A stretch of 26,884 nt of DNA from a virus, in the IMG/VR virus record IMGVR_UViG_3300007734_000530, positions 1-26,884 of that record; one strand, 5' to 3'. The position numbers and the translations under genes were made by a program. Within the stretch, counting starts at the first letter, position 1. Each line of letters begins with the position of its first letter. The notes beneath the pieces were generated by a model. It saw only the letters and a program-made list of their open reading frames with translations, searched no databases and was not told where the DNA came from. Of this stretch, positions 1 to 26,884 are shown in pieces.

Positions 1-355
1 AAGTATTTGTCGCCTGCTTGATAAGTGTAGCCACCTGATATTGACCAAGAATAAGAGAAGTAGAAAGCGAATTAACCGTCACACCAGCACCAGCGGTCAA
101 AGTTACTGCGCCTGCACCCAACTGAATAACCTGAATCTTGACACCGACAGCGAAAGCAACAGAAGCGTTTGGTGGAATTGTAAGCGTGCTTGCCGAAGCG
201 TTGCTCATCGTAACCTGTTTGCCTGAATCAGTTAGAACCAAAGTGTAGGAAGTCCCTGTTTGAGCATTAACATCGTCAGACCACACACTGTCCTGCAACG
301 AGTTCATCTGTGCAGCGGTCAGGACTTGCGCTGCGGTAAAAGTTTGGCGTGCCAT
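1..355 (-). CDS. Tail fibre/minor tail protein, N-terminal part (cut by window edge)
   Basis: The frame is open from an ATG at 355 to the left edge, giving 118 codons with no stop, so the C-terminus lies outside the window. The protein begins MARQTFTAAQVLTAAQMN and continues with Ser/Thr/Ala/Val-rich, low-charge sequence such as LTIPPNASVAFAVGVKIQV and GAGAVTLTAGAGVTVNS. That pattern is typical of beta-rich phage fibre or receptor-binding domains. It starts 15 bases after the stop of the upstream minor tail gene, which suits a tail-tip or fibre role. The fibre assignment rests on composition and position; no enzymatic motif is visible in this part. Confidence 0.7.
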   Translation of the reverse strand, partial: MARQTFTAAQVLTAAQMNSLQDSVWSDDVNAQTGTSYTLVLTDSGKQVTMSNASASTLTIPPNASVAFAVGVKIQVIQLGAGAVTLTAGAGVTVNSLSTSLILGQYQVATLIKQATNT

Positions 356-370
356 TTCAGTTACTATACC

Positions 371-1630
371 TCACGCAAGGGCGTTGTCGCCATCAAGCGT
401 GCCAAAAGTAGCATCATTCAAAATTAACTCATACAAGATTTCAGCATTAAACAAACCGATAGACACCCGATGCTCGCCAGCAGTAATCGTATGATTCAAA
501 CGCTCAACCACATAAAAATCGGTGACAGAAGCAGGCGAACCAGTAGAAAAACTGCGCTTAATCGAAACCGTATCCTGCAACTCTAAAGCGTTAATCGTGT
601 TCCTATTACCAGCAGACATCGCAGACACAACCAAACCAAGATCATCAAACCTGTATTGCGGTTCTTTATATAAACCCAAAAGATAATTCGCCAAAGTTAA
701 AGCGTCAGCATCAGACTGCAACAACAAATCGTTCAACGCCAAAGTAGAAACCCCGAACTCTGTTTGCGAAGCAACATCATCAGATGGTTGCACCGTGCCT
801 GTCTGCCTTGTCGCCTGAACCCTGTTATAGAGAAACTCTTGCCCATAAACAACAGACAACGCCGAATAAGGGATGTTCGTATTATCGTCAGCGAACACCG
901 CCGAAATCGTAGCAAAGGTTGCTGACAGCCGATCAGTAAAAGTAAGATAACCATTCGCAGCAATAAAACAAGCACCCTGCTCACTCGTGGCGATCTGTTG
1001 CAAATATGTTAAAGCGTTAGTGTTCGCATTAATCTGATATGCGCCCAAAGTTGTTAAACCTGTAGCAATATCACGAGTAGAAGCAGGATAAGCAATCTCA
1101 GGTAAATCCAAAAGATACCCAACTCTCGCACCCGATAACTGGGGCGAAGGCGTAACATCAGCCTCAACAACTGTGTTCGCCAACAAAACAAAATCATCAG
1201 CAGCAGTAATTTCTACCGTGCTTAGATTGTGATTGTATTGAACATCAATGTCGGTGATTCGACCTGTGAAAAGATAGTTTGCGCCCGAAGTAATAGTCAC
1301 TTTTCTGCGAGGCACAACACCCGAACGCCCTGCTGTCGCATCCCAATAAGGTGACGACTGGTTAATCGGGTCAAACCTTCTATCGTTATTTATCAAAGAA
1401 ATCTTGCATTGACCTGCACCAAATTGTGCGAACTGATCTTGTCTGCCACGATTGATTGAAACTTCTTGACAGTATTCGGTAATGTCCACGCCGACAAGGT
1501 TGCCATCTAAAACAAACTCAGTATTATTTAGCACACCTGCTTCGATGTCATCTAATTTGAACTGGTTGGTGACGAAACCTACTTCTGCGAGAACGGTAAG
1601 AACTTCGCCTGATGCGAGAGTTGTTGCCAC
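371..1630 (-). CDS. Minor tail protein (distal tail/baseplate type)
   Basis: This 419-residue protein directly follows the tape measure gene, where siphophages encode distal tail or tail-tip proteins. The start is a GTG that shares one base with the tape-measure TAG stop, so translation is probably coupled. The sequence is beta-rich. A segment near residues 50-90, with GQCKISLINNDRRFDP, resembles actinophage minor tail proteins in which a gp27- or Dit-like domain precedes tail-tip modules. Further beta-rich segments follow (FTGRITDIDVQYNHN), and there is no transmembrane segment. The protein probably forms part of the tail tip that joins the tube to the receptor-binding proteins. The exact subfamily cannot be told by eye. 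Confidence 0.7.
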   Translation of the reverse strand: MATTLASGEVLTVLAEVGFVTNQFKLDDIEAGVLNNTEFVLDGNLVGVDITEYCQEVSINRGRQDQFAQFGAGQCKISLINNDRRFDPINQSSPYWDATAGRSGVVPRRKVTITSGANYLFTGRITDIDVQYNHNLSTVEITAADDFVLLANTVVEADVTPSPQLSGARVGYLLDLPEIAYPASTRDIATGLTTLGAYQINANTNALTYLQQIATSEQGACFIAANGYLTFTDRLSATFATISAVFADDNTNIPYSALSVVYGQEFLYNRVQATRQTGTVQPSDDVASQTEFGVSTLALNDLLLQSDADALTLANYLLGLYKEPQYRFDDLGLVVSAMSAGNRNTINALELQDTVSIKRSFSTGSPASVTDFYVVERLNHTITAGEHRVSIGLFNAEILYELILNDATFGTLDGDNALA

Positions 1631-4164
1631 TATGCCACCGTGATCGGAATAGCACCGTTCGTTCGCTCATACCGTTTCAAAGCATTCACGATTTGTGTGC
1701 CAATATCTTTACCATCAGCACCCATACCTGCGGTGACTTGAATGTTGTATGTGTTGCCCATATTGCCCAAACGATCTAACGGAATAATTGCTTCCGCACC
1801 TGATTCCCCGACAAGCCCCATCATAGGTTTCGTGACGATGCCACCTGAAGCAAACGGGAACACACCACCACGCCGACCTTCTAACGCTGACGCTTGATCA
1901 GCCGTTAAGCGACCAGCCTGAAATGCTTGTTGTTCTGCCGATGGTGGAAACACGCTCGCAATAGTCGCCACAATCGCCTCAGCAACAGCAGGAACAGCAG
2001 CGATCACCGCAGGCACGGCAGTAACCGCAGAACTTACAACCGAAATAACTTCGGCAGCAGCGTCAGCAGTTTTCTTCAACTGTGCAGGTAAACCTTTGCC
2101 AGCCTCACGGCGTTTCTCTTCTGCGTCAGCCAACTTTTCAACAGCATCTTTTTCACGCTCAAGCGCATCAATAACTTTATCTGACGCATTAACCTGCGCT
2201 GCTTTAGCCTCATTAACTTTCTCTAAAGCCTCTGCATAAGCATCAGAACCAACCTTCGCACCGTTCACAGCCTCATCAAGCATCATCTCTGCGTTCGTCA
2301 ATGAATTGGTTGCCTCTGCTTGTGAGTCGGTAGCGTCAGAAACATTTAATTTTGCTTCTGCTAAAGCGATTTCTGCTTCACGAATATCTACAGGATTCGA
2401 TTTAGGGTCAGCACGAGTTTCAGCAAGTTTCTGTTCAGCCTTCTTGACAGCAAAGATCGAAGCCTCAACATCGTAACCCGATTTCTCTAGCGTGCGTTGC
2501 GCTTTAGCAAGCAACTTCTGTTTGTCGTTAGCCTGCTTGCTGTTCTGTCCGTAGCCTCTAATTATTTGATTAAAGTTTTCTTGAGCCAAACTAAGTTTTT
2601 GTGTCGCTTCACTCAAAGCGGTATTCGCTTCAAGAACTTGTTTTGTTGCGTCACGAGCAGATCGTTGCGCCTGTGTTACACCTTTGATTGCGTCAATATA
2701 TTTTTTTAGTTTTTCTGTAACAGTTTCAACCGCTTTCGCAGCCTTCCCACCGCCACCACCGCCAAACTCATCATCGCCACCACTGCCAGAAACAGTTGGT
2801 GTGAGAAAACTACCGCTTCGCTCAGCGTTCTTAACTGCCTGTATCGCATCAAGTGTCTTAAAGATTTGTGCTGAAGCCTTCTGAGCATCTGAAGCGATAC
2901 GCCCAAAAGAGATATGACTTGTATAACTCAATTCCGTTAATCCAGCACCAAAAAGATTTGCTGCTTTAATCATCACATTCACAACAAATACAAACTTGTT
3001 GTATAAATCAATAAAAGCATTCACTAAATCTTCTACTAATCCGATAACAAAATTGATAACAGCGTGAACTACTTTGCGGAAAGTTTCAAACTTCAAATAC
3101 GCAGCAACAACAGCGACACCGATAGCGATGAACGCTGCGATCACAATTCCAATCGGGTTTTGTAATAAAGCAGTATCAAAGGCAACCTGTGCGATTGTCG
3201 CAGCGATAGCAACTAAACGAAACGCAGTAAACGCAGCGATCAAAACAAGCATTATGTTTCCAAACTTGCCCATATTCGTAGTCATATCCAAAAAACCACC
3301 AGCCAGCATCCGTATTCCAGCACCGATACCTTCCTCACCAATAACCTCAGCAAGCCGATTCAAATATGGCACAACCTTTTCAGTAACAAACTTCGCAAAC
3401 CTTTCAATAACAGGAATCAACAAAGCACCAAAGTTTTCGGCAACATTACCGACAGCGACACGCATAATGTCGAAACTTGTCGCAGTTGCAGCAGCAGTCC
3501 CACCAACTTGAGATTCAACCTCAGCAAGAATAAGTTTCTGTGCGCTCAACACATCGCCCGAAGCAACCAAAGTTCTGATCTGTTCCTTCTGCGACTCAGT
3601 AAAGTTGATACCTGCACGCCGTAATGCTGTAATACCTTTCTCAGGATCACTCAACGCTTTACCAAGTTGCATCGCAGCAGCCTCAGCAGAACCGAACACA
3701 TTACCCAAATCCTGTGACAGCGTGACAGCCTGATTAAAAATGTCGTTATTCGCACCCACCTGATTCTGCACCTGCTTGAAAGTGAGCAACAAGTTCGCAG
3801 ACTTCTGAATCAACTCGTCATCAACACCGATCTGCATAGATAATTTCTCTGACAGTTCGCTGACCTGCTTACCCGAAATGTTCGCAGCACCACCAGTTGA
3901 TTTGATGATCGCTTCGGTTTGTGCCAACGCTTTCTGCGACTCATACGCAGCAGAAGCCAGTTTGAAACCGATTACACCAGCGACACCACCAACAACAGCA
4001 CCCATCTTTGCAAGATTTTTTACCCCGTTAGTAACAGCACTATCTAATGTGCGTAAACCGAAAGTTGCTTTATTGCCTGCGCCTTCTAACTTTTGAAAAT
4101 CAGAGATCGCCTTGCGTATTCCCTTCGCATCGAAATCCGAGACAATGTTTACACCAACAGCCAT
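1630..4164 (-). CDS. Tape measure protein
   Basis: At 844 residues this is the largest gene of the window, and it lies between the tail assembly chaperones and the minor tail proteins. The product sets tail length and is threaded through the tail tube. It has the family's usual make-up: a helical N-terminus, a Gly/Ala-rich hydrophobic stretch near residues 54-70, and several hydrophobic helices around residues 295-390 that could insert in membrane. A long Ala/Glu/Lys/Gln coiled-coil region spans roughly 490-720. The C-terminus carries the motif GGIVTKPMMGLVGESGAEAI, which recurs in tape measure proteins before the final tail-binding segment. No peptidase or lysozyme domain is evident. A short Gly-rich linker, DDEFGGGGGGKAAK, precedes the coiled coil. 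Confidence 0.93.
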   Translation of the reverse strand: MAVGVNIVSDFDAKGIRKAISDFQKLEGAGNKATFGLRTLDSAVTNGVKNLAKMGAVVGGVAGVIGFKLASAAYESQKALAQTEAIIKSTGGAANISGKQVSELSEKLSMQIGVDDELIQKSANLLLTFKQVQNQVGANNDIFNQAVTLSQDLGNVFGSAEAAAMQLGKALSDPEKGITALRRAGINFTESQKEQIRTLVASGDVLSAQKLILAEVESQVGGTAAATATSFDIMRVAVGNVAENFGALLIPVIERFAKFVTEKVVPYLNRLAEVIGEEGIGAGIRMLAGGFLDMTTNMGKFGNIMLVLIAAFTAFRLVAIAATIAQVAFDTALLQNPIGIVIAAFIAIGVAVVAAYLKFETFRKVVHAVINFVIGLVEDLVNAFIDLYNKFVFVVNVMIKAANLFGAGLTELSYTSHISFGRIASDAQKASAQIFKTLDAIQAVKNAERSGSFLTPTVSGSGGDDEFGGGGGGKAAKAVETVTEKLKKYIDAIKGVTQAQRSARDATKQVLEANTALSEATQKLSLAQENFNQIIRGYGQNSKQANDKQKLLAKAQRTLEKSGYDVEASIFAVKKAEQKLAETRADPKSNPVDIREAEIALAEAKLNVSDATDSQAEATNSLTNAEMMLDEAVNGAKVGSDAYAEALEKVNEAKAAQVNASDKVIDALEREKDAVEKLADAEEKRREAGKGLPAQLKKTADAAAEVISVVSSAVTAVPAVIAAVPAVAEAIVATIASVFPPSAEQQAFQAGRLTADQASALEGRRGGVFPFASGGIVTKPMMGLVGESGAEAIIPLDRLGNMGNTYNIQVTAGMGADGKDIGTQIVNALKRYERTNGAIPITVA

Positions 4165-4173
4165 AAACGCACC

Positions 4174-4743
4174 TTACTTTTGATTGCTCATAATTGCTTT
4201 GGTTGTATGAGCATCAACCTTTTTGATCACTTCTAAAACATCTGCCTCAATCATTTTCTCGTTCGCTTTAACCGCACCGAACAAGATACGAGACCTACCG
4301 TTGCTACCTTTTGATTGAATTGATTTATGTTTATCTAGATTCGCAATAAACTTCTGACCTGCCGTAGCACCTGCACCTCTAGCACCAGCAGTTTTAGAAC
4401 CAGCGATATCGTAAACCGAACCGCCAGCATCATTTTGTTGAATCCGCAAAATAACATTTGCACGAGTGCCACCACGAATCGAACCTGCACCTGCTTTAGG
4501 TTTCACACTTTTCTGTGCTACAGCACCGTTATATGGTGGCAACCGTGACTTCGATTGAAGCCTGCCACCTGAACTATGCCAATTCAGTAAAGGCTCATCA
4601 GGGAAATGACTGCCAACAAGTTGAGCCAACGGTTGAGCCTTATCAACCAAATCTTTACGAAGTTGTTTATACAAATCTTTCTCATAGTTCTTCAGATAGT
4701 AAAGCGTTTCGCTTATCCCATAAAACTTTGCTTCTAATGCCAT
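4174..4743 (-). CDS. Putative tail completion/HK97 gp10-like protein
   Basis: This 189-residue protein sits between the gpT extension (ending at 4761) and the tape measure gene. The N-terminus is helical and charged (YLKNYEKDLYKQLRKDLVDKA), which recalls the opening of HK97 gp10-like tail or neck proteins. A basic, Gly/Ala-rich middle follows (SIRGGTRANVILRIQ; GSKTAGARGAGATAG), then a helical end. A structural role in tail completion or tape-measure assembly is inferred mainly from position. Its place after the chaperones is less usual, because gp10-like genes normally come before the tail tube, so it may be a distinct phage-specific protein. Confidence 0.45.
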   Translation of the reverse strand: MALEAKFYGISETLYYLKNYEKDLYKQLRKDLVDKAQPLAQLVGSHFPDEPLLNWHSSGGRLQSKSRLPPYNGAVAQKSVKPKAGAGSIRGGTRANVILRIQQNDAGGSVYDIAGSKTAGARGAGATAGQKFIANLDKHKSIQSKGSNGRSRILFGAVKANEKMIEADVLEVIKKVDAHTTKAIMSNQK

Positions 4744-4760
4744 AGCCGAACAGCATACAA

Positions 4761-5185
4761 CTAACGGCGTTTCGATTGCGATGACTTAACAACCCAACGA
4801 TGATACGCCAACATAGTCGCCAACATTTCTTCACTCTCGTTAAGAAGTAGCGCAGGCGCAATATGATATTCGTGAGCAAGATGAGCGATCAGCCAGTGTG
4901 CGGAATCATCACCAAACCTTATTTGACTAAAGGGCTTTCAGCCTCATCTCTTGGCAAAACTTGTGCGACAGTCGCAATCCAGTCAGGGTCAAACTTTAAT
5001 TTTGTTTTGTTTCGATGAGTAAGAGCAGACCAAGCAAGCCAAGCAAGATCGGTAAGGCGCATCTCTGTTTCAAACTTCACTACGCTTCTTTGCCAAGTTC
5101 TTTCAAAGCCAACAAAGTCTGCGAACACCGCATCAACAGGTTCTTTCGTTCCATCAAGATATTCAACTTCCAACGCTATTTTCAT
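4761..5185 (-). CDS. Tail assembly chaperone gpGT, made by -1 frameshift
   Basis: A -1 slip on CCCTTTA at 4928..4934 would carry ribosomes from the gpG frame into an overlapping frame that runs to a TAG at 4761. The result is a protein of about 141 residues, 86 from gpG and 55 from the extension. The extension begins SQIRFGDDSAHWLIAHLAHE and contains EEMLATMLAYHRW, which closely matches the style of gpT domains in actinophage chaperones. It has no good independent start codon. gpG/gpGT chaperones bind the tape measure and the tube protein during tail assembly and are made in a set ratio. The downstream neighbour is one gene away from the tape measure, as expected. Confidence 0.8.
4919..5185 (-). 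CDS. Tail assembly chaperone gpG (unshifted product)
   Basis: This 88-residue protein is encoded between the tail tube and the tape measure genes. It starts at an ATG eight bases after an AGGAC ribosome site (AGGACAACAAAATG). The sequence is small and mixed alpha/beta: MKIALEVEYLDGTKEPVDAV, then WLAWSALTHRNK, ending in AESPLVK. This is the usual shape of the short chaperone in long-tailed phages. Its last codons overlap the slippery heptamer that produces the longer gpGT form. The identification rests on size, position and the frameshift arrangement rather than on a catalytic motif. Confidence 0.8.
   Translation of the reverse strand: MKIALEVEYLDGTKEPVDAVFADFVGFERTWQRSVVKFETEMRLTDLAWLAWSALTHRNKTKLKFDPDWIATVAQVLPRDEAESPLVK
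4928..4934 (-). promoter_or_regulatory. Programmed -1 ribosomal frameshift site (CCCTTTA)
   Basis: In the gpG frame the codons read AGC CCT TTA GTC, so the heptamer C CCT TTA fits the X XXY YYZ rule exactly. It lies three codons before the gpG stop. A GAGG stretch about seven bases upstream could act as a stimulatory Shine-Dalgarno-like element. The -1 frame downstream stays open for 56 codons and encodes a gpT-like domain. Confidence 0.78.
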
Positions 5186-5207
5186 TTTGTTGTCCTTCTG
5201 TTAATTG

Positions 5208-5615
5208 TTATGCGGTTGTTTTTGTAAGAGTTCCGCCAGTAAAACTTAGCGAACTCATCATCAACTCACCGACACCGCCAGCCACAGGGGTATGCGCTGC
5301 GAGAAATGCACCAACAATCGTATAGGTAGGGTTCGTGGCTGATACAGCACCCGAATCGGCACGAATAACAAGTGTCGTAGTTGTGCCAACAAGAGGAAAG
5401 ATTGTTGCTTCTGTAAGTGAAGCAGCGAAATCTTGAAGCATCTCAATATCTACAGAATTATTTTGCAACCCACCCGTGAAAGTGTGAGCAGTGCCACCGA
5501 ACACAGTTGTCTCAACTGAGTCCACTTCATAGTTCAGCGTGACCGAGTTCGATTTTGTTGAAAGATCAACCGTGTTGATCGTGACAAGTGCGTTGGTTAA
5601 AACTTTTACAGCCAT
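5208..5615 (-). CDS. Major tail (tube) protein
   Basis: This 135-residue, Thr/Val/Gly-rich, beta-type protein lies just upstream of the tail chaperones, the usual place for the tube subunit. The N-terminus MAVKVLTNALVTINTVDLST and the motif SVETTVFGGTAHTFTGGLQN resemble small actinophage tube proteins, where an early strand pair is followed by 'VE.T.fG...' . There are no cysteines, membrane segments or enzymatic motifs. The protein would polymerise around the tape measure to form the flexible tail. It is short for the family and appears to lack an added Ig-like surface domain. Confidence 0.75.
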   Translation of the reverse strand: MAVKVLTNALVTINTVDLSTKSNSVTLNYEVDSVETTVFGGTAHTFTGGLQNNSVDIEMLQDFAASLTEATIFPLVGTTTTLVIRADSGAVSATNPTYTIVGAFLAAHTPVAGGVGELMMSSLSFTGGTLTKTTA

Positions 5616-5617
5616 AG

Positions 5618-5794
5618 TTATTTATCCATTTCTTTCGGTTCTTGTTTTAAAACTTTAACATTAACTTCGCTCAAATGTCCACCATCTAACAGGGCGACAA
5701 CATTGACACCTTGCGCTTCAAGTTCGTCACCGTTCACAGTGTCGCCTTGTTTGCCGAGTGTGCAATTTTCGCTCAAAACTTTGTATGTCGCCAT
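5618..5794 (-). CDS. Small structural-module protein, 58 aa
   Basis: A 58-codon frame starts at an ATG (5794) and ends with TAA two bases before the start of the tail tube gene. The product begins MATYKVLSENCTLGKQGDTV and contains GDELEAQGVNVVALLDGGHL, then a Lys/Glu-rich tail. It resembles the short proteins found beside the connector and tube genes in many actinophages, whose job is unknown. It fills the gap between the tail terminator and the tube gene with tight spacing, which supports its being real. No function can be assigned. Confidence 0.75.
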   Translation of the reverse strand: MATYKVLSENCTLGKQGDTVNGDELEAQGVNVVALLDGGHLSEVNVKVLKQEPKEMDK

Positions 5795-5802
5795 TGTTTG
5801 TC

Positions 5803-6210
5803 CTATCCGTGAACGGTAACTTGAAATTGTATTTGTAAAAACTCTGCGTCACCAGAACTTAAACTCATAATGTTTGCACCCGATGGTAGCACCAAAGTTT
5901 GACACACGCCACCAAGCGTCTTATCTGATTCAATCGCTGTGCGAATACTTGTCGCACCCGAATAAGAAAGAAAACCGTCAAGCGTTGCGAACGCTGTTCG
6001 ATCAACATATCTGCCTACGATCACATTGATAGTCCACAGCATCGTGACATCGCCACCCCCCATAGCATTGTGATAGGTGACAGAGTTCAAAGTAGGGAAA
6101 GCCATCGGTGGATTAAGTTGCTCAGGTTGATAAACAGAAGTTCTAAGCCCTGAGATAGTTGCAAGATTTGTTGCCAAACCTGTAGCAACTTGAGTGACAG
6201 TTGCAGGCAT
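5803..6210 (-). CDS. Putative tail terminator/head-tail joining protein
   Basis: This 135-residue protein starts with ATG in a TAATG overlap with the upstream connector gene. Its N-terminus MPATVTQVATGLATNLATIS is a helix, followed by alternating strands (TMLWTINVIVGRYVDR) and an end rich in beta structure (FLQIQFQVTVHG). This layout, together with its place between the gp6-like connector and the tube gene, suits the tail terminator or neck proteins of HK97-like siphophages. Those cap the tail tube and dock it to the head. There is no enzymatic motif, and the specific subfamily is an inference from gene order. Confidence 0.6.
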   Translation of the reverse strand: MPATVTQVATGLATNLATISGLRTSVYQPEQLNPPMAFPTLNSVTYHNAMGGGDVTMLWTINVIVGRYVDRTAFATLDGFLSYSGATSIRTAIESDKTLGGVCQTLVLPSGANIMSLSSGDAEFLQIQFQVTVHG

Positions 6211-6812
6211 TAAGCGATACCAAACTTTCGATACGGTGAAAGAAGGTCACGCACATCGGGATCAACAGCCCGAACGGTGATTGCCATATCTGCGAAACCT
6301 ACGACACCTAGCGAAGCGTTCAATCGTGCGAACTGGCGCATAGCGAGCAGAATAGTGGCTTGGTTTATGTCATCAGGAACAGATGCCCAACCCCAAGCAG
6401 CCGTGACCTGTACCGTTTCAAATGATGGTGTGGTCAGTAATGGGAAAGTCTTGCCACCAACCATACGAGCAGATTCATACGGGCGTGTAAAGATCGGAAC
6501 ATTTCGTGGCTGTAAAACATAATCTGTTCCCTGTGTCAAAGTCGTAGCATAAGTGCCATCACCTGCGGAATCAATCTTGATCGTCACGCTCGTTGAAGAA
6601 ACATCTCTGCCAAATATGATCAGATATTCGTTGTAAGGATATATCGGCACAGCCGTTTGTGATGTTACATAAAAAAATCTGCCACAATAACCATCAATGC
6701 GCCGTGAAGCAGACTCAATAGCGTTCTCTAACAGCGTGTCATCTGTTGAATCGGTGATGCGTAAAGCAGCCTTCAATTCAGCAAGAGTGCAGTAACCGTT
6801 TGTGATTGCCAT
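6210..6812 (-). CDS. Head-tail connector (HK97 gp6-like adaptor)
   Basis: The 200-residue protein opens with MAITNGYCTLAELKAALRIT, then DDTLLENAIESASRRIDGYC and GRFF. This is the classic start of gp6-like or QLRG-type connector proteins, in which two helices carry the 'ID.yCgR.F' motif. A beta-rich middle (TVKIDSAGDGTYATTLTQG-like strands) is followed by helices near the end (INQATILLAMRQFARLN). The gene follows the capsid and a small head-associated gene, the normal place for the adaptor ring that binds the portal. It shares one base with the next start codon, which suggests coupling. Confidence 0.85.
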   Translation of the reverse strand: MAITNGYCTLAELKAALRITDSTDDTLLENAIESASRRIDGYCGRFFYVTSQTAVPIYPYNEYLIIFGRDVSSTSVTIKIDSAGDGTYATTLTQGTDYVLQPRNVPIFTRPYESARMVGGKTFPLLTTPSFETVQVTAAWGWASVPDDINQATILLAMRQFARLNASLGVVGFADMAITVRAVDPDVRDLLSPYRKFGIA

Positions 6813-6815
6813 ATT

Positions 6816-7025
6816 TTATTCTTTCTTTTTTTTACCACGATTCAAAGAAGTTGTTTCGGTGCTTGTTTCTTTTGTAGCGGTTTCAATTACTGGTTCAGGT
6901 GTCATATATTTGTGGCCAAAACCTAGTTCACGCAACGCTTCATCAACGGCTTCAACCCGTTTCGGCAAGTTTCTACGCACATAAGATGCACGCTCTACGA
7001 GTAATGCTTCAATGTTTTTGTTCAT
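6816..7025 (-). CDS. Small charged protein between capsid and connector
   Basis: This 69-residue protein has a strong ribosome site (GGAGGA, five bases before the ATG). Its first half is helical (NIEALLVERASYVRRNLPKR, then EAVDEALRELGFGH). The second half is a Thr/Glu- and Lys-rich tail ending NRGKKKKE. Short proteins with this plan are often found after the capsid gene of actinophages; their function is not established. It is the first gene after the hairpin that follows the capsid stop. A head-decoration or connector-assisting role is possible but unsupported. Confidence 0.7.
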   Translation of the reverse strand: MNKNIEALLVERASYVRRNLPKRVEAVDEALRELGFGHKYMTPEPVIETATKETSTETTSLNRGKKKKE

Positions 7026-7045
7026 TTATTCCTCCGTAAATGTTA

Positions 7046-7081
7046 AAGGTTGCTGACACCCCGAAGGATATCAGCAACCTT
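7046..7081 (-). terminator. Long hairpin with TTCG loop after the capsid gene
   Basis: A 16-pair stem (including GT pairs) with a TTCG tetraloop lies between the capsid stop and the next gene. The outer arms are AAGGTTGCTGA and TCAGCAACCTT. The following bases are TAACATTTA, so the U-run is poor. It may act as a partial terminator or an mRNA-stability element that keeps capsid message abundant. Confidence 0.65.
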
Positions 7082-7100
7082 AAACAATTATTTGATCAAC

Positions 7101-8411
7101 TTAGAAAGTTGGGGTTACTAATCCAGTTCCGTTGATCTGTGCCCACGCATTCGGGTAACGATTTGCTGTCACTGCGCTGTAGCCGTAAACAATCATCGTC
7201 ACATCAAGTTCAGCACCCTTTGGCTGTTCGAAGCGAAGCATCATCGGCTCGCCTGAACCTTGTTCCCACAAGTGAAGTTCTTGTGTGTTGCCAATGTAGA
7301 TCGTGTCTTGATCTGTTCCTGCACCTTTGTTCGTTGCGACTGTTGCGTCTGTGTAAACAGGCAAACCAAGAATGCTGTAACCCGAATTGCCGTATTGTGC
7401 AGCACCCGAACCGTAAGCAAACGCAGGCTGACCTGAACTTGTTGGTGTTGGAACAGCGAGTGGTCGTGACTGACCATCAACTGCTGCCAAGATGAAACCA
7501 AGTCGGCGAGGATGCACGATGATCACATTCGGTCCAGCAAAGAAGTTCGTCTGAACCTTGACAATGCCATCAACAATTTTTGGGTAAAGTTCCGCAACTG
7601 TTGGTGATGCGTCTGTGTAAGTCACAGCCTGACCAGCCGATGAGAACAACTCAGCAACTACTGCTGTGTTCAAAACTGTGTTGTATGAAGAAACAAGGTC
7701 AGCCATAACAAGGCTGTCAATGTTTGTTCCACGCTCAAGTGATTGACGGCTGACATTTTGCTGACCAGCGATTGTTACAACGCTGATATCAAGTTTGGTG
7801 TCATCCATGTTGGTTTCTTGAACTGCTGAACCTTCGGTTTGTGCTGCTGTTGCTGAACCTGTTGTCACTTTGCTGATGCTGATTGTCAAACCTGCGTCAG
7901 GTAGTTGATGCTTGCGAGCAAGATCGGCTGTTACACGACCAGCACGAGCGAACGGTGCAGCCAAGTCAGTCAAGAATTGCGGAACCATCAAGCCAGCAAA
8001 GTTTGCGCTGGTCACATCACGGCGTTCAATCTTTTCTTCTTGCATATGACGGGCGATGCGTTGCTGTGCAGAGTAATCGTTGTTGAACTGTGCTGCGAAA
8101 GCGTCAGCGATAAACGATGAACTTGCTTGTGGCGAATAGGTGCGAGCCTCAGACTTTACGACTGTGCCACCAACAGCGACATCAAACTTCTTTTCTTTGC
8201 GAAGTTCTGCTGCTTCTGCTGAACGCTTTTCAAGTTCAGAGTGTTTTTCGATTTGCTCATCAAGTGAGCGAACATCGGCAAGTGCTGAAGTGATATCGGC
8301 ATCTTCCTCTGTTGTTAGTTCTCGTGCGTCTGCTTGCGCTGCCGAAACGATTGTCTCAGCCTTTGCTAATGCAGCGTCACGCTTTTCGATAAGTGTTGCG
8401 CTAAATGACAT
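7101..8411 (-). CDS. Major capsid protein (HK97 fold) with N-terminal delta domain
   Basis: The product is 436 residues from the ATG at 8411, chosen because GGAGG lies five bases upstream; a start four codons earlier has no such site. Residues 1-80 form a charged coiled coil (LIEKRDAALAKAETIVSAAQ), the usual scaffold-like delta domain removed by the protease. The mature region contains AGRVTADLARKHQLPDAG, a Thr/Gln stretch (GSATAAQTEGSAVQE) and TIAGQQNVSRQSLERG, hallmarks of HK97-type capsid proteins. The gene follows the prohead protease and is followed by a strong hairpin. It should form the icosahedral shell. Confidence 0.93.
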   Translation of the reverse strand: MSFSATLIEKRDAALAKAETIVSAAQADARELTTEEDADITSALADVRSLDEQIEKHSELEKRSAEAAELRKEKKFDVAVGGTVVKSEARTYSPQASSSFIADAFAAQFNNDYSAQQRIARHMQEEKIERRDVTSANFAGLMVPQFLTDLAAPFARAGRVTADLARKHQLPDAGLTISISKVTTGSATAAQTEGSAVQETNMDDTKLDISVVTIAGQQNVSRQSLERGTNIDSLVMADLVSSYNTVLNTAVVAELFSSAGQAVTYTDASPTVAELYPKIVDGIVKVQTNFFAGPNVIIVHPRRLGFILAAVDGQSRPLAVPTPTSSGQPAFAYGSGAAQYGNSGYSILGLPVYTDATVATNKGAGTDQDTIYIGNTQELHLWEQGSGEPMMLRFEQPKGAELDVTMIVYGYSAVTANRYPNAWAQINGTGLVTPTF

Positions 8412-8486
8412 TCTGACCTCCAATGGTCAATCGGTTTACTGTTTGCCTCAGTGAAAAGATCAGTGACTCGTTCTAGAGTCGGCTGT

Positions 8487-9083
8487 TTATCGGCTGCGTA
8501 ACTTCTCTATCGCAATCTGCGATGAACGCAAACGCAACTTTGAAGTCGGTGCGATAATAACAGGTGCAGAAGCGTTACGCAACTCTGCAACCGTTTCTTC
8601 ATAAGCAGGGAAAGTTACAACGCTTACATCAAACAGTTGCACTTCACGAAGTTCCCGAACAGTTCGATCATCAGACCAGTTATCTTTGATTGTGCGGAAA
8701 GCGAAACTCATTTGGTTCAAGTCGCCTCGTTTCATCGCTGAGATGATTCGTGCAGCATCAGGGTTGCTTGGGTCAAGTTCTGCTTCAACACGCAAACCAC
8801 GATCATCTTCTTCCAATACAAGTGTTCCAGATTTGGTTCGTGCTAGTGGCACTCCTTCGTGATCAATTAGCAAGCGAACATCTGCGCCATCGTTCAAAGT
8901 TTTTGCGAACGCACCACGCTTCACATACTCAATAAATGGCATCGGCTCAGAAGGCGAATCAAACACTGAGGCGTAACCGATCAAAGTATTGCCATCGCCT
9001 TCTGCACGAACTTCAAGATTGCTGTATGCGATAGTTCTTTTTTCGTCAATCGGTTTAGCAATCCAATTAAATGTGTCGGTCAT
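8487..9083 (-). CDS. Prohead protease (HK97 family, S78)
   Basis: This 198-residue protein carries the family's core: an early strand with GYASVFDSPSE, FVKRGAF-like sequence (EYVKRGAFAKTL), a catalytic His in LLIDHEGVPL (H75) and a Ser in NQMSFAFR (S126), then LFDVSVVTFPAY. It lies just upstream of the capsid gene. In this family the protease cleaves the delta domain and other head proteins during maturation. The length is normal. The 75 bases between its stop and the capsid start hold the capsid ribosome site and a small GACTC/GAGTC inverted repeat, with no gene. Confidence 0.93.
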   Translation of the reverse strand: MTDTFNWIAKPIDEKRTIAYSNLEVRAEGDGNTLIGYASVFDSPSEPMPFIEYVKRGAFAKTLNDGADVRLLIDHEGVPLARTKSGTLVLEEDDRGLRVEAELDPSNPDAARIISAMKRGDLNQMSFAFRTIKDNWSDDRTVRELREVQLFDVSVVTFPAYEETVAELRNASAPVIIAPTSKLRLRSSQIAIEKLRSR

Positions 9084-9095
9084 AGTTTTCTCACT

Positions 9096-9578
9096 TTACA
9101 TTGTTTCATCTAAGTTTGCCACAACTCGCTCTGCGTATGCTTGCGCTCTTCGTGCGCTCGCTTTACTTGCACCGCCACCCCATAACAACATCGCTACAAG
9201 ACCAGCAGTAATTTCATCGCCTTGCACTGCGTCTAGATCAACAATGTGGCGTGCAATCCACGGCGATATTTTGCGCCACTTATTTTCTGACAACGCTTCA
9301 CCGTTCGCCATTTTGCGTGCATCTTCAACTGTTTGCGGTACAAGACCATCACCTGAAAAGCCTTGCTCGTGTAATGCTAAACCTCGTTTTGCTGACGCTC
9401 GCATAAACGCTGGCACAGATAAATTGACTGCCCGATATTCGTCAGATTGAGGTTCTTCCATTTCGCCTTCGGGTTGCATCTCGTCAGCCAAATAATATGC
9501 TTTGCCTTCGTTGAGAATGAGAATTGCTGCGTCAATAAATGTTAAAAGTTCTTCGTTGCGTTTACTGTTAGTAGTCAT
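9096..9578 (-). CDS. Head-module accessory protein of unknown role
   Basis: The protein is 160 residues from the ATG at 9578, five bases past the portal stop and preceded by GAGAAA. An acidic helical N-terminus (EELLTFIDAAILILNEGK) is followed by a domain with VNLSVPAFMRASAKRGLALH, KMANGEALSENKWRKISPWI and AGLVAMLLWGGGASKASARR. This domain type is seen near, or fused to, head maturation genes in actinophages: a helix pair, a 'W..I..W..RH' core and a Gly-rich 'WGG' end. No catalytic residues are evident. Its position between portal and protease suggests a role in head assembly. Confidence 0.6.
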   Translation of the reverse strand: MTTNSKRNEELLTFIDAAILILNEGKAYYLADEMQPEGEMEEPQSDEYRAVNLSVPAFMRASAKRGLALHEQGFSGDGLVPQTVEDARKMANGEALSENKWRKISPWIARHIVDLDAVQGDEITAGLVAMLLWGGGASKASARRAQAYAERVVANLDETM

Positions 9579-9582
9579 AAAA

Positions 9583-10746
9583 CTATTTCTCAGGTGGTAT
9601 TGCGTCAAAGCCGATGTTTGGTGTAACCGATGGCGCAACAAACTGATCGCCACCTTCATAAGGTTCACGGTTCTCAATCTGTCTCGCCTCGTTAGGTGTC
9701 ATCGTTCCCGACAAGATTTGCAACTGCTGTGCTTTAACTCTCGTCATCAAGTCTGCTCGTAAGAACTCTGTCGCATCGAAACGAACCTGCTGTGTGATCG
9801 GCAACATTTCGCTGAACGCAGTTTCTAAACGGCGAACCCAACCAAGCAAAGTGTATTGATAAAACGATGAGCCAACTGCTTCAAGATTTTGGTAAGTCTG
9901 CGAGTCGCCACCTGAACCGATAATCAGATGCAACGGTATTCGATACACCCGTGCGATATCTCTCACGATTGATTCTTTGTGTTCAAGCATTTGCATATCT
10001 GCTGCGCTGGTAGTTATTGAACGCCACTTCAAACCGCCTTGAAGCACCGCAGGTTTCCGATGTTTGTAGTGTGATTCTTCCCAAGAATCTTTTATCTGTC
10101 TAGCCTGATCTGCTGTCAAAGCCCCATCTGTTTCTAATACTGATGACGGTGTTGCGCCTTCGCCGTAGAACTGTGCAAGAAATCTATCCATCGCTAAACC
10201 CATACCGATTGTGTTTCGCATTGTTTCTAACGGCGAAATGCCTTTGAGTTGATTTGGCAGAATCAGCCAGTGGATTGCTCTGATATCTTCACTTGAATAC
10301 TTTTGTGAACCAACAAAATAATCTAGATAACCTGTGTCGCTTTCAACAATTCTTTTAACAGAGTTCGGGTGAATGTTACGCATCTCAACAGGCAGACCAG
10401 CGTTTCCTTTTGGCGCATAAATGTAGGCGCAACCGTGCAAGGCGAGTGTCGCCATTGTTTGATGAACGAACTCAAACATATTTTGTTTATCGTTCGGGCG
10501 TTGAAGAACCGATGGTGTCGGCAACTTTTCTATTCTGCCTGCACGAGTTCTTGTAAGTTCAAGAGGCATCGAAGCAATAGAGTCGGCGAGAATACTGACC
10601 GCAGCGAGAACTGCACTATGAGCGAACGCTGTCAATTCGGTGACGATCTCACCCGTATAATTTGGGTAGTAAGGTCGTGCTGTTATTTGGTATGGGTCAA
10701 TAGAAGTCGGCAACGCTCGCTGTTCAGACTTGCGAAACAAACTCAT
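9583..10746 (-). CDS. Portal protein (HK97/SPP1-like)
   Basis: The 387-residue product matches the phage portal family in order and motifs: AVLAAVSILADSIASMPLEL at the N-terminus, then PNDKQNMFEFVHQTMATLAL, ISPLETMRNTIGMG, and near residue 260 the stretch KESIVRDIARVYRIPLHLIG-like sequence, followed by TYQNLEAVGSSFYQYTLLGW. The last part, GTMTPNEARQIENREPYEGG, is the usual end of actinophage portals. It forms the dodecameric ring through which DNA is packaged. The gene overlaps the upstream membrane miniprotein by ATGA and follows TerL in the standard order. Confidence 0.95.
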   Translation of the reverse strand: MSLFRKSEQRALPTSIDPYQITARPYYPNYTGEIVTELTAFAHSAVLAAVSILADSIASMPLELTRTRAGRIEKLPTPSVLQRPNDKQNMFEFVHQTMATLALHGCAYIYAPKGNAGLPVEMRNIHPNSVKRIVESDTGYLDYFVGSQKYSSEDIRAIHWLILPNQLKGISPLETMRNTIGMGLAMDRFLAQFYGEGATPSSVLETDGALTADQARQIKDSWEESHYKHRKPAVLQGGLKWRSITTSAADMQMLEHKESIVRDIARVYRIPLHLIIGSGGDSQTYQNLEAVGSSFYQYTLLGWVRRLETAFSEMLPITQQVRFDATEFLRADLMTRVKAQQLQILSGTMTPNEARQIENREPYEGGDQFVAPSVTPNIGFDAIPPEK

Positions 10747-10886
10747 ACTGCTAGACCTCCAGCGATAATCAAAAGAACTCCAGCAACAATAACAGAAACA
10801 GGAACACTAAACTCAGCGACACCTAACACGATGAGAACACCGCCAACAACTTCCATCAAAGTTGTAATCATTTCTTTTTTAATCAT
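10743..10886 (-). CDS. 47-aa two-helix membrane protein between TerL and portal
   Basis: This short frame fills the space between TerL and the portal gene exactly. Its ATG overlaps the TerL stop (ATGA), and its own TGA overlaps the portal ATG in the same way. After MIKKEMITTLMEVVGG come two hydrophobic segments, VLIVLGVAEF and VSVIVAGVLLIIAGGLAV, joined by a short turn with a proline. The product is thus probably an integral membrane hairpin. Double coupling strongly suggests real translation. Function unknown: it might be a lysis or superinfection protein placed in the packaging operon, but nothing in the sequence proves that. Confidence 0.75.
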   Translation of the reverse strand: MIKKEMITTLMEVVGGVLIVLGVAEFSVPVSVIVAGVLLIIAGGLAV

Positions 10887-12403
10887 TTCCAAATATCCAA
10901 TACAGAAGGTTCAACTGTTGCGGTTGCTCTAGTTGTCGCACGATCTAACGCCATAACCATAGCAATACAAGCATCAATTTTTCTCTTGCTCTTACCTTTC
11001 GATAGTCGCCAGCCTGTGTCGGTCATTCGTTGTGCTGCCGATAAGACTTGATCGGTGAAAGTTGGTGAACCATCGTGAGCAACTTTGCCGTTCACTATCA
11101 TCTCGTAGGCGTTACCGCACGCAGGAATCATTCGTGCTGCTGACTGCCCGAACTCAACCATAGGCAAACCGTCATCACTTAACGCTTCAGCACTTCGTTG
11201 AAAGTAGGCAGGGTCAAACGCAAACTCTTGAACCTGATATGTGCGGTGCAGTTCCCTCAGGTGTGCTTCAACATCGGCGACATCAACACCCTCTAGAGAT
11301 GGCTGCCAAATCTTTGAACGCACAACAGTTTGATCTTGTTGAGGTTGAGCAATTACTACACCGATTGAGTCGTGCTTCAACGCCATATCAATTCCAACCC
11401 AAACAGGCAGATCAGAAACAAGTTGTGTATCAGATACACATTGTTCCCAAGCCCCAACAGGTAGCCAAGACTCTTGAGAGCGCACCCATTGGTTCAAACG
11501 CCACCTTCTCATACCCATTTCGCTCGTCTGTTTGACGGCTACAGCAAGATCATCGGGGTCTAATAAGCCTTCAGCGAGGTTCGGATTCGCTGTGCGCCAC
11601 GCTTTACGGTCATCAATTTTACAATCTTCAGGTGCTTCCCACCACCAAAACCCAAACGAATCGTCATCAATCTCGCCCGAACTGACCTGCTTTCCATACT
11701 GGTAGAGCCTGCCTGCGAGCGAATCTAGATCAAATCCTGCCGTAGTGATGCTGATTGTTAGCGGTTCTATTCGTGCGCCTGAACCTAAAGTCATCTGATC
11801 GTAAAGATCGTGGCTTGCTTGTCCCCACAATTCATCGAACAGCACCAATGACGGATTCAGTCCAGCCTGACCTTTAAAATCTGATGAGAGAACACGAAAC
11901 ACCGAACCAAAGCGTGGCATTTCAATAGCGTCACGATAAATCTTTGACTCAGCGTTCAACATCGGACTATTCACAATCTGTTGTTTCGCTTCATTAAAAA
12001 TTATCCGTGCTTGTTGTCTGTCGTTCGCTACCGCATAAACTTCTGAACCTGCTTCGCCTGCGATCATCCCGTAAACACCAACAGCCGACAACATTAAAGA
12101 CTTGCCCTGCTTGCGAGGTAAACCGATAAGCGCACGGCGATAACGCAACCTGCCTGAAACATCGTCACGCTCATACAAAGAACGCAACAACCATTTCTGC
12201 CAACCAGTGAACCGCAAAGGTTCGCCTGCTCGAAACCCTTTAAGAACATTGAAATAAGTTTCAGCGAAATCAATTATCTCATCACCATCGGTTGCCCGAT
12301 TTTTTCGTTGCGTATAAAACGCAGGCTTCCACTTATCTGCTGGCTGAACGCTTTTCGGCAATACGCTTGCTGAGTTCCGTAAAATCGTGCTTTGTTGTTT
12401 CAC
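10883..12403 (-). CDS. terL: Terminase large subunit
   Basis: The 506-residue product has the two terminase domains. In the ATPase part, the Walker A variant GLPRKQGKS is at residues 94-102, Walker B LVLFDE at 186-191, and ITTAG, a coupling-motif candidate, near 219-223. In the nuclease part, the acidic residues are D339 (VGIDMA), D398 (FDPAYF) and D477 (KIDACIAMVMALD). It packages DNA into the prohead through the portal. The start is GTG at 12403, with AGGA four bases upstream; this makes a 71-base overlap with TerS, longer than usual. It belongs to the terminase_1/HK97-like group by motif style. Confidence 0.95.
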   Translation of the reverse strand: MKQQSTILRNSASVLPKSVQPADKWKPAFYTQRKNRATDGDEIIDFAETYFNVLKGFRAGEPLRFTGWQKWLLRSLYERDDVSGRLRYRRALIGLPRKQGKSLMLSAVGVYGMIAGEAGSEVYAVANDRQQARIIFNEAKQQIVNSPMLNAESKIYRDAIEMPRFGSVFRVLSSDFKGQAGLNPSLVLFDELWGQASHDLYDQMTLGSGARIEPLTISITTAGFDLDSLAGRLYQYGKQVSSGEIDDDSFGFWWWEAPEDCKIDDRKAWRTANPNLAEGLLDPDDLAVAVKQTSEMGMRRWRLNQWVRSQESWLPVGAWEQCVSDTQLVSDLPVWVGIDMALKHDSIGVVIAQPQQDQTVVRSKIWQPSLEGVDVADVEAHLRELHRTYQVQEFAFDPAYFQRSAEALSDDGLPMVEFGQSAARMIPACGNAYEMIVNGKVAHDGSPTFTDQVLSAAQRMTDTGWRLSKGKSKRKIDACIAMVMALDRATTRATATVEPSVLDIWK

Positions 12404-12812
12404 CTGTTCCTAACAATCCTCGCTCTGATGGGCTGAAGCCTACCTGACCTAGCAGGGTAATGATTTGGCGATCAACTTCACGAAGCGCACGCCGTTCACG
12501 CCATAGGCTTTGATCTTTCTGCAACATCACACGCAACCTAGTTCGTTCCTCAGTTGCCTCACACAACATCAACACCAGTTCGGTATCCATATTCTGTTTC
12601 AACCAGCCTGCACCTGATGACCACACCTGATTCCACAAGTTCATTCCCTGATTACCTAACGGGCGTGACGGCTCAGGAATATGATTTGAAACCAATGTGG
12701 TGATCTCAGCCATCGGAACTATCGCAGGCAGTTTGCGCCCTGACGGATTCCCGATACGCATTTTTCGTTCAACAGGTTTACGGTTCGAACCGCCTGAACC
12801 TTTGCCACCCAT
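12333..12812 (-). CDS. terS: Terminase small subunit (P27 family)
   Basis: This 159-residue protein begins MGGKGSGGSNRKPVERKMRI, a basic Gly-rich start typical of P27-type small terminases, and continues with IPEPSRPLGNQGMNLWNQVW and LKQNMDTELVLMLCEATEER. The helical core is the expected oligomerisation region. Its role is to recognise phage DNA for packaging and stimulate TerL, whose gene overlaps its 3' end. The C-terminal helix (DFTELSKRIAEKRSASR) may contact TerL. The gene starts 20 bases after the end of the disrupted polymerase-like gene, and no clear promoter is visible in that gap. Confidence 0.9.
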   Translation of the reverse strand: MGGKGSGGSNRKPVERKMRIGNPSGRKLPAIVPMAEITTLVSNHIPEPSRPLGNQGMNLWNQVWSSGAGWLKQNMDTELVLMLCEATEERTRLRVMLQKDQSLWRERRALREVDRQIITLLGQVGFSPSERGLLGTGETTKHDFTELSKRIAEKRSASR

Positions 12813-12832
12813 TTATCCAGTATGACACAAGA

Positions 12833-13481
12833 TCACGCTGCAAGAGAACTTGAACATCGAATCTGTTTGATGTGCTTGCACTCAACTTTGCGAAACTGGT
12901 TGTGTGGACAAGAACAAGACCAATGCGAACCCGACAACGAAACAGAATAGAAACCCTCACCCGAACTAGAAGCAACCTCAAACACATGATCAGGTTGAGC
13001 CTTAACAAACTTCTGTCTATCCGTTGGCGCAATCCAATCAAAACCCAAAGCGTCAGCAACGCCTCGCTCAGTCCCATCATCAATCTGAACCTGACCATCA
13101 AACAAACCGAACTGCGACAACTTCAAACCCTGCGCCTTCGCCTTCTGACGCATCAACACATTCAACTCTTTCGAACCCGTGATATACCAAAGGAACGCAC
13201 CCCACTGGCGAGGCGTAGCACACCAAATGTCCACACCAAAAGCATCACCATCTAAACCGATAATGCCGTGCGAAGCCTGCTCACCTAAACGCTCAAAGAA
13301 AATTGTTCAGGCAACAAAACATCTCAAAGAATCTGCCTGAACAACAATGTCAAGATCGCCAACATCTGCGCTCGCCTTCGAAACGAACCACCAACCTCAA
13401 CAGTAAACCCTGCGCCTCAAAATGTGCGACAAGATCAGAAGCGACAGGCGCAACCTCGCCCCAAGCCTTACGAAGTTTCAT
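12833..13481 (-). pseudogene. Family X DNA polymerase-like nucleotidyltransferase fused to a SWIM zinc finger, frame-disrupted
   Basis: From an ATG at 13481 the reading starts MKLRKAWGEVAPVASDLVAH, then loses frame. In the next frame VEVGGSFRR appears, and in a third ADVGDLDIVV. Together these form the PolX motif GGSFRR...GDLDIVV, with its first two catalytic aspartates. The third frame has a TGA at 13307..13309, then runs open to 12833. It encodes FGVDIWCATP (third Asp), FLWYITGSKELNVLMRQKAK, GLKLSQFGLFD and TERGVADALGFDWI, all matching the palm and thumb of bacterial PolX. At the end HWSCSCPHNQFRKVECKHI is a CxC...CxH SWIM finger. The breaks map near 13405..13410, 13375..13378, 13323..13327 and 13299..13302. 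It may be a pseudogene, an assembly error, or recoded. Confidence 0.8.
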
Positions 13482-13491
13482 TCTGCAACCT
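13458..13491 (-). repeat. Direct repeat, copy 2 (start of the PolX-like gene)
   Basis: This copy contains AGGTTGC, the ATG of the PolX-like gene, and the next 13 bases AAACTTCGTAAGG followed by TGGG. The same pattern occurs 232 bases upstream at 13690..13721, with a few mismatches and a two-base gap before the ATG. The two copies bracket the 67-codon gene at 13478..13681. Confidence 0.8.
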
Positions 13492-13681
13492 GCAATTCTT
13501 TCGCATATTGAATCGCCTCATTTCGTGAACCCTGCACAAAATATCTGTGATCATTTTCAAGACTTATCAACCCATCAACGATTTTCGCAACCCACCATTG
13601 TTTGTGAGAATCATTCATCACTGCATAATCAGTGCCAACAACTTGAAAGACACCTGCGGTAAGTTTTCTTGTTGTGCTCAT
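13478..13681 (-). CDS. Unknown small protein, 67 aa, between direct repeats
   Basis: The start is taken as the ATG at 13681, because it overlaps (ATGA) the stop of the tiny frame before it. Another start five codons upstream is possible. The product, beginning MSTTRKLTAGVFQVVGTDYA, has WWVAKIVDGLISLENDH and ends EAIQYAKELQVAE. It has no cysteines or membrane segments and looks like a small alpha/beta domain; I do not recognise it. Its own stop overlaps the ATG of the PolX-like gene. Because 30-base repeats flank it, the gene may have entered by insertion or tandem duplication at the 5' end of that gene. Confidence 0.7.
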   Translation of the reverse strand: MSTTRKLTAGVFQVVGTDYAVMNDSHKQWWVAKIVDGLISLENDHRYFVQGSRNEAIQYAKELQVAE

Positions 13682-13713
13682 AAGCAAGAGTCCCATTCCT
13701 TACGAAGTTTCAT
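13678..13713 (-). CDS. Tiny 11-codon frame, likely remnant of a duplicated PolX start
   Basis: This frame encodes MKLRKEWDSCL. Its first five residues are the same as those of the PolX-like protein (MKLRKAWGEV). Its ATG overlaps the TGA of the zinc-ribbon gene upstream, after GGGAGG, and its TGA overlaps the next gene's ATG. It may be translated only to carry ribosomes forward, or simply be a leftover of the duplication. Confidence 0.45.
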   Translation of the reverse strand: MKLRKEWDSCL

Positions 13714-13721
13714 CGCAACCT
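13690..13721 (-). repeat. Direct repeat, copy 1
   Basis: This copy contains AGGTTGCG, then ATGAAACTTCGTAAGG and TGGG, nearly identical to the block at 13458..13491 that starts the PolX-like gene. It includes a ribosome-site-like GGGAGG just upstream, so the duplication covers a working translation start. Confidence 0.8.
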
Positions 13722-13877
13722 CCCGAACCCTTTAACGATATCTGCCATCAACTGCTCAGGCGAATCGTTGGAGTGTTTGCGCTCGTGACAAGCCAAACAG
13801 ATATCATTCGGGAACACTTCTAGCCAGTGAATCTCTGCCGCACAACTTGTGCAAATAATATTCGGGCGATCACTCAT
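13710..13877 (-). CDS. Zinc-ribbon miniprotein, 55 aa
   Basis: A 55-codon frame starts at ATG 13877, three bases after the shared leader GAGGAGGACTT. It encodes MSDRPNIICTSCAAEIHWLE and then NDICLACHERKH. The two CxxC pairs (C9, C12; C27/C30) with nearby His make a compact zinc ribbon. The rest is helical (EQLMADIVKGFGRL). The gene is the first after a promoter candidate at 13918..13923 and begins the run of small genes that ends at the terminase. It may bind nucleic acid or protein; its exact partner cannot be seen. It overlaps the next frame by ATGA. Confidence 0.78.
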   Translation of the reverse strand: MSDRPNIICTSCAAEIHWLEVFPNDICLACHERKHSNDSPEQLMADIVKGFGRLR

Positions 13878-13895
13878 AAGTCCTCCTCTTGAACT
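13878..13895 (-). promoter_or_regulatory. Shared leader/ribosome-site repeat (copy A)
   Basis: Read on the minus strand this is AGTTCAAGAGGAGGACTT, directly before the ATG at 13877. The same string, with small changes, precedes genes starting at 17609, 17821, 18491, 24258 and 24569. It is longer than a ribosome site needs to be, because the AGTTCA part is also conserved. Confidence 0.8.
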
Positions 13896-13912
13896 ATCAA
13901 CTTTTGTTGATA
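13895..13912 (-). promoter_or_regulatory. Inverted repeat near a transcription start
   Basis: TATCAAC-AAAA-GTTGATA is a perfect seven-base inverted repeat with a four-base loop. It lies just downstream of the TATAAT at 13918..13923 and before the leader repeat, so it could be an operator or an mRNA 5' hairpin controlling the zinc-ribbon gene and perhaps the terminase genes beyond. Confidence 0.5.
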
Positions 13913-13917
13913 AATCA

Positions 13918-13923
13918 ATTATA
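13918..13923 (-). promoter_or_regulatory. -10 element candidate (TATAAT)
   Basis: The minus strand reads GGGCTATAATTG, a consensus -10. A good -35 at 16-18 bases is not evident (the region holds TTCGATTC). It shares GCTAT with the two other promoter candidates at 17869 and 24599, and lies about 40 bases before the ATG at 13877. Confidence 0.5.
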
Positions 13924-14003
13924 GCCCACCAAGCAGGCTAGAATCGAACCTATGCGACAAATAAAAACTGGTTTTGCTGACAGTTTGCGAGCGAAGGGGG
14001 CAC

Positions 14004-14051
14004 AGGGGTAGCACTAAGCCCCTTGTAGAAAAAATCGCATTTGTTTTTGCG
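14004..14051 (-). terminator. Weak terminator/hairpin region after the HNH gene
   Basis: After the HNH stop the minus strand has CGCA-N8-TGCG followed by ATTTTTT (14029..14051), a short-stem terminator candidate. Next comes AGGGG...CCCCT (14004..14023). The space from 13924 to 14003 holds a TTCGATT stretch resembling a tRNA T-loop but no convincing gene. Confidence 0.35.
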
Positions 14052-14064
14052 TGTGTTTTAATTT

Positions 14065-14376
14065 TTAGTTTGAGATGATTGGTTTGTTCTGTCGGCGTGA
14101 ATTGCACGAGCGATGCGCTGCTGCGAGAGGCGAGTTGACATCGGCAGGTATTAAGTGATCGGCTGTGAATGGGTCATTAGGTTTCTTGCCTTCGCCACAT
14201 ATCCAGCAGGCTATGGCGTTGTCTCTGATCTGTTTGGCTCGTCTCTTGTAGTCGCCTTTGTAGTGCAGGCGTTCAGGTTTCGGGTGTTGTCTGTTCCATA
14301 AAGTTTGGCAGTTTGTGCAGCGTGTGGCGTTGCTCGTAAGGGTGCGACAGTTAAGGCAGGGTCTAGTGATCGGCAT
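14065..14376 (-). CDS. HNH endonuclease
   Basis: This 103-residue protein has an N-terminal zinc knuckle (C7/C10, C20/C23) and a C-terminal HNH domain with CWICGEGKKPNDPF, ADHLIPADV (D73-H74), H88 and SCNSRR. HNH enzymes cut DNA with one metal ion. Encoded a short way upstream of the terminase genes, as in many HK97-like phages, it may assist packaging by nicking at the maturation end; that role is inferred. It overlaps the methyltransferase gene by 14 bases, so the two are co-expressed and might also act as a modification and cleavage pair. Confidence 0.9.
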   Translation of the reverse strand: MPITRPCLNCRTLTSNATRCTNCQTLWNRQHPKPERLHYKGDYKRRAKQIRDNAIACWICGEGKKPNDPFTADHLIPADVNSPLAAAHRSCNSRRQNKPIISN

Positions 14377-15613
14377 TGAAGTCGTGTGGCTCGCCTGTGG
14401 CTTCCAGTATCGGCTGGTTGCCTGTGTGCTTTTGATATCGGGCGCAGATCACATCTACATAGTGTGGGTCTAGTTCCATTAGGTATGCGATGCGGTTGGT
14501 TTCTTGTGCTGCGATGAGGGTTGAGCCTGAGCCACCGAATAGGTCTAAAACAATTTGATTTTTGTCGGTAGAGTTCACAATTGCTTTGCCAATCAGTTCT
14601 ACAGGTTTTTGCGTGGGATGAACATAAGCGATTGTGCTTCCTCTTGTGAACGACCAAACATCAGATTGTGCTTTATCACCCTTCCACTGTCCTTTACTGT
14701 AAAAGATAAATTCGTGCTGGGGTCGGTAATGAGATTGCCCGAGTCCAATAGATTGTTTATCCCAAACGATGCAGTTATCAATTTGTCTTCCAGCATTTTG
14801 TAAAGCAACTGAGAACTCCAAGTAAGTTCTCCATGTAAGACATACATAAAGAGATCCTTCTTGGGTTAAAAATGAAGTTCCTATTTTGATACTGCTACTC
14901 AATAAATCTGTAAGTTCTTTGCCTTCTAAATCATCGTTCATAATCATCCCGTGCGCTTTTACTTTTGCGCCTTGAGGCGTAGAACCTTTAGCCCTTCCTC
15001 CACCGTAAAACATTCCGTAAGGAGGATCTGTAAATACCATCTGCACTTCTTTAACGCCAGACAAAAGTTTTTTAACTTCTATCTCGTTAGTTGAATCACC
15101 GCACATAACCCGATGCTCGCCCAACAACCAAACATCACCTAACTTAGATATCGCTGGCACTTGCTCAGGTATTTCGTCAACATCGGTAGGCAGCGCAAAG
15201 TGTCCTAAGTCTTTGAGCAGGCTGTCTAGGTCATCGCCGTCAAATGCTGTGCCTTCTAAACCGATGTCTGTTTCGGATAGTTGTTTGAGTAGTTCTGCTA
15301 GTCCTGAGTCATCGTATGAGGCGAGATCGGTTGTTCTGTTGTCTGCGAGCAGTATGCGTAAGGCTTCGTCATCGTCTTTGGTTTCTATGAATCCTGCGTT
15401 GATCTGTTGCCAGCCGAGAGCCTTTGCTGCTTTCCAAGTGTGGTTGCCTGCGAGGATACGGTTGGTGCGTTTATCCACCACGATTGGGCGATACTGCCCG
15501 TGTGCCTTCAATGACTCCGAGATTGCCCCGATATCGCCTTGACGCACATTCTTCGGGTGTGCTTCAACCGAATCAATATCTACAATCGTGTGTTCAATTT
15601 TTCGTTGTTCCAT
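14363..15613 (-). CDS. ParB-like/DNA methyltransferase fusion (N6-adenine or N4-cytosine type)
   Basis: This 416-residue protein has a ParB/Srx-like domain over residues 10-100 (AHPKNVRQGD, YRPIVVDKRT, ILAGNHTWKAAKALGW) and a methyltransferase from about 155. Motif IV is DPPYG at 196-200, HPTQKP is at 332-337, and motif I, DLFGGSGST, is at 357-365. That order is class beta. It should transfer a methyl group from S-adenosylmethionine to adenine (DPPYG favours N6-adenine) in phage DNA, either for protection from host restriction or for regulation. Fusions of this kind are frequent in phages and mobile elements. The start lies one base after the stop of the zinc-ribbon gene upstream. Confidence 0.93.
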   Translation of the reverse strand: MEQRKIEHTIVDIDSVEAHPKNVRQGDIGAISESLKAHGQYRPIVVDKRTNRILAGNHTWKAAKALGWQQINAGFIETKDDDEALRILLADNRTTDLASYDDSGLAELLKQLSETDIGLEGTAFDGDDLDSLLKDLGHFALPTDVDEIPEQVPAISKLGDVWLLGEHRVMCGDSTNEIEVKKLLSGVKEVQMVFTDPPYGMFYGGGRAKGSTPQGAKVKAHGMIMNDDLEGKELTDLLSSSIKIGTSFLTQEGSLYVCLTWRTYLEFSVALQNAGRQIDNCIVWDKQSIGLGQSHYRPQHEFIFYSKGQWKGDKAQSDVWSFTRGSTIAYVHPTQKPVELIGKAIVNSTDKNQIVLDLFGGSGSTLIAAQETNRIAYLMELDPHYVDVICARYQKHTGNQPILEATGEPHDFNADH

Positions 15614-15614
15614 C

Positions 15615-15776
15615 TCAATCCTCGTCTATTTGATAGTTGGCGTAACTCATGGTGATTAATTTGCCTTCAGAGGTTACACCTATCCAAGTCGGTGCATCGC
15701 TGTCGCAGAGACAGCCCACTGTTCGTTTGGGGTCTGGCTCAAAAGCGTGACCGCAGTTGAGGCACTTGATTCGCAT
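15615..15776 (-). CDS. Small zinc-ribbon protein, 53 aa
   Basis: The ATG at 15776 is chosen because it follows the preceding stop by four bases and begins the compact domain; a longer frame upstream only repeats codons of the neighbour. The product opens MRIKCLNCGHAFEPDPKRTV and has GCLCDSDAPTWIGV, giving four cysteines (C5, C8, C22, C24) in a zinc-ribbon layout, then a beta-type end with ITMSYANYQIDED. Its neighbours are a coiled-coil protein and the methyltransferase. A nucleic-acid-binding or adaptor role is possible. No closer family is recognised. Confidence 0.75.
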   Translation of the reverse strand: MRIKCLNCGHAFEPDPKRTVGCLCDSDAPTWIGVTSEGKLITMSYANYQIDED

Positions 15777-15780
15777 CTGG

Positions 15781-15996
15781 TTACAGTTCTGCGCCTTGCG
15801 ACATGGCGATTCGCATACGATCAACCATCTGCTTATACATCGCTAGTTCTTGTACCGCTTTGGCGTAAGCCTCGTTCAAAGTTTCTTTCTCAGCCTTCAA
15901 CAAGTCTCTGTCCTCTCGCATATGGTCAAGGGCAACCTGCATATCGTCTGTTCGTGCCTGCCAGTGCTGAAGTTCGGCGTTCAAACTTTCGCTCAT
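15781..15996 (-). CDS. Coiled-coil protein, 71 aa
   Basis: This short product is almost wholly helical with heptad spacing: ELQHWQARTDDMQVALDHMR and LKAEKETLNEAYAKAVQELA. It ends MVDRMRIAMSQGAEL. The start overlaps (ATGA) the stop of a 44-codon helical gene, so the two are translated together. Coiled-coil miniproteins of this sort in phage early regions often bind host proteins, but no partner is visible. There are no cysteines or membrane segments. Confidence 0.7.
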   Translation of the reverse strand: MSESLNAELQHWQARTDDMQVALDHMREDRDLLKAEKETLNEAYAKAVQELAMYKQMVDRMRIAMSQGAEL

Positions 15997-16127
15997 TTCT
16001 TTTGCCTCCGTTTCTTGATCTCTGCTTCTAACGCTTCAACAGTTGCTATCAACTGATCTGCTTCCATCTGCCCAACGCTTAACCTTCGTAAGAATGCTAC
16101 CGCATTCTGTAAGTCTCTCAATGTCAT
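15993..16127 (-). CDS. Helical miniprotein, 44 aa
   Basis: This frame runs from ATG 16127 to TGA overlapping the next start (ATGA). The product begins MTLRDLQNAVAFLRRLSVGQ, continues ADQLIATVEALEAEIKKRRQ and is predicted to be two amphipathic helices with a basic end. Its own ATG overlaps a TGA of a frame that continues upstream through the structured region to the end of the membrane-protein gene. The tight overlaps on both sides favour real translation. It may interact with the coiled-coil protein encoded next. Function unknown. Confidence 0.65.
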   Translation of the reverse strand: MTLRDLQNAVAFLRRLSVGQMEADQLIATVEALEAEIKKRRQKK

Positions 16128-16155
16128 AACACTCCGCTTTCCTTATCGGTGAACA

Positions 16156-16232
16156 TTCCCTGTGCCACCATTTCAGGTGGTGCTTCACGCTCAAGAGGGG
16201 AAAGAAAGCGAAGCGCAGATTGCCACAGGGAA
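16156..16232 (-). other. Three-way-junction RNA fold candidate
   Basis: In a 116-base gap between two genes, three nested helices can form. The outer helix pairs TTCCCTGTG with CACAGGGAA (nine perfect pairs, 16224..16232 with 16156..16164). One arm pairs GCTTCGCT with AGCG-tg-AAGC (16182..16214), and another pairs CCACC with GGTGG around a six-base loop (16165..16180). The total of 77 bases suggests a regulatory RNA, an RNA-processing site or a translational switch. The same bases also keep an open frame (see findings). Confidence 0.5.
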
Positions 16233-16243
16233 CGACTTTGAGC

Positions 16244-16468
16244 CTATCGGCTGCGAGTGTTGTAAGTCTTGCGCCTCTTGTAACTTGTTTGGTAATTGAT
16301 GATGCTGAACGCCCTAAGTGCTGTTCTAAGCAGCAATCCGATGATGATGCCGTAGCCGACCCAGCCGAGAGGCGTGGATTCGGTTTCGCTTGGCAGCAAC
16401 GCCATCGCTAATAGGCAGGCGATCAACCCGACTGATATCCCTAGTTTGAATTGCGGTGTCATTTTCAT
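16244..16468 (-). CDS. Small membrane protein, 74 aa
   Basis: After MKMTPQFK there are two hydrophobic stretches, LGISVGLIACLLAMALL (about residues 9-25) and GWVGYGIIIGLLLRTAL (about 35-51), followed by a basic tail (YKRRKTYNTRSR). It is probably an inner-membrane hairpin with a cytoplasmic, basic C-terminus. The start overlaps (ATGA) the gene upstream. The TAG stop is followed in the same frame by 39 more sense codons, raising the chance of a longer readthrough form. Holin-like or superinfection-exclusion functions are possible; none can be shown. Confidence 0.65.
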   Translation of the reverse strand: MKMTPQFKLGISVGLIACLLAMALLPSETESTPLGWVGYGIIIGLLLRTALRAFSIINYQTSYKRRKTYNTRSR

Positions 16469-16767
16469 TCTCCTATCTCATCTATGTTGTATTGGACTTT
16501 TTCTACTTTGCACAAATGCACTCGTTCTTCGTTCAATGTCATCATTGATTTCAGGAACTCTTGTGCGCCTGTTTGTATGTCCTCGCCTTGTGAAGCGAGA
16601 TGCAGCAGGTTCATCAACCAGCCGAGCGCACCAATCTCGTCAAAGCCTGCATCGGCTTCGTCATCTGACCAGTCGTGCATCGCCACAACAAGCCTTATTT
16701 CAAATAGGGCGGTGTCGCCCGATGCGATCAGTTCTATGTGGTCTAGTGAATGTTTAGTGATTTTCAT
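16465..16767 (-). CDS. Acidic unknown protein, 100 aa
   Basis: This small acidic protein begins MKITKHSLDHIELIASGDTA and contains FEIRLVVAMHDWSDDEADAG, a Leu-rich segment (GALGWLMNLLHLASQGEDI) and a short C-terminal strand. There is one cysteine and no membrane helix. It is joined by four-base overlaps to both neighbours (zinc-finger gene upstream, membrane-protein gene downstream). I do not recognise it. The acidic surface could suggest a DNA mimic or binder of a basic host protein, but that is speculation from composition. Confidence 0.65.
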   Translation of the reverse strand: MKITKHSLDHIELIASGDTALFEIRLVVAMHDWSDDEADAGFDEIGALGWLMNLLHLASQGEDIQTGAQEFLKSMMTLNEERVHLCKVEKVQYNIDEIGE

Positions 16768-16922
16768 TTTGCCTCCTCTGTTTTGATTTCTTGAACTCTT
16801 GAAGTGTGCATCAAGGTATAACCAGCACGAACTCGGTTAAATACATCTTGACACCAATCACCTGCTTTTGCTTTGCATTCTGGACATTCAACATCAACTG
16901 TTTTAATTTTTATTGATTTCAT
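16764..16922 (-). CDS. Phage-type zinc finger protein, 52 aa
   Basis: The ATG at 16922 overlaps the stop of the gene upstream and follows GAGGAGGCAAA, so it is preferred over an earlier start. The product reads MKSIKIKTVDVECPECKAKA, then GDWCQDVFNRVRAGYTLMHT and SRV. The pattern CPxCxAxAGDWC...HxSR matches the small zinc-binding domain widespread in actinobacteria and their phages, with C14/C17/C24 and the His as ligands. These domains probably bind DNA or protein; none in phages has a settled role that I can name. It is translationally coupled on both sides. Confidence 0.85.
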   Translation of the reverse strand: MKSIKIKTVDVECPECKAKAGDWCQDVFNRVRAGYTLMHTSRVQEIKTEEAK

Positions 16923-17233
16923 TTTGCCTCCTCTGGGTATTCGCCACTGTAGCAACCGTTGCTGTAGTCCGCTGACATTTCAAGCAAGCCGATCTCTGAC
17001 GCTTTAACTTGCTTTATTACGCTGATCATTTCGCTAATGATTTCGCCGTGTTCCGTTCCGCAGGTTTCGTCTATCTCCTGCAAACTAGCGCAGGCGAGTC
17101 GTAATCCTGCTAATGCTTTTCGGTATTGGTTGTTAATAATTCGCAGTTCTTCTTGAATATCTCTGTCGTCAACTGCGTTGATTATTTCTACGACCACCCT
17201 TTGATGGGGGGTCGGTTGCTTTATTGCTCTCAT
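16919..17233 (-). CDS. Helical unknown protein, 104 aa
   Basis: The start ATG has a GAGGAGG site and a partial version of the shared leader (CAAGAGGAGGAAACAAAATG). The product is mainly helical: MRAIKQPTPHQRVVVEIINA, DIQEELRIINNQYRKALAGL and EIISEMISVIKQVKASEIGL. It contains C49, C58 and C93 without a clear metal site. The end GCYSGEYPEEAK is flexible. A small helical bundle is likely. Position after a gap with a hairpin shows that it opens a transcription or translation unit of four coupled genes (17233 to 16244). I do not recognise its function. Confidence 0.65.
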   Translation of the reverse strand: MRAIKQPTPHQRVVVEIINAVDDRDIQEELRIINNQYRKALAGLRLACASLQEIDETCGTEHGEIISEMISVIKQVKASEIGLLEMSADYSNGCYSGEYPEEAK

Positions 17234-17280
17234 TTTGTTTCCTCCTCTTGGTTGATGTTTGATTTCGGCTTTCGCCTTGT

Positions 17281-17320
17281 GGGTGTTCAGGGCTTGAACC
17301 TGAAAGCCTGCCAGCCACCC
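17281..17320 (-). other. Hairpin resembling a tRNA acceptor/T-arm
   Basis: In the 97-base gap before the gene at 17233, TCAGG-TTCAAGC-CCTGA forms a five-pair stem with a seven-base loop that fits the T-loop consensus TTCRANY. A GGGTG/CACCC helix encloses it. There is no D arm or anticodon arm, so it is not a tRNA. It could be a processing or attenuation site. Confidence 0.4.
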
Positions 17321-17330
17321 GATCTTGCGG

Positions 17331-17609
17331 TCAGTTTGCTTTCAGATAGATGCGAGTAACCGATGTGCCTGATGGATTTTCAAGTTCTAGGCATACTTGA
17401 TTATTTCGCCCAAGAACAAAAACCTTGACTCTTGCGATGTTTTTGTTGATGTGCTTAATGTGCTTTTGAATTTCTTTTGATACTTTTTCGGCATCAATGT
17501 TTTCATCATCAAGGTTGTAATATTCACCGCCACACCCACAAGCACAACCAGTGCGCCCACGATATGTTTGCTCTATCTGTTCTAATGTAATTTCTGTTGC
17601 TAATGACAT
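17331..17609 (-). CDS. Cys-rich unknown protein, 92 aa
   Basis: The gene follows a full copy of the shared leader (AGTTCAAGAGGAGGACTTAG). The N-terminal third has GRTGCACGCGGEYYN, a CxCxC cluster within a Gly-rich loop that could bind zinc or a cluster. Next is a Lys-rich helix (KVSKEIQKHIKHINKNIARV), then strands VFVLGRNNQVCLELENPSG and TRIYLK. The two-part plan suggests a small DNA- or RNA-associated protein. No family is recognised. It sits 44 bases after the 55-codon gene upstream, so its leader probably gives independent translation. Confidence 0.7.
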   Translation of the reverse strand: MSLATEITLEQIEQTYRGRTGCACGCGGEYYNLDDENIDAEKVSKEIQKHIKHINKNIARVKVFVLGRNNQVCLELENPSGTSVTRIYLKAN

Positions 17610-17612
17610 TTC

Positions 17613-17633
17613 TAAGTCCTCCTCTTGAACTTT
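17613..17633 (-). promoter_or_regulatory. Shared leader/ribosome-site repeat (copy B)
   Basis: The minus strand reads AAAGTTCAAGAGGAGGACTT plus AG, with AA before the ATG at 17609. It is identical to copy C (17825..17845) over at least 21 bases, much longer than chance or ribosome binding alone would require. Confidence 0.85.
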
Positions 17634-17653
17634 GGTTATTGGTTGTTTAATTG

Positions 17654-17821
17654 TTAGAAACCTGCAAGCACCATTCTAAAATGCTTGCGGAATTGTATAG
17701 TTGAAAATTCTGACCAGTCAGGATGATCGCCTGTCGTGTCCATCAACTCAATCAAGTTTTCTGCTTGCTTAGTATCAAACCCAAGAACCTCTTGGATTGT
17801 CTGTAATTGAAACTCGCTCAT
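17654..17821 (-). CDS. Small helical protein, 55 aa
   Basis: The ATG at 17821 is chosen because the shared leader precedes it. An upstream in-frame start would run through the leader itself. The product, MSEFQLQTIQEVLGFDTKQA with ENLIELMDTTGDHPDWSEFS and RKHFRMVLAGF, is a helical domain with an acidic middle. It could be a small protein-binding inhibitor, but no family is recognised. It is the first gene after the strong terminator at 17906..17945, with a promoter candidate between, so it opens a new transcript. Confidence 0.75.
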   Translation of the reverse strand: MSEFQLQTIQEVLGFDTKQAENLIELMDTTGDHPDWSEFSTIQFRKHFRMVLAGF

Positions 17822-17824
17822 TTC

Positions 17825-17845
17825 TAAGTCCTCCTCTTGAACTTT
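17825..17845 (-). promoter_or_regulatory. Shared leader/ribosome-site repeat (copy C)
   Basis: The same AAAGTTCAAGAGGAGGACTT string as copy B, followed by AGAA and the ATG at 17821. A short CAGG/CCTG inverted repeat lies just upstream of it. Confidence 0.85.
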
Positions 17846-17868
17846 CAGGCTGTTTACCTGATGACTCC

Positions 17869-17897
17869 AACATAGCGAATGTTGTGGCAATCACCAA
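17869..17897 (-). promoter_or_regulatory. Promoter candidate for the 17821 gene
   Basis: TTGGTG (17892..17897) and TATGTT (17869..17874) are separated by 17 bases. The -10 context CGCTATGTTGG resembles TGCTATACTGG at 24599. It lies directly after the terminator and 47 bases before the ATG. Confidence 0.5.
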
Positions 17898-17905
17898 ATC
17901 ATTAA

Positions 17906-17945
17906 AAGCCCGTAAAACCGCTAGTTTTAGCCATTTTATGGGCTT
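17906..17945 (-). terminator. Rho-independent terminator after the transglycosylase gene
   Basis: The arms AAGCCCATAAAA and TTTTACGGGCTT pair with one mismatch, and an inner GCTA-AAAC-TAGC helix extends the stem. The minus-strand continuation is TTAATG, so the run of Ts is CTTTT. It separates the secreted enzyme gene from the small-gene run. Confidence 0.8.
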
Positions 17946-17966
17946 CACAAAAAAAATCTTTAAAAA

Positions 17967-18491
17967 TCAACAACCAAGCCACGCCGACCAGCCACACCTG
18001 CCCAGCCCCCGATCATAGGCAATAAGAGCCTGCGCCGAAGCAATCGTGACATCAACATCAAACAAATCTGTCGGCATCAACTCCCGATCTAAAACTGTCT
18101 GCAAATACCCTCTCGGATAGTAGGTCGTGCGCTGCACCCAGAAGAGATTGATCTGGAACAGACCAAGCGAACCTTTTACGCCTTGCACCGTGTTCGGGTC
18201 ATTCTTGTTGTGCGCCGTTGCGATACAGCGAGACTCACGCCAAACGATCTGATCTGCTTTCACAACATCTTTCTCAAGCCAGCCAGCGTCACGCAAACGA
18301 TTCCAAAGGTCAGGACACTTAGCCCAAGCAGGAACAGTGCGCTTTGTCTCTGGCACAAAATCAAACGGGTGCTGCACCATCTGCTTGCGGTCAATCTGCT
18401 TAGGTGCTTCGGCAGCGTCAGCAATACCAACCCAACTAATAAAACTTGCAACAAATAAAGCAACAATCTTTCGCATATCAACTCCGATCAC
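17967..18491 (-). CDS. Secreted lytic transglycosylase (SLT/lysozyme-like)
   Basis: The start is taken as GTG 18491, five bases after the GGAGG in the shared leader; ATG 18476 is a possible alternative. The N-terminus MRKIVALFVASFISWVGIAD followed by AAEA is a signal peptide. The mature part has WRESRC with the likely catalytic Glu (residue 86) and GSLGLFQIN (107-115), the typical SLT motif pair, and ends GWSAWLGC. It would cleave the glycan strands of peptidoglycan. Export through the host Sec system is unusual for a phage lysin lacking a tail context. It could aid lysis, remodel the wall, or act on released particles. Two Cys near the end may pair. Confidence 0.85.
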   Translation of the reverse strand: MIGVDMRKIVALFVASFISWVGIADAAEAPKQIDRKQMVQHPFDFVPETKRTVPAWAKCPDLWNRLRDAGWLEKDVVKADQIVWRESRCIATAHNKNDPNTVQGVKGSLGLFQINLFWVQRTTYYPRGYLQTVLDRELMPTDLFDVDVTIASAQALIAYDRGLGRCGWSAWLGC

Positions 18492-18494
18492 CGT

Positions 18495-18511
18495 GTCCTC
18501 CTTCTGAACTT
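18495..18511 (-). promoter_or_regulatory. Shared leader/ribosome-site repeat (copy D, AGAAGG variant)
   Basis: The minus strand reads AAGTTCAGAAGGAGGAC, three bases before the likely GTG start. It shares the upstream TATAACCAA-like context with copy B (AATAACCAA). Confidence 0.75.
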
Positions 18512-18622
18512 GGTTATAGGTTTCTAGTTTTCTTTGTTCTGTCCTTGACAGGTCGTGGCGTGTTCGCTCATCGTTCGCCTCAATCGGCGTATATGTCAAC
18601 CCTAGCATTACTGCTGATGACT

Positions 18623-18644
18623 TTGAACATATATATATATTCAA
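18623..18644. repeat. 22-base AT-rich palindrome
   Basis: TTGAACATATATATATATTCAA is self-complementary except for one pair. It lies about 130 bases before the transglycosylase start. Possible roles are an operator, a cruciform or part of a replication origin; nothing nearby settles which. Confidence 0.6.
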
Positions 18645-18744
18645 GTTTCAACAAACTTTAGAGATTACTCAGTCCCCCTATCGCTCTGCCTCACTGCGAT
18701 TCCCTTATCTTTATTATTCGCCTCACACCATAATTGCTTACAGC

Positions 18745-18772
18745 GTGATCTACCCTCGTTACCGAGTGTCAC
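18745..18772 (-). other. Hairpin with GTAA tetraloop
   Basis: The gap 18645..18833 has no gene that I can support. Within it CTCG-GTAA-CGAG, enclosed by GTGA/TCAC, forms a stable small fold on the minus strand, right after the stop of the replication-loader-like gene. It may stabilise or attenuate that message. Confidence 0.35.
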
Positions 18773-18833
18773 CAACTACCGTGCGAATGGTTTAGGTCTG
18801 CGTGAGTATTCTTCTCGTTTTCGTTTATTACTT

Positions 18834-19235
18834 TTATGCTGCGCCGAACTCCCGACACTTACAAGGCACAACATATGTGTATGTGCGCCCCATAACAGTT
18901 TTCGTGAAGCCTTCACAGATCAGTTCTTTGGCGTTGTAATTCCATCGCCTGCCGTTATCCCAACCGTTACCGTCACAAATTTCGCAAACAACAATCGTCT
19001 GATCGGTTGCAGGTTTACGAAGCAAAGCAAACGCCTTGTGAACTTCTTTTAGGCTCGGGAACTTGTCGTGATACTCCATAATCAACGGCACAACTTTTCG
19101 TGCGTCATCAACATCTTGCAGCAACAAAAAGTCGTCAGCAGTCCAAGCGTTTTTCACAGTGTTACGCCCTATCTGGCTTGTCGGGAACAGACCGCAAATA
19201 CGATCAATAAACCCTTCTATCTGTGCTGGTGTCAT
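18834..19235 (-). CDS. Replication loader/organiser-like protein with DnaJ-type zinc motif
   Basis: The ATG at 19235 overlaps the previous stop (ATGA), giving 133 residues. The N-terminal half (MTPAQIEGFIDRICGLFPTS; NAWTADDFLLLQDVDDARKV; DKFPSLKEVHKAFALLR) has the plan of phage helicase-loader or replisome-organiser domains: a helix, a W near residue 32, and an 'FPSL.Ev..a' helix. The C-terminal half has CEICDGNGWDNG and CKCREF, a DnaJ-like zinc site. It may deliver a helicase or polymerase to the origin. The assignment is tentative because no helicase is encoded in this window. It ends before a gap with a hairpin. Confidence 0.5.
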   Translation of the reverse strand: MTPAQIEGFIDRICGLFPTSQIGRNTVKNAWTADDFLLLQDVDDARKVVPLIMEYHDKFPSLKEVHKAFALLRKPATDQTIVVCEICDGNGWDNGRRWNYNAKELICEGFTKTVMGRTYTYVVPCKCREFGAA

Positions 19236-19663
19236 TCTGCCTCCTCTTTCAAGTCTCTGAATATAGCCCAATGAATGTCAACTTCCACGAACGCCTCATA
19301 TAGCGAGTATTTGGTGTCTTTGTTTACAATCGGCGCAGCCAAAATGTGTTCACCGTCAACCAGCAAAGCCATCGTGCGTTCGTGGTTCAACATCACAAAC
19401 CAAGTCTCTACATCAAGATCAACAAATTTGCGTTTACGAGCCGAGAAATGAATCTGCTCAAACGGAAAGTATCTGCCACGCCAGTTGTGTTTTACCTCTA
19501 CTTCAAAAGCAAATTGTCTGCCCCAGCGTGTAGCCAAAATATCTATACCGAACTGATCAGGGTTCACCCACGCTTCATAGCCTTTGCCCTCTAGCCATTC
19601 AATGATCTGGTATTTCGCCCAATCATCTTGCTCATAATGCTCTTGACTAAAAACCTTACTCAT
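19232..19663 (-). CDS. PD-(D/E)XK nuclease (resolvase-like)
   Basis: The ATG at 19663 is selected by its TAATG overlap with the previous stop and the upstream AAGGAGGACAG; the 143-residue product has no need of the longer frame. It contains a helix (DDWAKYQIIEWLEGKGYEAW), then FGIDILATRWGRQFAFEVEV and KHNW. D41 with E56-V-K58 forms the PD-(D/E)XK catalytic core. This family includes Holliday junction resolvases and replication-linked nucleases. It lies in the DNA-metabolism operon beside another nuclease candidate. Its substrate cannot be told from sequence. Confidence 0.85.
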   Translation of the reverse strand: MSKVFSQEHYEQDDWAKYQIIEWLEGKGYEAWVNPDQFGIDILATRWGRQFAFEVEVKHNWRGRYFPFEQIHFSARKRKFVDLDVETWFVMLNHERTMALLVDGEHILAAPIVNKDTKYSLYEAFVEVDIHWAIFRDLKEEAE

Positions 19664-20157
19664 TACTGTCCTCCTTCGTAGTATTCGTGCATCGCTGGTC
19701 GCACAAGTTCTTCCCAAGTGCTTAATCTGATCATCACAAGCCCTTCGCTGCCCCAATCATCAGGCATCAAAATTGCCCGTGTAGGTTTACGCAAAGAACC
19801 ATAATCAGCCTCGTTAGAACGCACCTGAGCCTCTATACGAAGCCACGCCGTAACTGCTGCGCCGATCTGCTTTCCTGCTTTCACCTCGTTAGCGAACAAC
19901 ACATCTTGCCAGCGTTCCTCGTTACCGTCACCAAACTTGTGTGAAGGTGCTACACCTAGACGCTTACGAGCCGTGCGCTGCTTGCTCAAGCCTTTCGTGC
20001 GTGAGCGTTTACCTCTCGCTGTCGGGTCTGAACAGCCTTTAACACGCCTATTGCCATCTCGTGCTGGTCTGCCAAGTGTGCCAAACTTTGGGCAATCTTG
20101 AAGGTTGCATTTGTCTCGGTTGCCTTGACATTCACCTTTGCGATCTTCATTCATCAT
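19663..20157 (-). CDS. Putative DNA-binding nuclease-like protein with Cys-rich N-terminus
   Basis: From the ATG at 20157 (11-base overlap with the gene before) the product has 164 residues. The N-terminus carries ECQGNRDKCNLQDCPKFGTL, a probable zinc site. A very basic middle (GKRSRTKGLSKQRTARKRLG) would bind nucleic acid. The C-terminal part has FGDGNEERWQDVLFANEVKA with an E-V-K motif that may be a PD-(D/E)XK core, then TRAILMPDDWGSEGLVMI. I infer a junction resolvase or related nuclease, less certain than its neighbour. Its last codons, EGGQ, also encode the AAGGAGGACAG ribosome site of the next gene. Confidence 0.5.
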   Translation of the reverse strand: MMNEDRKGECQGNRDKCNLQDCPKFGTLGRPARDGNRRVKGCSDPTARGKRSRTKGLSKQRTARKRLGVAPSHKFGDGNEERWQDVLFANEVKAGKQIGAAVTAWLRIEAQVRSNEADYGSLRKPTRAILMPDDWGSEGLVMIRLSTWEELVRPAMHEYYEGGQ

Positions 20158-20458
20158 CAAACAATTCATCATTATTAGTTTGCTTGCCACGCATTAAACA
20201 ATCTTTTTTTAATACGCCAATAATTGACTGTCGTAACGATTCCACCATAAAGATAAAAACTTGTCTGTTGTGAAGATTTAATGGTGTTTTATTTAATTCA
20301 TTTTCTAAAACATCAAACAAAAATTCGTGATAATCAACAAAAGCAGGGTTGGTTTCCTCTTTGCTAAATGTGTTTAAGTGATAATTGTAAACACGATGTA
20401 GATTCCATTTTTTATCAGTTTCGTTGTAATTGCTTCGGTTATCTATTTCATTCATCAT
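20147..20458 (-). CDS. Unknown protein, about 103 aa
   Basis: The start is at one of two adjacent ATGs (20458 or 20455) after GAAAGAAGAAG; the longer frame reaching further upstream lacks a ribosome site and overlaps a tiny gene. The protein begins MMNEIDNRSNYNETDKKWNL, has VDYHEFLFDVLENELNKT and FIFMVESLRQSIIGVLKKD, and ends DDELFDDE. It is helical, charged and low in Ala, with A/T-rich codons unlike its neighbours. This could mean recent acquisition. I do not recognise the family. Confidence 0.6.
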   Translation of the reverse strand: MMNEIDNRSNYNETDKKWNLHRVYNYHLNTFSKEETNPAFVDYHEFLFDVLENELNKTPLNLHNRQVFIFMVESLRQSIIGVLKKDCLMRGKQTNNDELFDDE

Positions 20459-20540
20459 CTTCTTCTTTCTCACCACACACAGGTTTCTGCGGTAACGCAC
20501 GGCTCGGAATGCAAGCACACAACTTCGCTTTCGCTCTCAT
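20448..20540 (-). CDS. Tiny Cys-containing protein, 30 aa
   Basis: The ATG at 20540 overlaps (ATGA) the stop of the PP-loop gene, and the stop overlaps the start of the next gene by 8-11 bases. The product is MRAKAKLCACIPSRALPQKP then VCGEKEEDDE: a basic start, CxC and a third Cys, and an acidic end. Coupling on both sides argues for translation. It might be an accessory of the PP-loop protein or a small metal binder. No family is known to me. Confidence 0.5.
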   Translation of the reverse strand: MRAKAKLCACIPSRALPQKPVCGEKEEDDE

Positions 20541-21364
20541 ATCCCACACATACCTTCACACTCCTGACCGAAACTGTCACCGAATAAATCGTAAATACCT
20601 TTTTCTTCGTTAGTTCTGATATCTGCTTCAGCCAACGGCACTTTTGATTTATGCAGGAAAGGTGTTCCACGATAACGGGCTTTCAAGTGAGGCAGGGTTC
20701 GCAGCGCATTGTCAAAATCAACTGCGTCAGCCCATTCATCAGGGGTTTGGTGCAAATGTCGCCACTCATCTTGGTTCTTAAATGGGCAACCAATACAAGC
20801 CGAACGAGGCGGTCTTTTATAGCCGTGATCTGAACACCACTTCAAACAATCCTGTCTAGTTATCTTGTTATCAACAAGCGGATAGTCGTGCTTAATCCAC
20901 GAGAATTCTGGGTCACGCATACGCTGCAATTCATCGTAAGAAATACCGATAACGGTTGTGATGCGGTGTTCTTTAGATCGTTGCCCAGATTTTAAGCCAG
21001 CAAGTTCACGCTGCTTTTTCATTAGAGGTGCAAGTTTATATTCGCTTGTGCATTGTCGTCTGATCATTCCTGCCTTGCCATCTTCGCCAATTAGATGCAA
21101 TGGCATAGATGCGTAACGATTCTTTTCGGCAAGAAAATCAGCACGGATATTGCCTTTAGAAACAATATGAAAAGGCATATTGTTTTCTGCCATTAAACCT
21201 TTTAGCCACTCAAGATGTTTATATACGGCTTTCGGTTCCCAGCCTGTATCAGCAAAGATCACCGCATCTGCTTTCGGTATCTCACCGTGAATCATCATCA
21301 ACAACAAAGCAGTTGATTGAACCCCTGCCCCAAGCGACAAAACCCTTTTTGGAAACTCACTCAT
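20537..21364 (-). CDS. PP-loop ATPase, PAPS-reductase-like
   Basis: This 275-residue protein has the adenylation P-loop variant SLGAGVQSTAL at residues 10-20, a second conserved block AVIFADTGWEP, RRQCTSEYK (102-110), and a C190-x2-C193 (CIGCPF) that with C269/C273 could hold an iron-sulfur or zinc site. The family adenylates a substrate using ATP; relatives include PAPS reductase, QueC-like and DndC-like enzymes. In phages the product is usually annotated as PAPS reductase but its true reaction is seldom known. Here it sits next to the WhiB gene and a tiny Cys protein, so sulfur or thiol chemistry is plausible but not shown. Confidence 0.85.
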   Translation of the reverse strand: MSEFPKRVLSLGAGVQSTALLLMMIHGEIPKADAVIFADTGWEPKAVYKHLEWLKGLMAENNMPFHIVSKGNIRADFLAEKNRYASMPLHLIGEDGKAGMIRRQCTSEYKLAPLMKKQRELAGLKSGQRSKEHRITTVIGISYDELQRMRDPEFSWIKHDYPLVDNKITRQDCLKWCSDHGYKRPPRSACIGCPFKNQDEWRHLHQTPDEWADAVDFDNALRTLPHLKARYRGTPFLHKSKVPLAEADIRTNEEKGIYDLFGDSFGQECEGMCGI

Positions 21365-21603
21365 ATTTTTTGCCTCCTCAACTCTCGGCGTTCCTCAGGT
21401 GTAAGCCCACCAAACATACCCCACTTATCATCTGTGTATTCTAAACGCATCACCAAAGCCAAACACTGTTCTCTGACCTCGCAAGTCGCACAGATTTGCC
21501 TCGCCATTAGCCAGCGATTATCTGAATGCGAAAACGGTGGAAAGAAAATAGAACTCGGTTTGCCTTTACATTTAGCGTCATCAGACCAATGCTCACGACT
21601 CAT
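21361..21603 (-). CDS. WhiB-family regulator
   Basis: The 80-residue product has the four cluster cysteines C12, C38, C41 and C47 (AKC...ICATCEVREQC), the GMFGG turn at residues 62-66 (consensus GVWGG) and a basic C-terminal helix (TPEERRELRRQKI) for DNA binding. WhiB proteins bind a [4Fe-4S] cluster and work with the principal sigma factor; they are confined to actinobacteria and their phages. It may alter host transcription or switch phage genes. It has a strong ribosome site AAGGAGAG. It overlaps both neighbours by four bases. This is the main evidence for the host group. Confidence 0.95.
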   Translation of the reverse strand: MSREHWSDDAKCKGKPSSIFFPPFSHSDNRWLMARQICATCEVREQCLALVMRLEYTDDKWGMFGGLTPEERRELRRQKI

Positions 21604-21788
21604 AACTCTCCTTTATAAAACTGTGAAATCAAATCGTTTACTTCACCGAACTTGAATATCGCTTCACGAAGATCATCAAGCGACTGTCTATCTGTGCCGT
21701 CAAAGACTACGACCTTACGAGCGCAATCAATGACGACACCGATAGCGAACTCATACGCCATCTGTAATTCTTCAGAAGGGCTGTTCAT
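21600..21788 (-). CDS. Unknown small protein, 62 aa
   Basis: This short frame overlaps the annealing-protein gene by 17 bases and the WhiB gene by four. The product, MNSPSEELQMAYEFAIGVVI then DCARKVVVFDGTDRQSLDDL and REAIFKFGEVNDLISQF, is a helical domain with a hydrophobic N-terminal helix that is too short and polar for a membrane segment. No family is recognised. Its place between recombination and regulatory genes gives little indication of function. Confidence 0.65.
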   Translation of the reverse strand: MNSPSEELQMAYEFAIGVVIDCARKVVVFDGTDRQSLDDLREAIFKFGEVNDLISQFYKGEL

Positions 21789-22539
21789 CAGTTTTCTTCT
21801 GGCGCATACCCATCAAATGTTTGATTAAGTCCGAACCCTCTTTAGTTGTGAGTGTGTTCAAGTTAGTTTTGTCAAACTGTTGTTTCAATATCGCAGAGAT
21901 ATCACCATCAGCAACTTCTTTCGCTAACGATGACACCAAGCCCTTCTGCTTATCCGATATCAGGCTGCCGATCTTCGCTGTAGATTTCTGGGGTGTAGTG
22001 AAGGCTTGCTCTATTTGCTCGTCACTCAACGCTTCCTGAGGGCTGTTTTTTGGTTGAACATTCGCTGGGTGCGCCTTTTTGCTCTTTTCAGCCTCAACTT
22101 GACTCATCGGGTAACTCGTATAAACGCTGCTCACATTGTTGCGTGGTGCTTCCCAATCTTGTTTAGACCAAAGCGACAGACAAATACCGAACCGCATTGC
22201 AGCGTTCCGCAAGAAGTCTCCAACAAGTTCTTTATCTAGATCAGGTTTGTCTGATCGCACCGAACCAACACCAACAAGCGATTTACCTAACAAAGTGAGT
22301 GTCGCCCACATTGTCGCCACACCGTTTGCTTCGTGTATTGCTGGTCTGCCATCAACCCAAGCGACAGGCTGCCAATTCCACATCGGGTCAATCTCAATCA
22401 AGATGCGAGTGATTTCTGCGTGACTCACATAAGCGAGGTTGATTCCGTTGCGTGGTATTGTGCCGACAATCTTTGGGTCGGGTGTTGCGTATTGCTCTAA
22501 CACTGCTTTAAGCAGTAGTGCTTCTGTTTCATTACTCAT
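21772..22539 (-). CDS. Single-strand annealing protein (Rad52/Erf-like)
   Basis: This 255-residue protein contains INLAYVSHAEITRILIEIDP, MWNWQPVAWVDGRPAI, ATLTLLGKSLVGVGSVRSDK and VGDFLRNAAMRFGICLSLW. Those form the core of the Rad52/Erf-like annealing family, with a beta sheet and a helix that lines the ring. A Lys/Ser/Gln-rich linker leads to a C-terminal helical domain (DKQKGLVSSLAKEVADGD). It should coat resected single strands and promote annealing in recombination. It is encoded a small gene away from the YqaJ-type exonuclease, its usual partner. Ribosome site GGAGAAGG precedes the ATG. Confidence 0.8.
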   Translation of the reverse strand: MSNETEALLLKAVLEQYATPDPKIVGTIPRNGINLAYVSHAEITRILIEIDPMWNWQPVAWVDGRPAIHEANGVATMWATLTLLGKSLVGVGSVRSDKPDLDKELVGDFLRNAAMRFGICLSLWSKQDWEAPRNNVSSVYTSYPMSQVEAEKSKKAHPANVQPKNSPQEALSDEQIEQAFTTPQKSTAKIGSLISDKQKGLVSSLAKEVADGDISAILKQQFDKTNLNTLTTKEGSDLIKHLMGMRQKKTDEQPF

Positions 22540-22793
22540 TTTTTTACCTTCTCCTTTTTTGATTTTCTATGTTTGTTAATTACATGAGTTTGAATTACAT
22601 CAAAATAGTAATGATGTTGTTCCGTTAAATAAAGGTGTTCACAAATTAAATTTTCTTCACATTTACTTTCGCCTTCGTGAAAAAAAACTTGAACACATTG
22701 AAAAAATCCTTTTCTCTGTTTCATCGGGCGTTGATCACTCAAAATAATTAGATTCCCACCACAAGAACAATCAACAGACAACTTTGCTGTCAT
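22536..22793 (-). CDS. Cys/His-rich unknown protein, 85 aa
   Basis: The ATG shares a base with the exonuclease stop (TAATG) and the end overlaps the annealing-protein start. It begins MTAKLSVDCSCGGNLIILSD, with FFQCVQVFFHEGESKCEENL and CEHLYLTEQHHYYFDVIQTH, and ends in a Lys-rich tail. The CxCGG knuckle and later Cys/His could bind zinc. A position between the two recombination genes suggests an accessory factor, for example a mediator of loading. The sequence is A/T-rich with a Lys-heavy end. Confidence 0.65.
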   Translation of the reverse strand: MTAKLSVDCSCGGNLIILSDQRPMKQRKGFFQCVQVFFHEGESKCEENLICEHLYLTEQHHYYFDVIQTHVINKHRKSKKEKVKK

Positions 22794-23737
22794 TACTTGA
22801 CCTTCTTTCTGTGTGTTCTCATCACACGATACGAATTACCTTGCTTCTCATATTGCTTAACTAACTCTGGGTGATCGGCACGAAGCCTCGCTGTATCTAA
22901 GACTGTTTTGCCTGCTTGTTGCTGCCACGACAGAATCTTCTGCCCGTGAAACACGCCGATCTCGTGATTCAACAACACCTGAGCAAGCGCATCTTTAATT
23001 CGTGCTTCAGCATCACTTGCCTCTTTAGAAGCAGCCCGTGCCTTCTCAAGGTCAATCACCAACTGCGCTGCTGTTGCATCTAACTCAACAATTGTTGGTG
23101 TCGCTTTCCAGATGCGAGCGATATCTTCTGCGCTGAAGTTATTGATCTCGTCAAGTGGTGGAGTGTTGTTGTCAACCCACTCACCAAAGATTTCTGCTTC
23201 TAATCGCAAAGCGTCAATCGCTGCTTTGTTTTTTGGTAATTCAACCACGCTGATTTTCAAGTCACGATCAAGCACCGAGAACCAAACAGGGCAACCAAGC
23301 ACCGCTTGTTGCGCCCAACCCTGCCAACACCACTCGGTAGGCAAATCATTTTGATCATAAATTGAATAGCGTGTTGTTGTTTTTGCTTCAATAACCAATT
23401 CTGGTTGAATTGTGTTGTCAACACCGTCAAGCGACACCGACAATCTGCCATCACGATAAATCGTGTCAGGCGTAAAAAACGCCATACCCAATTCATCTGA
23501 CGCTGCTTCAAGCAATGGTTTCTCTAACAAGTTGCCACGCCGAAAGATCGCTGACTCTATTTGTTCTTGAGGCTCGTTTAGTTTGTCTGCGAATAACTCT
23601 GCTCTTGTCTTGTAAGGCGAAGCGTTCATTAGCGCAGGAATATCGGAAGCCCCGAACACACACCTGCCTAGATCATCTCGCCATCTAGTCAGTAGCCATT
23701 CTTTGCTTCCGTGTTTCGGTTTCGGTATTCGTTCCAT
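22793..23737 (-). CDS. YqaJ-type phage exonuclease
   Basis: The 314-residue protein begins MERIPKPKHGSKEWLLTRWR and contains FGASDIPALMNASPYKTRAE, FRRGNLLEKPLLEAA and the nuclease core LSVSLDGVD (D104), LVIEAKTTT (E117, K119) and WAQQAVLG (Q143/Q144). That set of motifs matches lambda-exonuclease/YqaJ enzymes of the PD-(D/E)XK superfamily. It degrades one strand of double-stranded DNA from an end, leaving single strands for the annealing protein. A C-terminal coiled coil (DLEKARAASKEASDAEARIK) extends the domain. The start follows AAGGACAGAG. Confidence 0.9.
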   Translation of the reverse strand: MERIPKPKHGSKEWLLTRWRDDLGRCVFGASDIPALMNASPYKTRAELFADKLNEPQEQIESAIFRRGNLLEKPLLEAASDELGMAFFTPDTIYRDGRLSVSLDGVDNTIQPELVIEAKTTTRYSIYDQNDLPTEWCWQGWAQQAVLGCPVWFSVLDRDLKISVVELPKNKAAIDALRLEAEIFGEWVDNNTPPLDEINNFSAEDIARIWKATPTIVELDATAAQLVIDLEKARAASKEASDAEARIKDALAQVLLNHEIGVFHGQKILSWQQQAGKTVLDTARLRADHPELVKQYEKQGNSYRVMRTHRKKVK

Positions 23738-23775
23738 CTCTGTCCTTCTTTCTTTATTGGTTTATGTTGAACCGA

Positions 23776-24258
23776 TCATGCCTCAGGGGTGTCGCACGGT
23801 TGTTCTTTGATTATGCGAGCCAACGGGTCAAACCAGCATCGCCTCGTAGCAGGCACGATGCGGTCATGCTCGTAGCCGTGAATATGGGCGTTGCCCTTGT
23901 AAACATATTCATAATGATAAGTCCACATCGCTACCCCTTCCCAACTCGTGTTTTCACCGTCATCAACAATCGTGGCGTTGATCAGATCGGCTTCCACTTG
24001 CTTCGCCCACTTCGCCAACGCCTTACGAGCCGTGCGAGCGTAGTTGTGGCAGCGCCCCTGTATTGAAGTCGGTCTGCCATCAAGCACGAGGCAAGGCGTA
24101 AAGTATTCGCCACCCACTCTGCCCCGTATCCGAACCACCTCATAGGTGCGTTGCATCTCCATCGTTCCGATATCTCTTGACTGCGCTGTGGGCGCAGGCG
24201 TGATGCTCGCTTTGCTTCCACTCAAATCAATGTGCATTCCATTCCACTTGCTAATCAT
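23776..24258 (-). CDS. Unknown early protein, 160 aa
   Basis: A copy of the shared leader (AGAAGG form) immediately precedes the ATG. The protein has a beta-rich opening (MHIDLSGSKASITPAPTAQS), then TYEVVRIRGRVGGEYFTPCL and a basic helix (GRCHNYARTARKALAKWAKQ), and ends with an acidic/aromatic part (MWTYHYEYVYKGNAHIHGYE). A small DNA-binding or host-modifying protein is possible. No family is recognised. It is encoded immediately upstream of the exonuclease, 38 bases apart, and therefore probably early. Confidence 0.6.
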   Translation of the reverse strand: MISKWNGMHIDLSGSKASITPAPTAQSRDIGTMEMQRTYEVVRIRGRVGGEYFTPCLVLDGRPTSIQGRCHNYARTARKALAKWAKQVEADLINATIVDDGENTSWEGVAMWTYHYEYVYKGNAHIHGYEHDRIVPATRRCWFDPLARIIKEQPCDTPEA

Positions 24259-24278
24259 AAGTCCTCCTTCTGAACTTT
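24259..24278 (-). promoter_or_regulatory. Shared leader/ribosome-site repeat (copy E, AGAAGG variant)
   Basis: The minus strand reads AAAGTTCAGAAGGAGGACTT directly before the ATG at 24258. It occupies almost the whole 23-base gap after the previous gene. Confidence 0.8.
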
Positions 24279-24281
24279 GAT

Positions 24282-24569
24282 CTATTGATTTATCTTTTCT
24301 AACTTTGCAATGACTCTTTCATACTTTTTGTGATACGCAAGTTCATCTGGGTCTTTATCGTATGTCCAATTTGATAAACAATCTTTTGATCTGTGTTTTG
24401 CTTCTTGAATAAACAAAGCCAAACCCAATTCATTGAACTGAATCTTTCGCATCGTTTTAGATTCTATTTCTGTATAAATAATTATTGCTTCAGGGTTCTC
24501 AAGTAAAAGATCAGCCACCGCATATCTCATATGATGACTAACTTCCCCACTGATTGATACTTGCTTCAT
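24282..24569 (-). CDS. Unknown early protein, 95 aa
   Basis: This is the first gene after the promoter candidate at 24599..24626 and carries the shared leader. The product begins MKQVSISGEVSHHMRYAVAD, includes NPEAIIIYTEIESKTMRKIQ and a charged helix (DELAYHKKYERVIAKLEKIN). It has no membrane segment and one Cys. As the promoter-proximal early gene, it may be among the first made after infection. Such genes often modify host functions, but no motif shows that here. Confidence 0.7.
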   Translation of the reverse strand: MKQVSISGEVSHHMRYAVADLLLENPEAIIIYTEIESKTMRKIQFNELGLALFIQEAKHRSKDCLSNWTYDKDPDELAYHKKYERVIAKLEKINQ

Positions 24570-24571
24570 CT

Positions 24572-24589
24572 AGTCCTCCTCTTGAACTT
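24572..24589 (-). promoter_or_regulatory. Shared leader/ribosome-site repeat (copy F)
   Basis: AAGTTCAAGAGGAGGACT is followed by AG and the ATG at 24569. It lies about ten bases downstream of the -10, so the conserved block begins near the predicted RNA 5' end. Confidence 0.85.
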
Positions 24590-24598
24590 GATAAGACC

Positions 24599-24626
24599 AG
24601 TATAGCAGATCGGTCAACGAGTCAAA
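24599..24626 (-). promoter_or_regulatory. Early promoter candidate
   Basis: TTTGAC/TTGACT (24620..24626) and TATACT (24599..24604) are separated by 15-16 bases on the minus strand. The -10 context TGCTATACTGG resembles the other two candidates. It would start a short-leader transcript for the gene at 24569 and the early block. Confidence 0.6.
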
Positions 24627-24652
24627 TCGCATTCATTACAAAATGAGCCGTG

Positions 24653-24675
24653 AAACCCTATAAAACTAGGGCTTT
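24653..24675 (-). terminator. Hairpin upstream of the early promoter
   Basis: AAAGCCCTA and TAGGGTTT pair around a GTTTTA loop with one bulged base. It lies between the larger folds and the promoter and may help insulate the early genes from lysis-cassette transcription. Confidence 0.4.
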
Positions 24676-24708
24676 AAAAGATTTCTAAAGATTTATTTGC
24701 ATTAAAAT

Positions 24709-24753
24709 ACGGGGAACAGAACCAGCCCCGAAAGGCTGGTCTGCTCAACCCGT
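24709..24753 (-). terminator. Large hairpin, terminator candidate
   Basis: ACGGG/CCCGT encloses CAG/CTG and ACCAGCC/GGCTGGT around a six-base loop. On the minus strand the fold is followed by ATTTTAATG. It stands after the last gene of the lysis-side cassette and before the early promoter, a sensible place to end transcription. Confidence 0.6.
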
Positions 24754-24755
24754 AT

Positions 24756-24783
24756 GCGCAGGTGGAGAAGGAGAACACCTCGC
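24756..24783. other. Second hairpin next to the terminator
   Basis: GCG-c-AGGTG pairs with CACCT-CGC around an eleven-base loop. On the plus strand it is followed by ACAACTTTTT. The two adjacent folds look like a structured RNA or a two-way terminator. Confidence 0.45.
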
Positions 24784-24791
24784 ACAACTTT

Positions 24792-25037
24792 TTACTGTAG
24801 CAAATCAGAAAACAAAGTTCTCATCTCACGAACCATACCAACAGGAATAGCCAAGATGTGATCGCCTTCGTCACCGAGAACAGACTGCGCCAAAACAATA
24901 TGGTCAGCAATCGCATTCGGCACAAGCCAACCAACAGATTCAACTATCGCAGGCTCATCAACAATGTCATCAAGCGCAACCCAAGACGGTGCGACAGCGT
25001 GAGCATCGTGCCACTTCACATACACAACCGAAGCCAT
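24792..25037 (-). CDS. Unknown protein, 81 aa
   Basis: The start is ATG 25037, which shares one base with the stop of the phosphoesterase gene. An earlier start would overlap that gene by 30 bases with no better site. It begins MASVVYVKWHDAHAVAPSWV, has ALDDIVDEPAIVESVGWLVP and IVLAQSVLGDEGDHILAIPV, and ends in a helix. The beta-type plan with 'VKW.DA....SW' and a late 'ILAIP.gm' strand recurs in small phage proteins with no known role. It ends just before the hairpin cluster. Confidence 0.65.
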   Translation of the reverse strand: MASVVYVKWHDAHAVAPSWVALDDIVDEPAIVESVGWLVPNAIADHIVLAQSVLGDEGDHILAIPVGMVREMRTLFSDLLQ

Positions 25038-26092
25038 CACCAACCTTCTTTCTTGCGATCTAAACAAAACACAGGTGCTTGAATCGTGATGTTTCTTTCA
25101 GGTGTAACAATCGCTAATGCTTGTTGTGGTTGTTCGTGACCGAAACCCATCAACATTGCGTACTCGTCAAAACCTTTTAGACTGCCGTTCACAATCATTG
25201 AAGGCGTAGAAATATATTGATGCCAATGACCAAGCCAAAGTGTTTGAAACGATTTGCCTGTTGCTAAATATCGTGCTTGCTTTCTTGCTCGCATTCGCAT
25301 AATTGGTGGATAGATACCGCCAATGCCACCACCACCAGAAACTTGATCGCCGTGAGTAATCAAATGACCGTGTTCATAAATCTTGATTAACGCATCAGCC
25401 GATTCAGGAATATCAAACGACACTCGTTTATCTAGTCTGAAATGTCGTTCAACCATTTTCGCCAATAGATAATCAAAGTTTGTTTTCACTCGTTGCTTCA
25501 TACGAGGTTTGCGTGTCATTCGCCCGTGATTACCGACAACGCTAACCACATAACATTTCTTGAACTCGTCAGTCAATAGTTGTATTGCAGCAGCAACCTG
25601 TTCCGACCAGAACAGCAACGAACCAATCATCGTGTCCTCGTTAGTCAAAGCAAGTTCCTCGTGAATATCGCCAGTAAAAATGTCGCCACCAAGAATCACA
25701 ACAACACCGTCATAAGAAACACCCGACAAATAATGACGAGAAAGTTTCACAACATTCTGCGCCCACTTCTCTAATCGCATAACAGCGATCTCACGACTGT
25801 AACAATTCAAACCTTCCATCTCCTGCAAGTTCACCACTTCGTCAAAGTGTGTATCGCTCAACATCACAACCAATGTCGCTGCCGAGCGTTTAGGTTTCGT
25901 AGGTGCAAGCCAAGACGGAGGCGAAATGCTTACACCTTCGGCGTGTTCAACAATCGCCAAACACTTCTCAACCTGTTCCAGTTGTTCTGTTAGTCGTGCG
26001 TTCTGATTGGCGTAACTGTCTCGCTGCCTACGCAAACGAATCAAATCAGTATCGGCAGCAGCCTCGCTATTGATCTCGTCTTTAAGACTCAT
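25037..26092 (-). CDS. Calcineurin-like metallophosphoesterase
   Basis: The 351-residue protein begins with a coiled coil (LIRLRRQRDSYANQNARLTE) and then the phosphoesterase domain: SDTH at residues 79-82, GGDIFTGD at 135-142, GNHG at 187-190, THGDQ near 246-250 and GHWH at 288-291. These are the five metal-binding blocks of the family, so it should hold two metal ions and hydrolyse a phosphoester or nucleotide. Phage members next to lysis or HTH genes are common in actinophages; their substrate is not established. The coiled coil suggests oligomers. The start overlaps the HTH gene by 11 bases. Confidence 0.88.
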   Translation of the reverse strand: MSLKDEINSEAAADTDLIRLRRQRDSYANQNARLTEQLEQVEKCLAIVEHAEGVSISPPSWLAPTKPKRSAATLVVMLSDTHFDEVVNLQEMEGLNCYSREIAVMRLEKWAQNVVKLSRHYLSGVSYDGVVVILGGDIFTGDIHEELALTNEDTMIGSLLFWSEQVAAAIQLLTDEFKKCYVVSVVGNHGRMTRKPRMKQRVKTNFDYLLAKMVERHFRLDKRVSFDIPESADALIKIYEHGHLITHGDQVSGGGGIGGIYPPIMRMRARKQARYLATGKSFQTLWLGHWHQYISTPSMIVNGSLKGFDEYAMLMGFGHEQPQQALAIVTPERNITIQAPVFCLDRKKEGW

Positions 26093-26312
26093 AAAGCCCT
26101 CTGTAGCGTTGCACTGCGCCTCGTGTTACCTCAAAGCCTTTGTTGTGTAGCACCCGTGAAATAACTGATGGTGAAATGCTGTGATCGTTTATTGCTTCAA
26201 GCAGATCGGCTCTGTCTTGTTTGTTTAACTGTTCTAGGATTAAGTCAATTTTGCGTGGCGGTTTGCCTACACGAATTGATGTTTGCTTAATTTCGTCTAG
26301 TAACTTTCCCAT
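26082..26312 (-). CDS. Small helix-turn-helix protein
   Basis: This 76-residue protein is basic and helical: VGKPPRKIDLILEQLNKQDR, ADLLEAINDHSISPSVISRV and LHNKGFEVTRGAVQRYRGLY. The second half reads as a helix-turn-helix in which the last helix (TRGAVQRYR) would contact DNA. It lies just upstream of the phosphoesterase gene, an arrangement I have in mind from other actinophages. Possible roles are regulator or packaging-related DNA binder; its small size argues against a classical repressor. The start overlaps the membrane-protein gene by 26 bases. Confidence 0.6.
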   Translation of the reverse strand: MGKLLDEIKQTSIRVGKPPRKIDLILEQLNKQDRADLLEAINDHSISPSVISRVLHNKGFEVTRGAVQRYRGLYES

Positions 26313-26535
26313 TTGTTCCTTCTTCGTGGTCTGTTAAGTGTTTATCTAACTTGTCATCTACCCTGTTCACCGACTTAAAAATCATTCGCAACTGCTGTTG
26401 AACAATGGCGTGATCTTGACGGTTTTCTATTGCTGCTTCTCTTGCTTCTTTCTTAAACAACTGCATCAACCCAACGACAATAACGCCGATTGTGCTAATG
26501 AGCGCAACCACAATGGTAGCGAAAGCGTCAGACAT
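26287..26535 (-). CDS. Holin-like membrane protein
   Basis: The 82-residue product has one membrane helix, FATIVVALISTIGVIVVGLM, followed by a charged coiled coil (KEAREAAIENRQDHAIVQQQ) and an acidic/polar tail. The gene follows a cell-wall peptidase gene with a TAATG overlap, a usual holin position. It could form the membrane lesion that releases or activates the endolysin. The single-helix form is like class III holins or accessory lysis proteins. Experimental function cannot be inferred further from sequence. Confidence 0.65.
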   Translation of the reverse strand: MSDAFATIVVALISTIGVIVVGLMQLFKKEAREAAIENRQDHAIVQQQLRMIFKSVNRVDDKLDKHLTDHEEGTNGKVTRRN

Positions 26536-26884
26536 TATGCGACAGGCTTTACTGCTTGGGCGAACGCTTCACGCATCGCATCAGGGTTATCAGCCATCGC
26601 AGGCGAAATCTCAAAATGCACCCAGTCACCCATCGGTGCGCCGTGAATCTCAGGTTTCGTATAGATATTCCACGAAGCACGATCACATCGCCAACCTCTG
26701 CCGTGTGGCATCGGAAAATAATCAAGAATGCACTCAAGCCCGAAAGCGTCAGCGTTCTTGACAACAAAATCTATTGCTTCCATCGCTTGCTTTCTTCCAC
26801 CTTCAGGAATGCCACGCTTTTCTTTAGCCATATATCTGAAAGACAAATCAACTGCACGACCTGTTGCGTGAACAGACAATGTTC
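26535..26884 (-). CDS. M15-type peptidase, endolysin part (cut by window edge)
   Basis: The frame is open to the right edge, so the N-terminus lies outside the window. The visible part starts with TLSVHATGRAVDLSF. This is the SxHxxGxAxD zinc motif of M15 D-Ala-D-Ala carboxypeptidase/endolysins. WVHFEIS near the end provides the third His. The middle has ECILDYFPMPHGRGWRCDRA and a helix. It would cut the peptide stems of the host wall at lysis. The gene precedes the holin-like gene. A possible TTG at 26879 is inside the motif and so not the start. Confidence 0.85.
   Translation of the reverse strand, partial: TLSVHATGRAVDLSFRYMAKEKRGIPEGGRKQAMEAIDFVVKNADAFGLECILDYFPMPHGRGWRCDRASWNIYTKPEIHGAPMGDWVHFEISPAMADNPDAMREAFAQAVKPVA

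Follow-up and report, generated by a model that had tools for sequence, protein, structure and literature searches.

The 26,884-nt viral contig analysed here (the window; IMG/VR record IMGVR_UViG_3300007734_000530, positions 1 to 26,884) carries on its minus strand, directly beside the terminase genes, a gene that combines the motifs of a family X DNA polymerase (PolX) with a SWIM zinc finger. The features of this locus, from the genome end inwards, are as follows.

14065–14376, minus strand: HNH endonuclease, the last gene at the right genome end, on the far side of cos (phrog_338, 3.1e-4); it ends the ~32-kb relatives.
13998–14007: predicted cos core, minus strand CCCTGTGCCC; the window reads through it, and it is missing from both kinds of contig end in relatives.
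13710–13877, minus strand: 55-aa slot ORF with a CxxC...CxxC pattern, the first gene past cos, with no Pfam match.
13478–13681, minus strand: 67-aa slot ORF whose stop overlaps the PolX-SWIM start, present in relatives with and without PolX-SWIM.
13481 (ATG) to 12833 (TGA), minus strand: PolX-SWIM gene, delimited from the frames read and from the one-frame homologues L002–L027; the frame is disrupted several times at ~13300–13410.
13340–13392, minus strand: PolX palm motif GGSFRR (~13392–13375) and GDLDIVV (~13360–13340, the first two catalytic Asp), in different frames here; Pfam DNA_pol_B_palm is found in 22/22 relatives.
13205–13240, minus strand: third catalytic Asp segment FGVDIWCATP, from translation and alignment of intact relatives.
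13013–13192, minus strand: PolX thumb, WYITGSKELN..MRQKAKAQGLKLSQFGLF.. (PF14791, 4.2e-15, residues 15–74 of the 133-aa open part).
12872–12916, minus strand: SWIM zinc finger CxC-x9-CxH, CSCPHNQFRKVECKH, invariant in 22 intact homologues.
12333–12812, minus strand: terminase small subunit (terS), directly downstream of PolX-SWIM (phrog_83, 7.5e-8).
10883–12403, minus strand: terminase large subunit (TerL), with Pfam TerL ATPase and nuclease.

When the minus strand is translated in its three frames, the PolX core and then the SWIM finger are spread over all of them. The start, MKLRKAWGEVAPVA at 13481, stands in a third frame apart from both motif-bearing frames, GGSFRR lies in another, and a single frame holds GDLDIVV, FGVDIWCATP, TGSKELN, GLKLSQFGLFD and CSCPHNQFRKVECKH. 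The longest open part of the gene, of 133 aa, gives a Pfam match to DNA_pol_B_thumb at 4.2e-15 and one to SWIM at 6.9e-4, the latter scoring 19.5 bits and so falling marginally below the Pfam cut-off of 19.6, and in tblastn searches the proteins of intact relatives match the window in successive frames over the entire gene; the PolX-SWIM signal is therefore not a chance one. The original prediction, which had assembled PolX motifs and a SWIM finger from several frames, was correct in substance on all three analyses, and its gene end and start agree with the translation.

A scan of IMG/VR recovered 26 viral contigs (L002–L027) that carry the same fusion, each in one frame and at an intact length of ~215–220 aa, with two of the contigs beginning inside or at the PolX-SWIM start at a contig edge; a profile scan added a full-length copy (L044) and a C-terminal fragment (L055). 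Across the 22 relatives taken into the alignment of intact proteins, the invariant elements are GGS-RR, VGD-D, the third Asp, TG-K, N, R and the finger pattern CxC-x9-CxH. Median dN/dS is ~0.21 in the core, ~0.13 in the SWIM finger and ~0.50 in the linker, and this purifying selection in core and finger indicates that the two halves are kept together as a single protein. Open frames in 26 contigs together with selection on both parts establish that the fusion is real, and the arrangement proposed from the broken gene, a PolX core lacking the 8-kDa and PHP domains and joined to a SWIM finger in a phage, is borne out by these intact copies. Outside the viruses, a scan of bacterial genomes for a source gave a single hit, a partial one, in an Amphibacillus ORF of ~579 aa that we take to be an ordinary PolX, and the plasmid matches were likewise ordinary PolX.

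Profile searches with the 22 intact homologues assign the core to DNA polymerase family X, with the Pfam palm found in 22/22 (up to 1.3e-5), the thumb PF14791 in 22/22 (up to 7.7e-16) and the NCBIfam PolX model in 22/22 (up to 1.6e-15). A profile search of the PDB returned Thermus thermophilus PolX as the best match (6e-22), followed by pol lambda and African swine fever virus (ASFV) PolX. The match to Thermus PolX begins at its residue 157 and ends at the thumb end; because the core starts where the palm starts, the 8-kDa and fingers helix-hairpin-helix (HhH) region, which is common in family X without being universal or defining, is absent from the phage protein. The PHP domain is absent as well, only a linker and the SWIM finger following the thumb, and we therefore do not class the protein as a canonical bacterial PolX of the PolX-PHP exonuclease type. 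The active site is conserved throughout: the GS motif, D-x-D and third Asp of the nucleotidyltransferase palm are invariant in the 22 homologues, as are the thumb contacts G105, N110 and R114, with S106 present in all but one. On the profile alignment, from which positions were counted, GDLD aligns with Thermus PolX D198/D200, and the invariant K of TGSK aligns with K263. An AlphaFold model of the protein (pLDDT 88.6) has as its top Foldseek match among solved structures Thermus PolX (8e-13), then pol lambda/beta. Among viral predictions it matches giant-virus and ASFV PolX, with phage SWIM proteins matching the finger only, and neither set of structures contained a fold match covering the whole architecture. 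At ~215 aa the protein leaves no room for the BRCT domain of a TdT; it may nonetheless add nucleotides without a template, as the original prediction had also suggested. These features predict a DNA polymerase. Most PolX enzymes grip gaps through the HhH domains, and with these lost the activity could be weak or altered.

The SWIM finger is defined by its ligand pattern CxC-x9-CxH, which is invariant in 22/22 intact homologues, and the Pfam SWIM model (PF04434) matches 13/22, with E-values down to 3e-4 and several near the curated cut-off. The finger probably binds DNA, though it may instead bind protein. The same type of finger was seen by eye at the C-terminus of an ERF-type single-strand annealing protein-like product on another contig (L028, 2–1402).

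The frame changes in the window copy are all confined to ~13300–13410. A tblastn search with relatives' ORFs found no comparable break elsewhere in the parts of the window that they cover, in keeping with the strictly local disruption first described. Poor sequence quality throughout the window was considered and rejected, as seeming breaks at 16.1 and 17.2 kb proved to be overlapping-frame matches in poorly coding stretches. An exact 26-mer scan found no near-identical second copy of the window, and the breakage occurs in 0/22 aligned relatives; with the fusion open and conserved there, the breakage is specific to the window contig. Decay, recoding and assembly error had each been raised as its cause. 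Programmed recoding, by frameshifts or stop readthrough, would account for conserved motifs spread over several frames, yet under the standard code the gene is a single open frame in all 22 aligned relatives, which makes recoding unnecessary and highly improbable. Genuine decay of an accessory gene on its way to being lost deserves more weight, albeit as a tentative alternative: the gene has been gained or lost repeatedly in this lineage, and one relative (L137) retains a genuine remnant, the first 32 PolX-SWIM residues fused to another slot ORF. Against it, several small indels fall within ~110 bases while the residues are otherwise conserved as elsewhere, with no excess of substitutions (compared with L012, 16/105 or 15% in the broken stretch and 38/294 or 13% in the rest of the gene), and neither the relatives nor the other relative-covered parts of the contig show such breaks. 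The even substitution level and the intactness of every other relative-covered gene favour an artefact, and we read the breakage as most plausibly a local sequence or assembly error or a very recent decay.

Comparison of contig ends places the gene close to a physical end of the phage genome. In three relatives (31.65, 32.00 and 31.83 kb) the contig opens ~0.55 kb ahead of PolX-SWIM and closes at the HNH gene or just past it, giving the order cos, small slot ORFs, PolX-SWIM, terS, terL, ... MTase, HNH, cos. Among 28 contig starts that carry the conserved CAGCAAAAC motif, 24 fall on the identical base 16 nt ahead of it (L002, L009, L011, L013–L015, L019–L021, L086, L087 and L096–L098 included). 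Contigs that read through this junction (16 loci, the window included) keep a constant CCCTGTGCC just before the shared start base. One right contig end breaks off directly before this element, and another terminates in a similar TAC. End repair removes 3' overhangs. Since the same ~10 nt are gone from both types of end, we infer that cos is a 10-nt 3' single-stranded overhang at window positions 13998–14007. Metagenomic contig ends alone can thus reveal a physical genome end and its likely overhang type.

Carriage of the gene in this slot, which runs from the left cohesive end to terS, is optional. Among TerL relatives with a readable slot, 26 carry PolX-SWIM and 36 do without it, in a set biased towards carriers, since the PolX-SWIM gene itself served to find part of it. 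Parsimony on the TerL tree requires 16 presence/absence changes, at least 10 of them forced by well-supported branches. The clearest pair, L123 and L124, differs by 0.003 changes per site in TerL branches and has flanks that are 97–98% identical, and L124 has the PolX-SWIM ORF, and nothing more, in place of 17 nt in L123. Other phages fill the slot with small CxxC proteins or leave it almost empty. Two scars were also seen in the slot. In the window (13681–13712) an 11-aa sequence, MKLRK|EWDSCL, links the PolX-SWIM start with the tail of a different slot gene (compare ...TQKEWDSCL in L091), and in L137 (800–974) 32 PolX-SWIM residues are joined to another slot ORF. Such scars suggest frequent illegitimate recombination.

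The virus group probably infects Actinobacteria, as judged from WhiB. The window encodes it, as do five other contigs that extend far enough, and actinobacteriophages have WhiB as their most common class of regulator (PMC8612146). PolX is encoded in only 6% of sequenced actinobacterial genomes (PMC9226535). The window also encodes a single-strand annealing protein and a YqaJ-type exonuclease, and neither a family-A polymerase nor Ku (PF02735) was found in 16 related contigs, many of them partial. In a recombination-type phage that relies on host enzymes for the rest, a polymerase able to fill gaps would make sense.

We favour, with reasonable though far from full confidence, a reading in which PolX-SWIM is an accessory gap-filling or end-processing polymerase cassette whose window copy was broken by error or recent inactivation. 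The cassette would consist of a single gene encoding a minimal family X polymerase of palm and thumb, without 8-kDa lyase, fingers or PHP, in which the C-terminal SWIM finger would assume part of the DNA (or partner) binding, replacing the grip of the lost domains. It would fill short gaps or process ends when phage DNA is replicated, recombined or repaired, in hosts most of which have no PolX themselves, and it is gained and lost repeatedly in a variable slot bounded by the left cohesive end and terS. The pattern of presence and absence argues for an accessory function and makes a core role in packaging or circularisation unlikely. An association with DNA ends or packaging had been predicted from the outset. 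Its positional part holds, the gene lying ~0.5 kb from the predicted cos and adjoining terS, whereas a core packaging role is rejected by close relatives in which cos and terminase are unchanged and the gene is missing, with a clean empty site.

Proximity to a predicted 3'-overhang cos could point to a narrower task, the repair of damaged or resected 3' overhangs at the cohesive ends before ligation as an NHEJ-like aid to circularisation. The mycobacteriophages Omega and Corndog offer a precedent in their Ku (PMC3706429), and for Cluster J phages such as Omega, which have 4-nt 3' overhangs, NHEJ is predicted to aid circularisation (PMC3706429). We consider this role unlikely, given that the gene is absent from 36 phages with the same slot, near-identical ones included, that Ku was found in 0/16 contigs searched, many of them partial, and that annealing and ligation of 10-nt cohesive ends need no polymerase. 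Nucleotidyltransferase folds see wide reuse, and optional cargo in a variable slot at a genome end would also suit a counter-defence or host-takeover enzyme in which the PolX fold is redirected to modify host nucleic acid or protein; the invariant DNA-polymerase-type thumb and equivalents of template and minor-groove contacts speak against such a redirection, as does the fact that the nearest sequences are bacterial PolX, and we regard it as decidedly unlikely. More improbable again is a dedicated genome-end polymerase that acts at cos, rebuilding or extending 3' cohesive ends or joining non-matching ends; on that reading alone, its action at cos would itself drive the gene turnover recorded in the slot by scars joining slot-gene fragments.

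A literature search for SWIM together with PolX found no paper, and with no full-length fold match the arrangement appears to be a previously undescribed one among DNA polymerases; the position of the gene between cos and terS and its optional carriage are further findings of the present analysis. PolX-SWIM illustrates how far family X can be reduced when a zinc finger is added, and it equips ordinary small phages of probable Actinobacteria with a polymerase of the repair type, absent from most such hosts. With phages that have and lack the gene occurring as natural pairs, its benefit is directly testable, and PolX cores of palm and thumb only are of practical interest for DNA synthesis (compare PMC13252658).

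Among known systems, phage SWIM proteins that are stand-alone or otherwise fused (for example L029–L034) share the finger type, WSCxCP..ECKHIKQI, but have no PolX core, and in L028 the finger is attached to an apparent single-strand annealing protein. ASFV PolX, a minimal viral PolX of 174 aa, is also reduced, being described as lacking the 8-kDa domain (PMC5330486), and matches by profile at 9e-8 to 2.5e-7; it differs in having no SWIM finger, in its distant sequence similarity and in belonging to a eukaryotic virus. The PolX proteins of large phages (Yersinia GN1/YerA41, Cobetia Carin-5, Escherichia IME392 and Vibrio 2.275.O) have a homologous palm and thumb and likewise lack PHP, whereas they carry an N-terminal extension of ~100 aa or more, 8-kDa/fingers-like by eye from length and sequence, have no SWIM finger and come from genomes of 110–350 kb. 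In Escherichia phage IME392 (L060, 1144–3399) the PolX gene has a putative DNA ligase gene directly after it, a pairing of gap filling with sealing, and in a 462-kb uncultured phage (L059, LR756500.1, 1393–2355) the domain order appears by eye to be permuted, with the PolX palm and thumb first and an HhH/8-kDa-like region C-terminal. The closest comparison is with Thermus thermophilus PolX (3AU2/3AUO), which shares GS..RR, GDLD, the third Asp, TGSK with its K263 equivalent and the thumb end TEE..ALGxxWIxP; unlike it, the phage protein dispenses with residues 1–156 (the 8-kDa domain and fingers HhH) and with PHP, and adds a SWIM finger.
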